Below are positions 1 to 64,000 of a DNA stretch of 64,000 nucleotides, one piece after another (position 1 is the first letter of the stretch; each line of letters opens with the position of its first letter). Position numbers and translations under genes: made by a program. The notes beneath the pieces are model-generated. The model searched no databases and had not been told where the DNA came from. It saw only the letters and a program-made list of their open reading frames with translations. The stretch comes from Halocynthiibacter styelae (GTDB lineage Bacteria > Pseudomonadota > Alphaproteobacteria > Rhodobacterales > Rhodobacteraceae): positions 62,001 through 126,000 of the forward strand of contig NZ_JADCKQ010000009.1 in the NCBI RefSeq assembly GCF_016123485.1, written 5' to 3'.

Positions 1-1349
1 GTTAATTCAGCAATCCGCGCCTCGGCCTGGCCGCTCTCATTCACCATCCGCGCCAGTTGCATAAACAATTGGCGTTCATCCTTTGCCTCCGCCTGCAACA
101 GGTCAAATTCCGCCTCAAGCAGCTCTGCCGCCTGCACATATTCCCCAGACTCTTCCAGCGCATCAACCCATTTCTCAGTGATTGAGGCCCGGTCAGGTGT
201 ATGTTCGACTACGATAGTATTGTGGATTTGAGCAACATCATCCTCACGATCCAGCTGTTTCAAAGTATATAACAGCGCTCTTATTCCCCTGTCATGCTCA
301 GGATCGATCTCAAGCGAACGTATTATAAGCCCCAGGCCAATCTCATACTCCCCATCCAAACGGTGAAGCCAAGATTTATGACGCAGTGTATACGCGTGAT
401 CAGAGGCAATTTCATATGCGATTTGTACGGCTTCGCGCGCCTCCTCAAAGCGATCCAGTTTTTGGTAACGCCAGGAAAGACGGGTCCAGGCACCCGCGAC
501 ATCTTGAGAGGAAGCATTTTCAGGAACAAGAGCCAGGCCGCGCTCAAAGGCGCCGACGGTTTTCTCATAGTCTTCATCATCGACATCAGTGTATTCATCG
601 GCCATCTCAAGCCAAAACAAATATTCCAGTGTTTTCAGGTCAGGATTGGCCTGTGTAAGCTGATCCAAAATATCGTCCAGATCATCCTGACGCTCCATCA
701 AGCTTAACAAATATGGCAATTCTCCAACGGCCCAATCATCCGTTGGTCCCAGTTCAAGGGCGCGGATAAGTATCGGCAGTGCTATGTCATATGCACCGTT
801 TTTCCGGTGTAGCCAGGCATTAATTTCAACAGTGTATGGATAATCCGGCGCAATTCCCATGGCGGTTTCGGACGCGACCATCGCATCACTCAAACGTCCC
901 GCAGCCTCATAGCGCCAGGCCAGTTGGCTCCAGATGTTTGCAACCCGCTCAGTTGGATAACTTTCCGGCAACACATCAAGCGCTCGCTCAAAAAGTTCAA
1001 CGGAATTCTCATATTCCTGTGAATCGGATAACGCAGAGGCTCCAGTCAACAAGGCGCGATAGCGGTCATCCCAGTCACTGTTTTGTAATTCAGTCAGTTC
1101 ACGAATTGCAAACGCCACCTGACCCGATTCATGCAAACCGAAATAACGCCAATAACGGAATTGGTAGTGTTCATTTGCATGAAAGCCGCCCCCCTCTAAC
1201 AGTTCGTTGCAAGCGGCGACACCCTCCGCCGGGAAGCTTCCTGCCTGGGCACATGCAAACATCATGCGTTTGTCTGGTTTTTGGCTCCAAACAAATGCCG
1301 CAGCAACAACGCAAAAGATCGAAATGAGACGTAGTGTTCCAGATGACAT
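1..1349 (-). CDS. TPR-like repeat protein with N-terminal membrane anchor (3' end outside window)
   Basis: The frame stays open from an ATG at 1349 to the window edge (449 codons), so the C-terminus is missing. An AAGG precedes the ATG by about 9 bases. Residues 5-20 are hydrophobic (LRLISIFCVVAAAFVW), which suggests a signal anchor, so the rest is probably periplasmic. The body is helical and TPR/Sel1-like, with recurring patterns such as FERALDVLPES and IRALELGP. A large module of about 148 residues occurs twice: 113-260 and 261 onward. Matching pairs are YENSVELFERALDVLPES/YEKTVGAFERGLALVPEN, SQLAWRYEAAGR/TRLSWRYQKLDR and AWLHRKNGAYDIAL/SWLHRLDGEYEIGL. TPR folds usually serve as protein-protein scaffolds; no specific partner is visible. 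It lies 65 bases upstream of, and outside, the CoA-transferase cassette end. Confidence 0.75.
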   Translation of the reverse strand, partial: MSSGTLRLISIFCVVAAAFVWSQKPDKRMMFACAQAGSFPAEGVAACNELLEGGGFHANEHYQFRYWRYFGLHESGQVAFAIRELTELQNSDWDDRYRALLTGASALSDSQEYENSVELFERALDVLPESYPTERVANIWSQLAWRYEAAGRLSDAMVASETAMGIAPDYPYTVEINAWLHRKNGAYDIALPILIRALELGPTDDWAVGELPYLLSLMERQDDLDDILDQLTQANPDLKTLEYLFWLEMADEYTDVDDEDYEKTVGAFERGLALVPENASSQDVAGAWTRLSWRYQKLDRFEEAREAVQIAYEIASDHAYTLRHKSWLHRLDGEYEIGLGLIIRSLEIDPEHDRGIRALLYTLKQLDREDDVAQIHNTIVVEHTPDRASITEKWVDALEESGEYVQAAELLEAEFDLLQAEAKDERQLFMQLARMVNESGQAEARIAEL

Positions 1350-1413
1350 AATGGTGACCTTAAAAATCTTGCCTCCATTTGACATGCGATTATGTCTAAA
1401 AGTTGTTAGTCAC

Positions 1414-2610
1414 TCACATTTTTCGCTTGAGTTCCGCCAGAACCGCATCTGTATCTGCCCCAAAACGCGGCGGGGCACGGCGGTAAGTAACCGGGGTTGC
1501 AGAGAAGTTCAGAGGGTTGCCCAGCACCGGGATCACACCGTCGGCAGCGTCATCCGAGGGCAGACCCGGTGCCATGTTGCGCGCGGCCACCTGGTCGCTT
1601 TCCATCACCTGATCCAGCGTATTCACAGGGCCAACCGGCACTTTGATCGCTTCAAGACCTGAAATAATCTCTGCCATCGGGATCTTCGCCAGTTCAGGTT
1701 CAATCATCGCATAAAGCGTGTCGCGGTTTTCAAGCCGCGCGGGGTTGGTCGCATAACGCGGATCAGAGGCATGTTCGCCCAGACCCAGCCACGTCATAAA
1801 TCGCTGAAACTGCGTGTCATTGCCAACAGCCAGGATCACATGCCCATCACTTGCCGCACAGGTTTTATAGGGCACAATATTGGGGTGACCATTGCCACGC
1901 CGTTTCGGCAGTTCGCCCGATACCCGGTAGTTCACCCCCTCATTGATCAGCCATGCAATCTGACTGTCCACCAATGCAATATCAATCTGCTGCCCTTCCC
2001 CGGTCGCATCGCGATGACGCAGGGCCGCGAGGATCCCCGTGGTCGCATACATGCCGCACATCACATCTGCGATGCCAACGCCGACTTTCATCGGCTCGCC
2101 TTCGGGTTCGCCCGTCAGCGACATGATCCCGCCATAGCCTTGGGCCATCAGATCATAGCCGGGTTTTGAAGCATTCGGGCCGGTCTGACCGTAGCCAGAG
2201 ATCGAACAATAAACGAGGCCAGGCAGATCATCTTTCAGGCTGGCATAATCCAGCCCGTATTTCGCAAGAGACCCGGGTTTAAAATTCTCAATCAGCACAT
2301 CTGCATCTGCCGCCAGATCACGGATCACCTGCTGGCCCTCGGGCGTGGAAATATCCACAGAAACGGATCGTTTATTGCGATTGGCACAGATGAAATAAGC
2401 ACTGATATCACTGTCAGACCCATCCGCCATTTCCACATAGGGCGGGCCCCAGGCGCGGGTATCATCGCCGCCCGTGCGCGGATTTTCGATCTTGATCACA
2501 TCCGCCCCCATATCCCCCAGAAGCTGGGTGCAGGTCGGACCAGCCAGAATGCGCGACAGATCGAGAACTTTCAGCCCGTGCAGGGGGCCATTTACCGGGG
2601 TTTCAGACAT
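1414..2610 (-). CDS. CaiB/BaiF family (class III) CoA-transferase
   Basis: A 398-residue protein with the class III CoA-transferase layout. The N-terminal part LKVLDLSRILAGPTCTQLLGDMGADVIKIE is the family Rossmann start, followed by NRNKRSVSVD, LIENFKPG and a GYGQTGP loop. Asp182 in VGVGIADVMCGMYA matches the catalytic aspartate of formyl-CoA transferase. These enzymes move CoA between carboxylic acids through an aspartyl-CoA intermediate. It is the third gene of the cassette, starting 2 bases after the TPP-enzyme stop with GGAAAG as ribosome binding site. Its role is probably to activate the acid that the neighbouring acyl-CoA enzyme uses. The substrate cannot be read from sequence; formyl/oxalate, succinate/3-sulfinopropionate or a branched acid are all possible. 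Confidence 0.9.
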   Translation of the reverse strand: MSETPVNGPLHGLKVLDLSRILAGPTCTQLLGDMGADVIKIENPRTGGDDTRAWGPPYVEMADGSDSDISAYFICANRNKRSVSVDISTPEGQQVIRDLAADADVLIENFKPGSLAKYGLDYASLKDDLPGLVYCSISGYGQTGPNASKPGYDLMAQGYGGIMSLTGEPEGEPMKVGVGIADVMCGMYATTGILAALRHRDATGEGQQIDIALVDSQIAWLINEGVNYRVSGELPKRRGNGHPNIVPYKTCAASDGHVILAVGNDTQFQRFMTWLGLGEHASDPRYATNPARLENRDTLYAMIEPELAKIPMAEIISGLEAIKVPVGPVNTLDQVMESDQVAARNMAPGLPSDDAADGVIPVLGNPLNFSATPVTYRRAPPRFGADTDAVLAELKRKM

Positions 2611-2612
2611 GA

Positions 2613-4229
2613 TCAGATCTTTCCATCATAGGCGCGGGCTTCAATTTCTGCCGCAATCACGGTGAATGTACCCGCCGTTTTCGCCGCTTCAAGTGCTGCG
2701 CGCAGCTCGTCACGATTTGTCACACGATAGCCCTGCCCGCCCAGCGATCTGCCAAGACCTGCAAAATCATGCCGCCCAAAGGCCACCCCATGTTTCGCCA
2801 TCTGACGGCCACGTTGTTTCAGCTCGATCAGGGCAAGTTCCGCATCGACAAAGACAACAAAGATTGGGTTGCCGCCCAATTCCGCAGCAGTCGCCAGTTC
2901 TCCCGCGCACATCAATGTGCCCGCATCACCTGAGAAACTGATCACCTGACGATCCGGGGCTGCGAATTTCGCCCCCATCGCCAGAGGCAGCGCGCAGCCC
3001 ATGGTGCACAGCGCCGAGCTTTGCAGCAAACCACGTGGGCTGTCACAGTTCCAGATCTGAGACAGAAGGATACGGTGTGCGCCACTGTCTGCGGTGGCGA
3101 TGGTGCCTTCCGGCATGGCGTCACGACATTCCGCGATCACCGCTGCAGGCCCCCAGTCTTCCGATACGTCAAACAGGTCCGAAAGCGCCGCTTTCGCCGT
3201 CGCAATCTTATTTCCAGACCAAGTTTCAACTGGCTCAACACCCTGGCTCAGCGCCTTCAGAGTTGCGCCAGTATGCGCGATGAAATTCACTGTCGCCTGA
3301 TGCATGTAATGATCATTCATAACCGGCGCGATATCGATGACATTAACCTGCGCAGGATCCCAGATTTCACGCCAGCCCGGGCGCATTTCAATCGGGTCAT
3401 AGCCCGCGCAAATGATCAGATCCGCGTCTTTGACAAAAGGCACAAGCACCGTATCTGCACGCGGCGACAGGCCCGCGCCCCCAAGGCAAAGCGGATGATC
3501 CTCGCGCAAAACGCCCTTAGCTTTGTAGCTGGTGATCACGGGGATGTTGAAGCGTTCTGCAAACGCCTGCAGATCCGCGTGAGAACCTTCAGTCAGCACA
3601 TCAAGCCCGGCAATAATGACAGGTTTCTTCGCTTTACCCAACCATTCACGCGCCTGCGCAAGATCCGGGCCTAAAGGAACCACTGGACTTGCAGGCGCGA
3701 GGCGACGCAGACGTTTTGGGGCAACCTCCATATCTGCAACCGAAATCGGCACGTCAATATGCACAGGGCCCGGGCGCGGCGCCATCGCAATAGACACCGC
3801 CTTATCTGCAATAATATCAGCACCTTCAGCAGTTAACTTAAAGGTTGCCTTGGTGACCTCATTTAGTACCGCCTGGTGATCCAGAACCTGGTGGGTATAG
3901 GTCAGGGCTTCGTCATCATCGACACAACCTGACAGCACAATCATCGGCACGCGATCCTGATGGGCGTTGGCAATCACATTGACGCCGTTCAGAACCCCAG
4001 GCCCTAATGTCGCCACCAGGATACCAGGCGCGCCATCCACGTGATGCACGCCTTCCGCCATAAAGCCCGCCGCATTTTCGTGCTTACAGAGGGTGAATTT
4101 GATGCCCGCGTTTTCCAGCGCATCCACCATGGTCAGAACCTCGCCGCCGGGCATGCCAAAGGCGTGGCGGCATCCGGCCTCATACAGGCGGCGGGCCACC
4201 AGATCTGCGGCACGTGTTACTTCAGTCAT
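2613..4229 (-). CDS. Thiamine-pyrophosphate-dependent enzyme, acetolactate synthase-like
   Basis: A 538-residue TPP enzyme with the three-domain order of the acetolactate synthase/oxalyl-CoA decarboxylase group: Pyr domain (about 1-170, activating Glu51 in KHENAAGFMAEG), central domain (about 185-330), PP domain (about 365-530). Asp435 of the cofactor motif (GDAG, instead of GDG) is present. The Asn expected near 461 in the GDG-N26-N motif is Val (VVFVDAEL where homologues usually read VVFNDA), so one usual Mg2+ ligand is missing. The start overlaps the acyl-CoA dehydrogenase stop by ATGA, so the genes are translationally coupled. It probably cleaves or decarboxylates a 2-oxo or 2-hydroxyacyl compound of the cassette's pathway. 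A real acetolactate synthase of valine synthesis is unlikely, because there is no ilvH and the context is acyl-CoA metabolism. Confidence 0.85.
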   Translation of the reverse strand: MTEVTRAADLVARRLYEAGCRHAFGMPGGEVLTMVDALENAGIKFTLCKHENAAGFMAEGVHHVDGAPGILVATLGPGVLNGVNVIANAHQDRVPMIVLSGCVDDDEALTYTHQVLDHQAVLNEVTKATFKLTAEGADIIADKAVSIAMAPRPGPVHIDVPISVADMEVAPKRLRRLAPASPVVPLGPDLAQAREWLGKAKKPVIIAGLDVLTEGSHADLQAFAERFNIPVITSYKAKGVLREDHPLCLGGAGLSPRADTVLVPFVKDADLIICAGYDPIEMRPGWREIWDPAQVNVIDIAPVMNDHYMHQATVNFIAHTGATLKALSQGVEPVETWSGNKIATAKAALSDLFDVSEDWGPAAVIAECRDAMPEGTIATADSGAHRILLSQIWNCDSPRGLLQSSALCTMGCALPLAMGAKFAAPDRQVISFSGDAGTLMCAGELATAAELGGNPIFVVFVDAELALIELKQRGRQMAKHGVAFGRHDFAGLGRSLGGQGYRVTNRDELRAALEAAKTAGTFTVIAAEIEARAYDGKI

Positions 4230-5461
4230 TTTACGGATCCTTCGGCGATTTTTACGTAACCATCACGGGTTTGCGGCACTTTAATGCCCAGCAGGCCACC
4301 CGCAACCTGTGTTTTGAGAATTTGCGCCGTACCTCCCCCGATTGTGAACATACGGACATCGCGGTACATGCGTTCAAGCGGCTCCTGGCTGCCATAACCG
4401 CGCGCACCAAACATCTGCAGCGCGTCATTCACAACAGATATCGCATTTTCACTGGCGAACATTTTCGCTCGCGCTGCCAGATGCATGTCCGGAAAGCCCT
4501 TGCCGCACAGTGTCTGCGCCGCCTCACGTAACATCAGACGCGACGCATGCACTTTTGCGTCCATCTCAGCCAACATCCATTGCAACCCCTGAAATTCCCC
4601 AATGGGCCGCCCGAATTGTTCCCGTTCCTTCAGGTAGCGCGTGGCATGGTCCAGCGCGCCAGCGGCGATGCCCATAGCAATTGTCCCCGCACCCACGCGC
4701 TGACTGTTATAAGCTGTCATCAGATCGGCAAAACCACGTTTAAAACCGGAGGGCGGCAGAACGACCATATCATCTGCGATAAAGGCATCCTCAAAATGCA
4801 ACTCTGCCTCGGGCATGCCACACAGCCCCATGGTACGTTCACGTCGCGCGACAGTGAATCCTTCGCAATCGTCACCATTGTCCGGGTCATGTAACAGAAG
4901 AAATCCACCAATGCCCTGATCCACACCTGCATCATCCAGCACCCGCGCAAAAACCAGATGCAGCTTTGACATGCCCCCGCCGGTGATCCAGTGTTTCACC
5001 CCGTTCAGACGATATCCGCCCTTCACCTTTTGCGCTGTGCTGGTCATTTCTGTGGCGGCGGATCCCGCATCCGGTTCTGTGATGCAGATCGCTGGTTTAT
5101 CGCCCGCGAGCACATATTTCGCGCAGAATGCCTTCTGTTTCTCCGTCCCATAAGCCATCACCGCGCTGATACCACCCATATTGGCCTCAACAATAATACG
5201 GGCGGTCAGGGTGCAGTGGCGGGCCACCTCTTCAACCACATCAACGACCTGAAGGAAACTCGCCCCCTGCCCGCCATATTCACGTGGGATCGACATACCC
5301 ATGAGTTTCGCAGCCACAAGATCGGGAATGTTCTCATGACAATATTCGCGGCTTTGGTCCCATTTATGCGCCCGCGCCGCAAGCGTCGGGCCAAGGCCAC
5401 GGGCCGCTTTCAGAGGCAGGGTTTCGGTAGGGATCACAGGTGAAGCAGAAAGGTCAGACAT
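4226..5461 (-). CDS. Acyl-CoA dehydrogenase-fold flavoprotein, possible desulfinase-type
   Basis: A 411-residue acyl-CoA dehydrogenase-family protein. The FAD/acyl-CoA motifs are present: CITEPDAGSAATEMTSTA, GVKHWITGGG, REQFGRPIGEFQ and GARGYGSQEPLERMYRDVRM. The start at 5461 has AAGGA 8 bases upstream; an open frame continues further but would run into the divergent LysR gene. Neither usual catalytic Glu is found: the C-terminal position reads IGGGTAQI (not YEGT) and the isovaleryl-CoA-dehydrogenase-type position has Gln254 (NSQR, not LERL). Gln at that place and Arg88 (TARIIVEANMG) resemble the reported Gln246/Arg84 of 3-sulfinopropionyl-CoA desulfinase, which is also found beside a class III CoA-transferase. 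I infer, with moderate doubt, a desulfinase or other non-dehydrogenating role. Confidence 0.85.
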   Translation of the reverse strand: MSDLSASPVIPTETLPLKAARGLGPTLAARAHKWDQSREYCHENIPDLVAAKLMGMSIPREYGGQGASFLQVVDVVEEVARHCTLTARIIVEANMGGISAVMAYGTEKQKAFCAKYVLAGDKPAICITEPDAGSAATEMTSTAQKVKGGYRLNGVKHWITGGGMSKLHLVFARVLDDAGVDQGIGGFLLLHDPDNGDDCEGFTVARRERTMGLCGMPEAELHFEDAFIADDMVVLPPSGFKRGFADLMTAYNSQRVGAGTIAMGIAAGALDHATRYLKEREQFGRPIGEFQGLQWMLAEMDAKVHASRLMLREAAQTLCGKGFPDMHLAARAKMFASENAISVVNDALQMFGARGYGSQEPLERMYRDVRMFTIGGGTAQILKTQVAGGLLGIKVPQTRDGYVKIAEGSVK

Positions 5462-5553
5462 CGGGGCATCCTTTGTTGTTACGCCCTCGCTACGCCGCTT
5501 GAAACTTAACATCAATCGAATATAAGTGAAGCATAAATTAAGGATCACTGAAC

Positions 5554-6414
5554 ATGAACATCCAGAGCCTGCGTACCCTGTTAAGCATCTCAGAAACCGG
5601 ATCTTTTTCAGAAACGGCGGGCCTTCTGAACATGACCCTGCCTGCGGTTTCCATGCAGATGAAAGCCCTGGAAGAAAACCTTGGTGCGAAGCTGTTTGAC
5701 CGCACTGCCCGCCCGCCACGGATGACACCAGAGGCACGGGCGCTTTTGCCGGATGTCCGGGTGATCCTGGCCGCACGCGCCCGTATTGAGGCCATGAGCC
5801 AGGAAGATGATGGATTACGCGGGCGTTACCGGATCGGATTTGTGCCGACAACCAGCGTGCGTCTGCTGCCCGGATTTCTGAAACAGGCGCAGAGCCAGGC
5901 ACCAGAGGCCCGGTTTGAAGCCTCAACCGGGTTGTCCGCAACCCTGTGCAGCGCCGTGCAGGCGGGCACTTTGGACTGCGCCGTGGTCACAGATGACGAT
6001 CTGCCCGACGGGCTGCACTGCACGACGATCAGCACCGAGGATATGGCACTGGCCCTGCCGGATGGGTTTGAAGGTGCAGCCCTGTCTGATCTGCCCAATG
6101 CCCTGCCGTTCCTGCAATTCCTGCCTGCTGGGGGCATCGGGCGACATATCGGCACCTGGCTGCGGGAAAACCGGCATCAGCCGAAGGATCGCATCACGTT
6201 TGATATGGTGGAACCGATCATTGAATGCCTGTCACATGGGATCGGTTATACGATCCTGCCACGTCCGGATCTGGAACGTTGGCCTGACAAACCCTTCCAC
6301 ATCCGCCCCCTGCCCGGCACGCCGCTGACGCGGGATCTGGTCTTTGTAGCACGTGATGGCATGCTGGGCGAAACTGCGCGGGCACAGATCCTTGCGATGC
6401 TTCAGAACCGCTGA
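5554..6414 (+). CDS. LysR-family transcriptional regulator of the acyl-CoA cassette
   Basis: A 286-residue LysR-type protein. The N-terminal winged helix-turn-helix covers about 1-60 (LRTLLSISETGSFSETAGLLNMTLPAVSMQMKALEENLGAKLFDRT in shape), followed by a LysR substrate domain beginning near RYRIGFVPTTSVRLLPGFL. It reads divergently from the acyl-CoA dehydrogenase gene across a 92-base gap (5462-5553) that is AT-rich beside the LysR start. The usual logic of LysR pairs is that it controls the divergent operon with a pathway compound as inducer. The start has AAGGA about 10 bases upstream. Its 3' end overlaps the end of the convergent narR by 13 bases. Confidence 0.9.
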   Translation: MNIQSLRTLLSISETGSFSETAGLLNMTLPAVSMQMKALEENLGAKLFDRTARPPRMTPEARALLPDVRVILAARARIEAMSQEDDGLRGRYRIGFVPTTSVRLLPGFLKQAQSQAPEARFEASTGLSATLCSAVQAGTLDCAVVTDDDLPDGLHCTTISTEDMALALPDGFEGAALSDLPNALPFLQFLPAGGIGRHIGTWLRENRHQPKDRITFDMVEPIIECLSHGIGYTILPRPDLERWPDKPFHIRPLPGTPLTRDLVFVARDGMLGETARAQILAMLQNR

Positions 6415-7097
6415 TCGTCAATGCCGGGCGTCGGTTTTGCCAGCCCGGTCAGATCGGCCTTATTTGTCAGACGTACGTCATATCCGCTGACCTCAACCCC
6501 ATACGGGCCCAGCGCCTTAATCGCACGGGACAGATTTTCCGGGGTCATACCGAGGTAAGACGCCAAAGCACGTTTCTCCAGCGGCAGGCGGAATTCATCC
6601 GCGCCATATTCCACGCTTTTGCGCAGCATATAGTTGGCCAGCCGTTCAATTGAGGATCGCAGCTTCAGGTTCTTACTGCTTTTCACAACAGACCGGTAAC
6701 ATTGCGCAAGTTCCGTCACCACGGCCCGGGCAAAGCCTGCGTCTTTATCAAAAACATCACGCACGTCAGCTGAAGGCAGCATGATCAGGCGGGATTTCTC
6801 CATTGTGCGGGAACTCATGAGATAAGGTGCATCGCGCACTGTGGCGGCCAGAATGAAGGTTGAGACCGGGCGTACAATCGCCATGGTGCTGTCGCTACCA
6901 TTCCAGGACGCATAAAGTTCGACGCTGCCCGACATCAGCACATAAAGAAAATCCGCACGATCCCCTTCATGTGTCAGTTCCACCTGTGGCGGGAACATCT
7001 GCACATAGGCCCCCCGCATCAGACGTTCAAAGTTGTCGGATTCCATATTTCGAAAGAGATCCAGTTTCAGGATCTCCGGAATGTCTGACTCGCGCAT
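6402..7097 (-). CDS. narR: Crp/Fnr-family regulator, probable NarR
   Basis: A 231-residue Crp/Fnr regulator: cyclic-nucleotide-binding-like beta roll (about 15-125), dimer helix (about 125-155), and winged helix (about 165-215). The recognition helix carries ExxSR (ENLSRAI), which in FNR reads TTGAT-type half-sites. The N-terminal cysteine set that holds the [4Fe-4S] cluster of FNR is absent; the only cysteine lies in LAQCYRS. That matches NarR of Paracoccus, a cluster-free FNR relative that activates narKGHJI in response to nitrate or nitrite and sits divergently upstream of narK. Here it is also divergent from narK1, with FNR-type boxes in the shared gap. DNR/NnrR-type regulators are the alternative; the position favours NarR. 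Confidence 0.8.
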   Translation of the reverse strand: MRESDIPEILKLDLFRNMESDNFERLMRGAYVQMFPPQVELTHEGDRADFLYVLMSGSVELYASWNGSDSTMAIVRPVSTFILAATVRDAPYLMSSRTMEKSRLIMLPSADVRDVFDKDAGFARAVVTELAQCYRSVVKSSKNLKLRSSIERLANYMLRKSVEYGADEFRLPLEKRALASYLGMTPENLSRAIKALGPYGVEVSGYDVRLTNKADLTGLAKPTPGIDDQRF

Positions 7098-7139
7098 GGC
7101 TTGCTACCCTTTTCCCCTGCAACGTGTATCACGTCGCAA

Positions 7140-7153
7140 TTGACAAAAATCAA
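7140..7153. promoter_or_regulatory. FNR/NarR-type box
   Basis: TTGACAAAAATCAA is a TTGA-N6-TCAA palindrome, the FNR-family recognition pattern. It lies about 43 bases upstream of the narR ATG, so it could serve autoregulation or repression of narR as well as the divergent nar promoter. Confidence 0.7.
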
Positions 7154-7182
7154 GTAACATTTTCGAATTTGCAAACCGCAGC

Positions 7183-7196
7183 TTGACAAAATGTCG
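7183..7196. promoter_or_regulatory. Degenerate FNR-type half-site pair
   Basis: TTGACAAAATGTCG carries one good half-site (TTGAC) and a poor second half. It lies midway in the narR-narK1 gap and might be a weak or regulator-specific operator. The same TTGAC-A4 start as the box at 7140 is the reason for listing it. Confidence 0.35.
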
Positions 7197-7252
7197 CAAC
7201 GCACACCACGCATTTCGGTTATCCATTTATTTCAACAGGCAAAAATCCGCTT

Positions 7253-7266
7253 TTGATCTAAGTCAA
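7253..7266. promoter_or_regulatory. FNR/NarR-type box upstream of narK1
   Basis: TTGATCTAAGTCAA matches TTGA-N6-TCAA exactly, with the canonical TTGAT left half. Its centre is about 78 bases upstream of the narK1 ATG, a distance fitting a class II activator site for a transcript with a leader of roughly 35-40 bases. It is the best candidate for the anaerobic activation site of narK1K2GHJI. Confidence 0.7.
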
Positions 7267-7337
7267 GTTTTCCCCCAACCGGAAGGCGCAAACCCTGACC
7301 AGAGCCCACAAAACGGGCAGAGTATCTGGAGGGACAG

Positions 7338-8786
7338 ATGGAGCTACAAAACAAAGCCACAAGTCTCTGGCGAAATTTCTTTAACGTCAGAATGGTTCAA
7401 ATCCGTACATTTCACATGACATGGTTTGCGTTCTTCGCATGTTTCTTCGCATGGTTCGGCATCGCGCCGATGATGATCATCGTGCGCGAAGAACTGGGCC
7501 TGACCAAATCCCAGGTCGGCTGGACCATCATCGCATCCGTTGCCGTGACCGTGTTCGCGCGCTTCTTTATCGGCTGGTTCTGTGACCGGGTCGGCCCGCG
7601 CATCGCCTATACATCCCTGCTGCTAGTCGGGTCTTTGCCTGTTGCGGGGATCGGCCTTGCCAACAGCTTTGAAAGCTTTCTGATCTTTCGCCTGCTGATC
7701 GGTGTGATTGGCGCGTCTTTCGTGATCACTCAATACCACACCACCGTGATGTTTGCGCCCAACGTGGTTGGTACTGCAAATGCGACCTCTGCGGGCTGGG
7801 GCAACCTGGGTGGCGGTGTCACACAGATCGTTATGCCTTTGATCTTCACAGGCTTTATCGTTGGCTTCGGTTTCACAGATGCGGCTGCATGGCGTGCGTC
7901 TATGGTACTGGTTGGTGGTGTGACATTTGGCATCGGGATCGCTTATTTCTTCCTGACACAGGACGCGCCTGACGGGAACTTCAAAGACCTGCGCGCCCAG
8001 GGCAAGATGCAGTCAAAGGACAAAGTCACTGGCGCATACTTTGCTGCAATGGCCGACTACCGTGTCTGGCTGATGTTCGTGATCTACGGCGCGTGTTTTG
8101 GCATTGAGCTGTTGGTCAACGGGTCTATCGCGCTCTATTTTGTCGACTACTTTGACTTCTTCAAAGGCATGCCACTGGCCCGTGCTGCGGTGACCGCGGG
8201 TATGATTGCCGGTCTGTTCGGTCTGATGAACATCTTTGCCCGGACATTGGGCGGCATCTTTGGCGACAACTTTGCAGCACTCTGGGGCCTGAAAGGTCGC
8301 ACAACCTGGTTGTTCATTGCCCTGTTGGGCGAAGGCCTTGCGCTGATGTTGTTCAGCCAGATGCCCATCCTGGTTCTCGCGATCCCAACCCTGATCCTGT
8401 TCTCTCTGTTCACACAGATGTCTGAAGGCGCAACCTATTCCGTGGTGCCATTCGTCAACAAAAAAGCACTTGGCGCGGTTGCCGGTGTGGTGGGTGCAGG
8501 CGGGAACGCCGGTGCGGTTCTGGGCGGGTTCCTGTTGAAAAGCGAAGCTTACAACAGCAACTGGGACGATGCCTATCTGACCATTGGTATGATCGTAACC
8601 TGCGTATCCGTTCTGGCCCTGTTCATCCGTTTCTCACCTGAACAGGAAGCTGAAGAACGCGCCTTGTTTGAAAAAGCCAGCATCGATGGCCTGCAGATGC
8701 ATGCAGATCAAGCCAACGCAGCCCTGGCACGATCCGTGGCGATTGTTGAGGACTACAACCGCACACACCCTGACAACAAAGCATAA
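7338..8786 (+). CDS. narK1: NarK1-type nitrate transporter (MFS)
   Basis: A 482-residue, 12-helix major facilitator of the nitrate/nitrite porter family. The family signatures are present: the GWFCDRVGPR loop between helices 2 and 3, and the glycine-rich helix-5 motif SAGWGNLGGG. NarK1-type proteins are thought to import nitrate with protons, which starts respiration before an internal nitrite pool exists. The start has GGAGG 6 bases upstream of ATG 7338. It is the first gene of the nar operon. In Paracoccus denitrificans NarK1 and NarK2 are fused in one 24-helix protein; here they are separate genes 61 bases apart. The tail after about residue 440 is hydrophilic and cytoplasmic. Confidence 0.92.
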   Translation: MELQNKATSLWRNFFNVRMVQIRTFHMTWFAFFACFFAWFGIAPMMIIVREELGLTKSQVGWTIIASVAVTVFARFFIGWFCDRVGPRIAYTSLLLVGSLPVAGIGLANSFESFLIFRLLIGVIGASFVITQYHTTVMFAPNVVGTANATSAGWGNLGGGVTQIVMPLIFTGFIVGFGFTDAAAWRASMVLVGGVTFGIGIAYFFLTQDAPDGNFKDLRAQGKMQSKDKVTGAYFAAMADYRVWLMFVIYGACFGIELLVNGSIALYFVDYFDFFKGMPLARAAVTAGMIAGLFGLMNIFARTLGGIFGDNFAALWGLKGRTTWLFIALLGEGLALMLFSQMPILVLAIPTLILFSLFTQMSEGATYSVVPFVNKKALGAVAGVVGAGGNAGAVLGGFLLKSEAYNSNWDDAYLTIGMIVTCVSVLALFIRFSPEQEAEERALFEKASIDGLQMHADQANAALARSVAIVEDYNRTHPDNKA

Positions 8787-8847
8787 CAATACTCACAGGC
8801 GGGTCATCCGGACCCGCCGCAACCCTCACACTGAGGAGGAACTAAAA

Positions 8848-10455
8848 TTGGGACAAGATCTTAGAAACTATACACCAGAAGACGAAACCTTCTGGCAGAA
8901 TGAAGGGAAGGCGATTGCGAACCGCAACCTCTGGATCTCCATTCCATCGCTGCTTTGCGGCTTTGCGGTCTGGCTGTACTGGGGCATCATCACCGTTCAG
9001 ATGATCAACCTTGGGTTCGGCTTTGAAAAATCTGACCTGTTCACTTTGGGTGCGATTGCTGGTCTGACCGGTGCGACCCTGCGTATCCCGTCCACATTCT
9101 TCGTGCGTATCGCGGGGGGACGGAACACTATTTTCTTCACCACCGCCCTGTTGATGATCCCTGCCCTTGGCGCGGGTTACTATCTGCAAGACCCGAACAC
9201 ACCGCTGTGGAAATTCCAGGTTCTGGCATTCCTGTCCGGTATCGGTGGCGGTAACTTCTCATCCTCCATGTCCAACATTTCTTTCTTCTTCCCGAAAAAG
9301 ATGCAGGGCTATTCCCTGGGCATGAACGCGGGTCTTGGCAACTTTGGTGTGACCACCATGCAAATCCTGATCCCGCTGGTGATGACCTTTGGTCTGTTCG
9401 GTGGCGAAGGCCGTGAGCTGGTGAACACTTCCGGCACACTGATCGGTAAAATCCCTGCGGGCACTGAAACTTACATTCAGAACGCTGGTTTTGTCTGGCT
9501 CTTGTTCCTCGTACCGCTTGCCTTTGCAGGCTGGTGGGGCATGAACAACATCCGTGATGAACATGTATCCCCTGACATCCCGTCCCCTGTAGGCGCATTT
9601 GGCACCATCACCGGTATGTTGCTGGTGGGTTTCCTGACCGCCGCTTTTGGTCTGTGGCTGATGTTGCCTGCGAAAGTTGGTGGGTCTGGCTTTATGATCT
9701 CTAAGTGGATCGTTCTGCCCATCGTGATCGCGCTGACTGTGTTCCTCTTGAAAATGATCCCCGGTCAGGTCGGTCAGAACCTGTCACGTCAGTATAAGAT
9801 CTTCGGCAACAAGCACACCTGGGCGATGACCGTGATCTACACCATGACCTTTGGTTCTTTCATCGGTTATGCGGCGACCTTTGCCCTGGCCATCAAAGTT
9901 GTCTTCGGCTTCCAGCACGTTGAGATTGACGGTGTGATGACCCATGATCTGGCCAACCCGAACGGCCCTTCTGCCCTGATGTATGCCTGGATGGGCCCCT
10001 TCATCGGCGCGCTGATCCGTCCGGTTGGTGGTATGATTGCTGATAAACTGGGTGGCGCACGTGTGACACAGTGGATCTCTATCGTGATGGTTGGTTCCGC
10101 CCTGGGTGTGGCTTACTTCCTGAAGCAGGCTTACGTGTCCGCAACCCCGGAAGAGTTCTTCTTCCCCTTCATGATCCTCTTCCTGATCCTGTTCGCAGCA
10201 ACTGGTATCGGCAACGGGTCCACCTTCCGCACCATCGCTGTAGCGTTCAACAAAGAGCAGGCTGGTCCTGTACTGGGCTGGACCGCTGCGGTGGCTGCTT
10301 ATGGCGCCTTCATCATCCCGAAAGTGTTTGGTGAGCAGATCAAAGCCGCGACACCTGAATACGCGCTTTACGGTTTTGCAGTCTTCTACGGCGTCTGCAT
10401 CCTGATCAACTGGTGGTTCTACCTGCGCCCCGGCGCCTACATCAAGAACCCTTGA
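8848..10455 (+). CDS. narK2: NarK2-type nitrate/nitrite antiporter (MFS)
   Basis: A 535-residue major facilitator with a glycine-rich nitrate-porter motif (GMNAGLGNFGVTT) and a second copy in its C-terminal half (FAATGIGNGSTFR). NarK2-type proteins exchange periplasmic nitrate for cytoplasmic nitrite, the steady-state mode during nitrate respiration. I chose the TTG at 8848 because GAGGAGG stands 8 bases before it and the homologous sequence begins there. An in-frame ATG at 8668 would place 60 residues over the end of narK1 and give no family-like sequence. Together with NarK1 this corresponds to the NarK1-NarK2 fusion of Paracoccus. The 110-base gap to narG holds a hairpin. Confidence 0.9.
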   Translation: MGQDLRNYTPEDETFWQNEGKAIANRNLWISIPSLLCGFAVWLYWGIITVQMINLGFGFEKSDLFTLGAIAGLTGATLRIPSTFFVRIAGGRNTIFFTTALLMIPALGAGYYLQDPNTPLWKFQVLAFLSGIGGGNFSSSMSNISFFFPKKMQGYSLGMNAGLGNFGVTTMQILIPLVMTFGLFGGEGRELVNTSGTLIGKIPAGTETYIQNAGFVWLLFLVPLAFAGWWGMNNIRDEHVSPDIPSPVGAFGTITGMLLVGFLTAAFGLWLMLPAKVGGSGFMISKWIVLPIVIALTVFLLKMIPGQVGQNLSRQYKIFGNKHTWAMTVIYTMTFGSFIGYAATFALAIKVVFGFQHVEIDGVMTHDLANPNGPSALMYAWMGPFIGALIRPVGGMIADKLGGARVTQWISIVMVGSALGVAYFLKQAYVSATPEEFFFPFMILFLILFAATGIGNGSTFRTIAVAFNKEQAGPVLGWTAAVAAYGAFIIPKVFGEQIKAATPEYALYGFAVFYGVCILINWWFYLRPGAYIKNP

Positions 10456-10500
10456 TTTCCGACACTTCAGTTCCGGCCACCCTGGCCGGGGCTGAGCCAG

Positions 10501-10540
10501 CCCGCCCCGCCCTTCCGCACTTCCCGTGCACCGGGGCGGG
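10501..10540 (+). other. GC hairpin between narK2 and narG
   Basis: CCCGCCCCG (10501-10509) pairs with CGGGGCGGG (10532-10540) around a 22-base loop. No T-run follows; instead the narG ribosome binding site (AAGGAG) comes 12 bases later. It therefore looks like an mRNA stability or processing element, or a leaky stop that sets the narK:narG ratio, rather than a full terminator. Confidence 0.5.
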
Positions 10541-10565
10541 CCAGCAAACCTAAGGAGAACATGAG

Positions 10566-13500
10566 ATGAGCCATCTGCTCGACCGTCTGAATTTCTTCCA
10601 GTCAAAGCAACTGGATACCTTTTCCAACAAGCATGGTCAGACCACAAATGAGGACCGCGCCTGGGAAGATGTTTACCGCAACCGCTGGCGTCACGACAAA
10701 GTTGTGCGTTCGACCCACGGTGTGAACTGTACCGGCTCATGTTCGTGGAAGATCTACGTAAAATCCGGCATCGTGACCTGGGAAACCCAGCAAACTGACT
10801 ACCCACGCACACGCCCTGATCTGCCGAACCACGAACCACGCGGCTGTGCCCGTGGGGCCAGCTATTCCTGGTATCTCTATTCTGCCAACCGGGTGAAAAA
10901 CCCGTTGATCCGCGGTAAGCTGATGAAAGCCTGGCGTCGTATGCGCAAGAACATGGAACCCGCTGCGGCCTGGAAAGCCCTTCAGGAAGATCCGGTTCTG
11001 CGCGCAAGCTATGTGAAAACCCGTGGTAAAGGCGGCTTTGTGCGCGCGACCTGGGATGAGAGCACTGAGATCATCGCCGCCGCCAACGCCTATACCGTGA
11101 AAACATACGGCCCCGACCGCGTCTTTGGCTTCTCGCCAATTCCTGCGATGTCCATGGTGTCTTATGCCGCTGGTTCACGCTACCTGTCGCTGCTTGGCGG
11201 CGTCTGCATGTCATTCTATGACTGGTATTGTGACCTTCCACCTGCCTCTCCGATGACCTGGGGTGAGCAAACCGACGTGCCTGAATCTGCTGATTGGTAC
11301 AATGCGGGTTACCTGCTGTTGTGGGGGTCTAACGTTCCACAAACACGTACCCCTGATGCACACTTCTATACAGAAGCCCGTTATCGCGGCACGAAATCCG
11401 CCGTTGTTTCGCCTGACTATTCAGAAGCCGCTAAGTTTGGTGACATCTGGCTGAACGCAAAACAGGGCACCGATGCGGCGCTGGCCATGGCTTTTGGCCA
11501 CGTAATCCTGCGCGAATTCCACTTGGATCGTCAGGCCGAATATTTTGAGGATTACACCCGCAAATATTCTGACTTTCCGATGCTTGTCACCATGGAAGAA
11601 AAAGATGGCCGCATGATCCCGGGTCGTTTCCTGCGGGCGGATGATCTTGCCGGTAAGCTTGGTGAAAAGAACAATCCCGAATGGAAAACCATCGCCTGGG
11701 ACAGTGAAAATGGCCTTTGTGCACCAAACGGGTCTGTCGGTTATCGCTGGGGCGAAGACGGTGAATGGAACCTTGAGGAACGCGCCAAGGGCAAAGACAC
11801 TGATCTGAAGATGTCCTTCATCCTTGAAGAAGATCACGACGAAGTTGTCGGCGTTGATTTCCCGTATTTCGGCGGTGAAGCCACTGAAAACTTCCATAAA
11901 TGTGACCACCCTGACGTTCTGACCCGCAATATTCCGGTCAAGAAAATCAAGTCCGGCAAAAAGACCATCACCGTTGCCACTGTGTTTGACCTCTTCTGTG
12001 CGAACTATGGTCTGGATCGTGGCCTGGGCGGTGAATGGGTATCTAAAGACTATAACGACGATATCCCCGGCACCCCGGCCTGGGCTGAGAAAATCACAGG
12101 CGTTTCCCGTGATAAAATCGAAGCCGTGGCCCGTGAATTCGCCCTCAACGCTGAGAAAACCAATGGTAAATCCATGGTCATTCTGGGCGCGGGTCTGAAC
12201 CACTGGTACCACATGGATATGAACTATCGCGGTATCATCAACATGCTGGTGATGTGTGGTTGTATCGGTCAATCCGGCGGTGGCTGGAGCCACTATGTGG
12301 GCCAAGAAAAACTGCGTCCGCAGACCGGTTGGCAGCCGCTGGCCTTTGGTCTCGACTGGTGCCGTCCTCCACGTCACATGAACTCCACCTCTGCCTGGTA
12401 TGCGCACACAGATCAGTTCCGTTACGAACAATTGTCAGCAAATGAAATCCTGTCCCCGACCGCACCGGAAGGTGACTGGGATATCAACCTGATTGATTAC
12501 AACATCCGTGCGGAACGCATGGGCTGGTTGCCGTCCGCACCACAGCTGAAAACCAACCCACTTGAGGTGGCCAAAGCTGCGAAAGAAGCTGGCAAAGAGA
12601 TCCCGGCTTATGTGGCTGAACAGCTGAAATCCGGCGATCTGGAAATGTCCTGTGAGGATCCGGATGCACCGGAAAACTGGCCACGCAACCTGTTTATCTG
12701 GCGTTCCAACCTGCTTGGTTCTTCCGGTAAAGGTCACGAATATTTCCTCAAGCACCTGCTTGGCACCGATCACGGTGTTCTGGGCAAGGACCTGGGTGAA
12801 GAAGGCGGCGCAATGCCGAAGGAAGCCAAATGGCACAAGGACGCCCCGAAAGGCAAACTTGACCTTCTGGTGACCATCGACTTCCGCATGTCCACCACTG
12901 CTGTGTATTCAGACATCGTTCTGCCGACCGCAAGCTGGTATGAGAAAGACGATCTGAACACCTCAGACATGCACCCGTTCATCCACCCGCTTCAGGCGGC
13001 GGTTGATCCGGCGTACGAAAGCAAATCTGACTGGGAAATCTTCAAATCCATCGCGCAGAAATTCAGCGAAGTCGCACCAGAAATCCTGGGCGTTGAAACT
13101 GACATTGTGCAATTGCCAATCCTGCATGACACCCCTGCCGAAATCGCGCAGGATCAAGTGCTTGACTGGAAGAAAGGCGAATGTGATCTGATCCCTGGTA
13201 AAACCGCGCCAAACTATATCGCGGTCGAACGGGATTACCCGAACCTGGGTAAAAAATTCACCTCTGTCGGTCCTCTGCTTGAAAAGCTGGGCAACGGCGG
13301 CAAGGGCATCAACTGGAACACCGAAACGGAGGTGCACCACCTTGGTGATCTGAACGGTCGTGTACTGGAAGATGGCGTTTCCAAAGGTCAGCCAAAGCTT
13401 GATACTGCGATTGATGCGGCGGAAATGATCCTGATGCTGGCGCCTGAAACCAACGGCGAAGTTGCGGTGAAAGCCTGGAACGAACTGTCTAAGGCAACCG

Positions 13501-14294
13501 GTCGTGAACACGCCCACCTGGCCCTGCCGAAGGAAGACGAAAAGATCCGTTTCCGTGACATCGCGGTGCAACCGCGTAAGATCATTTCCTCCCCTACCTG
13601 GTCCGGTATCGAAAGCGAAGAGGTCTGCTATAACGCAGGTTACACCAACGTGCATGAGCTGATCCCATGGCGTACCCTGACCGGCCGTCAGCAGCTGTAT
13701 CAGGATCACCTGTGGATGCGCGCATTTGGTGAGGGTTTTGTCGGCTGGCGTCCTCCAGTGGATCTGAAAACCATCAATGCGGATATTCAGGACGATGGCG
13801 ATAATCTGATCCTCAACTTCATCACACCGCACCAGAAATGGGGCATTCACTCTACTTACAGTGACAACCTGATGATGCTGACCCTGAACCGGGGTGGCCC
13901 TGTGGTCTGGATTTCCGAAACTGATGCGAAATCTGCCGGGATCGTCGATAACGACTGGGTCGAAGTCTATAACGCCAATGGTGCCCTGACTGCGCGTGCG
14001 GTTGTGTCCCAGCGGATGAAAGACGGTACGATCTTCATGTATCACGCCCAGGAAAAAATCGTGAACACACCGGGTTCTGAGAAAACCGGTCATCGCGGTG
14101 GCATCCACAACTCGGTCACACGGGCAACCGTGAAACCAACCCATATGATCGGGGCCTATGCGCACCAGTCCTATGGTTTCAACTACTACGGCACAGTTGG
14201 TTCCAACCGCGATGAATTCGTGGTTGTGCGTAAAATGCGCAAAGTCGACTGGCTTGATACCCCTGCAACCCAATCTCCGGAGGCAGCAGAATGA
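10566..14294 (+). CDS. narG: Membrane-bound respiratory nitrate reductase, alpha subunit NarG
   Basis: A 1242-residue molybdopterin oxidoreductase (E. coli NarG has 1247). The FS0 cluster ligands are His51, Cys55, Cys59 and Cys94, which is exactly E. coli H49/C53/C57/C92 shifted by two. The molybdenum-binding Asp is Asp223 in WYCDLPPASP. There is no N-terminal RR signal, in agreement with a cytoplasmic active site. NarG holds Mo-bisMGD and reduces nitrate to nitrite with electrons from NarH. The start has AAGGAG 8 bases upstream; the 3' end overlaps narH by ATGA. Confidence 0.97.
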   Translation: MSHLLDRLNFFQSKQLDTFSNKHGQTTNEDRAWEDVYRNRWRHDKVVRSTHGVNCTGSCSWKIYVKSGIVTWETQQTDYPRTRPDLPNHEPRGCARGASYSWYLYSANRVKNPLIRGKLMKAWRRMRKNMEPAAAWKALQEDPVLRASYVKTRGKGGFVRATWDESTEIIAAANAYTVKTYGPDRVFGFSPIPAMSMVSYAAGSRYLSLLGGVCMSFYDWYCDLPPASPMTWGEQTDVPESADWYNAGYLLLWGSNVPQTRTPDAHFYTEARYRGTKSAVVSPDYSEAAKFGDIWLNAKQGTDAALAMAFGHVILREFHLDRQAEYFEDYTRKYSDFPMLVTMEEKDGRMIPGRFLRADDLAGKLGEKNNPEWKTIAWDSENGLCAPNGSVGYRWGEDGEWNLEERAKGKDTDLKMSFILEEDHDEVVGVDFPYFGGEATENFHKCDHPDVLTRNIPVKKIKSGKKTITVATVFDLFCANYGLDRGLGGEWVSKDYNDDIPGTPAWAEKITGVSRDKIEAVAREFALNAEKTNGKSMVILGAGLNHWYHMDMNYRGIINMLVMCGCIGQSGGGWSHYVGQEKLRPQTGWQPLAFGLDWCRPPRHMNSTSAWYAHTDQFRYEQLSANEILSPTAPEGDWDINLIDYNIRAERMGWLPSAPQLKTNPLEVAKAAKEAGKEIPAYVAEQLKSGDLEMSCEDPDAPENWPRNLFIWRSNLLGSSGKGHEYFLKHLLGTDHGVLGKDLGEEGGAMPKEAKWHKDAPKGKLDLLVTIDFRMSTTAVYSDIVLPTASWYEKDDLNTSDMHPFIHPLQAAVDPAYESKSDWEIFKSIAQKFSEVAPEILGVETDIVQLPILHDTPAEIAQDQVLDWKKGECDLIPGKTAPNYIAVERDYPNLGKKFTSVGPLLEKLGNGGKGINWNTETEVHHLGDLNGRVLEDGVSKGQPKLDTAIDAAEMILMLAPETNGEVAVKAWNELSKATGREHAHLALPKEDEKIRFRDIAVQPRKIISSPTWSGIESEEVCYNAGYTNVHELIPWRTLTGRQQLYQDHLWMRAFGEGFVGWRPPVDLKTINADIQDDGDNLILNFITPHQKWGIHSTYSDNLMMLTLNRGGPVVWISETDAKSAGIVDNDWVEVYNANGALTARAVVSQRMKDGTIFMYHAQEKIVNTPGSEKTGHRGGIHNSVTRATVKPTHMIGAYAHQSYGFNYYGTVGSNRDEFVVVRKMRKVDWLDTPATQSPEAAE

Positions 14295-15841
14295 AGATCC
14301 GCGCACAAATTGGCATGGTGCTGAACCTTGATAAATGTATCGGGTGCCACACCTGTTCCGTGACCTGTAAGAACGTCTGGACCTCCCGTGAGGGGGTCGA
14401 GTACGCATGGTTCAACAACGTTGAAAGTAAGCCTGGCACAGGTTACCCGAAAGACTGGGAAAACCAGAAGCGTTGGAATGGCGGCTGGGAACGGACCAAA
14501 AAGGGTAAACTTCAGCCCAAGATGGGGTCAAAATGGCGGGTGCTGGCGAAACTGTTCGGCAACCCCGACCTGCCCGAAATCGACGATTACTATGAACCAT
14601 TTGATTTCGACTATGACCACCTGAAATCCGCGCCGGAAATGAACCACTATCCGACCGCACGCCCGTTTTCCAAGATCACAGGCGAACGGATGGAAAAGAT
14701 CGAAACCGGTCCGAACTGGGAAGAAATCCTGGGTGGTGAATTCGCGAAACGTGGCGAAGACTATAACTTCGAGGGCATCCAGAAAGAGATCTACGGCGAA
14801 TATGAAAATACATTCATGATGTATTTGCCACGTCTCTGTGAACACTGTCTGAACCCCGCCTGTGCCGCCGCCTGCCCGTCAGGTGCGATCTACAAGCGTG
14901 AAGAAGACGGCATCGTTCTGATTGACCAAGAAAAATGCCGCGGCTGGCGCATGTGTGTGTCCGGCTGCCCCTACAAAAAGGTCTATTACAACTGGGAAAG
15001 CGGCAAGTCTGAGAAATGTACCTTCTGCTATCCACGCATTGAATCTGGTCAGCCAACTGTCTGTTCCGAAACCTGTGTGGGACGTATCCGTTACCTGGGT
15101 GTGATGCTCTATGATCAGGATCGCATTGATGAAGCGGCCAACGTAAGTGATGAACAGGATCTGTATAAATCCCAGTGTGACATCTTCCTTGATCCGAACG
15201 ATCCGGAAATCGCCGCCGAAGCCATCCGTCAGGGTGTGCCGCAGGATTGGGTGAAATCTGCCCAGAACTCGCCGGTCTATAAAATGGCGATGGACTGGAA
15301 GATCGCCTTCCCGCTGCACCCGGAATACCGCACATTGCCAATGGTCTGGTATATCCCGCCACTGTCCCCGATCCAGAACGCAGCAGAAGCCGGCGCGATT
15401 GGTATCGACAAGGAAATGCCGGACGTCAAATCCCTGCGTATCCCTGTGAAATATCTGGCAAACATGCTGACCGCCGGTGAAGAATCCCCTGTGGTTTCTG
15501 CCCTGGAACGGATGCTTGCGATGCGGGCGTATATGCGCAGCAAAACCGTTGACGGTGTGATTGATGCGGGCATTGCCGAACGTGTGGGCATGACACCGGA
15601 ACTGATCGAGGACATGTATCACATCATGGCGATCGCCAACTATGAGGATCGTTTTGTTGTGCCAACCGCGCACCGCGAACAGGTTGAAGACGCCTATGAC
15701 ATCCGCAGCGGCTGTGGCTTTACCGATGGCAACGGCTGTTCCACCGGCACAAGCAAGGGTTCCATGTTTGGCGGCAAATCCAAAGACTTCCGACTGCCAA
15801 ACCCAATGCATACCGGACCACAGAATATGGAGGGCAAATGA
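14291..15841 (+). CDS. narH: Respiratory nitrate reductase, beta subunit NarH
   Basis: A 516-residue iron-sulfur electron-transfer subunit (E. coli 512). Four cysteine clusters are visible: CIGCHTCSVTC near residue 16, CEHCLNPACAAACPSGAI near 184, CRGWRMCVSGCPYKK near 217 (Trp in place of a Cys, the known NarH mark of a [3Fe-4S] cluster), and CTFCYPRIESGQPTVCSETC near 244. It carries electrons from the NarI haems to NarG. It overlaps narG by four bases (ATGA) and narJ by four bases, so translation is coupled through the set. Confidence 0.97.
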   Translation: MKIRAQIGMVLNLDKCIGCHTCSVTCKNVWTSREGVEYAWFNNVESKPGTGYPKDWENQKRWNGGWERTKKGKLQPKMGSKWRVLAKLFGNPDLPEIDDYYEPFDFDYDHLKSAPEMNHYPTARPFSKITGERMEKIETGPNWEEILGGEFAKRGEDYNFEGIQKEIYGEYENTFMMYLPRLCEHCLNPACAAACPSGAIYKREEDGIVLIDQEKCRGWRMCVSGCPYKKVYYNWESGKSEKCTFCYPRIESGQPTVCSETCVGRIRYLGVMLYDQDRIDEAANVSDEQDLYKSQCDIFLDPNDPEIAAEAIRQGVPQDWVKSAQNSPVYKMAMDWKIAFPLHPEYRTLPMVWYIPPLSPIQNAAEAGAIGIDKEMPDVKSLRIPVKYLANMLTAGEESPVVSALERMLAMRAYMRSKTVDGVIDAGIAERVGMTPELIEDMYHIMAIANYEDRFVVPTAHREQVEDAYDIRSGCGFTDGNGCSTGTSKGSMFGGKSKDFRLPNPMHTGPQNMEGK

Positions 15842-16557
15842 TGCTTATGCCATTAAAAGCCATCTCGGCTATCTTAAGCTACCCGTCGACCGATCTTCAG
15901 GCGGCAGGCCCGGAACTGAAGGCAGCCCTTGCAGAGGGCGACCTTCTGACACCCAAACTGGTCGATCTTCTGTCGCGCCTTGTCGATGACATCGCGGGCA
16001 TGGATATCTATGCGGCACAGGAACGCTATGTGGGGCTGTTTGATCGGTCCCGCACCCTGTCCCTGAACCTGTTTGAACATGTGCACGGCGAAAGCCGTGA
16101 CCGTGGCCCTGCCATGGTGGATCTGGTCGAAATGTATCGTGCCGGTGGGTTTGAACCCATCGCGTCCGAGCTGCCCGATCACCTGCCGGTGCTGCTGGAA
16201 TTCCTGGCCTCTCGCCCCATGGCAGAGGTGAAAGATGTGATCGGTGATACCGCGCATATTCTGGAAAACCTGCAAACCCGCCTGACCCGCCGTGAAAGCG
16301 GTTACGCCGCCGCCATGGCCGCCCTGCAACACATCGCAGGTGTCAAAGCCGACGCCGCGGCAGTTGAGGCGCTTTTAAGCGTTCCGGATGAAGACCCGGA
16401 CGATCTCGAAGCGCTGGATCAGGTCTGGGAAGAAGCCCAGGTCACCTTTGGTCCCGATCCCGCCGCAGGGTGCCCACAGGTCCGCGATATGCTTGCGAAC
16501 CTGGATCAGCCCGTCAATCAGCCAACCGATGGCAATCGCGCCACCGCAGCCGAATAA
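15838..16557 (+). CDS. narJ: Nitrate reductase assembly chaperone NarJ
   Basis: A 239-residue all-helical protein of the NarJ/TorD family. The family block ERYVGLFDRSRTLSLNLFEHVHGESRDRGPAM is present around residues 61-92. NarJ is not part of the final enzyme: it binds the NarG N-terminus, helps cofactor insertion, and delays membrane docking until NarGH is mature. The start ATG overlaps the narH stop (ATGA). An ATG a few codons later is possible but would not change the domain. The C-terminus is acidic and proline-rich. Confidence 0.92.
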   Translation: MMLMPLKAISAILSYPSTDLQAAGPELKAALAEGDLLTPKLVDLLSRLVDDIAGMDIYAAQERYVGLFDRSRTLSLNLFEHVHGESRDRGPAMVDLVEMYRAGGFEPIASELPDHLPVLLEFLASRPMAEVKDVIGDTAHILENLQTRLTRRESGYAAAMAALQHIAGVKADAAAVEALLSVPDEDPDDLEALDQVWEEAQVTFGPDPAAGCPQVRDMLANLDQPVNQPTDGNRATAAE

Positions 16558-16568
16558 GGAGAATAGAC

Positions 16569-17252
16569 ATGCATGAATTTCTGTTCGGAACCTTCCCCTA
16601 TATCGCGATCACTGTGATGATTGTGGGATCCATCGCCCGCTATGAACGCGACCCTTTCACCTGGAAATCATCGTCCTCACAGCTGTTGCGCCGCAAACAG
16701 CTGATCATCGGATCCAGCCTGTTTCACGTCGGTGTTCTGGGCATTCTTGCCGGGCACTTTGTCGGCCTTTTGACACCCATCGCGATCTTTGACGCGATCG
16801 GCGTGTCCCATGGTGCGAAACAAATGCTCGCCGTTGTCGCTGGTGGCATCTTTGGCATTATGGCGCTTGTCGGCGGTGCAATGCTGTTTCACCGTCGCTG
16901 GACCGATCCGCGCATTCGCAAGACCAGTTCTTTTGCAGATATCGCAATCCTTGCGATGTTGCTGGCACAGTTGATCCTGGGGCTTGGCACGATCTTCAGT
17001 TCTCTGGGTCACCTGGATGGTCATGAGATGGTGAAATTCATGTCCTGGGCGCAGGGGATTATCTTTTTTGACGGGGCCGCCGCCAGCTATATCGCGGACG
17101 TGGCACTTGTGTTCAAACTGCACATCCTGCTGGGCCTGACGATCTTCCTGGCCTTCCCCTTCACACGTCTCGTTCACATGCTGTCAGCCCCCGTACGGTA
17201 TTTCGTACGCCCCGGCTATCAGATCGTGCGTTCGCGTCGTAAATCAAACTAA
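16569..17252 (+). CDS. narI: Respiratory nitrate reductase, gamma subunit NarI (cytochrome b)
   Basis: A 227-residue membrane cytochrome b (E. coli 225) with five hydrophobic helices. His53 and His63 in the FHVGVLGILAGHF stretch match E. coli H56/H66. The other haem ligand pair lies in the last helices (FKLHILLGL and RLVHML). NarI takes electrons from quinol on the periplasmic side. I placed the start at ATG 16569 because AAGGAG stands 7 bases before it and the protein then starts MHEFLFGTFPYIA as in the family; upstream in-frame codons lie inside narJ. It ends 21 bases before the parvulin gene. Confidence 0.95.
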   Translation: MHEFLFGTFPYIAITVMIVGSIARYERDPFTWKSSSSQLLRRKQLIIGSSLFHVGVLGILAGHFVGLLTPIAIFDAIGVSHGAKQMLAVVAGGIFGIMALVGGAMLFHRRWTDPRIRKTSSFADIAILAMLLAQLILGLGTIFSSLGHLDGHEMVKFMSWAQGIIFFDGAAASYIADVALVFKLHILLGLTIFLAFPFTRLVHMLSAPVRYFVRPGYQIVRSRRKSN

Positions 17253-17273
17253 CCCTCTGTGGAGTAACGAAAA

Positions 17274-18092
17274 ATGGCAAAGCCCCTTTTCCCTGAGGTC
17301 ACAGTAAATGGCCAGGTGATTGCGCAGGAAGACATCGCGCAGGAAGCCCAGAACCACCAAGCCCCCAAGGGAAAACCGGGCTGGGCCTGGCAGGCGGGCG
17401 CACGCGCCCTTGTCATCCGCCACCTGATCCTGGAAGAGGCCCGCAAAATGGGCCTCTCCCCCGCACCAAACGAGGTTGCGCCGGGCAAGTTCGAAACCGA
17501 AGACGAAGCCCTGGTGCGCCAGGTGCTGGAAATCCGCGTCGAACCCGAGGACGTGACCGAAGACGCCATCAAACGCGCCTTTGACACCCACGGCGATCAG
17601 TTCCGCGCGCCGTCTCTGTATGAAGCCGCGCATATCTTGTTGGCCGTACGCTCGGATGATCAATCCTCACAGTTGGAAGCGAAACTAAAGGCGTCTGAAA
17701 TTCTCAAACTGGCGCTGGAAAACCCGAAACGGTTCGACACGCTGGCGCGCGAAAACTCTGACTGTTCTTCCAAAGACAATGGCGGCGTTTTGGGGCAGTT
17801 GTCTTCGGGTGACACGGTTCCCGAATTTGACGCAGCCCTTGCCACGATCAAGCAAGGGGCCGTGCATCCGGAACTTGTGGAAACCCAGTTCGGCTTTCAC
17901 ATCATTCGCCTGGATGCCCGCGCCGAAGGGGCACCCCTGCCCTTTGACAGCGTCAGACAAACCATAAGTGACGCCATGGAACGGGCTGCCTGGGCGCAGG
18001 CGGCGCAGCGTTTCACGGCAGAGCTTGTCAACACAGCAGAAATCACCGGTGTGCGTTTCTCCGCCCCGGCTGAAAAGGTCCCGGCTGCCTGA
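17274..18092 (+). CDS. Parvulin-type peptidyl-prolyl isomerase of the nar operon
   Basis: A 272-residue protein with a PpiC/rotamase domain at about 118-225 (AAHILLA, FDTLARENSDCSSKDNGGVLG, VETQFGFHIIRLD). The N-terminal 110 residues resemble the helical part of NifM-like parvulins. No signal peptide is seen, so it probably acts in the cytoplasm. It follows narI by 21 bases with GTGGAG as ribosome binding site and precedes a terminator-like hairpin, so it is the last gene of narK1K2GHJI. A PpiC-type gene behind narI is also known in Pseudomonas aeruginosa, which suggests a role in folding or maturing the Nar complex, comparable to NifM for nitrogenase iron protein. Confidence 0.85.
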   Translation: MAKPLFPEVTVNGQVIAQEDIAQEAQNHQAPKGKPGWAWQAGARALVIRHLILEEARKMGLSPAPNEVAPGKFETEDEALVRQVLEIRVEPEDVTEDAIKRAFDTHGDQFRAPSLYEAAHILLAVRSDDQSSQLEAKLKASEILKLALENPKRFDTLARENSDCSSKDNGGVLGQLSSGDTVPEFDAALATIKQGAVHPELVETQFGFHIIRLDARAEGAPLPFDSVRQTISDAMERAAWAQAAQRFTAELVNTAEITGVRFSAPAEKVPAA

Positions 18093-18130
18093 ACAGGTAC
18101 CCACATGGTGAAATCCGTGTTGACATTTAC

Positions 18131-18173
18131 CGCCCGGAGCAGAGAGTAACGACGACAACTCCGGGCGGGCTTT
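18131..18173 (+). terminator. Probable terminator of the nar operon
   Basis: CGCCCGGAG (18131-18139) pairs with CTCCGGGCG (18159-18167), giving a 9-bp GC-rich stem with a 19-base loop, followed by GGCTTTT. The T-run is short and the loop long, so efficiency is uncertain, but the position directly after the last nar gene fits. Confidence 0.55.
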
Positions 18174-18200
18174 TCCGCCTTCTGATATATGAGGCCCGAC

Positions 18201-18701
18201 ATGAAAATCGGCTATACAAAACTGACCGGCCAGGGTGAACTGGATCTGCTTCTGGCGGGTGTCGCTGACAAGCTGACAGCACAGGGCAAACGCTGCATGG
18301 GAATTGTGCAGATCAACTCTGACCGCGATGACTGCCATCGCTGTGATATGGATGTGCAGGTGCTGTCCAATGGTCCAAAAATCCGTATTTCTCAAGACCT
18401 TGGCAAGGAAAGCCGCGGCTGTCGCCTGAACCCCGAAGCCATGGCCGAAGCGGTTTCCGCCGTCAGCCAGCGTATGGAAGATGGCTATGATGTGTTCCTG
18501 CTGAACAAGTTCGGTAAACATGAATCCGAGGGCAAAGGCTTTCGCGAACTGCTGGGCGAAGCGGCGGCTGCGGGGGCGACTGTCATGGTCGGAACCAACG
18601 GGCTGAATGAAGAGGCCTTTGTGGAATTTTCCGGTGGTGTCGCAGAATTTGTTGCCCCGGATGAAGCGGAAATTCTGGCCTGGATCACTGATACAAAGTG
18701 A
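18201..18701 (+). CDS. DUF2478 domain protein (nucleotide-binding-like)
   Basis: A 166-residue cytoplasmic protein that I recognise as DUF2478: the N-terminal half ends in KIRISQDLGKESRGCRL and the central block reads LLNKFGKHESEGKGFR, then ATVMVGTNGLN. The fold appears to be a P-loop-like alpha/beta domain, although no clear Walker A is visible. The family is often found near molybdenum transport or molybdoenzyme genes; here it follows the molybdoenzyme operon nar. The start at ATG 18201 is preferred because GAGG stands 6 bases before it; the ATG at 18189 has none. CHRC at about residues 44-47 is a small extra feature. The biochemical role is unknown. Confidence 0.8.
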   Translation: MKIGYTKLTGQGELDLLLAGVADKLTAQGKRCMGIVQINSDRDDCHRCDMDVQVLSNGPKIRISQDLGKESRGCRLNPEAMAEAVSAVSQRMEDGYDVFLLNKFGKHESEGKGFRELLGEAAAAGATVMVGTNGLNEEAFVEFSGGVAEFVAPDEAEILAWITDTK

Positions 18702-18746
18702 TCCCGCAAATCCCCTGAAATCCCCCCTTCCCCCGCATACACAATC

Positions 18747-18779
18747 CATGCACAACATATGCACATCTTATGCATATCA
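18747..18779. repeat. Three 11-bp direct repeats around ATGCA
   Basis: CATGCACAACA, TATGCACATCT and TATGCATATCA follow one another with ATGCA exactly 11 bases apart (18748, 18759, 18770), that is, on one face of the helix. They lie 50-80 bases upstream of the pentapeptide-repeat gene and could be an operator for a multimeric regulator. No other copy was noticed in the window. Confidence 0.5.
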
Positions 18780-18829
18780 CGCGCCCGCCGCATTCAGGGC
18801 GCGTTAAGGATTGATTTAGGGGATTTGAG

Positions 18830-20227
18830 ATGACGGATTTAGATTTTTCAGACGCAGGTTTCACGCTTTCGGTGTCGTGGCAGTGGCTGTTTCTGATCGG
18901 CCTAACCGCGCTGTTTATCATCCTAGCCAGAATGACGGTCAAAACACACGGGCTGAAAATCCCTCAGCTACACGAACGCCCCTTCTTTAATTTGGCTCTC
19001 TGGGCTGGCGCTATGCTCGCGACGTTGCTCGCCGTCATTGCACTTTATGAGTTCGCAGCAATTCTTCTGATCACCGACTATCTCGGAGACTATACAGACC
19101 GGCACACTGCCCTGCGCAATGTAGGCCTTTTCCTTGCGGCTATCTTTGGTGCTCCTTTCCTCGTCTGGCGTACCGTGATTGCCAACAAACAGGCCCACAC
19201 CGCTGAACAAGGCCTCTATACAGATCGCATCGCCAAAGCAGTCGAGCAGATCGGTGCCGATAAAGTGATGAAGCAGCAACTGAAATCCAAGTCAGGTAAA
19301 CCCAGATTTGAAAACAAACGGAACACCGATGGAAAACTGGTAAAGCACAAGACGACAGGTAATCCCGTAATTGATTCCAAAAAGCCGATCATGATCGAAA
19401 GAACTGTCCCCAATCTGGAGGTGCGTATTGGCGGGCTGTTTTCCCTACTGCGAATAGCAAATGATAGCCCAACTGACATTCCGAGCATTGCTAGGGTTCT
19501 TTGCGCCTATATCCGTGAGAACACGCGACAACAGATAAGTGAAATTTCGCTTTCAGAGAAAGGCTTTCATGCGCTTCGAGCCGACATCGCAGTTGTGTTT
19601 GATATCCTCAAGGCAATGCAAGCTAGCGGCTATTCAGAACGATTGAATCTTACTCAAACAGATTTCAGAAAGCTCTCGCTAACAAACAAAGTTTTGAAAA
19701 ATGTCGACTTTAACGGAAGCAACTTCAGCGACAGTAGACTAGATGGATCTGATTTTTCAGGAAGTAACTTCCAAAGTTGTGAATTCACGTATAGTAAACA
19801 CGACGATATTTTGGATCGCGATACCGAGCTTCAAAGAGTTTGCCTCAGAAACACTTCCTGGAAGCTCACCGAAATTGAGCATCTGCATTTCAAGCGTTGC
19901 GATTTCTCTGGTGCTTTTTTCCACAAGACATGCTTCCGTTCTGCTGTGAATTTCTGGAACTGTGAATTCAAAGGAACGGCATTTAGAAGTACAGCCTTTG
20001 AAGTAGATAATCGTGGAAGTAACAAAATCTCTCGTACAATAGACGATATGAAGGTCTTTTCCGATGCCAGTAACGTCTGGGCGAGTGGTATCCATCCTCG
20101 AGACGACCAAGACCTCCCCAATCACTGGCCAACTGATGATTTGACAAAAGCCGAATTCATCGAACAATGGCGGGCCTGGCAGAAATCCATTGGGTTTGAT
20201 CCTGAGAACCCAGAGGGCAGCGCCTGA
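18830..20227 (+). CDS. Membrane protein with pentapeptide-repeat domain
   Basis: A 465-residue protein. Three hydrophobic segments lie near the N-terminus (about 16-36, 57-80, 98-114), followed by a cytoplasmic region with EQGLYTDRIAKAVEQIGADK and a helical part LEVRIGGLFSLLRIANDSP. Pentapeptide repeats run at about 270-320 (LNLTQTDFRKLSL, VDFNGSNFSDSRLDGSDFSGSNF) and again at about 350-390 with less regularity. The C-terminus has a hydrophilic EFIEQWRAW tail. The second half is visibly more AT-rich than the flanking genes, suggesting a different origin. This membrane/pentapeptide form is seen in many proteobacteria as an accessory gene; its function is not known. It stands alone between nar/DUF2478 and serS. 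Confidence 0.8.
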   Translation: MTDLDFSDAGFTLSVSWQWLFLIGLTALFIILARMTVKTHGLKIPQLHERPFFNLALWAGAMLATLLAVIALYEFAAILLITDYLGDYTDRHTALRNVGLFLAAIFGAPFLVWRTVIANKQAHTAEQGLYTDRIAKAVEQIGADKVMKQQLKSKSGKPRFENKRNTDGKLVKHKTTGNPVIDSKKPIMIERTVPNLEVRIGGLFSLLRIANDSPTDIPSIARVLCAYIRENTRQQISEISLSEKGFHALRADIAVVFDILKAMQASGYSERLNLTQTDFRKLSLTNKVLKNVDFNGSNFSDSRLDGSDFSGSNFQSCEFTYSKHDDILDRDTELQRVCLRNTSWKLTEIEHLHFKRCDFSGAFFHKTCFRSAVNFWNCEFKGTAFRSTAFEVDNRGSNKISRTIDDMKVFSDASNVWASGIHPRDDQDLPNHWPTDDLTKAEFIEQWRAWQKSIGFDPENPEGSA

Positions 20228-20237
20228 CCCTGGGTGG

Positions 20238-20305
20238 GTGCGAAGCGCCCTCCCGTGGGGAGGGTCGGGCGCTGCCCGGGCACGCCGGGCGGGGCTTCGA
20301 CGCAC
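20238..20305. repeat. Intergenic structured element (three-way junction)
   Basis: An outer stem (GTG plus CGAAGC at 20238-20246 with GCTTCG and CAC at 20294-20305, 3-base bulge) encloses two hairpins: CCCTCCC-GTG-GGGAGGG (20248-20264) and GCCCGG-GCACG-CCGGGC (20274-20290). No T-run follows on either strand. It starts 10 bases after the pentapeptide gene stop. The form resembles dispersed palindromic intergenic elements or a small structured RNA rather than a simple terminator. Confidence 0.55.
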
Positions 20306-20385
20306 ATATAAACGGCCCGTTTCCCCCCGCGTAAAAATCGCTATAACACTCCCATAACGATTCACTTTAATCAGGAACCTGACAG

Positions 20386-21678
20386 ATGCATGACATCCGG
20401 TTGATCCGCGAAAATCCCGAAGCTTTTGATGCGGCCATGGCGCGCCGGGGGCTCTCTGGTGTGTCATCTCAGGTTCTGGCGATTGACACTGCACGCCGCG
20501 CAAAGATCCAGGCGGCGGAAGAAGCCCAGGCAGAGCAGAACAAAGCCTCTAAATTGGTGGGGGCTGCCAAGGCCAAAGGCGATGAGGCGGAATTTGAACG
20601 TCTGCGCGCGCTTGTCTCTGCAAAGAAGGCTGAAGTTGCGGCGCTGAATGATGAGGCGAAGCTTGAGGATAAGACGCTTTACGATCTGCTGATGGCCACG
20701 CCAAACACCCCGCATGACGATGCGCCGGATGGGGACGACGAAGATGATAACGTCGAGATCCGCCGCTGGGGCACGCCAAAGGAATTCGCGTTTAAGCCGA
20801 AGGAACACTATGAGCTGGCCTGCGTGCAGGAGGGGCTTGATTTTGAAACCGGTGCGAAACTGTCTGGTGCGCGTTTTGCCGTGATGTCTGGTGCGGTGGC
20901 CCGTCTGCACCGGGCCTTAGCGCAGTTCATGCTGGAGCTGCATACAGAGGAACATGGTCTGCGTGAGACCTGGACCCCGGTTCTGGTGCGCGAAGAAATG
21001 ATGTATGGCACCGGCCAGCTGCCGAAGTTTGGCGAGGACAGCTATAAAACCACGGAAGGCATGTGGTTGATCCCGACGTCTGAGGTGACGCTGACCAATA
21101 TCGTGAATGGCGAAACCCTGGCTGAAGATTACCTGCCGCGCCGGTATTGTGCGCATACGCAGTGTTTCCGGTCTGAGGCCGGTTCTGCGGGCCGTGACAC
21201 CGCGGGTATGCTGCGTCAGCACCAGTTTGAAAAGGTCGAGATGGTGTCTGTGACGCATCCTGACAAATCCATGAGCGAGCATGACCGCATGACACGCTGT
21301 GCGGAAGCTGTGCTGGAACGGCTTGAGATCCCGTACCGCACGGTTGTTCTCTGTACCGGTGATCTGGGGGCTGGCATGCGCAAGACCCATGATATCGAAG
21401 CCTGGCTGCCTGGTCAGGATACCTATCGCGAGATTTCGTCCTGTTCCGTTGCGGGTGACTACCAGGCGCGTCGTATGAATGCGCGGTTTAAGCCTGCGGA
21501 AGGTGGCAAGCCAGAATTTGTGCACACACTGAACGGATCTGGCGTGGCTGTCGGGCGCTGCCTGATTGCGGTTCTGGAAAATGGTCAGCAGGAGGATGGA
21601 TCTGTGCGGCTGCCCGAAGCCCTGCGTCCGTTCATCGGCGGCAAGACCATGATCAGCGCCGAAGGTGTTCTGGTTTAA
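20386..21678 (+). CDS. serS: Serine--tRNA ligase
   Basis: A 430-residue class II aminoacyl-tRNA synthetase that charges tRNA-Ser. The N-terminal long coiled-coil arm that grips the variable arm of tRNA-Ser covers about 25-100 ([27 protein letters not shown] in character). Class II motifs are: motif 2 [26 protein letters not shown] near 264-290, and motif 3 [18 protein letters not shown] near 380-397; TSEVTLTN precedes motif 2. Length is as usual (about 430). It is monocistronic, with a terminator-like hairpin downstream. Confidence 0.98.
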
Positions 21679-21705
21679 GGGTCAGCACTTTTTGAGAGGT
21701 TTCAG

Positions 21706-21739
21706 ACGGGCGGAGGGCGAAATGCTCCCGCCCGTTTTA
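21706..21739 (+). terminator. Rho-independent terminator of serS
   Basis: ACGGGCGGAG (from 21706) pairs with CTCCCGCCCGT (21725-21735), with one bulged base and a 9-base loop, and the right arm runs into TTTT. It lies 27 bases after the serS stop. Confidence 0.75.
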
Positions 21740-21790
21740 GTTCTGACGAACAAAAACCGTTGGGCCGGGCAGGCTACGCCTGCAATCCCT

Positions 21791-22243
21791 TTAGCCATCA
21801 ACCTGGGGGGGGATTGCAGTCACCACATCAATTCTATGATCTGACGTTCTGATTTGATAATGGTGCAAAGGGCCGGGGAAATCCGAGGTTGCCCAGTTTG
21901 CATTACCGACAAATGCGAGCAGATGAGATTGTGTCACAACGCTGACCCAGCCCCCTTCATAGGTTTCACTCGCGCTGTCGGTTGCATACATCTCAGCGGT
22001 CACCGCATAGGTCACAAAATCCAGAAAACTGAATTTGACGGTCGGGCTTTCGGGCTTTATCTCAATCATCTGAACACCGGAAATCCCACCCAATGTTGTT
22101 CGATCCTCATCCACGAGGCCCTCTGAAACCGTGACTTCAAGTAAAGCCTGATTGATGGGCTCAATCAACGCGGTCATGGGGCGTTTCCAGCTGTTTATTT
22201 CGCGACATGCCGGATGTTGAAGGAGCGCGTGCATTTCAGCCAT
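21791..22243 (-). CDS. Hypothetical protein, 150 residues
   Basis: I do not recognise this protein. It has no signal peptide or membrane segment. The sequence alternates short helical and beta stretches, with SFLDFVTYAVTAEMYA in the middle and GGWVSVVTQSHLLAFVGN after it. I placed the start at ATG 22243, since CGGA stands about 9 bases upstream; a TTG two codons earlier is possible. It starts 27 bases after the end of the cupin gene on the same strand, so it may be the last gene of that small operon. Coding is supported by an intact frame and by the absence of another gene here. Confidence 0.55.
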   Translation of the reverse strand: MAEMHALLQHPACREINSWKRPMTALIEPINQALLEVTVSEGLVDEDRTTLGGISGVQMIEIKPESPTVKFSFLDFVTYAVTAEMYATDSASETYEGGWVSVVTQSHLLAFVGNANWATSDFPGPLHHYQIRTSDHRIDVVTAIPPQVDG

Positions 22244-22270
22244 GGACAATTATCCGTTGTGATTATTGTT

Positions 22271-22882
22271 TTATTTCAAATCAGATTTCGCCACCAACCC
22301 GTCCCCACGCCAGGGGATCAGCGCCAGAAGTGGGCCGGGCGTCATGTCGAGGGCATGTTTCTGGTGTGGGGTGTGGTGGATCGTGTCGCCGGGGCCGGCA
22401 AGGCGTGGGGGATGACCTTCAGAATGGAAGATCGCGCTGCCGGCAAGAACGCAATAGATTTCCTCCGGGGCATGGGAATGTTCGGGATAGAAAAGCCCCT
22501 GCCCCCAATATCCGATGGTCACGCGGGCACTGTCTGAACTAAACATGCCTTCCGGCGAAATCAGGTTCAACCAGGCGTATTTGTTCAGGAAATCGCGGGA
22601 AAATCCGTCAGCCTCGGTATAGGTCTGCTGCCAATGCAGGCGATCAACCAGATGGGCGATTTGTGTGACCAGGGGACGGGTCAGATCATTGGCAAGCGGG
22701 ATACAGGCGGCGAGGTCCACGCCACGGGGTGGTTCTTCTGGGTGTGCTGGCACAAAACCATAGGTATCGCGCCTTTGATCAAAGAAATCCGCTGCCCCCG
22801 GGAAACCCTGAGCGAGCATCCCTGTGACGTCATTAAACAGCGCATCAAATTCCATCCCGACCCCATCTTTTGCCTGACCCAA
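22271..22882 (-). CDS. Cupin DMSP lyase-like protein (DddQ type)
   Basis: A 203-residue single-domain cupin. The active-site pattern of DddQ is visible: Tyr132, His135, His137, Glu141, Tyr143 in YPEHSHAPEEIY, and His173/His176 in PGDTIHHTPHQKHA. Relative spacing matches the DddQ residues Y120, H125, E129 and Y131 (constant shift of 12), and the length (about 200) is that of DddQ. Such enzymes cleave dimethylsulfoniopropionate to dimethyl sulfide and acrylate with a bound metal. No signal peptide is seen. The start used is TTG 22882; ATG 22855 is a reasonable alternative, and no ATG lies upstream in frame. The neighbouring divergent LysR gene probably controls it. DddL/DddW relatives or a non-DMSP cupin of the same superfamily cannot be excluded. 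Confidence 0.75.
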   Translation of the reverse strand: MGQAKDGVGMEFDALFNDVTGMLAQGFPGAADFFDQRRDTYGFVPAHPEEPPRGVDLAACIPLANDLTRPLVTQIAHLVDRLHWQQTYTEADGFSRDFLNKYAWLNLISPEGMFSSDSARVTIGYWGQGLFYPEHSHAPEEIYCVLAGSAIFHSEGHPPRLAGPGDTIHHTPHQKHALDMTPGPLLALIPWRGDGLVAKSDLK

Positions 22883-22925
22883 CAGGGTTTCGGGGCAAAT
22901 AGCAAGGGTCGGAACGGCGGATGGA

Positions 22926-23291
22926 TCAGCCCTGGGCTTCGAAGTTATCTTCGCGCAGCAGGGCCTGGCCGTCCGGCTGCATCACCCAGAGTTCACGGGT
23001 GATGATGCCGTGGGCGTTGTTCATGGTCCAGGAGGCGGAAATCACGGCTTCGTTCTCGTTCAGAACTTCAACTTTCGCATCGGTATAAGCCACCTCGGCG
23101 AAACCTTTGGACACAAGATCATCCCAGAACGCCTGAATTTCGGCCCGACCCCGGAAGGTTCCAAACGGGGCGGCTGTCATGACCGCATCTTCTTCATAAC
23201 AGGCGGCGCAACCCGCGCCATTGCCGCTGTTAAAAGCTGTTTTCCATTCAGCCAGTTTCGTCAGTGCTGCAGTTTCAATCGCTGTGGTCAT
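22926..23291 (-). CDS. SnoaL-like / NTF2-fold protein
   Basis: A 121-residue protein with the SnoaL/DUF4440 shape: N-terminal helix with KLAEWKTAFNSGNGAGCAACYEEDAVMTA, then TFRGRAEIQAFWDDLV, then beta strands ending in ITRELWVMQPDGQALLREDNFEA. This fold forms a cone-like pocket that in relatives is an isomerase, hydrolase or ligand-binding site. I chose ATG 23291 because AAGGA stands 8 bases upstream. It is the first gene of the small operon ahead of the DMSP-lyase-like cupin. The function is not known. Confidence 0.75.
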   Translation of the reverse strand: MTTAIETAALTKLAEWKTAFNSGNGAGCAACYEEDAVMTAAPFGTFRGRAEIQAFWDDLVSKGFAEVAYTDAKVEVLNENEAVISASWTMNNAHGIITRELWVMQPDGQALLREDNFEAQG

Positions 23292-23353
23292 CGTCACATT
23301 CCTTTTGTTTCTTAAGGGATATGTCGCCTGCCGCCCGGTCTGAAACAAGGTTG

Positions 23354-23389
23354 ATTGTGTGAAATAATAGTTTAATACAATTACACAAT
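23354..23389. promoter_or_regulatory. Inverted repeat between SnoaL and LysR genes
   Basis: ATTGTGT (23354-23360) and ACACAAT (23383-23389) are perfect inverted arms, 22 bases apart, in an AT-rich gap. The right arm covers the LysR start codon, so a bound regulator would block or position transcription of its own gene; LysR-type autoregulation is the natural reading. Confidence 0.5.
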
Positions 23390-24239
23390 GAAACTGAACC
23401 CAAATGACCTTCTGATCTTTCTGACGATCACTGAAACCCGGAGCCTCACTGAGGCGGCGGCGCGCAACGGGTTGACCAAATCGGCAGTCAGCCAGGCGTT
23501 GAAGCGGCTGGAAGATGCGATTGGGGCGAAGCTGTTGTTCCGTACAACACGTTCACTGTCGCTGACAGAGGCCGGGATGCGCCTGCTGCCCATGTGCCGG
23601 AAGATGCGTGAGGCCCAGCAGGAAATTGACGCGGTTGTCTCGGATCTGACGGATAAAAGCGCCTCGCTGACAGTGACCGCGCCGCATGCGCTGTGTCAGC
23701 CCCTGCTGATCCCGCTGCTTTCACAGATCAGCGAAACAGATATTCGTGTGATTGCCGATGACGCCGCGCTGAACCTAGTGGACCACCAGATTGATCTGGC
23801 CATCCGTGTTGGCGCCCCTGCCCCGCAATCGGCACAGATCACACGGATCGGAACGCTGAATGAAAGCCTCTGGGCGGCGGACGCCTTGGTTCAGAAAATG
23901 GGCGGTGTTCCCGGTGATCTTCGGGCGCTGGAAACCTGGCCCCATGCGGCAAATGACTGGCAGGGTAGCCCCTTGCGCTATCCGCTGGAAAACGGTGACA
24001 TTCTGACCGCCCATCCCCGCTTTCGCTGCAATACTGTGCATGGTTTGCAGGGGTTCATCGCACAGGGCAGTGCTGTGGGCTTGCTGCCGGATATTCTGAC
24101 GCAGACCGATCCCCGTCTGACACGGCTGGTGCCGATCTCACAAAGTCCGGTTTACGCCCTGCACCAACACGGCAAAACACCCCCACCGGGATTGCGGGAC
24201 CTTATTCAGGCACTGCGTAACAGGCTGAAAAAGATCTGA
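23388..24239 (+). CDS. LysR-family transcriptional regulator
   Basis: A 283-residue LysR-type regulator. Helix-turn-helix: LTEAAARNGLTKSAVSQALKRLEDAIGAKLLFR near 20-50; substrate domain from about 90. It is of the type that acts on monocistronic divergent targets (CrgA/AaeR-like), with SASLTVTAPHALCQPLLIPLL starting the effector domain. No ribosome binding site precedes ATG 23388, so the mRNA may be leaderless. It is divergent from the SnoaL/cupin operon across 96 bases containing an inverted repeat. The 3' end is 4 bases from the end of the convergent HExxH gene. Confidence 0.88.
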   Translation: MKLNPNDLLIFLTITETRSLTEAAARNGLTKSAVSQALKRLEDAIGAKLLFRTTRSLSLTEAGMRLLPMCRKMREAQQEIDAVVSDLTDKSASLTVTAPHALCQPLLIPLLSQISETDIRVIADDAALNLVDHQIDLAIRVGAPAPQSAQITRIGTLNESLWAADALVQKMGGVPGDLRALETWPHAANDWQGSPLRYPLENGDILTAHPRFRCNTVHGLQGFIAQGSAVGLLPDILTQTDPRLTRLVPISQSPVYALHQHGKTPPPGLRDLIQALRNRLKKI

Positions 24240-24243
24240 TCCA

Positions 24244-25023
24244 TTATAAATGCCCCGGTTTGGGAAAACTGTCAGTCAGAGAGGCGTTCATTCCATACAA
24301 GTCACACAGGCACTGCCATTCACTGGCAAATTTATGGGCAAAAGCTTCACGTTCGACCGAGGGACGTCTGAAATAAGCATCCCCATGATCGTCCTGTCCC
24401 TTCAGACGCAGATAGTCCACCCAATGGCCAAATTCGTGTAAAAGTGTGCGGCGAAACAGCGTGTTGCCGACACCTGTTTCGGTCAGCGAAATCTTGTATC
24501 CACGTCGATCTTCCGTGATCTGATGCCCATCCAGCCTGAGACGGGCAAGCTCTTCCTGATCCATCAGTGTCAGCTTGCGGGGCCAGGAAAGCTCTGTGCC
24601 TGTGCGTTGTGCTTCCAGCATAAGCGCAGACCCTTTCGGTCCCGAATGCCCTGCAACTGAAAACTCTGCGTGGAACTGCATCCGGCCCCAAACCGGAAAC
24701 TGCGAAGTTTGTTTGTTCGTGGGCTGACGAAAGACCAACAGATCCGGGAGAACAAAACCAGCCTCAGCCAATCTGGTAAGTGGTGCAAGGACCGCATCGG
24801 GCGAATTGCCAAAAGAAAATCCCGGGCGGGTCTCTTCTATGATCAGCGCGATCTCTTGTCCCGCCAGAGCATGATGGACCACAGTCACCTGTCCCAGGTT
24901 TTCATGCGCAAGATGCCAGACCTGGCCGCACTGACGCGGCTCAGGGATACGCATCGTATTGTCCTGCCCGTGGCCTGCGGCCCTGGTTCCGATCTTACGG
25001 TTCCGACGAACAGGATTGCGCAT
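24244..25023 (-). CDS. Putative zinc metallopeptidase-like protein (HExxH)
   Basis: A 259-residue protein that I cannot assign to a named family. The clear feature is HEFGH at about 201-205 (RTLLHEFGHWVDYL), with a glutamate in EREAFAHKFASEW about 28 residues later that could be the third zinc ligand, as in gluzincin-like minimal peptidases. The N-terminal 190 residues are of mixed alpha/beta character and unlike known domains. No signal peptide is visible. It starts 2 bases after the der stop (TGA-TC-ATG), so it is translated with der; ATG 24954, with AGGA upstream, would give a 236-residue form and may be the true start. The role is unknown. Confidence 0.65.
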   Translation of the reverse strand: MRNPVRRNRKIGTRAAGHGQDNTMRIPEPRQCGQVWHLAHENLGQVTVVHHALAGQEIALIIEETRPGFSFGNSPDAVLAPLTRLAEAGFVLPDLLVFRQPTNKQTSQFPVWGRMQFHAEFSVAGHSGPKGSALMLEAQRTGTELSWPRKLTLMDQEELARLRLDGHQITEDRRGYKISLTETGVGNTLFRRTLLHEFGHWVDYLRLKGQDDHGDAYFRRPSVEREAFAHKFASEWQCLCDLYGMNASLTDSFPKPGHL

Positions 25024-25025
25024 GA

Positions 25026-26492
25026 TCAGCTGCCGTGGGGCTTTTTACCCAGGTGTTTACGCAGACGCGAAGGTGTTGATTTTGTGCGGTCTTTATACGG
25101 GTTGTCCTGACTGCGCATCCAGAGACGGATCGGAATGCCGGGCATGTCGAAATCCACCCGCAACCCGTTCACCAGATAGCGTGTATAGCTTTCGGGCAGC
25201 TTTTCGGGCAGCGAACACATGATAACAAAGCCAGGCGGGCGTGTACGCACCTGTGTCATGTAACGCAGTTTAATGCGACGGCCAGATGGTGCGGGGGGCG
25301 GGTGCGCCTCGAGCATGTCCATGAGCCAGCGGTTCAGTTTCGCGGTGGAAATCCGGCGGTTCCAGATGTCATGCACGCGCAGCACAGCTTCGCGCAGACG
25401 TTCCATACCACGGCCGGTTTTCGCGGAAATCGTGATCAATGGCGCGCCTTTCAGCTGCGGCAGCAGACGGGCAAAAGATTCTTTGAGGTCTTTCAGCTTT
25501 TGCTGTTTTTCGTCCTCAATATCCCATTTGTTCACCGCGATCACCACGGCGCGACCTTCGCGTTCCGCAAGGTCGGCTATGCGCAGATCCTGTTGTTCAA
25601 ACGGGATCGCCGCATCCAGCAGAACCACCACGACTTCGGCAAATTTTACCGCGCGCAGACCATCGGCAACGGACAGTTTTTCAAGCTTTTCCTGCACTTT
25701 GGCTTTTTTGCGCATACCAGCGGTGTCAAACATCCGCACAGGTGTGTCGCCCCAGTCAAACCGCAGGGAGATCGCATCACGGGTGATGCCCGCTTCGGGG
25801 CCCGTCAGCAGGCGCTCTTCGCCCAGAACCTGGTTGATAAGCGTGGATTTACCAGCGTTCGGGCGACCAACAACAGCGATCTGCAGCGGGCGGCCCGTTG
25901 TGAAATCGCGGCTTTTGCCTTCGACTTCGGCGTCAGCTTCTTCATCGGTCAGCTCGACGTCAACGTCGGGCATTTCTTCTTGTTCTTTGGCTTCATAGGC
26001 ATCAGCCAGCGGCATCAGAACCTGGTACAGATCTTCCATGCCTTCGCCATGTTCGCCGGACAGGCGCAGCGGTTCACCAAGACCAAGCGAATAGGCTTCA
26101 AGCCAGCCTTCTTCGCCGGCTTTGCCTTCGGATTTATTCGCGGCCAGGATCACATGTTTGGCGTTTTTGCGCAGGATATCTGCGAACAGTTCATCCGTCG
26201 CCAGAACACCGTCACGTGCGTCGATCATGAACAGACAGATGTCTGCCATTTCAGCCGCGCGTTCCGTCAGGCGGCGCATCCGGCCCTGAAGGCTGTCATC
26301 TGTCGCGTCTTCCAGACCGGCGGTGTCGATCACGGTGAACCGCAGATCCCCCAGGCGGGCCTCGCCTTCGCGCAGGTCACGGGTCACGCCCGGCTGGTCA
26401 TCAACAAGCGCCAGCTTCTGCCCGACAAGGCGGTTAAACAGGGTGGATTTCCCCACATTCGGACGGCCAACAATGGCGACGGTAAGTGTCAT
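25026..26492 (-). CDS. der: Ribosome-assembly GTPase Der (EngA)
   Basis: A 488-residue tandem-GTPase protein. Domain 1: GRPNVGKST (P-loop), DTAGLED, NKSE. Domain 2: [24 protein letters not shown]-like C-terminal domain follows (about 385-460, [20 protein letters not shown]). An acidic linker of about 25 residues ([20 protein letters not shown]) separates the G domains. Der helps late 50S ribosome maturation. The order yfgM-bamB-der is the same as in E. coli. A terminator-like hairpin stands between bamB and der, so der probably also has its own promoter. Confidence 0.97.
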
Positions 26493-26539
26493 GATTCATT
26501 TCCCCGGACGGATAAGCCGCCCCGATACACCATATATGC

Positions 26540-26572
26540 AAAAAGCGAAAGGGGGCGTGGTATTTCGCCCCC
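26540..26572 (-). terminator. Terminator-like hairpin between bamB and der
   Basis: Read on the minus strand, GGGGGCG (26572-26566) pairs with CGCCCCC (26557-26551), with an 8-base loop, followed by TTTCGCTTTTT. A second small GC hairpin (26591-26606) precedes it. This would end or weaken transcription from bamB into der. Confidence 0.65.
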
Positions 26573-26611
26573 TCTGCAAAAATCGAAACGCGCCCGTCAG
26601 CGGGCGGCGTG

Positions 26612-28036
26612 TTACCGGTATGCCAGCAACTGGCCTTTGGCGTTGACCACATAAAGCGTGCCACCGACAACCGCCATGGAGCTTGCGGCCCCACCCGGCA
26701 GCGGCGTTTCAGAGATCAGGCTGCCGTCTTCGGGCGAAAACGCCCGCAACATGCCGTCACCAGAAGCCACCATGACCTGCCCACCGGCAAGGATCGGGCC
26801 GAAATGCGGGTAAACGCTTTCGCGGCGGCGCACTTTACGGGCCTCAAAATACGGCAGGAAAGCCCCCCAGATACGTTCACCCGTAGCGGCGTCCAGACGC
26901 AGAAGTTCCGCCTGATCAGACACGGCAAATACTGCATTGCCAGACGCCCAGACCGGGTTCATCGCACCATCGGTTGCAGTCCAGATGCGTTCGCCGCTGG
27001 TCGCTTCCAGGGCAGCGATCCGGCCGGCAGAAGAACCTACATAGATACGATCGCCGGAAATCACCGGATCGCCTGTGATATCAACCACTTCCGCATAGAC
27101 ACGCCCGCGACGTTGCCCCGCAAGGCTGGCCGCCCAGAGACGCACACCGCCACGTGGGAAGGTCGCGTTCAGATCGCCAGAGGCATAGGGGAAGACTGCG
27201 ATATTGTTGTTCACAGCCGGGCCTGCCCCGCCCGAGATACCGCTTTCAGACGGGATGCCCGGGATGTTCCATTGCACACGACCATCGGTCTTATCAATCG
27301 CCCAGGCTTTGCCGTCACGGGACACCACATAAACGAGATCGCCGTAAACCGTTGGCACCCCGGTTGCAGCCCCTTCCAGACGCTGCGTCCAGAGTTCATC
27401 ACCGGTTGCGGCCTCAACCGCGACAAGCGTGCCAAAACCTGTTGTGACAAACAGGGTGCCGCCATCAATCGCAAGCCCGCCACCGCTGGCCGCGTCATTG
27501 TTGTCAAAGCCCGGCGTCACGTCTTTTGACCAGAGGCGTTCACCACTGGCAGATGTCGCCACAAGCTGTGTGCGGCTGTCCAGCGTAAAGATACGGCCAT
27601 CCGCCACCACTGGATCAGCGGTGATCTGATAGCGGCGGCTGTTGCCTGCCCCGATATCAGCGGACCAGATCAGTTCAGGTGTGCCGTTGAACGCCGGGTG
27701 CTGTACGCGGTGGCTGGCCGATCCGTTGCGGTGGGTCCAGCTTGCATGATTGACCTGCGCAGGCGCGTTAAAGCCCACGGCACGGTTTTCACGCAGCACC
27801 CGGTCGCCAGAGCGTTCCAGTTCTTCGCGGGTTACACGGATTTCTGCTTCGGCATCCCCCGCTTCAAATTCCTGACTGACATTCGCAGGTGCGCGCAGAT
27901 CATGGCGTTCACCCGGCAGGATCACTTCCCGCTTTGAACAGGCCGCCACCAGGATACCGGCCGCCATAAGCGCCATAACTGAGGCCCGGAAAGGCATATT
28001 GCTGCGCAGAGGCGCGTTGTTTGAACTGTTTTTCAC
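26612..28036 (-). CDS. bamB: BamB-like outer-membrane assembly lipoprotein (PQQ-like propeller)
   Basis: A protein of about 474 residues with an N-terminal lipoprotein signal (MALMAAGILVAAC lipobox) and an eight-bladed propeller of PQQ-like repeats (for example GERLWSKDV, GDELWTQRL, DGRVQWNI, GERIWTATD, GERIWGAFL). In the Bam complex, BamB assists insertion of outer-membrane beta-barrel proteins. The start is not certain: GTG 28036 has AAGG 7 bases upstream and gives a 32-residue signal region; ATG 27997 gives a shorter signal without a ribosome binding site, and the frame is open up to 28132. It lies in yfgM-bamB-der order, like E. coli. A proline/acid-rich linker follows the lipid cysteine. 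Confidence 0.85.
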   Translation of the reverse strand: MKNSSNNAPLRSNMPFRASVMALMAAGILVAACSKREVILPGERHDLRAPANVSQEFEAGDAEAEIRVTREELERSGDRVLRENRAVGFNAPAQVNHASWTHRNGSASHRVQHPAFNGTPELIWSADIGAGNSRRYQITADPVVADGRIFTLDSRTQLVATSASGERLWSKDVTPGFDNNDAASGGGLAIDGGTLFVTTGFGTLVAVEAATGDELWTQRLEGAATGVPTVYGDLVYVVSRDGKAWAIDKTDGRVQWNIPGIPSESGISGGAGPAVNNNIAVFPYASGDLNATFPRGGVRLWAASLAGQRRGRVYAEVVDITGDPVISGDRIYVGSSAGRIAALEATSGERIWTATDGAMNPVWASGNAVFAVSDQAELLRLDAATGERIWGAFLPYFEARKVRRRESVYPHFGPILAGGQVMVASGDGMLRAFSPEDGSLISETPLPGGAASSMAVVGGTLYVVNAKGQLLAYR

Positions 28037-28141
28037 GGTCTGACCTTTATCTGTCACGATCTGGCCCCTTTGCCTGAAATATGCCGCAGCCCTGCGGCCT
28101 TCTGCCCTGCAACCCGCAGAGCAGAGATTCACGTCATCAGA

Positions 28142-28801
28142 TTATGTCGTCTCAAGGCTGCCGCCAAGCGCCTCAAGCAATTGCAGAACACGCACGCGCT
28201 GTGCAGAGGTGATCTCTGAATCAACGGCGATGTTTTGCAGACGTTCAATCGCAGCGTCGGTTTCACCCGCAGCAAGATCAAGAGACGCCAGCTGTTCTTC
28301 TGCCAGAAGACGGAAGGCCGCCCCCGGTGCCGCAATGCTTTCAAGCGATGTGCGGGCTTCGACCGCATCAATACCCGCAAGAGAGGCGCCTTTGAGAACA
28401 GCAAGATCGCGATAAACCTGCGCCAGTGAACTGTCTGCCGCAACTTCCGCATACAGCGTGGCAGCGCGGGCCGTATCCCCGGCATCGGCAGCCTCAGCCG
28501 CCTCATAGAACCCCAGAACATTTGCAGCACCACTTTCAGAGGTTGCCGCAGCGCGGGCTTCGGAAAGAGCCTGGATCCGTGTCTGGGGATCTTCGGTTTC
28601 AAGCGCCAGAATAATCCCGTCCCCTGCAGCCTGAGCCGCGGTTTCCATCTGAGATTTCCGGATTTCATTCCAGGTTGCGCCACCAACAATGGCAATGACC
28701 GCGACACCCGCGATCCAGCCATAACGCCGGACCATCGTCCAAAGCTGTTCCTGGCGCACCTCTTCGGTGACTTCTTCAATGAAACTGTCTGTATTGCTCA
28801 C
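28142..28801 (-). CDS. yfgM: YfgM-like TPR-domain inner-membrane protein
   Basis: A protein of 219 residues (E. coli YfgM 206): short acidic N-terminus FIEEVTEEVRQEQLW, a single membrane helix (WIAGVAVIAIVGGATW), then a periplasmic helical/TPR-like region. E. coli YfgM works with PpiD at the SecYEG translocon on proteins leaving the membrane. The start is GTG 28801, with GGGAG 7 bases upstream; an ATG at 28861 would add 20 residues. The place directly before bamB and der supports the call, since sequence similarity in this family is low. Confidence 0.75.
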   Translation of the reverse strand: MSNTDSFIEEVTEEVRQEQLWTMVRRYGWIAGVAVIAIVGGATWNEIRKSQMETAAQAAGDGIILALETEDPQTRIQALSEARAAATSESGAANVLGFYEAAEAADAGDTARAATLYAEVAADSSLAQVYRDLAVLKGASLAGIDAVEARTSLESIAAPGAAFRLLAEEQLASLDLAAGETDAAIERLQNIAVDSEITSAQRVRVLQLLEALGGSLETT

Positions 28802-29206
28802 AGAGCTGCTCCCATAATTTTGCGCGGGGGATCTGTCACCGCCTGACATCATTCCCCACATATAATTTTCTTCCCTCTTAGCGCGTCTGGCGCAGCTTTG
28901 CCAAGGGTTGATACCAGGTCTGAGGGATCGGCTGGCTGCCACAGGCGGCTTCCCGCCCGCAATTCTGCATATTTACACAGTCCGGCTACGGTCTTACGCG
29001 AAACCGAACACTGACAGAAACCTTGCCAGACAGTCTGAAACTGCCTAAATAAACTAAACTGTTCAGAACGCCTGCAGCAAAACGCCATATTTTCTGAAAC
29101 AGCAAGATTTATATCCCGGATTTCACTATTGTTCCGGTGACAGGAATGGAAACGCCGGCCGACGGGCTGGTCATGCGAAGAGGCGCGACGCGCCCGGAAG
29201 GTTAAG
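28802..29206. other. Divergent intergenic region yfgM / RND efflux genes
   Basis: About 400 bases without a convincing gene. The part next to the efflux genes is AT-rich (29040-29130, with CTAAATAAACTAAACTG) and is probably their promoter; a GGAAGG ribosome binding site stands just before ATG 29207. No regulator gene of the TetR or MarR type is beside the pump, and no clear palindrome was found. Confidence 0.5.
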
Positions 29207-30340
29207 ATGAGATTTTTTTCTCTGCTGACAGCAACACTGGTCGTTGTGTTTCTTTATGCCCTTGTACTTGAACGCGACAGCCTGCGCGCCTGGGCTTCCG
29301 GTGCGGCGGCAGAGGAGAACCCTGAAGGCGAAGGGATCGCCCTGCCCGAACAGCTTGTGGCTGTGGTTGCGGTGAAATCCCAGGCCCGTTCCGTTGAAAA
29401 TGCCCTGCTGCTGCGCGGCGAAACCGAAGCTTCACGTCAGGTTGTTGTGTCGTCGGAAACATCCAGCCGTGTGGTTTCTGAACCCATCCGCAAAGGCGCA
29501 TTTGTCGAGGCCGGTCAGTTGCTTTGTGAACTTGATCCCGGCACACGCCCAAGCGCCGTCGCCGAAGCCCGTGCCCGTGTCTCAGAAGCCCAGGCAAATG
29601 AAGTTGCCGCACGCATTGATATTAACGCCGCCGAACGCCTGGGCGAAGGCGGGTATGCCTCAGAAACCCGCGTCGCAACCGCGCGCGCAGCCCAGGAAGC
29701 GGCCCTGGCCGGTGTGCAGGCTGCTGAGGCGGGTGTTGCCGCCGCTGAAAAGGAAATCGAACGTCTGAGCATCCGCGCGCCTTTTGCCGGTCTGCTGGAA
29801 AGTGACACAGCCGAACTGGGGGCTTTGATGCAACCAGGTACGCCTTGCGCCACGGTCATTCAGCTGGACCCTGTGAAACTGGTGGGCTTTGTGCCGGAAA
29901 CCCAGGTCTCTGACATCACCGTTGGTGCCCTGGCAGGTGCACGGCTGACGTCTGGTCATGAAGTCAGCGGTGCTGTCACCTTCCTGTCCCGTTCTTCTGA
30001 CCCGCAGACCCGCACCTTTCGCGTGGAAATCGAAATTCCGAACCCTGATTTCTCTATCCTTGACGGTCAGACCGCTGAGATCCTGATTGCCTCCAGCGGG
30101 TCTGATGCCCATCTTCTGCCCGGCTCCGCCCTGACTCTGTCCAATGACGGCACCCTGGGTGTGCGTATTGTCGGTGAAGGTGACATCGCGAACTTTGCCC
30201 CTGTGGACTACATCCGTGACACGCCGGAAGGTGTCTGGCTGTCCGGTTTGCCTGACGAGGTCATCGTGATCACCGAAGGTCAGGAATATGTTGGCAATGG
30301 CGAAAAGGTTGAAGTGCATTTCGCGGAGAACAACCAATGA
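29207..30340 (+). CDS. RND efflux periplasmic adaptor (HlyD/MFP family)
   Basis: A 377-residue membrane fusion protein: N-terminal anchor (LLTATLVVVFLYALVL), biotinyl-lipoyl halves (LRGETEASRQVVVSSETSSRV... and RAPFAGLLESDTAELGALMQPG), a coiled-coil hairpin rich in Ala/Glu between them (about 120-185), then beta-barrel and membrane-proximal parts (TFRVEIEIPNPD, DGQTAEILI). It links the inner-membrane RND pump to an outer-membrane channel. The gene overlaps the pump gene by four bases (ATGA). No outer-membrane TolC-type gene is in the window, so a shared channel is likely. Confidence 0.9.
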   Translation: MRFFSLLTATLVVVFLYALVLERDSLRAWASGAAAEENPEGEGIALPEQLVAVVAVKSQARSVENALLLRGETEASRQVVVSSETSSRVVSEPIRKGAFVEAGQLLCELDPGTRPSAVAEARARVSEAQANEVAARIDINAAERLGEGGYASETRVATARAAQEAALAGVQAAEAGVAAAEKEIERLSIRAPFAGLLESDTAELGALMQPGTPCATVIQLDPVKLVGFVPETQVSDITVGALAGARLTSGHEVSGAVTFLSRSSDPQTRTFRVEIEIPNPDFSILDGQTAEILIASSGSDAHLLPGSALTLSNDGTLGVRIVGEGDIANFAPVDYIRDTPEGVWLSGLPDEVIVITEGQEYVGNGEKVEVHFAENNQ

Positions 30341-33300
30341 CCCGTATCATCGATTGGGCAGCAGAACATGCCCGAATGGTCCTGGCCTTTATCGTGCTGT
30401 CCCTGACAGCCGGGTCAATGGCTTATGTTTCCCTGCCGAAAGAAGGCGAACCGGATATTGATATTCCGGCGCTTTTCGTATCCGTGCCCTTCCCCGGGAT
30501 TTCTGCGGAAGATGCGGAAAAGCTGCTAGTTCAGCCGATGGAAACGGAACTGTCTGATCTGGATGGCCTGAAAGACATGTCCGGCACCGCAGCCGAAGGC
30601 TACGCCGGTGTGGCGCTGGAATTTGAATTTGGCTGGGACAAGACCAAGATCATCGCCGATGTGCGCGATCGCATGGGCCGGGTGGAAGCAGAATTCCCCG
30701 CAGGTGCCGAAACCTACACCATTAATGAAATCAACTTCTCTGAATTTCCGATCCTGATTGTCAACCTCACCGGCAACGTGCCGGAACGCACTTTGTTGCG
30801 TGTTGTGAAGGACTTGCAGGACGCGGTTGAAGGGCTTGAACCGGTTCTGGAAGCAGGGATTGCCGGCCAGCGCGATGAAATGCTTGAGGTTCTGATCGAT
30901 CCTCTGAAACTTGAGGCCTATAACGTCACTGCCCCTGAACTGATCCAGGTTGTCCAACAGAACAATCAGCTGATCGCTGCGGGCGAAATTGACAGCCCCT
31001 CGGGCACATTTTCCCTGAAGATCCCGTCCAGCTTTGATGAACCGCAGGATGTTTACAATCTGCCGGTTAAAACCAATGGCGAACGGGTGGTCACGCTTGG
31101 TGATCTGGCGGAAATCAACCTGACCTTTGAAGACCGCATCGGCACCGCCCGTTTTAACGGCGAAAACACCGTGGCGTTGCAGGTGGTGAAACGCAAAGGC
31201 TTTAACATCATCGACACGTCAGCCCTGGTCCGTGAAACCATTGAGGCGGAAATCGCCAATTGGCCAGCAGAGCTGAAGGCTGCGGTTGAGGTTGGTTTTT
31301 CCAATGACCAGAGCCGCACAGTCGGATCCATGGTCAGCCAGCTGGAAGGATCGGTTCTGACCGCGATTGCGCTGGTGATGATCGTTATTCTCGGCGCGCT
31401 TGGCGTGCGGTCTGCCCTGCTTGTGGGCTTTGCGATCCCCACGTCGTTCCTGCTGTGTTTCGTGCTGCTGGCCCTCATGGGGATCACCGTTTCCAACATT
31501 GTGATGTTTGGTCTGATCCTTGCGGTGGGGATGCTTGTGGACGGTGCGATTGTGGTTGTGGAATATGCCGACCGCCGCATCAAAGACGGCATTGGCCCGA
31601 TGCACGCCTATGTCGAAGCGGCGAAACGCATGTTCTGGCCGATCATTTCATCAACCGCGACCACGCTTTGTGCCTTCCTGCCAATGTTGTTCTGGCCTGG
31701 TGTGCCCGGGCAATTCATGGGCATGCTGCCGGTGACGCTGATCTTTGTTCTCTCAGCCTCTCTGGTTGTCGCACTGATCTATCTGCCGGTGATGGGCGGC
31801 GTTGCCGGCCGTATGAGCCGCAGCTTTGGTCACATGGCCGACACCCTGCGTCCGCTGCATATCGGCATTCGGATTGCACTGGTTCTGCCGTCGGTCTTCC
31901 TGATCTATTCCGGCCTGAAAGCCATGCTGAATTCCGGGCAGTTCTTTGGCACGCTTCTGGCGCTTGGTGTCTTTGCAGTGGGGGGCATGGCGACCTCTGT
32001 CACCATGGCTGCCGCCCTGCCCGAGCCGCGTGAAAAGCGTATTCAGGCAGGCTTCCGCCGCAATTACTTTGGCCGCATGATCAGTTTCATTTCCGGCAAC
32101 CCGGTGATGCCGCTGGTGGTGCTGGGGGTTTCCGGTTTCTTCGTGATGTCCACCTTCACCTATTTCGGTGCGAACAATAACGGCGTTGAATTCTTTGTGG
32201 AAAGCGAACCGGAACAGGCGATTGTTTATGTCAAACAGCGCGGCAACCTGTCGCTTGAGGAAAAAGATGATGCGGTACGCCGGGTCGAAGAAGTGGTTCT
32301 TTCTGTTCCCGGCATCCAAAGTTCCTTTGCCTTCGCAGGCCAGGGTGGCCTGAACAATAACACCGGCGGCGCACAGCCCCCACGTGACAGTATTGGTCAG
32401 GTGCAGATCGAACTAATCCCATGGGACGAACGCCCGACAGAAACCACGATGGAATTCCTCTTTGGTTTCATCCCCTACCCGGCCACTGGCATTGTGCCGG
32501 AATATGACGGCGATTACGTCATTGACCGTCTGAAAGAACGTCTGGCGGAACTGCCGGGGCTTCAGACTGAAATTCTGAACCTTGCCCAGGGCCCGGCCTC
32601 AGCGAAACCTGTGCATCTGCGTCTGAAAAGCGATGATCCGGAGGCCCTGCGTCTGGCGGCGGAAACCGCGCGGGCACAGTTTGATGGCACAATCGGCCTG
32701 ACAGCGGTTGAAGACACGCTGCCCCTGCCCGGTATCGACTGGGAAATCGAAGTCGACGTGGCGCGTGCTGGTCGTTACGGCGCCGATGTGGCGACTGTGG
32801 GCGGCATGGTGCAGCTTGTGACACGGGGTATTCTGCTGGACACGATGCGGGTTGATTCATCCGATGAAGAAATCGAGATCCGCGTGCGCCTGCCGGAACA
32901 GGATCGCCTGCTATCTACACTGGATACGCTGAAGGTCCGCACGGCTGATGGGCTTGTGCCTTTGTCAAACTTCATCTCGCGCCGTCCGGTTGCAGCGCTT
33001 GCGCAGATTGACCGCGACAACCAGCAACGCAACCTGGATATCAAAGCTGCGGTGGATGATGGTCTGGTGAAATTCACCACGGAAGACGAGGTTGAGGGCG
33101 AAACGGTTGAGGTCATCCAAGCCATCGCATGGGCGCTGGAAGACGGGGCAGAAGCCCCGGCTGGCACCCGTCGCGTGGACAGTGATGCCGGCAGTTTTGC
33201 CTTCACCTGGTTTAATGAGGGCCAGTCTGCGGCTGCTGTGATTGATCTGCTGGATCAGGGCGATGCCAAGACCACGCCGATCACCGCCAATGAACGGATT

Positions 33301-34188
33301 GCTGAGGTCACGAAATGGCTGGAAAGCGGTGATGTTCTGCCAACCGGTGTGACCTGGGAGTGGACCGGCGATCAGGATGATCAGGAAGAAAGCGGGGCCT
33401 TCCTGGCCCAGGCCTTCAGTGGTGCGCTTGGCCTGATGTTCATCATTCTACTGGCGCAGTTCAACTCTGTCTATAATTCGGTTCTTGTGCTTCTGGCGGT
33501 GGTTCTGTCCACCACAGGTGTGCTGATCGGGATGCTGGTGATGGGACAGACGTTCTCTATCATTATGACCGGCACTGGTATTGTGGCTCTGGCGGGGATT
33601 GTGGTGAACAACAACATTGTTCTTATTGATACCTATCAGGAATACGCCCGCTTCATGCCCCGGCTTGAGGCGATTTCCCGCACAGCCCAGGCCCGGATCC
33701 GCCCGGTTCTGTTAACCACGCTGACAACAATGGCTGGCCTGACACCTATGATGCTTGGGCTGAACCTTGATTTCATCAACGGCGGTTATTCTATCGACAG
33801 CCCGACAGCGCTGTGGTGGAAACAACTGGCGACAGCTGTGGTCTTTGGCCTTGGGATTGCAACGGTTCTGACACTTGTGCTGACCCCATCTCTGCTGGCG
33901 CTGCGTGTCTGGATTTCTGTTGGGGCTTACCGGTCATTCTCTGGCCTGAAAGCCATGTCCATGGGGCCGAAAAGCCAGACCGCCCGTGACATTGCCCTGG
34001 GTCGTGCTGCGCGGAAGATCAAAGCGCCAGAGATCCTGTGGAATGTGCCAGAGGTGGAAACAGAAACCTCAACTGAGGACGAAGATCTGCCCGTCTATAT
34101 GAAACAGGCGGCGCAGGACGATGTTGAAGCAGAAACACCCGATGAAAAGCCCGAGAAACCAGGCAAAGACATCAAAGCCGCAGAGTAA
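30337..34188 (+). CDS. RND-family efflux pump, inner-membrane permease
   Basis: A 1283-residue HAE-type RND pump, clearly longer than the usual 1030-1050. The N-terminal helix, porter parts, and TM4 with GMLVDGAIVVVEYADR are typical. TM4 has Asp402-Gly403 where AcrB has two aspartates, so one proton-relay Asp is replaced by Gly. TM10 has VVNNNIVLIDTY. Two additional hydrophobic segments (about 512-528 and 538-558) lie between TM6 and TM7, and a C-terminal tail of about 90 residues is acidic and cytoplasmic (ETSTEDEDLPVYM, ETPDEKPEKPGK). Substrate type cannot be told; lack of heavy-metal motifs argues for drugs, lipids or small organic compounds. A strong terminator follows. Confidence 0.92.
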   Translation: MTRIIDWAAEHARMVLAFIVLSLTAGSMAYVSLPKEGEPDIDIPALFVSVPFPGISAEDAEKLLVQPMETELSDLDGLKDMSGTAAEGYAGVALEFEFGWDKTKIIADVRDRMGRVEAEFPAGAETYTINEINFSEFPILIVNLTGNVPERTLLRVVKDLQDAVEGLEPVLEAGIAGQRDEMLEVLIDPLKLEAYNVTAPELIQVVQQNNQLIAAGEIDSPSGTFSLKIPSSFDEPQDVYNLPVKTNGERVVTLGDLAEINLTFEDRIGTARFNGENTVALQVVKRKGFNIIDTSALVRETIEAEIANWPAELKAAVEVGFSNDQSRTVGSMVSQLEGSVLTAIALVMIVILGALGVRSALLVGFAIPTSFLLCFVLLALMGITVSNIVMFGLILAVGMLVDGAIVVVEYADRRIKDGIGPMHAYVEAAKRMFWPIISSTATTLCAFLPMLFWPGVPGQFMGMLPVTLIFVLSASLVVALIYLPVMGGVAGRMSRSFGHMADTLRPLHIGIRIALVLPSVFLIYSGLKAMLNSGQFFGTLLALGVFAVGGMATSVTMAAALPEPREKRIQAGFRRNYFGRMISFISGNPVMPLVVLGVSGFFVMSTFTYFGANNNGVEFFVESEPEQAIVYVKQRGNLSLEEKDDAVRRVEEVVLSVPGIQSSFAFAGQGGLNNNTGGAQPPRDSIGQVQIELIPWDERPTETTMEFLFGFIPYPATGIVPEYDGDYVIDRLKERLAELPGLQTEILNLAQGPASAKPVHLRLKSDDPEALRLAAETARAQFDGTIGLTAVEDTLPLPGIDWEIEVDVARAGRYGADVATVGGMVQLVTRGILLDTMRVDSSDEEIEIRVRLPEQDRLLSTLDTLKVRTADGLVPLSNFISRRPVAALAQIDRDNQQRNLDIKAAVDDGLVKFTTEDEVEGETVEVIQAIAWALEDGAEAPAGTRRVDSDAGSFAFTWFNEGQSAAAVIDLLDQGDAKTTPITANERIAEVTKWLESGDVLPTGVTWEWTGDQDDQEESGAFLAQAFSGALGLMFIILLAQFNSVYNSVLVLLAVVLSTTGVLIGMLVMGQTFSIIMTGTGIVALAGIVVNNNIVLIDTYQEYARFMPRLEAISRTAQARIRPVLLTTLTTMAGLTPMMLGLNLDFINGGYSIDSPTALWWKQLATAVVFGLGIATVLTLVLTPSLLALRVWISVGAYRSFSGLKAMSMGPKSQTARDIALGRAARKIKAPEILWNVPEVETETSTEDEDLPVYMKQAAQDDVEAETPDEKPEKPGKDIKAAE

Positions 34189-34190
34189 AC

Positions 34191-34220
34191 AAAGGCCGGG
34201 GAAATCCCCGGCCTTTTCTT
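34191..34220 (+). terminator. Rho-independent terminator of the RND genes
   Basis: AAAGGCCGGGG-AAAT-CCCCGGCCTTTT is a perfect GC-rich hairpin followed by TTTTCTTTT, 3 bases after the pump gene stop. The A-run on the left makes it possibly active on both strands, ending the convergent DUF302 gene as well. Confidence 0.9.
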
Positions 34221-34248
34221 TTGTCAGCTTCCGTTCAGAAAATCGCAA

Positions 34249-34698
34249 TCACTCACCGGCGGCGGCGGCCGTCAGCTTGTTCAATGCCCCGGTCATACGG
34301 GTCAGAACCTCTGCATCTTCCGGCAGCCCATGCACCGTGGAAAATTCTGATGGCGCATGCCAGGCCATGGTCACCTGACCTTCGGCATCCTCATAAACAA
34401 CCACCCGCAAAGGCAGATCAAGACCCGCGGATTGCGACAGTTGCATCGCGGGCGTGCCCAGGGCGGGGTTGCCGAACATCAGCATTTCTGTCGGGCGCAG
34501 ATCTGTGCCGACAGACGCCGCCCCCGCAGCATGGTCCACCCGGGCAAATACTTTTGCGCCGGCGTTTTCCACCGCAGCGGCCAGGCGATCTACGGTCTCA
34601 GTCACGGAATAGGCGCTGCTGCGTGTGACCAGGTTTTCAGCGAAAGATGCAGTTGTCATGAGCAGGCTCACTCCTAATGTCAGGGCAAAGTGTTTCAT
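34249..34698 (-). CDS. Secreted DUF302 family protein
   Basis: A 149-residue protein with a cleavable signal peptide (MKHFALTLGVSLLMTTASFA) and a DUF302 domain: SVTETVDRLAAAVENAGAKVFARVDHAAGA, then EMLMFGNPALGTPAMQ, then LPLRVVVYEDAEGQVTMAWHAP. This fold is seen in many secreted bacterial proteins; no enzymatic role is established. Start ATG 34698 is chosen for the signal peptide; an upstream in-frame start at 34743 would place 15 polar residues before it. It stands alone between the RND terminator and the ABC exporter gene. Confidence 0.85.
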   Translation of the reverse strand: MKHFALTLGVSLLMTTASFAENLVTRSSAYSVTETVDRLAAAVENAGAKVFARVDHAAGAASVGTDLRPTEMLMFGNPALGTPAMQLSQSAGLDLPLRVVVYEDAEGQVTMAWHAPSEFSTVHGLPEDAEVLTRMTGALNKLTAAAAGE

Positions 34699-34773
34699 GG
34701 GATATATTCCATAGGTTTCATTGCCCGCAGAAAGCCCGCTCACAGATCAATTGGCAAATCACGTCACCGTCAG

Positions 34774-36645
34774 TTACGCCACTTCTTCTTCCGCACGCTG
34801 ACGATCCCACATGCTGGAATAGCGGCCTTTGAGGGCCAACAATTCATCATGTGTCCCGCGTTCTGACACCTGACCACCTTCCAGAACGATGATCTCATCC
34901 GCATCCGCCACAGTTGACAAACGGTGCGCAATCGTCAACACCGTGCGCCCCTGTCCCATTTCAGACAGGCTGGCCTGAATGGAACTTTCGGTCTCGGTAT
35001 CAAGCGCTGATGTCGCTTCATCCAGCAACAGGATCGGCGGGTTTTTCAGAAGCGTCCGGGCAATGCCCACGCGCTGCTTTTCACCACCGGACAGTTTCAG
35101 ACCGCGTTCGCCGACCTGGGTGTCATAGCCTTCTGGCAGACCCATGATGAAATCATGGATCTTTGCGGCTTTGGCAGCTTCGATCACATCGGCATGTGTG
35201 GCATCGTCGCGGCCGTAGGCAATGTTGTATCCCACGGTGTCATTGAACAGAACCGTATCCTGCGGCACGACACCAATCGCATCATGCAGGCTTTGCTGTG
35301 TGATATCACGCACATCCTGACCGTCAATTTTCAGGGCACCACTGTTCACATCATAAAACCGGAACAGCAGCCGACCTATGGTGGATTTACCGGCACCAGA
35401 TGGCCCGACAATCGCCAGAGACCCGCCGGCTGGCACGCTGAGATCAAGCCCGTTCAGAATGGGGCGCTCATGATAATAGCCGAAGTGAATGTTCTCAAAA
35501 CGGATCTCGCCGCCTTTCACCTGCAGATCAGCGGCATTGTCTTTATCGTTCACTTCCGCTGGCTGTTCCAGCAGACCAAACATTTCGCCCATATCCACCA
35601 GTGCCTGACGGATTTCACGGTAGACCGTGCCCAGGAAATTCAGCGGCATGGTGATCTGGATCATATAGGCGTTGACCATGACAAAATCACCCACTGTCAG
35701 ATCGCCATTTTCCACACCAATCGCCGCCATCACCATGACGGCCACAAGGCCGCCTGTGATCAGGAAAGCCTGACCAAAGTTCAGGAACGCCAGGGAATAG
35801 GCGGTTTTCAGGGCCGCAACCTCATAGCCTTCCATGGCTTTGTCATAGCGCCGTGCTTCGCGCGCCTCTGCGCCAAAATATTTCACGGTTTCAAAGTTCA
35901 GCAGACTGTCGATCGCCTTTTGGTTGGCGTCTGTGTCCTGGTCATTCATCTGTTTGCGGATTTTCACGCGCCATTCCGTCACCTTGAAGGTGAACCAGAT
36001 ATAAACTGCAATGGTGCCCACAACGACAACCAGATACCAGACATCAAACACCGCCCAGAGGATCAGCGCGATAAACAGCAGTTCCAGCACCAGGGGACCG
36101 ATGGAAAACAGCAGGAAGCGTAGCAGGAATTCCACGCCCTTTACGCCCCGTTCCACAATCCGGGACAGACCACCGGTTTTCCGGGTGATGTGATAACGCA
36201 TAGACAGCTTGTGAATATGTTCAAAGGTACGCAGGGCCAGCATCCGCAGCGCGCGTTGGCCGACACGGGCAAAAATCACATCGCGCAGCTGCTGGAACCC
36301 GATGTTCAGCAGCCGTGCCCCACCATATGCCACCGTCAGACCAATCGCCCCCATGGCCAGAAGCCAGGCCGCGCTGCCATCTTCTGCCGCCAGAGAATCC
36401 ACCGCAGCCTTATAAAGAAACGGTGTGCCCACGGCGATGACCTTAGACAAAAGCAGCATGATCATCGCCAGAACCACCCGGCGTTTCACCCAGCCCTGCC
36501 CTTCAGGCCAGAGATACGGCGCAACCCGGCGGATCGTCGCCCAGCCCCCGGAAAGGTTTTCAGATGTGGGCAGTTCGCCCCCTGCTGTCATATTGCGCAT
36601 GTCAGTTCTTTCGCTGCCGATGGGTTGCTGTATTCCGGAGGTCAT
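34774..36645 (-). CDS. Atm1-type ABC exporter (fused permease-ATPase)
   Basis: A half-transporter of about 623 residues: six membrane helices (from RRVVLAMIMLLLSKVIAVGTPFLYKAAVD), then the ATPase with GPSGAGKST (Walker A), LSGGEKQRVGIART (signature), ILLLDEATSALD (Walker B) and a His switch in IAHRLST. The N-terminal part SGGWATIRRVAPYLWPEG and the start of helix 1 look like the Atm1/NaAtm1 heavy-metal and glutathione-conjugate exporter group, which in alphaproteobacteria moves glutathione compounds or iron-sulfur precursors. Start uncertain: ATG 36645 is used; ATG 36600 is also possible, and the frame is open to 36729. The protein works as a homodimer in the inner membrane. Confidence 0.88.
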   Translation of the reverse strand: MTSGIQQPIGSERTDMRNMTAGGELPTSENLSGGWATIRRVAPYLWPEGQGWVKRRVVLAMIMLLLSKVIAVGTPFLYKAAVDSLAAEDGSAAWLLAMGAIGLTVAYGGARLLNIGFQQLRDVIFARVGQRALRMLALRTFEHIHKLSMRYHITRKTGGLSRIVERGVKGVEFLLRFLLFSIGPLVLELLFIALILWAVFDVWYLVVVVGTIAVYIWFTFKVTEWRVKIRKQMNDQDTDANQKAIDSLLNFETVKYFGAEAREARRYDKAMEGYEVAALKTAYSLAFLNFGQAFLITGGLVAVMVMAAIGVENGDLTVGDFVMVNAYMIQITMPLNFLGTVYREIRQALVDMGEMFGLLEQPAEVNDKDNAADLQVKGGEIRFENIHFGYYHERPILNGLDLSVPAGGSLAIVGPSGAGKSTIGRLLFRFYDVNSGALKIDGQDVRDITQQSLHDAIGVVPQDTVLFNDTVGYNIAYGRDDATHADVIEAAKAAKIHDFIMGLPEGYDTQVGERGLKLSGGEKQRVGIARTLLKNPPILLLDEATSALDTETESSIQASLSEMGQGRTVLTIAHRLSTVADADEIIVLEGGQVSERGTHDELLALKGRYSSMWDRQRAEEEVA

Positions 36646-36743
36646 ATCTAATGCGCCTGCCCGGAAATGACCAGAGTTTCCCCCGTGCAAAGACACACAT
36701 ATCAAAAAAAGATGATATATTTCCCGCACAGATCACGCGTCTC

Positions 36744-36776
36744 ACAAAAACACCGCCAGGTTTCCCCGGCGGCGTT
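36744..36776 (-). terminator. Terminator of the LysM-protein gene
   Basis: On the minus strand, CGCCGCC (36774-36768) pairs with GGCGGTG (36757-36751) around a 10-base loop, followed by TTTTT. It lies about 65 bases after the LysM gene stop. The other strand reads TTTTCATTTTT after the stem, so it may be bidirectional. Confidence 0.7.
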
Positions 36777-36838
36777 TTCATTTTTGTTCTGTAAATATCC
36801 CGGGGGTGTGGGGGTTGGCCCCCACCCGCACCTCAGCC

Positions 36839-38554
36839 TTATTCCGGCAGCTCAAAAATCTGCCCTGGATAGATCAGATCAGGATCCCGGATCTGATCTT
36901 TATTGGCTTCAAACAGCTGCACATAGAGGAAGCCATCGCCATAGGTTTCTGACGCAATCCCCCAAAGGGTAAAGCCCGGCTGCACCGTCACAATTTGCGG
37001 ACGCGCAGGGGTGGGTTCTGCCTGGACCGCTGGCGACGTTGCATCACCCGTGCTTGCCACGGGTTCTGTCACAGCAACTGGGGCCGCCTCTTCCGTCGCT
37101 ACAGCTGAAGCAACAGCAATCACATCGTCGCTGGTAATTTCTGTCACGGTTTCTGCCGCGCCGTTCTGATCGCTTGTCTCGCCCTGGTTCACATGATTGG
37201 TCACCACGCTTTCCGAAGCTTCCACCGCCGCAACGGTCAGTTCACTTTCATCAGCCCCCGCGTCAGCTTCCGGGGCTTCCGAAGCTGCGTTACCTTCTGT
37301 CACCACATCTTCCACAACCGGGCTTCCGGCACCAAGCTGCGCCGCCAGCACGGCTTCTACAGCCTCACGCTGGAACGGGATTTGCGCCCGGGAGGTCACG
37401 GCACCATCTGCCCCGATCTGATCCGCACGCAAGACATAAAGGCCGCTTTCCACATCCGGAAGCACAGCTTCCCATGTGAATACATCTGAAATATCTGCCG
37501 TGACCAATGCTTCATTGTTCACATAAATCCGTACAGTTTCATCCGCCCGGGTGCCCTGCCCGGCAATCAGAACTTCACCGGCGCTGCCATAGGAAATCGT
37601 ATCGATGCGCACAGCAGATGGCGCAACAGCCGTGGGCAGAACGCGAATGCCGTCTTCATCTGCAATCACGGTCCGGGCTTCCACGGTTTCTGCCGTACCA
37701 GTCGCTGCTGCACTTGTCACGGTGTCGGCTTCAGCGGCCTCATCCGCCTCAGACACGGCGGCGGCCACGGTTTCTTCATCCGCAACCTCTGCCGACGTTT
37801 CCTGCGCAACAGTGCTTTCATCCACAGCCGGTTCTTCAGCTGCCACCTCTGCAACCACAACAGGCAAAGCGAAAGGTTCAACAATAACAGATTGTTCTGA
37901 CAGAACCACCTGACCGTCTTCTCTGGTCCCCCGCAGGGTCATCACCCGGGGCAGATCTGAGGGTTCAACCATGAACAGCGCCGCAAATTCGCCGCCGGCA
38001 TTCACCGTGGTTTCAGCAATCACATCTCCTTCAATCAGCACCTCTAGCCTGCCGGTTTCTGCATTCCCGGCGACAAGCGCGTTGCCGTCGGGATCAATAC
38101 GCACAACATCAAACACCGGAACAATCGCGTTGGTGATCTCATCCGTGTCAGCGGCCGCGGCGGTTTCAAGGGAGTCTTCACCTTCAGACGTCTCGCTTTC
38201 ATCCGCGGCATTGGCCGTTTCGGTTTCCTCTTCGCCATCCGCGACCGGACCTGCGCCGCTTTCTGCCACGACCGCAGTTTCAGCGTCACTGTCAGATGCG
38301 CTGGCCGCCGCAGCAACGTCAGTCGCGTCATCCGTGTCAGAAACAGCATCGGCGTCAACATCCGCCACCGCATCGTCCGCCTGAACACCCTCATTCGCCT
38401 CTGTGTCAGAGACCTGCTGAACAGCTGTATCAGCCTCGGGTGTCGTGGCGTTCTGATACACGCCCCAGCCAAAATATCCCGCCAGCAACAGCACAACCGC
38501 CCCTGCAGCACCGACGAATGACCCGCCGCTTCCCTTTGGTGTTTCTTCTGACAT
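36839..38554 (-). CDS. Membrane-anchored LysM-domain protein with long acidic region
   Basis: A 571-residue protein. A single N-terminal membrane helix (GAAGAVVLLLAGYFGWGVY) is followed by a low-complexity stretch (about 35-140) of Ala, Asp, Glu, Thr, Val and Ser. Two Ig-like or carboxypeptidase-regulatory-like beta modules follow (VFDVVRIDPDGNALVAGNAE, and VRIDTISYGSAGEVLIAGQG), separated by more acidic repeats. A C-terminal LysM domain (about 520-571: TVQPGFTLWGIASETYGDGFLYVQLFEANKDQIRDPDLIYPGQIFELPE in outline) binds peptidoglycan. It is probably an inner-membrane protein reaching the cell wall. Similar LysM proteins are common in Rhodobacterales; no enzymatic part is visible. Confidence 0.85.
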   Translation of the reverse strand: MSEETPKGSGGSFVGAAGAVVLLLAGYFGWGVYQNATTPEADTAVQQVSDTEANEGVQADDAVADVDADAVSDTDDATDVAAAASASDSDAETAVVAESGAGPVADGEEETETANAADESETSEGEDSLETAAAADTDEITNAIVPVFDVVRIDPDGNALVAGNAETGRLEVLIEGDVIAETTVNAGGEFAALFMVEPSDLPRVMTLRGTREDGQVVLSEQSVIVEPFALPVVVAEVAAEEPAVDESTVAQETSAEVADEETVAAAVSEADEAAEADTVTSAAATGTAETVEARTVIADEDGIRVLPTAVAPSAVRIDTISYGSAGEVLIAGQGTRADETVRIYVNNEALVTADISDVFTWEAVLPDVESGLYVLRADQIGADGAVTSRAQIPFQREAVEAVLAAQLGAGSPVVEDVVTEGNAASEAPEADAGADESELTVAAVEASESVVTNHVNQGETSDQNGAAETVTEITSDDVIAVASAVATEEAAPVAVTEPVASTGDATSPAVQAEPTPARPQIVTVQPGFTLWGIASETYGDGFLYVQLFEANKDQIRDPDLIYPGQIFELPE

Positions 38555-38870
38555 CGCCTATCCCCGGACTGCCTGTATTTCTGATTAACCGAAGGCAAAT
38601 CAGATCATCGTGGTTTTTTCACGGCACCAGCAGAGGGGGCACAAAATCAACACCCACAACCGGGACCTGTGCGACCATAGCAAGGGGCAGGACACCGGTC
38701 AAAAGAAGCCTTGGGTTATTTCGGCTTTTAGTTAATTTTTCTGCGCCATAAGCGTCAGATCGTTTTGATCTCTACGCCATAAACGGGCCCAATCCGGAAA
38801 ACATGCCCTTTGCCCGCTTTGCACAAATGGCCGCCTTAAAGTATCGTGTCAAAAACAGAATGGTTGCCTT
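38555..38870. other. Divergent intergenic region LysM gene / flavin oxidoreductase gene
   Basis: 316 bases without a convincing open frame. It must hold the promoters of two divergent genes; the part 38715-38780 is T-rich. I see no tRNA, riboswitch or clear hairpin terminator. Confidence 0.4.
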
Positions 38871-40070
38871 ATGTCTGAAACGTCAAACTCACCTCTTGCC
38901 AAACCCCTGACTTTGCCATGTGGCGTAATACTGAAGAACCGGATTGCTAAAGCTGCAATGTCTGACTCTCTTGGCGATGGTGCGGGTAATCCGACCAGGG
39001 ACCAGATCAGTCTTTACGAACGGTGGGCCAGGGGTGGTCTGGCGTTGTCAATCATCGGAGAGGTCCAGGGCACGCCCCATTTTGCAGAGAAACCCGGAAA
39101 CCTCATTTTGAACGGCCACTCGGATCGGGAACTGCTTGAACGCCTTGCAACAGCAGGCGCAACGGACAATGCCCAACTGTGGCTTCAGCTTGGGCATGCA
39201 GGTGCCATGGCCGATGCTGGTATCAGCACGCCAAAGGGGCCAAGTGCACTAAACCTGCCCGGCCTGACCTGCGGCGCATTGTCGTTGGATGAGATACACG
39301 CGTTGCCCGCCGAATTTGCCCATACAGCGCGGCTTACGAAACAGCTTGGGTTCGGGGGCGTGGAACTGCACGCAGCACATGGGTTTCTGCTGAACCAGTT
39401 TCTTTCACCCTTGTTCAACAAACGCACGGATGCCTACGGCGGGTCTTTGCAAAACCGGATGCGGTTGTTGCAGGAAGTGACCGATGCCGTGCGCAGTGCC
39501 GTCGGGCCAACATATCCTGTTGGCATCAAATTGAATGCGACGGATCAGCTTGAAGGCGGATTTGCCGAAGATGAATCCCTTGAAGTCGTTGCGGCACTGG
39601 ACAATGCAGGCATTGACCTGATCGACATCAGCGGCGGAACCTATTTTCCGGGTGCGGCGTCCTCTTCTGATCGATCTGGATCTGGTCCCTATTTTCTGGA
39701 TTTCGCAAAACGCGCCCGTGCAAAGACCGGCGTTCCATTGATGGTTACGGGTGGTTTCAAAACGCTCGCTCAGGCCAAAAGTGCAATCACCGATGGCACC
39801 GCCGATATCGTCGGGCTGGCGCGTGCCCTGGTTGTTGATCCTGAACTGCCGTCCTTCTGGTTGGCGGGTCAGCGCGGCGAAATTCAGTTTCCACGCTTCA
39901 AAAACCCGCCTGAAGGCGGTGTGACCGCCTGGTACACGATGCAGATCACGCAGAATGCAAAGGGTGAGGCCACGCTTGTTTCTGATGATTTAGAAGACGC
40001 GATTGCCGAATATGAGAACCGGGACGATGCGAGACGGCTGATCTGGAACGCACATCTAAGCCGGGCCTGA
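38871..40070 (+). CDS. NADH:flavin oxidoreductase, Old Yellow Enzyme family
   Basis: A 399-residue TIM-barrel FMN protein. Typical blocks: LPCGVILKNRIAKAAMSD, WLQLGHAG (His-based FMN/substrate site), GFGGVELHAAHGFLLNQFLSPLFNKRTDAYGG, DLIDISGG and VTGGFKTLAQA, ADIVGLARALVVDP. It ends after the barrel, so there is no C-terminal iron-sulfur/FAD extension as in 2,4-dienoyl-CoA reductase. Such proteins reduce activated C=C bonds with NAD(P)H. The catalytic substrate is unknown. It stands alone, convergent with the GST gene (15 bases between stops). Confidence 0.9.
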   Translation: MSETSNSPLAKPLTLPCGVILKNRIAKAAMSDSLGDGAGNPTRDQISLYERWARGGLALSIIGEVQGTPHFAEKPGNLILNGHSDRELLERLATAGATDNAQLWLQLGHAGAMADAGISTPKGPSALNLPGLTCGALSLDEIHALPAEFAHTARLTKQLGFGGVELHAAHGFLLNQFLSPLFNKRTDAYGGSLQNRMRLLQEVTDAVRSAVGPTYPVGIKLNATDQLEGGFAEDESLEVVAALDNAGIDLIDISGGTYFPGAASSSDRSGSGPYFLDFAKRARAKTGVPLMVTGGFKTLAQAKSAITDGTADIVGLARALVVDPELPSFWLAGQRGEIQFPRFKNPPEGGVTAWYTMQITQNAKGEATLVSDDLEDAIAEYENRDDARRLIWNAHLSRA

Positions 40071-40085
40071 CACGACTGCGGTGCA

Positions 40086-40691
40086 TTAGAAAATTGAATG
40101 GCTGCCAAAGAAACTGCGGGCTTGCGATGTCACGGGCCTGGCCCTGATCTGATCCAGCCAACGTGTCAGATGTTCTGCCTTTTGCAGCGACAGGCCAAGA
40201 TGATCGTGGATGTGCAGCCAGGGAAACAGTGCAATATCGGCAATGCTATAGGCGTCGCCGCATATGAATTGCCTGTCGCTTAAGTGGGTATTCAGATGTT
40301 CGACAACGCCATTTGCGATGTTGCGGTGCCGTTCCAAAGCCTCAGGGTTTTGGGTCTTTGCAAAGCGCGTCCAGTGTTCCACCTGACCAAAATGCGGGCC
40401 CTGTGTGGATGCCTGATAGAAAAGCCAGGCGGTCAGCTCCGGGTCGTCCCTCGTCCCCCAACCTGATGTCCGGGCCAGGTTTAGCAGGATTGAGTTTGAT
40501 TCAACCTGGTGCCGTTGCCCATCAAAAAGCACGGGCACTTTGCCAGCCGGGTTTATGGCGCGAAATGCGGGGTCATGTTGTTCACCGGCGCGGATATTGA
40601 TCGGGACGAATTCAAAATCTGTGTCGGTTTCCAGAAGTAACATCAAGATCTTAAGCGTATTGATCGTGTCGAACCCGTATAGTTTCATCAT
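40086..40691 (-). CDS. Glutathione S-transferase family protein
   Basis: A 201-residue GST: thioredoxin-like N-terminal domain (MKLYGFDTINTLKILMLLLETDTDFEFVPINI, INPAGKVPVLFDG with the cis-Pro, VESNSILLNLA for the glutathione gamma-glutamyl site), and helical C-terminal domain with DAYSIADIALFPWLH. It starts 4 bases after the stop of the ABC ATPase gene, so it could be translated as the last gene of the peptide-transporter operon. The role could be glutathione conjugation or disulfide-bond reduction (Nu-class-like); the substrate is unknown. Confidence 0.9.
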   Translation of the reverse strand: MMKLYGFDTINTLKILMLLLETDTDFEFVPINIRAGEQHDPAFRAINPAGKVPVLFDGQRHQVESNSILLNLARTSGWGTRDDPELTAWLFYQASTQGPHFGQVEHWTRFAKTQNPEALERHRNIANGVVEHLNTHLSDRQFICGDAYSIADIALFPWLHIHDHLGLSLQKAEHLTRWLDQIRARPVTSQARSFFGSHSIF

Positions 40692-40695
40692 TGGA

Positions 40696-42378
40696 TCAGG
40701 CCTGCCAGGATGTGGGCATAACGGGTGTCAGTTCCAACAGTGATTTCGTGTATGCGGCCGTTGGGGCTGTATAAACTGCATCTGTTTCACCGATCTCTTC
40801 GATCTTGCCATGTCGCAGAACCGCCGTTTCATCGGCCATCTGGCGCACCACGGCCAGGTTGTGGCTGATGAAAAGGATCGTCAGGCCAAACTTGCTTTGC
40901 AAATCTTTCAGAAGGTTCAGAATTTCCGCCTGAATAGAGACATCAAGGGCCGAGGTGGGTTCATCACAAATCAAAAAGCGCGGACGTGCCAACAGGGCGC
41001 GCGCCACGGCGATGCGTTGCCGCTGACCACCAGAGAACTGATGTGGATATTTGGTGATCGCATCCGGTTGCATCCCAACCAGCGCCAGCATTGATCTTGC
41101 CAGATTTTCGCGTTCGGTTGCGTCTTTGACAAAGCCGTAGAACCGCAGTGGTTCCGTCAGAATATCACCGATCCGGTGGCGGGAATTCAGACTGGAATAT
41201 GGGTCCTGGAACACCATCTGAACCAGTTGGCGCGACGGGTGATGACGGCTGCGGGATTTGCCAAAAGGCAGTGCAGTGTCCCCCAGTGTCATTGTGCCCG
41301 CATTCGGCGTGACCAACCCGGTAATCGCCTTTGCCAGCGTGGATTTCCCGGACCCACTTTCCCCAACCAGCCCCATAATAGAGCCAGGCTTGATATTCAG
41401 CGTCACATCATCCAGCGCAACATAATGCGGTGGTTTGCGAAACAGCGATGTGCGGGGTCCGGCAAAACGCACGGTCAGGTTCTGCAGGGACAGTCCTGTC
41501 AGGTCGTGCTGTTGCCCCTCAAGCAGCCAGTTTTCTGCCAGGTCGCCATCGTCACGGCTGGCTTCATCCGCTTCGGGCACCTGAAAGCGATCAATCTTAC
41601 GATCCAGCGGGGGAACGGCATCCATAAGGGCCTGGGTATAGGGGTGTTTGGGCGTGCCCAGAACCTGTGCGGTGCCGCCCGTTTCCATAACGCGCCCTTT
41701 GCGCATGACGGTGACACGATCCGCGACCTGGGCAATCACACCAATATCATGGGTGATCAGCATGAATGCGATCTGGCGTTCTTTCGCCAGGCGTTGAATA
41801 AGGTCAAGAACCTGCGATTGCACCGCCACGTCAAGCGCGGTTGTCGGTTCATCCGCGATGATCAGCTCGGGGTCGGTACTGACGGCCAATGCAATCACCA
41901 CCCGTTGACGCATCCCGCCAGAGAACTGATGCGGATAGGCCTTGATCCGCTGGGCCGCGTTTTTGATCCCGATCTCTTCCAGCAAGTCCACGGCACGTTT
42001 TCGGGCGGCGCTGACGCTGACATCGGAATGGGCCTGAATGGTTTCGATCAGCTGATCCTCAATGGTCATCAATGGATTCAGGCTGGTTTGCGGATCCTGG
42101 AAAATCATAGAAATGCGATCACCGCGCATGACATGCGCCTGATCAGGGGTGAGCGTGCGCAGATCCGTATCACCCAGCGTCAGGGTGCCGTTCGCCACAT
42201 AACCCGGGGATTGCAACAGCCCGATGACCGCCGCACCAACGGTGGATTTTCCTGCGCCGCTTTCGCCCACAAGCCCGTGGATTTCGCCGGGCTTAATCAC
42301 CATATCCACGTCTTCAATGGCGGTGATATCGCCAAAACGGGACGGGAATTTAACGGAAAGATCTTTGATCGTCAGCAT
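40696..42378 (-). CDS. Dipeptide/oligopeptide ABC transporter, fused double ATPase (DppD-DppF type)
   Basis: A 560-residue protein with two ATP-binding cassettes in one chain. First: GESGAGKST, FSGGMRQRVVIALA, LIIADEPTTALD. Second: GESGSGKST, FSGGQRQRIAVARA, FLICDEPTSALD. Each half carries an oligopeptide-transporter C-terminal extension (HPYTQALMDAVPPLD for the first). It energises uptake through the two adjoining permeases. The start directly abuts the permease stop (TAA-ATG). Fused DppDF proteins are common in Rhodobacterales importers for peptides, opines or other small amines. Confidence 0.93.
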   Translation of the reverse strand: MLTIKDLSVKFPSRFGDITAIEDVDMVIKPGEIHGLVGESGAGKSTVGAAVIGLLQSPGYVANGTLTLGDTDLRTLTPDQAHVMRGDRISMIFQDPQTSLNPLMTIEDQLIETIQAHSDVSVSAARKRAVDLLEEIGIKNAAQRIKAYPHQFSGGMRQRVVIALAVSTDPELIIADEPTTALDVAVQSQVLDLIQRLAKERQIAFMLITHDIGVIAQVADRVTVMRKGRVMETGGTAQVLGTPKHPYTQALMDAVPPLDRKIDRFQVPEADEASRDDGDLAENWLLEGQQHDLTGLSLQNLTVRFAGPRTSLFRKPPHYVALDDVTLNIKPGSIMGLVGESGSGKSTLAKAITGLVTPNAGTMTLGDTALPFGKSRSRHHPSRQLVQMVFQDPYSSLNSRHRIGDILTEPLRFYGFVKDATERENLARSMLALVGMQPDAITKYPHQFSGGQRQRIAVARALLARPRFLICDEPTSALDVSIQAEILNLLKDLQSKFGLTILFISHNLAVVRQMADETAVLRHGKIEEIGETDAVYTAPTAAYTKSLLELTPVMPTSWQA

Positions 42379-43284
42379 TTAGCGCAACCTCGGGTTAAAG
42401 ACATCACGCAGGAAGTCGCCAAGAATATTGATCGACACGACCAGCACCACAAGGAACACGGTCGGGATCCACAGGATCCACCATTCGCCGGACAACAGGA
42501 ACTGCATCCCAATCCGGATCAATGTGCCAAGGCTGGGGCTGTCGGCGGGCAGGCCAATGCCAAGGAAGGACAAAGTCGCCTCCAGCAGAATGGCCGAAGC
42601 AAGGTCAACCGTCATAATCACCAGAAGCGGCCCAAGAATATTGGGCAAGATATGCACAAACATCACGCGCAGCGGATGTTGCCCCATCATGATCGCGGCC
42701 TGCACGTATTCTTTGTTCATCTGCACAAAGGTCGACGCCCGCGCCGTGCGGGCAAAGTTCACCCAAAGCGACAACGCAATGGCCAGTGTCAGCACCGCAA
42801 CACGCAGGTCCTGTTGAATGGCGGTGGGCAGAATGCCGCGTGCGATACCGTCAATCAGCAAGGCCGTCAGGATCGCCGGCAAGGCCAGCTGCACATCCGC
42901 GATCCGCATGACGATGGCATCAAAACGCCCGCCATAATATCCGGCAGCAAGGCCCAGGCCGACACCCAGAACAGCGGCAATGGTGAGGGCGGACAAGCCG
43001 ATGACCAGCGACAGGCGTGCGCCATATAAGATCGACGAAATCATATCACGGCCCTGATCATCCGTGCCCAAAAGGTATTTGGGATTGCTGCCGTCTTCCC
43101 ATGCGGGGGGAAGCAACCCGTCAAACAGGCTGAAGGACGCCAGATCATAGGGGTCCACCAGCGCAATCCAGGGTGCAAATACAGCGCCCAGCAAGATCAA
43201 CGCCGCTAGAAGGGCCGCGATCATTGCCGCAGGGGAATGCACAAACAGCCAAAGGCCTTCGTATTTTTTCAGGAAAGCGATCAT
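42379..43284 (-). CDS. Peptide-type ABC transporter permease (DppC-like)
   Basis: A 301-residue inner-membrane permease with N-terminal DppC/OppC-type part (FVHSPAAMIAALLAALILLGAVFAPWI), DDQGRDMISSILYGARLSLVIG, and the EAA coupling loop EYVQAAIMMGQHPLRVMFVHILPNILGP. About six membrane helices. It overlaps the upstream permease gene by four bases (ATGA) and together with it forms the channel of the importer. Confidence 0.93.
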   Translation of the reverse strand: MIAFLKKYEGLWLFVHSPAAMIAALLAALILLGAVFAPWIALVDPYDLASFSLFDGLLPPAWEDGSNPKYLLGTDDQGRDMISSILYGARLSLVIGLSALTIAAVLGVGLGLAAGYYGGRFDAIVMRIADVQLALPAILTALLIDGIARGILPTAIQQDLRVAVLTLAIALSLWVNFARTARASTFVQMNKEYVQAAIMMGQHPLRVMFVHILPNILGPLLVIMTVDLASAILLEATLSFLGIGLPADSPSLGTLIRIGMQFLLSGEWWILWIPTVFLVVLVVSINILGDFLRDVFNPRLR

Positions 43285-44255
43285 GACACGTCCTTTATGC
43301 GCAGACGCGGATCAATGGCGACATAGAGCAGATCAACGATAAGGTTCACCAGAACAAAAAAGAACGCGATCACAACAAGATACACCCCCATCACAGGGAT
43401 ATCGACAAAGCGGATCGATTCAAGAAACAACAGGCCCATGCCGGGCCACTGGAACACGCTTTCGGTGACGATGGAAAAGGCGATCACCCCGCCAAATTGC
43501 AGCCCGATGATTGTGATCACCGGCACCATGGTATTTGCCAACGCATGTTTGTAATGCAGGCGTCGCATCGGGACACCACGGGCCATGGCAAAACGGATAT
43601 AATCGGTGCGCATGACTTCCATCATTTCCGCGCGAACCAGCCGCATGGTCAGGGTCAGCTGATAAACACCCAGGGTGATTGCCGGCAGCAGCAGTGCCCG
43701 CCAGCCATCAATCATAAACAGCGAGCTTTCCCAGCCGCCGATCTGAACCGTGCCACCCCGGCCAAAGGTCGGCAGCCAGCCCAGCTGCACACCAAAAATA
43801 AAGATCAGCATAATGCCAATCACAAACGTCGGGATTGAGACACCCACAAGCGTGGTCATCAAAATGGCCTGGGTCAGCACACCACGTGGTTTCAGCGCTG
43901 TGTAAACCCCGGCGGGCACCCCAACGAGAAGCGATATAATCAACGCCACCACGCCCAATTCCAGGGTTGCAGGAATGCGGCTGGAGATCATGTCTGCCAC
44001 AGGTTGGCGGGTGCGATAGGAAAAGCCAAAATCACCCTTCAGCATATCGCCGGTGAAACGTGCGAACTGATAGACAAAAGGATCATTTAACCCCAGTTCT
44101 TCACGCAGACGTTCCTGATCCGCGACAGAGGTTTCCACCCCTGTCATCTGGGTGATCGGATCGCCGACAAACCGGAACAGCGAAAAGGCCAGAAAGGCGA
44201 CGGCCAACATCACGAATACGGACTGAAACATCCGTTTCAGGATAAAATATACCAT
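43281..44255 (-). CDS. Peptide-type ABC transporter permease (DppB-like)
   Basis: A 324-residue inner-membrane permease of the DppB/OppB group: MVYFILKRMFQSVFVMLAVAFLAFSLFRFVGDP at the N-terminus, LREELGLNDPFVYQFARF, and the EAA loop near DYIRFAMARGVPMRRLHYKHALANTMVPVI. Six helices. It is the second gene of the importer operon, 24 bases after the binding-protein gene. Confidence 0.93.
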   Translation of the reverse strand: MVYFILKRMFQSVFVMLAVAFLAFSLFRFVGDPITQMTGVETSVADQERLREELGLNDPFVYQFARFTGDMLKGDFGFSYRTRQPVADMISSRIPATLELGVVALIISLLVGVPAGVYTALKPRGVLTQAILMTTLVGVSIPTFVIGIMLIFIFGVQLGWLPTFGRGGTVQIGGWESSLFMIDGWRALLLPAITLGVYQLTLTMRLVRAEMMEVMRTDYIRFAMARGVPMRRLHYKHALANTMVPVITIIGLQFGGVIAFSIVTESVFQWPGMGLLFLESIRFVDIPVMGVYLVVIAFFFVLVNLIVDLLYVAIDPRLRIKDVS

Positions 44256-44279
44256 CGCCCTTTTGCCCCTATGCCCGGA

Positions 44280-45851
44280 TCAGTTCACTGAAACCCAACG
44301 CAACATGAAGAAGTTATCCGCACGTTGTGTCAGTTCAATGTTGTCTTTGGCCGCCCAGATCAGGGGCTGTGTGTAAAGCGGGATATACGCGACTTCGTCC
44401 TGCGTAACAGCCACCACTTCGTCGATCATGGCCTGACGTGCTGCGGGATCGATTTCCTGCTGAATAAGCGGCAGCAATTCATCGACACGTGCATTGGAAT
44501 AGTTCCCAAAGTTCCAGGAGCCCAGTTTGCGTTCATCATCCTGGCTGTGCATCAGGAAGCGAATTGGGTGTTCCATGTCAAAGGTGCCCGGGGACCAGCC
44601 CAGCAGATACATGTCAAAGTCATCTTCACGCAGCTGTGGCCAGTAATCGCGTACCGGACCTGTGCTAAGCTCGGCATTCAGGCCGACGGCCGCGAACATA
44701 GACGCTGCCGCACGACACAGGGCTTCGTCGTTGATGTAGCGATCATTCGGGCATTTCAAACCGAATGAGAACCCATCGGGATACCCTGCTTCTGCCAGCA
44801 GTTCTTTTGCGCGGTCCTGATCAAAGGCCGGGCGATCCTGGTTTGCTTCTGAATACCCGGAAATACCTGCTGGAACCAGCTGGCTTGCCGGATCAATCTT
44901 ACCCCGGAACAAGACGCGGTTGATGGACGCAAGATCCAGCGCATGGGCCGCTGCCAGACGCACACGCGGGTCCGTGAACGGGTTCGTGTCCGTGACGTCT
45001 GATGAATACAGCAGTGCTTCATGTTCATGACCAAAACCAAACATGATCACGCGGGTTTCTTCGCCTTCCAGCACTTTGAAACCATCACGGCCTTCAACCT
45101 GGGCGACGTCTTGCAGGGGGATCGGCTGAATGAAGTCGATCTCACCAGACAGAAGGGCCGCAAGGCCGGTGGCGGAATTGCCGATGGGGGTGAAGACGGC
45201 TTCGGTGACGTTGTGATTTACCTCATCCCACCAGTTTGCGTTCGGGGCAAGCGTGGTGCGTACGCCCGGGTCGCGGCTGGCCAGTGTGAACGGGCCTGTG
45301 CCGTTTACGTTCATGGTGGCAAAGTTTTCCGCATCGCGTGCCGGCAGGGCGGCGTCATTGGCCATCGCCCAATCCTTATCTAGGATCATAAAGTTCGCGA
45401 TTGAATCGGGAAACAGCGGGTTGGGTGCTGTGTTGACGAAATCGATTGTGAATTCATCCACAATGCGCACGTCGGAAACAGGCGCAAACCAGGACCGTAC
45501 GTCAGCCGCTTCGTCAGAGGCGCGCTGGTAAGAAAACAGCACATCTTCTGCGGTAAACGCGGACCCATCCTGGAAGGTTACATCTTTGCGCAAATGAAAA
45601 CGCCAGCCGTTTTCACCAGTCAGAGGTTCCCAGGATGTGGCCAGAGATGGTTCAATCGACATGTCCTGCCCACGCCGGACAAGGCCTTCGTAGATGTTGT
45701 TGAGGAAAGACAGCACAGGTGCCGAGTTTACGGCATGCGGATCCATTGTTTGCGGGTCGGCGGTCGACGCCCAGCGAAAAGTTTCAGCTGAAGCGCCCAT
45801 CGCTGACATGATCAACGTGCCTCCGAGGACGGCCGATTGTAATGTTTTCAT
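44280..45851 (-). CDS. Peptide-type ABC transporter substrate-binding protein
   Basis: A 523-residue periplasmic SBP family 5 protein with signal peptide (LGGTLIMSAMGASA) and the typical start RWASTADPQTMDPHAVNSAPVLSFLNNIYEGLVR. Internal marks: WRFHLRKDVTFQDGSAFTAEDVLFSYQRA and the C-terminal EVAYIPLYTQPLIWAAKDNIEL. It is the first and presumably most expressed gene of its operon. Ligands in this family include peptides, glycine-rich compounds, opines, sugars and metal complexes; the sequence does not tell which. Confidence 0.92.
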   Translation of the reverse strand: MKTLQSAVLGGTLIMSAMGASAETFRWASTADPQTMDPHAVNSAPVLSFLNNIYEGLVRRGQDMSIEPSLATSWEPLTGENGWRFHLRKDVTFQDGSAFTAEDVLFSYQRASDEAADVRSWFAPVSDVRIVDEFTIDFVNTAPNPLFPDSIANFMILDKDWAMANDAALPARDAENFATMNVNGTGPFTLASRDPGVRTTLAPNANWWDEVNHNVTEAVFTPIGNSATGLAALLSGEIDFIQPIPLQDVAQVEGRDGFKVLEGEETRVIMFGFGHEHEALLYSSDVTDTNPFTDPRVRLAAAHALDLASINRVLFRGKIDPASQLVPAGISGYSEANQDRPAFDQDRAKELLAEAGYPDGFSFGLKCPNDRYINDEALCRAAASMFAAVGLNAELSTGPVRDYWPQLREDDFDMYLLGWSPGTFDMEHPIRFLMHSQDDERKLGSWNFGNYSNARVDELLPLIQQEIDPAARQAMIDEVVAVTQDEVAYIPLYTQPLIWAAKDNIELTQRADNFFMLRWVSVN

Positions 45852-46002
45852 TTTTCTCTCCGTTGATTTCAGGCAGCAATTTATCTGACTCAGTTAATCA
45901 TCTTCGCCTAATTCCGACAACTCCGGAAAGTTACCCCGATCATGCCTGGCGCATTTGCCAGATCACATAATCGTGAAGATGAACCAAAACCACCCGATCG
46001 GG

Positions 46003-46923
46003 TCAGAGGCCAGGGCGTTCGGCCTGCAGCTTTGGTTTACGCAGCAGAGTTTCCCAGGAATACAGCCCCAGCGCGGTCCAGATCAGGGCGAAAGCGATCA
46101 TATGCCAGAGGGTAAAGACCTCCTGAAAGACAAAAACAGCGATGGCGCCCTGCAGGGTCGGGTTGAGGTATTGCACAAGCCCCACCACAGACAGCGGTGC
46201 GCGGCGCGAAGCATAGGAAAACAGGATCAGCGGCACGGCGGTGACAGCGCCGGAAAGGATCAGCAGGAGCGTATCAAAACTGTTCTGACCGAATATCCCA
46301 AGATTGCGTCCGACAAGCCCCTGCCAGCCCAGCAAATGCACGCCGTACAGCCAGATCATTGCCAGAGGCAGCAACAACGTCACTTCGGCAGCGACAGATA
46401 TGACTGGTCCGGCGTCCAGATGTTTCTTCAGCACGCCGTAAAAGCCGAAGGTTATGGCCAGCGCGAGCGAGACCAGCGGAACAACCTGCAGACCAATGGT
46501 CAGCGTGATCACGGCCATGGCGGCCAGAGCGACGCAGAACCACTGCACCTGAGATAGCTTTTCGCGAAAAATTATCGCCCCCAGCAAGACCGCAACCAGC
46601 GGGAAGATGTAATACCCCAGCGAGCTTTCGACTGCGCGGCCTACCTGGATAGACCAGATGAACAGGCCCCAGTTGGTGGAAATCAGGATCGCCGCCATCA
46701 GAATGACCCAGATCACCCGGGCATTGGTGAAAAGCCGCAGGAATTCCCCCACCCGTTTCTGAAACATCATCAGGCCAATAAACAGCACAAACGACCAGAG
46801 CGTGCGATGGGACAGAACCTCAAGCGGCGGCACATGGGCAAGTGCTTTGTAAAACAGCGGCGACAGGCCCCAGATCACACAGGCCAGCACCATGGCGGCC
46901 ACGCCTTTAACTGTTTCGCTCAT
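46003..46923 (-). CDS. rarD: RarD-type EamA transporter
   Basis: A 306-residue integral membrane protein with ten helices and the RarD signature: KGVAAMVLACVIWGLSPLFYKALAHVPPLEVLSHRTLWSF at the N-terminus and VGLVQYLNPTLQGAIAVFVFQEVF in the eighth to ninth helix. It is a drug/metabolite transporter superfamily member of unproven substrate. The start is ATG 46923 because AAGGA stands 8 bases upstream. It stands alone downstream of a 325-base gap. Confidence 0.9.
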   Translation of the reverse strand: MSETVKGVAAMVLACVIWGLSPLFYKALAHVPPLEVLSHRTLWSFVLFIGLMMFQKRVGEFLRLFTNARVIWVILMAAILISTNWGLFIWSIQVGRAVESSLGYYIFPLVAVLLGAIIFREKLSQVQWFCVALAAMAVITLTIGLQVVPLVSLALAITFGFYGVLKKHLDAGPVISVAAEVTLLLPLAMIWLYGVHLLGWQGLVGRNLGIFGQNSFDTLLLILSGAVTAVPLILFSYASRRAPLSVVGLVQYLNPTLQGAIAVFVFQEVFTLWHMIAFALIWTALGLYSWETLLRKPKLQAERPGL

Positions 46924-47248
46924 GTGATGATCCTTCCCGTCCGCAGGCCAGGGTTTCACAGCACTTGAGGATTGTAAATCCCGTATGCGTACGGTGGGAT
47001 CACCTGAAGTTCACGATCACCGGTCATTCTTTTCCGTGATCATGATCTTCCGGGCTGACATCCCGGATACATATGTCGGATGACAGATCCCTGCGGGGAT
47101 CGGAGACACCGGTTTATCCCTGCGCCCTGACAAGCGCAGTCACAGAGTGCATCCGCAAAGGGCGGCCGCCACTTTAGTATGACGACAAACAGGATCATAC
47201 GGATTTCACCGCGCAGACAAGGATCTGGCGCGGCAAAACCCGTGCGAT
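46924..47248. other. Intergenic region with several short hairpins
   Basis: 325 bases without a supported gene, between the rarD start and the siderophore-interacting protein stop (both minus strand). Short stems are visible: GATCCC-TGCG-GGGATC near 47088-47103, CCGGG-CTGACAT-CCCGG near 47051-47067, and paired GATCAC motifs near 47008-47045. It must contain the rarD promoter. No known RNA family was recognised. Confidence 0.4.
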
Positions 47249-48028
47249 TTAACCCGCGACAGCCAGCGCTTTTTCGGCCTGATTGTCTTTGCTTTTATCA
47301 ACTTTGTGCTGATCCTCGGTGCGCCCTGCCCGCCAGTAGCTGGACAGGTAGAACTGATCCCGCGCAACACCGCGTTCCGTGCGGTAATAGCTGCGCAGAC
47401 GACGCATGCTGTCAAATTCACAAGCCGTCCAGACAAAGACATCGCCATCGCGCCAGGGCAGTTCCATAATGCGATCAACCAGGGCACCTTTGGTGACATC
47501 CGGTGTCGGATTGAGAACCCAGTGCAATTCCATCCCTGCAGGCAGGTTCAGCGCGCGTTTGTCTTCTTCTGACGTGATCTCAATCACCACATAGCCCTGC
47601 GCATCCTCAGGCAGGCGTGCGAAGTTGCACGTAAGCGCCGGGAGTGCCGTCATATCCCCCGCCAGCAGATACCAGTCGCGCCCCGGTGCGGCGAGCTTCA
47701 CAGAACCAGGCCCGGCAACCGGAATTGTATCCCCCGCCTGTGCGGACATGGCCCAATCAGTTGCAATGCCACCACTGTCACCATGCAGGGCGAAATCTAC
47801 AGTCAGGGCTTGCTGACGGGCATCATGGGCCAGGATCGAATAGGTGCGCATCACCGGGCGATCCGGGTTGCTGCGGGGTTCATCCGGGAAGATCAGCTTA
47901 ATGTAGCCGCCCTCATGCCCCTCCGGGAAATCGACAAGCCCCGCCCCGCCAAAAGTAATACGCCGCATGTTGGGCGTCACCTGTGTGACCTCCTGCACGG
48001 TGAGGATGCGGTGATTGGAAGATGCCAT
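47249..48028 (-). CDS. Siderophore-interacting FAD-binding protein (SIP, ViuB-like)
   Basis: A 259-residue flavoprotein: FAD domain with RTYSI (typical RxYTx FAD motif) near 61-65, DFALHGDSGGIATDWAMSAQAGDTIPVAGPG, then NAD(P)H domain with LLAGDMTALPAL and VFVWTACEFDSMRRLRSYYRTERGV near the end. Such proteins release iron by reducing ferric siderophores in the cytoplasm. No signal peptide. Start ATG 48028 has GGGG 7 bases upstream. The gene stands without siderophore transport genes here. The promoter region has AGATACT direct repeats that may be an iron-regulator site. Confidence 0.92.
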   Translation of the reverse strand: MASSNHRILTVQEVTQVTPNMRRITFGGAGLVDFPEGHEGGYIKLIFPDEPRSNPDRPVMRTYSILAHDARQQALTVDFALHGDSGGIATDWAMSAQAGDTIPVAGPGSVKLAAPGRDWYLLAGDMTALPALTCNFARLPEDAQGYVVIEITSEEDKRALNLPAGMELHWVLNPTPDVTKGALVDRIMELPWRDGDVFVWTACEFDSMRRLRSYYRTERGVARDQFYLSSYWRAGRTEDQHKVDKSKDNQAEKALAVAG

Positions 48029-48070
48029 GGTGATACCCCTGTGGAACTGTTCGCGTCAGGGGTAAATATT

Positions 48071-48098
48071 AGTATCTTATTGTTTTAGTCAAGTATCT
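48071..48098 (-). promoter_or_regulatory. Direct-repeat operator candidate upstream of the SIP gene
   Basis: On the minus strand AGATACT occurs twice 21 bases apart (48098-48092 and 48077-48071), two helical turns, inside a very AT-rich stretch. A -35-like TTGACT lies between them, so a bound protein would control the promoter. No exact match to known Fur, RirA or Irr sites was recognised. Confidence 0.35.
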
Positions 48099-48167
48099 GC
48101 TTTAGCAGCCCCCGTCTTTTTGAGCCGGGGAACATCTGCCCCTCACATGCAGCCCGCAGCACGTCAT

Positions 48168-49175
48168 TCAGTTGGATGAATCTGGTGTTGGACCAGTTGG
48201 CGGGATCGTCGTCAGACCAAAGGCCGTAAACAATTTAGTACGCGCAACGCTTGCCTGAATGGATATTTCCCCCCACGGCAAAGCTGTTCCGGAACAGTTC
48301 ACCGGATCAGAGACATCGTCAGCCATCTGCATATACCAAAGATCAGAGCAAACCTGGTCAATGTGATAGATCAGTCCCTTGTGATGTTCATCCTGCAACC
48401 AGCCCCCAGTGAAACCGGCACCTGCGATCTGTCGTGCAAGACGGAGACTTTCGGAAATTGCATAGCGTTCATCCCCATTTGAGTTCACGCTGATCGCATT
48501 CAAAAATTCCCCGCCCACATATCCACGCAGACGGTTGCATTCATGTTCCATCACAGACCGTGAGGTTCCATCAGCATCTGTCACCATCACCCCCCCGGCT
48601 GTACCGCAATGGGCTACCATTGCATGGGCCATGATCACCGACATATCCCGATAGGTTGCCAGATAGCGCATTAACACAGACACCAACCTGTCTGCTTTCA
48701 GCGTCAGGCGTAGCAGATCGGTTCCGCTGAGCCCCCGCAACCTGTTCACATTCACTTTCAGGTTCAGATTGTCGACGACTTGACGACTGAGCCGGAACAG
48801 ACTGCGCTGGGTCGCCAGCGTATGGGTCTCAAAGGCAAATGTGCCATGATCAGTTAACAGAGGACAGGATGCCGCATTTTCCGCACACTCCAGGCCCAAC
48901 AGCTCATGCTGTGCGCTGATAGAGCCATATAAACCATTGATAGCCGTGGCTGAACTCTTGGCTTCCTCACCGGTCTGGCTGGTCGCCGCAAGCAAAGGTG
49001 CCAGAAAAGCCATACTGATAAAATATCGCTCTACACGCTGATTATAGCTGCTAGCCTGTATCAGACGCTGGTCGGCCTGATAGCCGATATTCCCACCGGG
49101 GTGACCAGCTTCCCTGCGAATGAGACTACAGGATGCAAGACTGCAGATGATGAGAATAGTGAGAATATGTCTCAT
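48168..49175 (-). CDS. Orphan lipoprotein, unknown function
   Basis: A 335-residue protein with a lipoprotein signal (MRHILTILIICSLASC, lipid cysteine at 16). The mature protein is helical with ISMAFLAPLLAATSQTG near 60-75 and has paired cysteines (LECAENAASC, VAHCGT...HEC, QVCSDL...VNCSG) that probably form periplasmic disulfides. I do not recognise the family. Start ATG 49175 has GGAG 8 bases upstream; the open frame upstream is not needed. The gene stands between the SIP gene and sodB, with no visible functional link. Confidence 0.7.
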   Translation of the reverse strand: MRHILTILIICSLASCSLIRREAGHPGGNIGYQADQRLIQASSYNQRVERYFISMAFLAPLLAATSQTGEEAKSSATAINGLYGSISAQHELLGLECAENAASCPLLTDHGTFAFETHTLATQRSLFRLSRQVVDNLNLKVNVNRLRGLSGTDLLRLTLKADRLVSVLMRYLATYRDMSVIMAHAMVAHCGTAGGVMVTDADGTSRSVMEHECNRLRGYVGGEFLNAISVNSNGDERYAISESLRLARQIAGAGFTGGWLQDEHHKGLIYHIDQVCSDLWYMQMADDVSDPVNCSGTALPWGEISIQASVARTKLFTAFGLTTIPPTGPTPDSSN

Positions 49176-49247
49176 GAAAAATGCTCCGCTGAGTTTAAAT
49201 ATTATGTCAAAAAGAATCACACACCCCATTATACCCCAATCCAGATA

Positions 49248-49276
49248 CAAAAAAAGGCACCCCGGAAGGTGCCTTT
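49248..49276 (-). terminator. Rho-independent terminator of sodB
   Basis: AAAGGCACC-TTCCGG-GGTGCCTTT forms a 9-bp stem 24 bases after the sodB stop and runs into a T-rich tract on the minus strand (A-run on the plus strand at 49248-49255). Confidence 0.85.
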
Positions 49277-49300
49277 CTAAATTATTGCTTTCGCGGGGAA

Positions 49301-49900
49301 TTACATGCGGGATGCAACGTTTTCCCAGTTGACCAGGTTCTCAAGGAAGTTGGTCAGGTATTTCGGGCGGGCATTGCGGAAGTCGATGTAGTAGGAATGC
49401 TCCCATACGTCACAGCCCAGCAGTGCAGTCTGGCCAAAGCACAGCGGGTTCACGCCGTTTTCAGTCTTGGTCACAGCCAGGGAACCGTCCGCGTTTTTCA
49501 CGAGCCAGCACCAGCCGGAACCGAACTGACCAGCGCCAGCCGCACAGAATGCTTTGTTGAACTCTTCCACGGACCCAAAGCTGTCTTTCAGCGCAGCTTC
49601 CAGTTCAGACGGCATGTTGCGGCCTGACGGGCCCATCATTTCCCAGAACTGGTTGTGGTTCCACAGCTGAGAGATGTTGTTGAAGATGCCGTTTTGCGCC
49701 ACAGCAGATTTGTCGTAGGTGCCGGTGATGATCTCTTCAAGGGATTTGCCGTCCCACTCGGTGCCTGCAATCGCGGCATTGCCGTTGGTCACATAAGCGT
49801 TGTGGTGCAGGTCGTGGTGATACTCAAGCGTCTCTTTGGACATGCCACCATCGGCAAGTGCGTCGTGTGCATAAGGAAGTGCGGGAAGTTCAAAAGCCAT
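49301..49900 (-). CDS. sodB: Superoxide dismutase, Fe/Mn family
   Basis: A 199-residue Fe/Mn superoxide dismutase. Metal ligands: His in YHHDLHHNAYV (N-terminal helix, near 28), His in WNHNQFW (near 81), and Asp/His in CDVWEHSYYIDF (near 164/168). The protein dismutates superoxide to oxygen and hydrogen peroxide. No signal peptide, so it is cytoplasmic. The iron form is more likely from the NISQLWNHNQFW block, but this group contains cambialistic forms. Start has AGGGGG 6 bases upstream; a strong terminator follows. Monocistronic. Confidence 0.96.
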   Translation of the reverse strand: MAFELPALPYAHDALADGGMSKETLEYHHDLHHNAYVTNGNAAIAGTEWDGKSLEEIITGTYDKSAVAQNGIFNNISQLWNHNQFWEMMGPSGRNMPSELEAALKDSFGSVEEFNKAFCAAGAGQFGSGWCWLVKNADGSLAVTKTENGVNPLCFGQTALLGCDVWEHSYYIDFRNARPKYLTNFLENLVNWENVASRM

Positions 49901-50026
49901 TTGGGCCCCCTGTTACGTGCGTTACTGTTGCGTTCTAAATGGTCTGTCCATGGGGTGCAGGTCAAGAGAGAAGTCAGCACAGAGCAGCTTTGCGTTTCTG
50001 CACATCCGCCCGTGACCTGCTTTCGT

Positions 50027-50431
50027 TTATTTCTGCCAGCAGGTGCCGCGCCCGGACAGGTTCCCGCGGAAATCCACCGGATCCGCACGCAGGTGGATAG
50101 CGTTGTCTGCATCAATATTCGCAGTGTAACGCATACGGATGCGGTTGCCGAGATCATCTTCCGCATTCACGGACCAGGAAATCCGGTGACCGTTGCGGGT
50201 CTGACGCGCACGTGCCTGCACCGCACCACCTTCATAATAGTCTGTTATCCCATCATGAACGGATGCGGAGCGCGATGAATTCAGCGTTATATTCACACTG
50301 GGGGCAATCCAGCCATTTCCCGTTGACGCATCAACCTGGCACTGCCAGCCCTGTGCAGCAGCGCCGCTTGCCGCCGCCCCTATGAAAAAACCTGCCATAA
50401 TCGCAGAACGGATATTCCTATTTCTTTTCAT
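50027..50431 (-). CDS. Small secreted protein, third member of a tandem family
   Basis: A 134-residue protein with signal peptide (IMAGFFIGAAASGAAAQ). Mature part of about 105 residues with two cysteines, GWQCQV near the N-terminus and GRGTCWQK at the C-terminus, which would join the ends by a disulfide. It is a distant paralogue of the next two genes: GWIAPSV matches GWVPPV, and DDLGNRIRMRYTANI matches DPSGNRSRMRYSAFI. Start ATG 50431 has GAGG 6 bases upstream. Function unknown; beta-strand-rich character suggests a small beta-barrel or sandwich. Confidence 0.75.
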   Translation of the reverse strand: MKRNRNIRSAIMAGFFIGAAASGAAAQGWQCQVDASTGNGWIAPSVNITLNSSRSASVHDGITDYYEGGAVQARARQTRNGHRISWSVNAEDDLGNRIRMRYTANIDADNAIHLRADPVDFRGNLSGRGTCWQK

Positions 50432-50480
50432 CTTTTGCCTCACTGTTTCTAATCATTTTCCCAGCGCAAAACCGGCGCTG

Positions 50481-50885
50481 TTATTCCTGACGGCACTGCC
50501 CGCTGACACGCGGCATCGCCCGGAAGCCACGGGGCGTGATCTGAACGCTTGCACGCAGCGAAGGACGCTCAATAAAGGCAGAATAGCGCATGCGCGAGCG
50601 GTTGCCCGAAGGATCCTGCGCATCCAGATCCCAGGTCACCGTCAGGCGGCGGGCATTGTTCGTGCGCACCCGTGATGTCATCGGTTCCTCATTGAAATGC
50701 ATGATCAGTGCGTCTGCGACGACAACGTCACCACTTTCAAGCACATCAAAAACCATGACCGGTGGCACCCAGCCGCCTGCCGCACTTTCTTCGAATTCGC
50801 AGGTCAGGCGTTCAGCCTGAACCGCCGAAACCGACACCGTCAGCGCGGCGGCTGCAGCAAGACAGATCTGCTTCATGTTCTTCAT
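50481..50885 (-). CDS. Small secreted protein, second member of a tandem family
   Basis: A 134-residue protein with signal peptide (QICLAAAAALTVSVSAVQA) and mature start ERLTCEF. Shared family marks: GGWVPPVMVFDV, VVADALIMHF, RVRTNNARRLTVTWDLDAQD, GNRSRMRYSAFIERPSLRA, PRGFRAMPRVSGQC. About half of the mature positions match the first member at 50917-51315. Two cysteines at conserved positions near the ends. Start ATG 50885 has AAGGA 8 bases upstream. 49 bases separate it from the third member. Function unknown. Confidence 0.8.
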   Translation of the reverse strand: MKNMKQICLAAAAALTVSVSAVQAERLTCEFEESAAGGWVPPVMVFDVLESGDVVVADALIMHFNEEPMTSRVRTNNARRLTVTWDLDAQDPSGNRSRMRYSAFIERPSLRASVQITPRGFRAMPRVSGQCRQE

Positions 50886-50916
50886 CTTAAAGTTCCTTTT
50901 TATACTTTTTTTTATA

Positions 50917-51315
50917 TCAGTCTTCGCGCTGGCACTGGCCACTGACCCCTGGCAGGGAATTATATCCGCGCGGTGTCATCTGAATACGTGCTTCCAGTGA
51001 CGGGCGTTTGATAAACGCAGAATAGCGCAGACGGGAACGCTGCCCCAGCCGGTCCTGCGTATCGACATCCCAGGTCACTGTCAGGCGGCGGGCACTATTG
51101 GTACGCACATTCGCCTGTGTCGGCCCGTCACCATAGTTCATCAACACGTCATCAGCGACAATCACTGAACCGTCCGCCTCAACGTCAAAAATGACCACTG
51201 GTTTCACCCAGCCTCTTGCACGATTGTCTTCGGGAAAATGGCATACCAGCCGTTCGGCCTGTGCTGCCCCCGCAAAGCTCATCAGTGATGCTGCAACCAA
51301 AAGTAATTTTTTCAT
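50917..51315 (-). CDS. Small secreted protein, first member of a tandem family
   Basis: A 132-residue protein with signal peptide (LLLVAASLMSFAGAAQA) and mature start ERLVCHF. The C-terminus is GVSGQCQRED. Close paralogue of the next gene (WVKPVVIFDVEADGSVIVADDVLM; NVRTNSARRLTVTWDVDTQD; RSRLRYSAFIKRPSLEARIQMTPRG). It is the promoter-proximal gene of the triplet; a promoter-like sequence overlapping a palindrome lies 30-72 bases upstream. Start ATG 51315 has AAGG 9 bases upstream. 31 bases separate it from the second member. Periplasmic or secreted; function unknown. Confidence 0.8.
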   Translation of the reverse strand: MKKLLLVAASLMSFAGAAQAERLVCHFPEDNRARGWVKPVVIFDVEADGSVIVADDVLMNYGDGPTQANVRTNSARRLTVTWDVDTQDRLGQRSRLRYSAFIKRPSLEARIQMTPRGYNSLPGVSGQCQRED

Positions 51316-51344
51316 AAAATCTGCCTTCTCATTCATTTACTCAC

Positions 51345-51387
51345 TATATATGGTAATAATTATGCGATTTTCAAGATAATCGCATAA
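51345..51387 (-). promoter_or_regulatory. Promoter with embedded 10-bp palindrome, small secreted protein triplet
   Basis: On the minus strand TTATGCGATT and AATCGCATAA (51387-51378 and 51369-51360) are perfect inverted arms with an 8-base loop. TTGAAA (51374-51369) lies in the centre and right arm as a -35 candidate, and CATATA/TATATA (51352-51345) is the -10 candidate at 16-18 bases spacing. A protein on the palindrome would cover the -35, suggesting repression. Confidence 0.6.
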
Positions 51388-51474
51388 ATACATCGCATCC
51401 TCAGATGGTGAACTCATCACAGTTTTCCCTGTGAAACAACTGTTTCTGATGCGGTATTTTCCTGCGATACCCTC

Positions 51475-52188
51475 TTAGTTTTCCGCAAGCCAGTTCAGGC
51501 AGGTCGAGGCTTCCAGCCGCGCATCCGCAGCGCCATTTGTGAACTGGTACCGGTAAACGACCGCCGTAATCCCGGAATGAAACCAGCCCTGGATTTCTCT
51601 GCAGATTCCCTGTGTCTCCGGATCATGAATGGTCAGAATGGCCTGCACTGTCGCCTTGGCGTTCTCGTCCATATATCCGCTGTCCCGAAAATGGTAGACG
51701 ACATCATCACCAGCGATTTCAACACGGTTCAGCCAGAATCCCGGCTCCATTTCATGGGGCAGTGTTTTGTTGACCTGGCTCAGATCCAGCTGGATCATAA
51801 AACGTGGCGTTGCGAACTGAGGAAAGAGCTGCGCGAAAACCAGGAAAATGTTCACAACCAGCGTAAAGAAAGCAATGACAATTGCTGCCCATCCCCAAAA
51901 CCCCGGGGTGCGGTTGTTGTAACAACATCTGACGAGCGCCCGGCACATCAACACAGCCCAGATCAGAAAGACAATATTGAGTGTACTTCCGATCATATCA
52001 AGGCGTGCGAATTCATCATCTGTCTGCGCAGACAGATACTCCCGGTTCAGGACTCTGCTCAGGATACGTGACAGCGAACCAGCAGCAAAGATGCCCAGCC
52101 AATAGGTTTTTGCAAGGCTGCTTTCACCATTCAGAAAGCCGATTAAACCACCTCTGGGTTGTGCTGTGTCGGAAATAGAATCTGGCAT
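51475..52188 (-). CDS. Membrane protein of unknown function, three helices plus soluble domain
   Basis: A 237-residue protein. Hydrophobic segments lie at about 27-45, 66-85 and 96-120; the C-terminal 110 residues (from about 128) form a soluble domain, probably periplasmic, with EMEPGFWLNRVEIAGDDVVYHFRD and TQGICREIQGWFHSGITAVVYRYQF, ending in CLNWLAEN. The order of hydrophobic and soluble parts and the two late cysteines (ICREI, TCLNW) suggest a disulfide in the outer domain. I do not recognise the family. Start ATG 52188 has AAGGGA 6 bases upstream. It precedes the small secreted triplet on the same strand, 160 bases away, with its own promoter between. Confidence 0.65.
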   Translation of the reverse strand: MPDSISDTAQPRGGLIGFLNGESSLAKTYWLGIFAAGSLSRILSRVLNREYLSAQTDDEFARLDMIGSTLNIVFLIWAVLMCRALVRCCYNNRTPGFWGWAAIVIAFFTLVVNIFLVFAQLFPQFATPRFMIQLDLSQVNKTLPHEMEPGFWLNRVEIAGDDVVYHFRDSGYMDENAKATVQAILTIHDPETQGICREIQGWFHSGITAVVYRYQFTNGAADARLEASTCLNWLAEN

Positions 52189-52219
52189 AATGTCCCTTTC
52201 AATACGGGAATACAGATAC

Positions 52220-52252
52220 AGAAAAACCCGGGCCGTAACAGCCCGGGTTTTC
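52220..52252 (-). terminator. Rho-independent terminator of the sarcosine oxidase operon
   Basis: AAAACCCGGGC-TGTTACG-GCCCGGGTTTT (minus strand, 52251-52223) is a perfect 11-bp stem-loop with a T-run, 20 bases after the soxG stop. Confidence 0.9.
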
Positions 52253-52271
52253 AGAATTTATGGGGTTTGGA

Positions 52272-52853
52272 TCAGAGGTATTCCGGTGCGGAGCCTGTTT
52301 CTGATGCCTGCGCAAGCAGATCACCGACATATTGCGCCACAGATCGGAAGGCGACGACGCGGAAGGCACCGTCTTCTTCGACCCAGAAGGCACCTGCGAC
52401 CTGGGCAAGGCGTGTGCGGCGCACATCACCGACACCAAAAGATTCTGTTGCCAGATCAACCGGTGCCAGCTTCGCAAGAACTTCGCGCGGGGCAGCGCCC
52501 TCGCCTGACACCTCAAACATCACACGCGCATCAGACACGTTCACCGCCATGGCGAACTGATCTTTCAGCGCTGTGGACAGCGCATCAACGATCCCTGGTG
52601 CCTCGGCATGATCCACGACCAGCAGCAGCTCATCCGGGCTCATCCATGCAACCTTGCCGGATTTGCCTGTGGTGATTTTACGCTGTTCCGGCATGGCGGC
52701 ACCGGTTGCGTCTTTCACCGCTTTGACCAGTGCCTTATCCGCCAGATCACCACGCAGGGTGATCATCCCGGTCAGGCCTGCTTCGCGTACCGTGGCAAAG
52801 CCAGTTGAGGCGAAGCCTTCCAGTGCAGATGTTGCTTTAATCGCTTCAGACAT
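52272..52853 (-). CDS. soxG: Sarcosine oxidase, gamma subunit
   Basis: A 193-residue protein of the SoxG family, with the small folate-binding-like beta-fold. Typical block WMSPDELLLVVDH near 82-94, then VNVSDARVMFEVSGEGAREVLAKL in character, and the end FRVVAFRSVAQYVGDLLAQA. Gamma works with alpha, beta and delta in heterotetrameric sarcosine oxidase (sarcosine to glycine, formaldehyde or methylene-THF and hydrogen peroxide). The start lies 8 bases inside the end of soxA with GGGAG 7 bases upstream. Last gene of the operon before a strong terminator. Confidence 0.9.
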   Translation of the reverse strand: MSEAIKATSALEGFASTGFATVREAGLTGMITLRGDLADKALVKAVKDATGAAMPEQRKITTGKSGKVAWMSPDELLLVVDHAEAPGIVDALSTALKDQFAMAVNVSDARVMFEVSGEGAAPREVLAKLAPVDLATESFGVGDVRRTRLAQVAGAFWVEEDGAFRVVAFRSVAQYVGDLLAQASETGSAPEYL

Positions 52854-55800
52854 TCTGCTTCTCCCCTTCTTTGTCATAGAACACCGCATCAACGATACGT
52901 GTTTCCACCATGGTTTCACCGTCAACCAGACCGAATTTCACAGTCTCACCCATACGGGCCGGGCCGTTGTGGATCAGACCCATGGCAATGCCACGATCCA
53001 GCGTCGGTGAATAGTAAGTCGAAGTCACACGACCTTCCATATTGCGCTGGCCATTAGCATTCACACCCTCAGCAATCGCATAAGCGCCATCCGGCAGAAC
53101 GGACCCATCAAGGGTTTCCAGACCCACCAGCTGCCAGCGGTCCGGGTTGTCCATGAAGGACCGTTGCTGCGCACGTTTGCCCAGATAGTCTTCTTTTTTC
53201 TTGGACAAGGCCCAGTGCAGACCCAGATCCTGCGGGATGATCGTGCCGTCGGTTTCATCACCAATCATGATGAAGCCTTTTTCAGCACGCATCACGTGCA
53301 GGCCCTCAGTCCCGTAGGGCATGATGCCGAATTCTTCGCCCGCTTCCAGAAGCGCATCCCAGAAGGCACGGCCCTGGCTGGCTGGAACAGCGATTTCATA
53401 GGACAGCTCACCCGAGAAAGAGATCCGGTAGGCGCGGCAGTCAAAGCCACCGATCTGACCATCTTTCCATTCCATGAACGGCAGGGTTTCTTTGGACACA
53501 TCCATGCCACCCAGCTTTTCCAAAACCTTACGGGCGTTCGGACCAACAACGGCAACCTGCGCCAATTGTTCCGTCACATTCGCCACGTGAACTTTCCAGT
53601 CCCACCATTCGGTCTGCAGCCATTCTTCCATCCAAGCGTGGATACGATCCGCACCGCCCGATGTCGTATGGCAAAGCCAAGTGTCTTCATCAATGCGCGC
53701 CACAACACCATCGTCAGACAGGAAGCCATTTTCAGAACACATCAGACCATAACGACATTTGCCGATCTTCAGCGTCGACATCATGTTTGTATACATCATG
53801 TCGAGGAATTTACCGGCGTCCGGCCCTTTGACGATCAGCTTACCAAGGGTTGACGCATCCAGCAGACCCACATTTGTACGGGTGTTGAGGATTTCGCGTT
53901 TCACCGCTTCCTGGTGGGTTTCAGCCCCACGCGGATAGGTATACGGGCGACGCCAGTGACCCACAGGTTCCATATAGGCGCCCTGTTCCTCATGCCAGGC
54001 ATGCATCGGTGTGCGACGCAGAGGCTGGAAGACCTCGCCACGGGCTTCGCCACCAATCGCACCCATAGAAATCGGGTGATAAGGCGGACGGAAGGTGGTT
54101 GTGCCTACCTGTGGGATTTCCTTGCCAAGGCTGTCAGCCAGGATCGCCAGACCGTTGATGTTGGACAGTTTGCCCTGATCCGTCGCCATACCCAATGTGG
54201 TGTAACGTTTGGTGTGCTCAACGCTTTCATAGCCTTCGCGGGCTGCAAGCTGTACGTCAGACACTTTCACGTCGTTCTGGAAATCAAGCCAGGACTTCAT
54301 GCGCTGCGCATGGGTCGCCTTGCGTGGCATGATCCAGACGGGTGCCATGATTTCTTCTGGTGTTGCTTCGGCTTTTGGAGCCGCGTTACTTGTCGCGGTG
54401 AAGCCAGCGGCAATCGCCGCGGCTTTACCGGCGTCATGGGCGTTTTCCAGAACCTCAGGTGTGTCAAGCGCACCAGAGGAAATACCGGACGTGATCACGA
54501 AACCTTCGCCATTGTCGCCAAGCGGCGGGCGCGCAGGGTCTGGTGCGAACCAGGACTGATCTGCATTCCAGTTCAGCTTGCCGCCACAATGGGACCAGAG
54601 GTGCACCACAGGCGACCAGCCGCCGGACATGGCAACCGCATCACATTTGATTTCCTCACGTGCGCCGCCTTCCCCTTCCATCAGGGAAATCTCGACACCA
54701 GTCACGCGCTTGCCGCCTTTGACCTTGGCAATCGCTTTGCCGGTCTCAACACGGATCCCCATGTCGCGGGCTTTCATTGGCAGGGCGCCATTCGCATCTG
54801 CACGGGCGTCCACAACCACAGGCACGTCAAGACCTGCGTCTTTCAGCGCAATCGCCGTGCGATAGCCATCATCATTGTTGGTAACAAGCACAGTTTTCTG
54901 GCCCGGGGTCACGCCCCAGTTCACCAGATAGTCGCGCATAGACGCCGCCAGCATCACGCCAGGGATGTCGTTGCCTGCGAAAGACAGCGGACGTTCAATC
55001 GCGCCGGTTGCGGTCACGATCTGTTTCGCACGGATGCGCCACAGGCGGTGACGCGGGCCATCCATGGTTGGGGCGTGATCGGTCACACGCTCATAGCCCA
55101 GGGCATAGCCGTGATCATAAACGCCCGCGCCCATCATGCGGGTCCGGATGGTGACATTGTCCATGGCTTTCAGCGCGGCCAGAGTTTCTGCAACCCAGGT
55201 CTCGGCATCTGTGCCGTCGATCTGCGCACCGTCAACAACCGCACGACCACCGAAATCAGCGGTTTGTTCAACCAGCAGAACTTTCGCACCGGAATCAGCC
55301 GCAGCCTTCGCAGATTGCAGACCCGCGATACCGCCGCCGACAACCAGAACATCCACATAGGCGTAGAAATGTTCATATTTATCCGCGTCGATTTCCTTCG
55401 GCGCAGCCCCCAGACCGGCGGACTGGCGCACGATCGGTTCAAACACATGTTTCCAGGCAAAACGCGGGAACATGAAGGTTTTATAGTAGAAACCAGCCGG
55501 CAGGAAACGCGCGGCATAGTTGTTGGCAACACCCACGTCGAATTCAAGGCTTGGCCAGTGGTTCTGGGAACGCGCGGTCAGACCGTCAAACAGTTCCGTT
55601 GTGGTGACACGCTGGTTTGGCTCAAATTTTGAACCTTCACCCATGTTCACCAATGCGTTGGGCTCTTCCGGGCCGGCGGCCACGATGCCACGCGGGCGGT
55701 GATATTTGAAGGAACGGCCCACCAGCATCTGGTCATTCGCCAGAAGCGCGGAGGCCAGGGTATCGCCCTGATAGCCGTTCATTTGCTTGCCGTTGAAGCT

Positions 55801-55860
55801 GAAGGTGATCGTTTTGGAACGGTCAATCAGACGGCCTTGTTGTTGCAGACGGGTGCTCAT
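52846..55860 (-). CDS. soxA: Sarcosine oxidase, alpha subunit
   Basis: A 1004-residue protein. N-terminal part: 2Fe-2S ferredoxin-like domain without cluster cysteines (TITFSFNGKQMNGYQGDTLASALLAN), then a pyridine-nucleotide/FAD-like domain (VLVVGGGIAGLQSAKAAADSGAKVLLVE), then the C-terminal aminomethyltransferase (GcvT-like) tetrahydrofolate-binding domain from about 610 (REAVKREILNTRTNVGLLDAST in character). It takes formaldehyde onto tetrahydrofolate and binds NAD. The start ATG 55860 overlaps the soxD stop by ATGA. Length matches the family (about 970-1000). Confidence 0.96.
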   Translation of the reverse strand: MSTRLQQQGRLIDRSKTITFSFNGKQMNGYQGDTLASALLANDQMLVGRSFKYHRPRGIVAAGPEEPNALVNMGEGSKFEPNQRVTTTELFDGLTARSQNHWPSLEFDVGVANNYAARFLPAGFYYKTFMFPRFAWKHVFEPIVRQSAGLGAAPKEIDADKYEHFYAYVDVLVVGGGIAGLQSAKAAADSGAKVLLVEQTADFGGRAVVDGAQIDGTDAETWVAETLAALKAMDNVTIRTRMMGAGVYDHGYALGYERVTDHAPTMDGPRHRLWRIRAKQIVTATGAIERPLSFAGNDIPGVMLAASMRDYLVNWGVTPGQKTVLVTNNDDGYRTAIALKDAGLDVPVVVDARADANGALPMKARDMGIRVETGKAIAKVKGGKRVTGVEISLMEGEGGAREEIKCDAVAMSGGWSPVVHLWSHCGGKLNWNADQSWFAPDPARPPLGDNGEGFVITSGISSGALDTPEVLENAHDAGKAAAIAAGFTATSNAAPKAEATPEEIMAPVWIMPRKATHAQRMKSWLDFQNDVKVSDVQLAAREGYESVEHTKRYTTLGMATDQGKLSNINGLAILADSLGKEIPQVGTTTFRPPYHPISMGAIGGEARGEVFQPLRRTPMHAWHEEQGAYMEPVGHWRRPYTYPRGAETHQEAVKREILNTRTNVGLLDASTLGKLIVKGPDAGKFLDMMYTNMMSTLKIGKCRYGLMCSENGFLSDDGVVARIDEDTWLCHTTSGGADRIHAWMEEWLQTEWWDWKVHVANVTEQLAQVAVVGPNARKVLEKLGGMDVSKETLPFMEWKDGQIGGFDCRAYRISFSGELSYEIAVPASQGRAFWDALLEAGEEFGIMPYGTEGLHVMRAEKGFIMIGDETDGTIIPQDLGLHWALSKKKEDYLGKRAQQRSFMDNPDRWQLVGLETLDGSVLPDGAYAIAEGVNANGQRNMEGRVTSTYYSPTLDRGIAMGLIHNGPARMGETVKFGLVDGETMVETRIVDAVFYDKEGEKQNV

Positions 55861-56180
55861 GCGGGCATCTCCCACTCTGGTCGTTTGGCTTTGATCGCGG
55901 CAATCACATCTGCCGGAGGTTCATAGGTCTGGGCGCTGTAGGTTGCGAAAACTTCCAGCGTCATGGTGCAGCGCGCCGCGTGGAACCACTTGCCGCAGCC
56001 ATTTGCATGACGCCAGCGTTCGAAATTCACACCCTTCGGGTTTTCCCGGGTGAAGAGATATGTTTCGAATTCCGCGTCCGATGAGCCAGGCCCAAAGCGT
56101 TTCAGGTGGGCTTCGCCACCGCCATGGAATTCAGTTTCTTCGCCACGTACGCCGCAGCAGGGGCATTCAAGTGTAAGCAT
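55857..56180 (-). CDS. soxD: Sarcosine oxidase, delta subunit
   Basis: A 107-residue subunit with a zinc-binding CPCCG (residues 6-10) and a second pair in HANGCGKWFHAARC. Block GEAHLKRFGPGSSDAEFETYLFTRENPKGVNFERWRHANGCGKWF outlines the SoxD family. The zinc site supports the alpha subunit contact. The start ATG 56180 shares its A with the TGA of the upstream inserted gene (TGATG). The four-base overlap with soxA follows. Confidence 0.93.
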   Translation of the reverse strand: MLTLECPCCGVRGEETEFHGGGEAHLKRFGPGSSDAEFETYLFTRENPKGVNFERWRHANGCGKWFHAARCTMTLEVFATYSAQTYEPPADVIAAIKAKRPEWEMPA

Positions 56181-56872
56181 CAGTCTTTCCACTCCGGAGA
56201 AATGCTGGGAAAATAGTTACCAAACTCAGCTCTCGCTAGTTCAGAAAACCTTTCCGCAACCGATTTTATTGTTTCAGAATCTTCTTCAAGATGTGCAATG
56301 AGAGAGTCGAGAACCGAGTCCATCGCAGCAATTTTCATGTGTGCCAGCTTGGCATCATCGCCTTCCAGAGAAAAACCAGCAACCGATGAGTCGACCAGTT
56401 CTACCTTCTCAATTCGACTATGAAGAAACTCATCATGCTGCGATCTAAGTTCGTTGAACTTTTCCATCGCAGCATGATTGCCTCGAGCACGCTCCTGGAT
56501 CTCCCAAATTTCGTTCAGCAGGCTGACACCTTCTCGCCCAGTCAAAAAAATGAGTTCTGTAGTTTGAACGTCTTCGATCATTGGAGAAGCCCCAACCATC
56601 TGCCGAACTCTCAAGGCTCTATAGTCGGTAGACAGCCCTGCAATTTTGGCCCGTTGAAGCTCTCCATCGATATGCCGTTTCAGAGAGAGTGTGAAATTTG
56701 CTGTTTTTAACAGCTTATTAAACCCTGTGTAGGCCGCCAGAGCCTGTACCCTCTTCAGCTCTTCAGTTCTTTTATTTTTCTCAATTTTCTGCGCTACTCC
56801 AAACATTACAACCGTAGTAGCGAGGGAAATCCCACCGCCAACTAATGTTGGAAACAAAGCAGACCAGTCCAT
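56180..56872 (-). CDS. Membrane-anchored protein inserted between soxB and soxD
   Basis: A 230-residue protein unrelated to sarcosine oxidase. One N-terminal membrane helix (LFPTLVGGGISLATTVVMFGVA) is followed by a basic patch (QKIEKNKRTEELKR) and a long helical cytoplasmic part with coiled-coil character; ERARGNHAAMEKFNELRSQHDEFLHSRIEKVE is typical. The DNA is visibly more AT-rich than the flanking sox genes. Both ends join by TGATG: its ATG overlaps the soxB TGA (56872-56874) and its TGA overlaps the soxD ATG. I do not recognise the family; the layout resembles small accessory or defence-type membrane proteins. No known SoxBDAG operon form needs such a gene. Confidence 0.75.
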   Translation of the reverse strand: MDWSALFPTLVGGGISLATTVVMFGVAQKIEKNKRTEELKRVQALAAYTGFNKLLKTANFTLSLKRHIDGELQRAKIAGLSTDYRALRVRQMVGASPMIEDVQTTELIFLTGREGVSLLNEIWEIQERARGNHAAMEKFNELRSQHDEFLHSRIEKVELVDSSVAGFSLEGDDAKLAHMKIAAMDSVLDSLIAHLEEDSETIKSVAERFSELARAEFGNYFPSISPEWKD

Positions 56873-58119
56873 CAGTGCGCCACCCCGGCTGCCACGCTTT
56901 CATCGATAAAGCGGCCCTGAGTGAAACGGTCGAGGCCGAACTCTGCAGCCAACGGACCAGGTTCGCCTTTGGCCACCAGTTCCGCCATCGCCCAGCCGGA
57001 CCCCGGGATCGACTTAAAGCCGCCAGTGCCCCAGCCGCCATTGATAAACATATTACCCACAGGGGTTTTTGAGATGATCGGGGAACGATCCCCAGTCACA
57101 TCCACGATCCCGCCCCACTGGCGCAGCATCTTCAGACGGCTGACCATCGGGAAGGTTTCGATCAGGGCACGCACGGTTTCCTCGATATGGTGGAAGGACC
57201 CACGTTGCGTGTAGTTGTTGAACGCGTCTGTGCCGCCGCCGATGACCATCTCGCCTTTGTCAGACTGGGACATATAGCCGTGCACTGTGTTCGCCATCAC
57301 AACCACATCCATGCAGGGTTTGATCGGTTCAGACACCAGCGCCTGAAGGGCCACAGATTCCATTGGCAGCTGGAAGCCCGCCATATTCGCCATGTGACCG
57401 GAATTCCCTGCCACAACAGAGGCCAGCTTGTTACAGCCGATGTGACCTTTGGTGGTCTCAACACCCGTCACTTTGCCACCTTCGCGGGTTACGCCGGTGA
57501 CTTCGCATTGCTGGATGATGTCCATGCCCATATCGGAACAGGCACGGGCATAGCCCCAGGCCACTGCATCGTGACGGGCCGTGCCGCCGCGTTCCTGCCA
57601 GAGCGCACCCAACACAGGGTAACGCGGGCCGTCGATACGGATGATCGGGCAAAGTTCTTTCACACGCTCAGGACCGATAAATTCAGTCGCAACACCCTGA
57701 TAGGCGTTGGCTTGCGCCGTGCGTTTGTAACCGCGGATCTCCGCTTCGGTCTGAGCCAGCATCATCACACCACGCGGTGAGAACATGACGTTGTAGTTCA
57801 GATCCTGAGACATGGTCTCATACAGGCTGCGGGCCTTTTCATAGATCGCCGCAGAAGGATCCTGCAGATAATTCGACCGGATGATCGTCGTATTCCGCCC
57901 GGTGTTCCCACCGCCCAGCCAGCCTTTCTCAACGATCGCCACATTGGTGATGCCGAAATTCTTGCCAAGGTAAAACGCCGTTGCAAGGCCATGACCGCCC
58001 GCACCAACGATCACCACATCATATTTTTTCTTCGGCTCAGGGCTGGCCCAGGCCTTTTCCCAGCCCTGGTGATAGCGTGCAGCTTCACGGGCAATGGCAA
58101 ACAGGGAATAACGCTTCAT
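56872..58119 (-). CDS. soxB: Sarcosine oxidase, beta subunit
   Basis: A 415-residue FAD amine oxidase of the D-amino-acid-oxidase type: YDVVIVGAGGHGLATAFYLGKNFGITNVAIVEKG near 33-66, and C-terminal GGWGTGGFKSIPGSGWAMAELV. It holds FAD and covalent FMN and oxidises sarcosine. GGGNTGRNTTIIRSNY (about 69-84) is the family block next to the flavin. Start ATG 58119 has GAGG 8 bases upstream; the frame open further upstream runs across the promoter region. First gene of the operon; a palindromic operator lies about 125 bases upstream. Confidence 0.96.
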   Translation of the reverse strand: MKRYSLFAIAREAARYHQGWEKAWASPEPKKKYDVVIVGAGGHGLATAFYLGKNFGITNVAIVEKGWLGGGNTGRNTTIIRSNYLQDPSAAIYEKARSLYETMSQDLNYNVMFSPRGVMMLAQTEAEIRGYKRTAQANAYQGVATEFIGPERVKELCPIIRIDGPRYPVLGALWQERGGTARHDAVAWGYARACSDMGMDIIQQCEVTGVTREGGKVTGVETTKGHIGCNKLASVVAGNSGHMANMAGFQLPMESVALQALVSEPIKPCMDVVVMANTVHGYMSQSDKGEMVIGGGTDAFNNYTQRGSFHHIEETVRALIETFPMVSRLKMLRQWGGIVDVTGDRSPIISKTPVGNMFINGGWGTGGFKSIPGSGWAMAELVAKGEPGPLAAEFGLDRFTQGRFIDESVAAGVAH

Positions 58120-58241
58120 CAGCAGATCCTCATGCGTTGAATCGGTAAATGCGGACACACCAGTGGTCTGGGGTCCCTTGGCTTTCTGATGCAATTTTGC
58201 GCGAAATCCCCCGCAACTGCCAGCGGCAGATTCACCACATA

Positions 58242-58272
58242 TTGCGACATAACCCCGACATAACTGTCGCAA
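58242..58272. promoter_or_regulatory. Palindromic operator candidate between soxB and ccmI
   Basis: TTGCGACA (58242-58249) and TGTCGCAA (58265-58272) are perfect inverted arms 15 bases apart; inside, CGACA-TAAC-TGTCG (58256-58269) forms a second palindrome, because GCGACATAAC is repeated as CCGACATAAC 14 bases on. A third copy, TGCGACAAAAC, occurs near 58299. The element lies 120-155 bases upstream of soxB and probably serves control of sarcosine oxidase. Confidence 0.55.
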
Positions 58273-58386
58273 ATCATAGCAAACAGCTGTCTCACCCATC
58301 CTGACTGCGACAAAACACCTGCCCCCTTTTGATTACGGGCAAGGCAGGTTACATGGGGGCAAGGCATCTTTTGCAAAGGAAACCTG

Positions 58387-59616
58387 ATGTTCTGGCTGGC
58401 CGCTGCCCTTCTGATTACCATAAGCACACTTTTTATCGCCCTGCCCCTGTTGCGTGGCGCGGCGGAAAGTGATGCGCAGGCCCATAGTGACGTGGATTTT
58501 TACCGCGCGCAGCTGGCGGCGCTGGACAAAGACGTGGCCCGCGCCGTGATCACGGCCGAGGAAGCCGCAAGCGCACGGGTTGAGATTTCCCGCCGCCTGT
58601 TGGAAGCCGACAAGCGCCACGCCCAGGCTGAAGACGCCATTGCCCGCCCTGCCCGGCCCCTGGTTGCAGGGCTTGTTGTCCTGACAATCGCCGGCGCGGG
58701 TTTTGGTATGTATCTTAAGTATGGTGCGCCTGGTGTGCAGGATCAGCCCCTGGTCGCCCGTTATCAGGCCGCGGAAGATCTGCGTCAGAACCGGCCGTCC
58801 CAGGCAGAAGCCGTTTCCGTTGCCCCGGAAAACCCCTATCAACAGCTGCCCGAAGATGTCACCCTGATTGAACAGCTGCGCCAGGCGCTGCAAAGCCGCC
58901 CCGATGATTTGCGCGGGTATCAGTTGCTGGTGGCGAATGAAGCCCGCCTTGGCAATTTTGAACCTGCATCACAGGCTCAGGCCCAGGTGATCCGTATTCT
59001 GGGGGATCAGGCCACTGCCCAGCACTATGCCGATCAGGCCGATCTGATGATCCTGGCTGCGAACAGCTATGTCTCGCCCGAGGCGGAAGACGTGCTGCGT
59101 CAGGCGCTGGAACGGGATCCCCGCAATGGGACGGCGCGTTTCTACATCGGGCTGATGCTGGCCCAGATCGGGCGGGCGGATGTGGGCTTTGAAACCTGGC
59201 GACGCCTGCTTGAGGAAAGTCAGCCGGACGATCTATGGGTGCCGGCGATCCGCAGCCAGATCATGCAGGCCGCACAGGCCGCCGGTGTGCGCTATGAGTT
59301 GCCGCCGGAAGGGGCTGCACCTTTGCGTGGCCCGGATCAGGCGGCGATTGATGCAGCATCCGAGATGACACCAGAAGACCGTCGCGCGATGATTGAGGGC
59401 ATGGTTGCCAGCCTTGGCCAACGTCTGGCAGAGGAAGGTGGCAGCGCGCAGGAATGGGCGCAGCTGATTGTTGGCCGCGCTGTTCTGGGGGATACCGACG
59501 GCGCGCGCGCGGTGCTGGCAGAGGCGCGCGAGGTTTTTGCGGATAACGCGGAGGCCCTTACCATGTTTGACCAGGCAGAGGCCCAACTTGAAAACGCCCC
59601 GGAGGCAAACCAATGA
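58387..59616 (+). CDS. ccmI: Cytochrome c maturation protein CcmI
   Basis: A 409-residue membrane protein: two N-terminal helices (FWLAAALLITISTLFIALPLL and VAGLVVLTIAGAGFGMYLKYG) with a short basic/leucine-rich cytoplasmic loop between, then a periplasmic TPR-like region (RQALERDPRNGTARFYIGLMLAQIG). CcmI holds apocytochrome c and presents it for haem ligation. TPR at about 220-290. Start ATG 58387 has AAGGAA 7 bases upstream. Downstream ruvX overlaps by ATGA. No other ccm genes lie nearby; in Rhodobacterales ccmI is often separate from ccmABCDG. Confidence 0.92.
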   Translation: MFWLAAALLITISTLFIALPLLRGAAESDAQAHSDVDFYRAQLAALDKDVARAVITAEEAASARVEISRRLLEADKRHAQAEDAIARPARPLVAGLVVLTIAGAGFGMYLKYGAPGVQDQPLVARYQAAEDLRQNRPSQAEAVSVAPENPYQQLPEDVTLIEQLRQALQSRPDDLRGYQLLVANEARLGNFEPASQAQAQVIRILGDQATAQHYADQADLMILAANSYVSPEAEDVLRQALERDPRNGTARFYIGLMLAQIGRADVGFETWRRLLEESQPDDLWVPAIRSQIMQAAQAAGVRYELPPEGAAPLRGPDQAAIDAASEMTPEDRRAMIEGMVASLGQRLAEEGGSAQEWAQLIVGRAVLGDTDGARAVLAEAREVFADNAEALTMFDQAEAQLENAPEANQ

Positions 59617-60077
59617 TCTGTGAAGAACTGTCTGATTTCTTTGCCGCCCTGCCCCGGGACCGCGCCATTATGGGCCTGGATCTGGGCACCAAAACCATTG
59701 GGCTTGCGGTGTCTGACCGGCTGTTGACGATCTCCAGCCCGCTGGAAACCATCAAGCGTAAGAAATTCGGCATTGATGCGGCAAAGCTTCTGGAAATTGC
59801 AGGCGCGAAAGAGATCGGCGGTTTTATCCTGGGCCTGCCTCTGAATATGGATGGCACGGAAGGCCCGCGCTGTCAGGCGACCCGCGCGTTTGCCCGCAAT
59901 CTGATGGGCCTGACCGACCTGCCGATTGGCTTTCAGGATGAACGCCTGTCCACGGTAGAGGCCGAACGTGTGCTGATTGCGGCGGATACATCACGCAAAC
60001 GTCGTTCCGAGGTCATTGATTACGTCGCCGCCGGGGTTATCTTACAGCAAGCGCTGGATCGTAAGCGCCATCTGTAA
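59613..60077 (+). CDS. ruvX: YqgF/RuvX family putative Holliday junction resolvase
   Basis: A 154-residue RNase H-fold protein: GLDLGTKTIGLAVSD near 27-41 (first catalytic Asp), GFILGLPLNMDGTEGPRCQATRAFARNL, and DERLSTVEAERVL with Glu/Asp later. Members work in rRNA maturation (16S 5' end processing) and possibly in recombination. It overlaps ccmI by four bases. Length is normal. Confidence 0.95.
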   Translation: MICEELSDFFAALPRDRAIMGLDLGTKTIGLAVSDRLLTISSPLETIKRKKFGIDAAKLLEIAGAKEIGGFILGLPLNMDGTEGPRCQATRAFARNLMGLTDLPIGFQDERLSTVEAERVLIAADTSRKRRSEVIDYVAAGVILQQALDRKRHL

Positions 60078-60086
60078 GGAACGGCC

Positions 60087-60332
60087 ATGAGCAACAAGCA
60101 CGGATCAGAGGTCTGGAACCGGGACGAAATTGAATCACCCTGTGTGAATATCTGCGTCATCCAGCCGAAAACACGGCTGTGCACCGGCTGTGGGCGCTCA
60201 ATAGATGAGATCCGGGACTGGTCCGCCATGGAAACAGATGAACGCCGCGATATTATGGCGGCATTGCCCGAACGTATGAAGCAGATGAAACCGGCCCGCC
60301 GTGGCGGGCGCGCGGCACGCCTGAAGCGCTAG
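60087..60332 (+). CDS. DUF1289 domain protein
   Basis: An 81-residue protein with the DUF1289 pattern ESPCVNICVIQPKTRLCTGC then GRSIDEIRDW: four cysteines (CxxxC, CxGC) that probably hold zinc or a cluster. The last third is basic (KQMKPARRGGRAARLKR). It follows ruvX by 9 bases; the order ruvX-DUF1289 behind ccmI is common in Rhodobacterales. The function is unknown. Confidence 0.85.
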   Translation: MSNKHGSEVWNRDEIESPCVNICVIQPKTRLCTGCGRSIDEIRDWSAMETDERRDIMAALPERMKQMKPARRGGRAARLKR

Positions 60333-60437
60333 TTTCGGATCTGTAACAGACCATTTTCACTATACTTTAACTTTTCGGAAACTCCTGTTAATCGGGAAGA
60401 ACGAGTTATGTAGTTGATTGATTGAACGAGGACCGAT

Positions 60438-61748
60438 TTGCCGGACATCACGGGAAGCTCTCAATCCGACGTGATTGTGGTTGAAAATGACACCGGCACG
60501 CTGAATGGCGCGCAGGTCGCCGGGCCGATCGTTAATATCACCGCGCGTCTCGGCGACGATCAGGTCACAATCAACAACAGCACTATCTCTGGGGACATTC
60601 TGACGCAAAGCGGAAGCGACACAGTTTCCATTACGGATTCCACCGTGAATAATGCTGCGCTGGGGGGAGACAATGACACGCTGACAGTCAGCGGATCCAC
60701 GATTACGGGCGTGCTGTCCGGGAACGTTGGGGATGATACCTTCACGATTACAGATTCTGATGTTGCCTCTATTTCCCTCGGCGGCGACAATGACACGCTG
60801 ATCTTTGAGAACTCGACCTCGACCGGTACTATTGGTGGCAACGTCGGAGAGGATCACATCATTGTCCGGGGATCACAGGTTGCGTCTGTTGGCCTTGGTA
60901 TTGATGATGATATGCTGACGCTGATTGATAGCACAGTGACCGGCGGTCTGTCTGGCAGTTCAGGATTTGACATCCTGAATTTGCCTGCGGGGACCGCCAT
61001 TCAGGACAACACCCACGGTGCCATTCTGGTGGCAGCCAACGGCAGCTATCCCCTGTCAAGAGGCACTCTGACACTGCCGACCGGTCAGGTTGTTACCTAC
61101 AGCACATTTGAAGAGGCACGGGGACTAGTTTGTTTTGTTGGTGGCACAATGATCGAAACGGACAAGGGTGAGATAGCCATCGAAAATCTGCGACCGGGGG
61201 ATATGATCGCCACGCTGGACCAGGGGTTTCAGCCACTGCGCTGGATCGGAACCCGCCACATCAGTGCAGACACCATGGCCAGGACTCCTGCTTTCCGCCC
61301 GGTCTGCATCCAGGCAGGGGCGCTTGGGCATAATATGCCAACCCATGATCTTTACCTTTCGCCACAGCACAATGTGCTGATCCGGTCAAGAATTGTCGAA
61401 CGTATCTGCGAGGCTGAAGAAATTCTGATCCCTTGCCTGAAACTTGCCGGACAGCCAGGAGTTGAACGTCCAGACACTGAGGGAAGTATAACATACTATC
61501 ACCTGTTGTTTGACGCGCATCACATCATCCGCAGTGCAGGTGCCTGGACGGAAAGCTTTTTTCCCGGCCCTCTTGCGATGAAAAGCATTACTGCAGAAGA
61601 TCGCCGCGACATCCGCCGCATTCTGCAAACACCGAACCATGAATGCCCAAACTTGCCGCCTGCTCGTCCACAGGTCCGCAAAAACAAAATCGTGCAGGAA
61701 CTGCTGCGGTGTCACAAGAAAAACGCCAAGGTCCTTGTCAGCGCATAA
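60438..61748 (+). CDS. Hint-domain protein with N-terminal beta-repeat region
   Basis: A 436-residue protein. Residues about 35-180 consist of six or so 21-22-residue repeats of the type GGDNDTLTVSGSTITGVLSG, with Asp and Gly as in parallel beta-roll secreted proteins. From Cys232 (CFVGGTMIETDKGEIAIENL) a Hint domain follows: PGDMIATLDQGFQPLRWIG, LYLSPQHNVLI and DAHHIIRSAGAWTESFFPG. Such Hint proteins are frequent in Rhodobacterales; a Cys at the splice start and His in SPQHNVLI suggest self-cleavage ability. The start is TTG 60438 with GAGG upstream; no signal peptide, so export by type I secretion is possible. Its 3' end overlaps the convergent PhyH gene by 11 bases. Confidence 0.85.
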   Translation: MPDITGSSQSDVIVVENDTGTLNGAQVAGPIVNITARLGDDQVTINNSTISGDILTQSGSDTVSITDSTVNNAALGGDNDTLTVSGSTITGVLSGNVGDDTFTITDSDVASISLGGDNDTLIFENSTSTGTIGGNVGEDHIIVRGSQVASVGLGIDDDMLTLIDSTVTGGLSGSSGFDILNLPAGTAIQDNTHGAILVAANGSYPLSRGTLTLPTGQVVTYSTFEEARGLVCFVGGTMIETDKGEIAIENLRPGDMIATLDQGFQPLRWIGTRHISADTMARTPAFRPVCIQAGALGHNMPTHDLYLSPQHNVLIRSRIVERICEAEEILIPCLKLAGQPGVERPDTEGSITYYHLLFDAHHIIRSAGAWTESFFPGPLAMKSITAEDRRDIRRILQTPNHECPNLPPARPQVRKNKIVQELLRCHKKNAKVLVSA

Positions 61749-62550
61749 TACCCGCGTCCACATCGATCCATTCCGCAACACCGCCTGCACATTCCGGGCG
61801 GAAGTAGATGATGGCACGGCCATCTGGGCCGCTCTCCACACCCTCGCGCCAGGGCGCAACCCCGTGCAGCATATGACGATGCATCAGATAGGCCTCACCC
61901 GGTTGCGCAGTGACTTCAACGCGTTCGCAAGTTTCGAATACTATTTTACGTGCAGCCTGATAGGCCGCCGTGACGTCCAGCTTGTCCATGTCTTCCGGGG
62001 CGATATTTTCCAGCAAAGGCAATAACGCGTCGCGCATGATCACATGGCTTCCTGGCCAGATCACCAGTGGGCTTGCCCCTTCAGGTGCATCATTCACCGG
62101 AATACCCAGCACCCAGGCATGGGGTTCCTCAATGCGGCGCGCACGGGTTTCAGGATCGGGCCGCAACCCATCCAGATGGGCCGCATCGCGGTTGCGACGA
62201 TAGCCAAGCGCTGCCTCAGTCTCGCCTTTGCGCGGGCGTGGGTAGCCGGGCCAGACAACCGACACTTGCCCTTTATGCAAAGGCCGCGTCTGGTTGAGGT
62301 TCGCAATGAAATCCATCGCATCACAGCTCAGTGGGCCGGAATTATTCACAGCGCCCAATGCATCATTCTTCAGAGCATCCACACCAATGAACCAGGTGCC
62401 TTCGCAATCAAGCCAGGCTTTGCGCTCGGCCTCATCCTTTGATGCCGCCAGCGCCGCAGGGCTAGCGTGTTCCAGCCAGGTAAGTAAGCGTTCATCACGC
62501 GGGAATTTCACAAACCCGATACGCGTGAACTCTTCTCGCAGATTCACCAT
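61738..62550 (-). CDS. Phytanoyl-CoA dioxygenase (PhyH) family protein
   Basis: A 270-residue Fe(II)/2-oxoglutarate dioxygenase-like protein. The iron motif is HxD in DAAHLDGL (near 124-126) with a distal His in MHRHMLHGVAPWR (near 226-231) and an Arg two turns later (DGRAIIYFRPE) for 2-oxoglutarate. Substrate unknown; family members hydroxylate lipids, ectoine or natural products. It starts 7 bases inside the end of the TauE gene, so both are translated together. Confidence 0.85.
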   Translation of the reverse strand: MVNLREEFTRIGFVKFPRDERLLTWLEHASPAALAASKDEAERKAWLDCEGTWFIGVDALKNDALGAVNNSGPLSCDAMDFIANLNQTRPLHKGQVSVVWPGYPRPRKGETEAALGYRRNRDAAHLDGLRPDPETRARRIEEPHAWVLGIPVNDAPEGASPLVIWPGSHVIMRDALLPLLENIAPEDMDKLDVTAAYQAARKIVFETCERVEVTAQPGEAYLMHRHMLHGVAPWREGVESGPDGRAIIYFRPECAGGVAEWIDVDAGIMR

Positions 62551-63362
62551 CCCATGGCCTTTCGCAGCATATTCAACGCCACCAGCAACAGGAAAACACC
62601 AAACGCCCGCTTCAAAGGTTTCGGATCCATCGCATGGGCAAGCTTTACCCCGTAAGGCGTTGTTATCAAAGTCATTGCAATGATCAGGAAAAACGCCGGA
62701 ACGTTCACCGCACCCAGGGTCCAGGGCGGGGTATCAACAGGATTTGAGATCAGAAAACCGATGACCGAAGGCACCGCAATAATCACGCCAAATCCCGCCG
62801 CCGTGGCAACGGCGCGGTGGATCGGCGTGTTATAGAGACTCATGACCGGCACGCCAAATGACCCGCCACCAATGCCCATCAGAACCGACAGGAATCCGAG
62901 GATTGGTGACAAGATCATACGCAGGATACCTGTTGGCATGGCCTCCCCCAGGCGCCATTCCGAGCGCCCGAAAGCCATATACAAACCAACCACCATGGCG
63001 AGGATACCGAAGATGCCCTGCAAGGTGGAGGACCGCAAAGACGTTGCCAGCATCACGCCGAAAACCGCGCCAACCACAATGCCCGGCAGCCAGGTTTTCA
63101 GGATCTCCCAGTCCACCGCGCCCTTTTTATTATGCGATGCGACCGAGCGCAGAGACGTCACGATGATCGTCGCCAGCGACGTCGCCAGACAGACCTGAAA
63201 CAGGCTGTCACCACCGTATCCCAGGGCGCTGAACGCATAGAAAAACGCAGGCACCAGAACAATGCCGCCCCCGACGCCCAACATGCCCGCAAGCGCCCCC
63301 GCAAAACCACCGATCACGATGAGAAGCGCCACCATGGGCAGGAGATCTGAAAGCTCGGGCAT
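62544..63362 (-). CDS. TauE/SafE family membrane transporter
   Basis: A 272-residue membrane protein with about eight helices and the family starts: GGFAGALAGMLGVGGGIVLVPAFFYAFSALG near 18-48 and the repeat GFLSVLMGIGGGSFGVPVMSLYN near 156-178. The family exports sulfite, sulfoacetate or other organic anions. It starts at ATG 63362, sharing its A-T with the dusA stop (TAATG). No sulfur-oxidation gene stands beside it, so the cargo is unknown. Confidence 0.92.
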   Translation of the reverse strand: MPELSDLLPMVALLIVIGGFAGALAGMLGVGGGIVLVPAFFYAFSALGYGGDSLFQVCLATSLATIIVTSLRSVASHNKKGAVDWEILKTWLPGIVVGAVFGVMLATSLRSSTLQGIFGILAMVVGLYMAFGRSEWRLGEAMPTGILRMILSPILGFLSVLMGIGGGSFGVPVMSLYNTPIHRAVATAAGFGVIIAVPSVIGFLISNPVDTPPWTLGAVNVPAFFLIIAMTLITTPYGVKLAHAMDPKPLKRAFGVFLLLVALNMLRKAMGW

Positions 63363-64000
63363 TATGTGGTCTCCGGTTCTGGCAGCTGTTCAAGCGCCGC
63401 GATCACAACATCCGTGCCCGCCCCGTCCTTATGCGCGTTTTCCGACAGATAGCGCCGCCACAGCCGCGCGCCGGGGCGCCCGGCAAACAGCCCCAGCATA
63501 TGGCGCGTGATCTGGTTCAACTTGCCGCCTGTCGCCAGGTGGTTGTCGATATAGGGCAGCATTTCATGCACGATCTGATCCGGCGTTTTCGCGGCGGTGT
63601 CGGCACCATAAATGCGTTGATCGGCCTCCAGCAGAATGTCAGATGGGTTGTGATAGGCAGACCGTCCGATCATCACACCGTCAAGCCCGCGATCCAGCAA
63701 ATCAACCGCTGTATCAAGATCCTGCACGCCACCGTTCAGGGAAATATGCAGATCTGGAAAGGCCTGTTTCATTTCAAACACCAGATCATAATCCAGCGGC
63801 GGAATGTCCCGGTTTTCCTTGGGTGACAGCCCCTGCAGCCAGGCCATACGCGCATGTATGGTCGCTCGCGTGCAACCAGCAGCGCGGATCTTTTCAAGGA
63901 AATCCGGCAGAATATCACGCGGCACCTGATCATCCACGCCAATGCGACATTTCACGGTCACGGGCAGATCTATGGCCTCGCGCATTGCGGTCACACATTC
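63362..64000 (-). CDS. dusA: tRNA-dihydrouridine synthase DusA (5' end outside window)
   Basis: The C-terminal 212 residues of a Dus protein. VTVKCRIGVDD, IHARMAWLQGLSPKENRDIPPLDYD (DusA catalytic-region block), ISLNGGVQDLDTA and GVMIGRSAYHNP are the FMN-binding TIM-barrel parts. DusA reduces U20/U20a in tRNA. The block HARMAWLQGLSPKENR is typical of DusA rather than DusB/C. The frame stays open to the window edge (E-C-V-T before the first internal Met). Confidence 0.95.
   Translation of the reverse strand, partial: ECVTAMREAIDLPVTVKCRIGVDDQVPRDILPDFLEKIRAAGCTRATIHARMAWLQGLSPKENRDIPPLDYDLVFEMKQAFPDLHISLNGGVQDLDTAVDLLDRGLDGVMIGRSAYHNPSDILLEADQRIYGADTAAKTPDQIVHEMLPYIDNHLATGGKLNQITRHMLGLFAGRPGARLWRRYLSENAHKDGAGTDVVIAALEQLPEPETT

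Follow-up and report, generated by a model that had tools for sequence, protein, structure and literature searches.

Organization of the locus

The window (the whole 64,000-nt stretch of DNA analysed) carries a cassette of three minus-strand genes at 1414–5461, which encode the dehydrogenase-fold protein Acd, a class III CoA-transferase and, between them, a ThDP enzyme; a regulatory gene diverges from the cassette:

4226–5461, minus strand: Acd, desulfinase family, 411 aa (NF042439, phmmer against 5af7, structure comparison with 5ahs, residues R88/Q254/G376)
2613–4229, minus strand: ThDP-dependent 2-oxoacid decarboxylase-like enzyme (TPP), AlsS/AHAS superfamily, 538 aa (PF02776/PF00205/PF02775)
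1414–2610, minus strand: class III CoA-transferase (CoAT), 398 aa (PF02515; nearest curated model, succinate--glutarate CoA-transferase)
5554–6414, plus strand: LysR-type regulator, divergent, accompanying Acd (PF00126/PF03466)

The Acd stop codon and the TPP start codon overlap by 4 nt (ATGA) and the TPP and CoAT genes are spaced by 2 nt, which establishes the operon layout at the sequence level. Coordinates and domains confirm the acyl-CoA cassette of a preliminary description of this DNA, in which a dehydrogenase-fold protein is joined by a class III CoA-transferase and a ThDP enzyme. Against the Halocynthiibacter namhaensis locus, dN/dS was 0.054 for Acd, 0.046 for TPP and 0.048 for CoAT, at dS values of 1.1–1.7 that are near saturation; these low ratios indicate that the cassette is not due to chance. 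A LysR homologue is present in 11 of the 13 clustered Acd-TPP loci, and the LysR gene of the window reached no NCBIfam cut-off among the best 25 of 49 families.

The dehydrogenase-fold protein Acd

Acd scored 632.1 bits against NF042439, the curated equivalog for 3-sulfinopropionyl-CoA desulfinase (cut-off 600), as compared with at most 253 bits for each of ten other matches to this model in the same genome. A phmmer comparison with 5af7 gave 435 bits, and the closest structure to the Acd model was 5ahs (Z 56.3, rmsd 1.6 Å, 52% identity). Arg88 and Gln254 align with Arg84 and Gln246 of 5af7, residues which we take to be important in the known desulfinase, and R88, Q254 and G376 are invariant in 35 of 35 Acd rows, a count that includes the window's row and excludes one broken copy. 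The motif IGGGTAQI begins at residue 374. At the sites aligned with residues 376 and 254, four of seven dehydrogenases from the same genome have E376, one has D376 and two have E254, whereas Acd has Gly376 and Gln254 and thus carries a catalytic Glu at neither dehydrogenase position. In the Acd tree, 36 desulfinase rows including 5af7 are split from the seven dehydrogenases by a starred branch of value 100, a split that carries a long-branch warning. The motif, Gln254 and Arg88 are therefore all as first described, and the desulfinase reading offered with them is borne out by the curated model, the 5af7 match, the alignment, the tree and the superposition on 5ahs. In all likelihood Acd releases sulfite from a small sulfur-containing acid, and by every test available (model, residues, tree and structure) it is predicted to be a 3-sulfinopropionyl-CoA desulfinase.

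Two other assignments were considered for this protein. That of an ordinary dehydrogenase was ruled out by the curated model, tree, residues and structure, and that of an isovaleryl type was rejected as the Glu254 of that type is replaced by Gln.

The CoA-transferase and the ThDP enzyme

CoAT matches PF02515 at 418 bits, giving it the class III fold, and scores 476 bits against NF052585, under the cut-off of 750. Its Asp153 aligns with the YD Asp of five compared chains, presumably the catalytic residue. In the CoA-transferase tree the window's enzyme falls among TPP-partner CoA-transferases (13 rows; 95, starred), and those paired with Acd fall in two other sets (97 and 99, both starred), which also contain three loci with TPP (L034, L086 and L045). 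By this tree the enzyme belongs with the ThDP enzyme and not with the known Act clade. A neighboring class III CoA-transferase had been listed as a likeness to the known desulfinase systems; the gene is present, but its clade is the ThDP-partner one rather than that of the act-acd pairs.

TPP contains the three TPP_enzyme domains and reached no NCBIfam cut-off among the best 25 of 54 families, the acetolactate synthase equivalogs included; its best scores there were 339.6 of 509 bits for PRK08322 and 295.1 of 510 for AlsS. Residues E51, R386, D435, D462 and K471 are invariant in 31 of 31 TPP rows, E51, D435 and D462 being the ThDP/Mg residues. The top match to its AlphaFold model was the HKA synthase BbmA (Z 47.4, rmsd 2.1, 510 aligned); AHAS, benzaldehyde lyase and HACL came next (Z 44–45), and this ranking of a predicted structure gives no clear function call.

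In a study of the Microcystis 2-oxoglutarate decarboxylase (MaKGD), the substrate was docked on Gln254, Lys386 and Lys471, the role of the two lysines coming from docking and not mutation (PMC10418658). Matched to MaKGD by residue number and not by sequence alignment, TPP has R386 and K471 at the docking-site lysines and is identical to MaKGD at A384, H385, M410, G434, D435, G437, D462 and L467; it has Leu254, Ser382, Cys408, Ala436 and Leu465 for Gln, Val, Ala, Gly and Tyr, and position 531 is also unlike. Two AlsS proteins have His or Ala at position 386 and Gln at 471, and a Lys opposite K471 is found in another chain, 13bb. As matched by number, TPP would resemble the cyanobacterial 2-oxoglutarate decarboxylase at its reported substrate positions.

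Linkage of the ThDP enzyme to Acd

The new part of the operon is the ThDP partner of Acd. Of the 24 genomes found through Acd, 7 have a TPP homologue in the Acd locus (6/18 in the family sample and 1/6 further ones in the phylum sample), and the Acd loci of the other 17 are without it; the proportion for all Acd loci, 15/36, is raised by loci found via TPP. Acd occurs in only six of the 80 nearest TPP loci. At the level of whole genomes, TPP is present in 13/18 Acd-positive versus 37/180 Acd-negative genomes of the family sample (Fisher p 1.4e-5) and in 5/7 versus 9/391 of the phylum sample (p 5e-7), kinship being ignored in both. The linkage recurs across the trees: on the TPP tree (63 rows) the label "Acd-linked" needs seven changes, at least five of them forced by starred branches, and on the Acd tree the label "TPP-linked" (14 of 35 rows) needs 11. 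Acd and the ThDP enzyme were therefore probably joined several times in evolution, as judged from these trees, although Acd-linked rows group together on the TPP tree (none of 500 shuffles gave so low a number of changes), so that the 15 cases do not stand for 15 separate events.

Several relatives have fuller clusters. In Labrenzia DG1229 (L128) one run comprises Acd, TPP, a PF03601 transporter, an aminotransferase, CoAT and an ALDH; a Hyphomicrobiales MAG (L092) has Acd, TPP, an aminotransferase and CoAT; and Cupriavidus necator pBB1 (L045) has TauE, CoAT, Acd, an aminotransferase, TPP and an ALDH. The cluster ALDHs are SSADH-like (717 bits in Labrenzia, over the cut-off of 646; 606 in Cupriavidus, under it), and the nearest model to the aminotransferases is the aspartate transaminase PRK06107, under its cut-off. 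Homologues of one or other of these two enzymes occur in 4/15 linked loci, 0/82 unlinked TPP loci and 0/21 Acd-only loci, a count that is partly circular as the queries were taken from linked loci. Besides Acd, TPP, CoAT and LysR, the families common to at least three of the 36 Acd loci are ABC ATPase-like (5), TPR (4), a second LysR (3), aminotransferase (3) and ALDH (3); no further enzyme making 3-sulfinopropionate (3SP) was found among them; of the 21 Acd-only loci, 10 were inspected by eye as well. The aminotransferase and ALDH of the linked clusters have no match within the window's 64 kb. Their nearest counterparts in the window's genome (50–52% and 64–66% identity, respectively) may be general enzymes. 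The Labrenzia and Cupriavidus clusters additionally contain a possible sulfite exporter.

The nearest families and structures of TPP (AlsS/AHAS, HKA synthase, benzaldehyde lyase and HACL) would suit a carboligase, of acetolactate-synthase or 2-hydroxyacyl-CoA lyase type, acting once desulfination is over to join or split units that derive from propionyl or pyruvate. This is quite improbable given that the invariant Lys471 and Arg386 replace the Gln and His/Ala of AlsS, and that the fullest clusters place aminotransferase and SSADH-like genes beside TPP.

Association with periplasmic glucan genes

In many TPP loci the TPP-CoAT pair heads TPR-OpgC-OpgG-OpgH-like operons, the opgC-opgG-opgH names being partly our assumption, and in Sinorhizobium mexicanum it adjoins an OpgC gene; the pair would therefore have another job in many hosts. 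The window's genome retains an osmoregulated periplasmic glucan (OPG) operon on contig C9, without the pair. It could be proposed from these loci that the pair still serves periplasmic-glucan acylation by providing acyl-CoA for OpgC, its place beside Acd being incidental. We consider this unlikely: the sole TPP copy found in the genome (E ≤ 1e-190) overlaps Acd, several changes of Acd linkage are needed on the TPP tree, catabolic genes accompany the pair in three linked clusters, and OpgC/OpgG/OpgH clusters occur in 0 of 13 Acd-linked loci. A literature search returned nothing joining osmoregulated periplasmic glucan, CoA-transferase and thiamine.

Supply of 3-sulfinopropionate

With one protein of 3-mercaptopropionate dioxygenase, the known source of 3SP, as query, no match was found in the window's genome, and one clear and one marginal match were found in the 24 Acd-positive genomes. 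The PF05995 profile matched 0 of the 24; the control was a pair of plasmid genes near Acd with a cysteine dioxygenase annotation, of which the profile missed one, so the dioxygenase count is that of the single-protein query only.

In a report on Variovorax paradoxus TBEA6, a "putative acetolactate synthase IlvX" (VPARA_05550) lies between acdA/act (05440/05450) and mdo (05600), is over-represented on TDP and 3SP, and can be deleted with no TDP phenotype (PMC6370202). The earlier statement that a TPP enzyme is no part of the known 3SP gene pair is thus not quite right, as a ThDP-type gene near act-acdA was already on record. The Act-Acd chemistry on 3SP is likewise known (PMC6370202, PMC5373536), and with the ilvX phenotype and the 17 Acd loci lacking TPP it favors plain use of 3SP, imported or derived from 3-mercaptopropionate, by CoAT and Acd, the ThDP enzyme being a passenger or serving carbon disposal. 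That explanation is doubtful, as it must accommodate the several changes on the TPP tree, the whole-genome co-occurrence, the lack of a match to the dioxygenase query in the window's genome and the position of CoAT in the TPP-partner clade. In TBEA6, though, a step upstream of 3SP would not be needed on TDP.

Proposed pathway

We propose, with a probability of roughly 0.4, that the cassette forms the central part of a pathway leading from a sulfinate-ended 2-oxo acid to propionyl-CoA and sulfite; the ThDP substrate, CoA acceptor and source amino acid are those we infer. Homocysteine sulfinate would be transaminated to 2-oxo-4-sulfinobutyrate, the sulfinate analogue of 2-oxoglutarate, which the ThDP enzyme would decarboxylate to 3-sulfinopropanal. 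A succinate-semialdehyde-type dehydrogenase would oxidize this to 3-sulfinopropionate, which would be converted to its CoA ester and then to propionyl-CoA and sulfite. The window would encode three of the five enzymes (the ThDP enzyme, CoA-transferase and Acd), the aminotransferase and aldehyde dehydrogenase being supplied from elsewhere in the genome. In one study, GABase (GABA transaminase plus SSADH) converts homohypotaurine to 3-sulfinopropionic acid (PMC11396700).

The proposal draws on the Acd family, the TPP-Acd linkage, the co-occurrence, the fuller clusters, the MaKGD-like positions, the GABase conversion and the rarity of matches to the mercaptopropionate dioxygenase query. Weighing against it are the 17/24 Acd loci without TPP, the absence of aminotransferase and ALDH from the window, the OPG-linked pairs, the IlvX deletion without TDP phenotype, the number-only MaKGD match and the Lys in 13bb. 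The suggestion in the preliminary description of a new organosulfur or 2-oxoacid route gains support from the linkage, the TPP tree and the clusters with aminotransferase and SSADH-like genes. Somewhat more tentatively, the whole may be a full, undescribed catabolism of homocysteine sulfinate, a sulfinate version of the bypass from 2-oxoglutarate through succinate semialdehyde and succinate to succinyl-CoA that is closed by a dehydrogenase-fold desulfinase, with the ThDP-CoA-transferase pair recruited repeatedly, here away from the OPG operon. Literature searches returned no bacterial route using both carbon and sulfur of homocysteine sulfinate and nothing joining 3-sulfinopropionate with roseobacter, and the exact phrase "3-sulfinopropionyl-CoA desulfinase" had no match. 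If true, the proposal would provide a natural substrate source for Acd in alphaproteobacteria without a mercaptopropionate dioxygenase match, name a sink for homocysteine sulfinate, and assign an activity to a widespread pair that heads many periplasmic-glucan operons.

Comparison with known systems

Acd shares its fold, 52% identity and the Arg84/Gln246 equivalents with the Acd/AcdA proteins of Advenella mimigardefordensis DPN7 (5af7/5ahs) and Variovorax paradoxus TBEA6; in both the known systems and the window the catalytic Glu is missing and class III CoA-transferase and LysR genes are neighbors. The window differs in having a ThDP enzyme as operon partner and a CoA-transferase from another subclade, and its genome in having no match to the dioxygenase query. 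By annotation and position, the TBEA6 TDP cluster is similar in placing an acetolactate-synthase-like gene near acdA, act and mdo, but there IlvX is parted from act-acdA by crotonase-family genes (by locus number), with mdo beyond. The OPG operons of Rhodobacterales have the same ThDP-CoA-transferase pair at their head in many loci, whereas in the window the pair is next to Acd and away from the genome's own OPG operon. With the cyanobacterial ThDP-dependent 2-oxoglutarate decarboxylases (MaKGD, ScKGD), TPP has the cofactor in common and, if residue numbers are a fair guide, would also share the basic residues at positions 386 and 471; an SSADH-type partner is found in the Labrenzia and Cupriavidus clusters. 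In the window, the enzyme is instead set with a desulfinase and a CoA-transferase and would act on a putative 2-oxoacid substrate.

Gene order and surroundings of the cassette

The window carries a three-gene cassette and a divergent regulator gene:

4226-5461, minus strand, acyl-CoA-dehydrogenase-fold protein of the 3-sulfinopropionyl-CoA desulfinase type (Acd)
2613-4229, minus strand, ThDP enzyme (TPP)
1414-2610, minus strand, class III CoA-transferase (CoAT)
5554-6414, divergent from the Acd operon, LysR gene

Acd and TPP overlap in an ATGA junction, and a 2-nt gap separates TPP from CoAT. The cassette is confirmed as given in the preliminary description, and the IGGGTAQI motif, Gln254 and Arg88 reported there for Acd were all found. 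Nitrate respiration genes adjoin the cassette: read by eye, the region beyond the LysR gene (6402-14294) holds a Crp/Fnr-type regulator, two nitrate-transporter-like MFS genes and a narG-like gene.

Acd as a very probable desulfinase

The window Acd scores 632.1 bits against NF042439, the NCBIfam family for 3-sulfinopropanoyl-CoA desulfinase (cut-off 600), and 263 bits against the second-best NCBIfam family. The top solved chain in a sequence search was 5af7, the known desulfinase of Advenella mimigardefordensis DPN7, and the AlphaFold model (pLDDT 88.9) matches 5ahs, a structure of the same enzyme, with Z 56.3 and an rmsd of 1.6 across 389 residues (52% identity), compared with Z 48.9 for the best dehydrogenase structure. 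In the alignment Arg88 and Gln254 correspond to Arg84 and Gln246 of 5af7, and Gly376 occupies the position of Glu in dehydrogenases. These three residues are unvaried in 35 of 35 Acd sequences (window counted, one broken copy omitted); the seven other dehydrogenases compared from the same genome divide into four with Glu and one with Asp at 376, and two with Glu at 254. In the Acd tree a starred branch separates all 36 desulfinase sequences, 5af7 among them, from the dehydrogenases, with the outgroup flagged for a long branch. The desulfinase reading first proposed from the sequence thus finds family score, structural match, residues and tree in agreement, and membership of the window Acd in this family is well supported (probability about 0.9). 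Background on such enzymes appears in excerpts of PMC5373536 and PMC8360864, the latter giving AGG instead of YEG in the sulfinopropionyl enzyme.

The omitted copy, in Parasedimentitalea marina pW43B (L044, ~8465-8983), appears broken: it was detected in four pieces with no annotated gene, beside an intact TPP gene.

Co-occurrence of Acd and TPP

Of the 198 family-sample genomes, 18 carry an Acd above cut-off and 50 a TPP homologue (E <= 1e-190); of the 398 phylum-sample genomes, 7 carry such an Acd and 14 a TPP homologue (E <= 1e-150), the own genome being counted in both Acd figures. Both occur in 13 and 5 genomes (Fisher p 1.4e-5 and 5e-7, kinship ignored); with the six adjacent cases removed from the family sample, TPP is present in 7/12 genomes with Acd vs 37/180 without (p 0.007, kinship again ignored). 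TPP lies within the Acd locus in 6/18 family genomes and 1/6 further phylum genomes, some contigs ending early, or 7/24 of the genomes found through Acd. Its counterpart across all Acd loci at hand, 15/36, is biased upward because eight TPP-bearing loci (L044, L045, L052, L057, L086, L092, L123 and L128) were reached via TPP or both searches.

Two settings of the TPP-CoAT pair

Among the best 80 of 527 TPP relatives, tblastn placed a CoA-transferase in 69 loci and Acd in 6. Where Acd is absent, the genes after TPP-CoAT often encode a TPR-like protein, OpgC, MdoG/OpgG and a glycosyltransferase, which we take to be OpgH. Clusters of these four families, assigned from example members, are present in 67, 57, 64 and 62 of 95 loci, respectively, 1, 0, 0 and 0 of these being among the 13 Acd-linked loci of the set; the pair therefore often heads a periplasmic-glucan (OPG) operon. 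Examples from Rhodobacterales include L058, L117, L090 and many of L053-L131, and a Sinorhizobium mexicanum plasmid again shows the order TPP-OpgC-CoAT. A TPR-like family of ~460-500 aa, with no Pfam match for the L090 and L117 members searched, is common to glucan operons (L090:12809-14323) and the vicinity of Acd (L035:9920-11302, L040:9487-10893, L041:11109-12527). Homologues of TPR, OpgC, OpgG and OpgH lie together on contig C9 of the window's own genome, where the 16 kb examined gave no match to TPP or CoAT; the genome's single TPP copy (E <= 1e-190) adjoins Acd.

In a quick TPP tree (63 of 97 rows kept after thinning, SH-aLRT support only), the 15 Acd-linked rows require 7 label changes, of which starred branches impose at least 5, yet the label is clustered all the same (0/500 shuffles as low). 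The window and Halocynthiibacter namhaensis enzymes fall inside unlinked rows. On the Acd tree the TPP-linked label (14/35 rows) requires 11 changes. The window CoAT belongs to a starred set of 13 rows, all with TPP partners, and CoATs of act-acd pairs form two other starred sets shared with three TPP-bearing loci (L034, L086, L045); loci with Acd plus TPP thus carry either kind of CoA-transferase.

The fullest clusters and a possible route

Three loci hold the fullest clusters:

Labrenzia DG1229 (L128): Acd, TPP, PF03601 transporter, class I aminotransferase, CoAT, succinate-semialdehyde-type dehydrogenase (SSADH; 717 bits, cut-off 646), all in one direction
Hyphomicrobiales MAG (L092): Acd-TPP-aminotransferase-CoAT, then contig end
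Cupriavidus necator pBB1 (L045): TauE, FAD oxidase, CoAT, Acd, aminotransferase, TPP, SSADH-like aldehyde dehydrogenase (ALDH; 606 bits, under cut-off), acetylornithine-deacetylase-like gene

An aminotransferase or ALDH of these kinds lies near 4/15 linked, 0/82 unlinked and 0/21 Acd-only loci; the queries were themselves drawn from linked loci, and in L086 the ALDH match spans ~304 residues. Neither was found in the 64 kb of the window; candidates elsewhere in its genome have 50-52% (aminotransferase) and 64-66% (ALDH) identity. Taken jointly, these clusters and counts fit a proposed route in which homocysteine sulfinate would be converted to 2-oxo-4-sulfinobutyrate, this to 3-sulfinopropanal, and the aldehyde to 3-sulfinopropionate (3SP), whose CoA thioester would then yield propionyl-CoA and sulfite. 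The ALDH step is supported by an excerpt of PMC11396700, in which GABA transaminase plus SSADH convert homohypotaurine to 3-sulfinopropionic acid and the sulfinic group is termed a bioisostere of carboxyl. The complete route is tentative, somewhat short of an even chance; the odds for our readings are drawn from the trees and from these fullest clusters, and placing 7/24 beside 15/36 leaves them unchanged.

Another Acd-TPP-CoAT cluster is preceded upstream by a class III (omega) aminotransferase (L043:10785-12200), which would fit homohypotaurine as a second source of 3-sulfinopropanal. In another alphaproteobacterial family, an Xsc-like ThDP gene and, after it, a Pta-like gene were seen by eye ~2 kb from Acd (L173:11565-14342).

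Comparison with known systems

Among the papers listed for bacterial homocysteine sulfinate catabolism, none goes beyond its decarboxylation by glutamate decarboxylase. Two papers, PMC6370202 and a rumen metagenome study, mention all three of desulfinase, acyl-CoA dehydrogenase and acetolactate synthase. The data of PMC6370202 on IlvX, the acetolactate-synthase-like gene of the Variovorax paradoxus TBEA6 act-acdA-mdo cluster, fit a step upstream of 3SP and equally a passenger.

The window ThDP enzyme is clearly in the AlsS/AHAS superfamily, with none of the best 25 NCBIfam families listed reaching its cut-off. It retains E51, D435 and D462; R386 and K471 are unvaried in 31/31 TPP rows, linked and unlinked alike. 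In alignments read by eye, Klebsiella and Bacillus AlsS have His or Ala facing R386 and Gln facing K471, while another chain, 13bb, likewise carries Lys at the latter. The enzyme probably decarboxylates a 2-oxo acid bearing a distal anion. An excerpt of PMC10418658 describes a Microcystis 2-oxoglutarate decarboxylase with its substrate docked on Gln254, Lys386 and Lys471 and its activity affected by mutating E50, D435, D462 or M410. Matched to it by residue number rather than alignment, the window enzyme carries A384, H385, R386, M410, G434, D435, G437, D462, L467 and K471, with Arg at 386 where the Microcystis enzyme has Lys, and it differs at 254, 382, 408, 436, 465 and 531.
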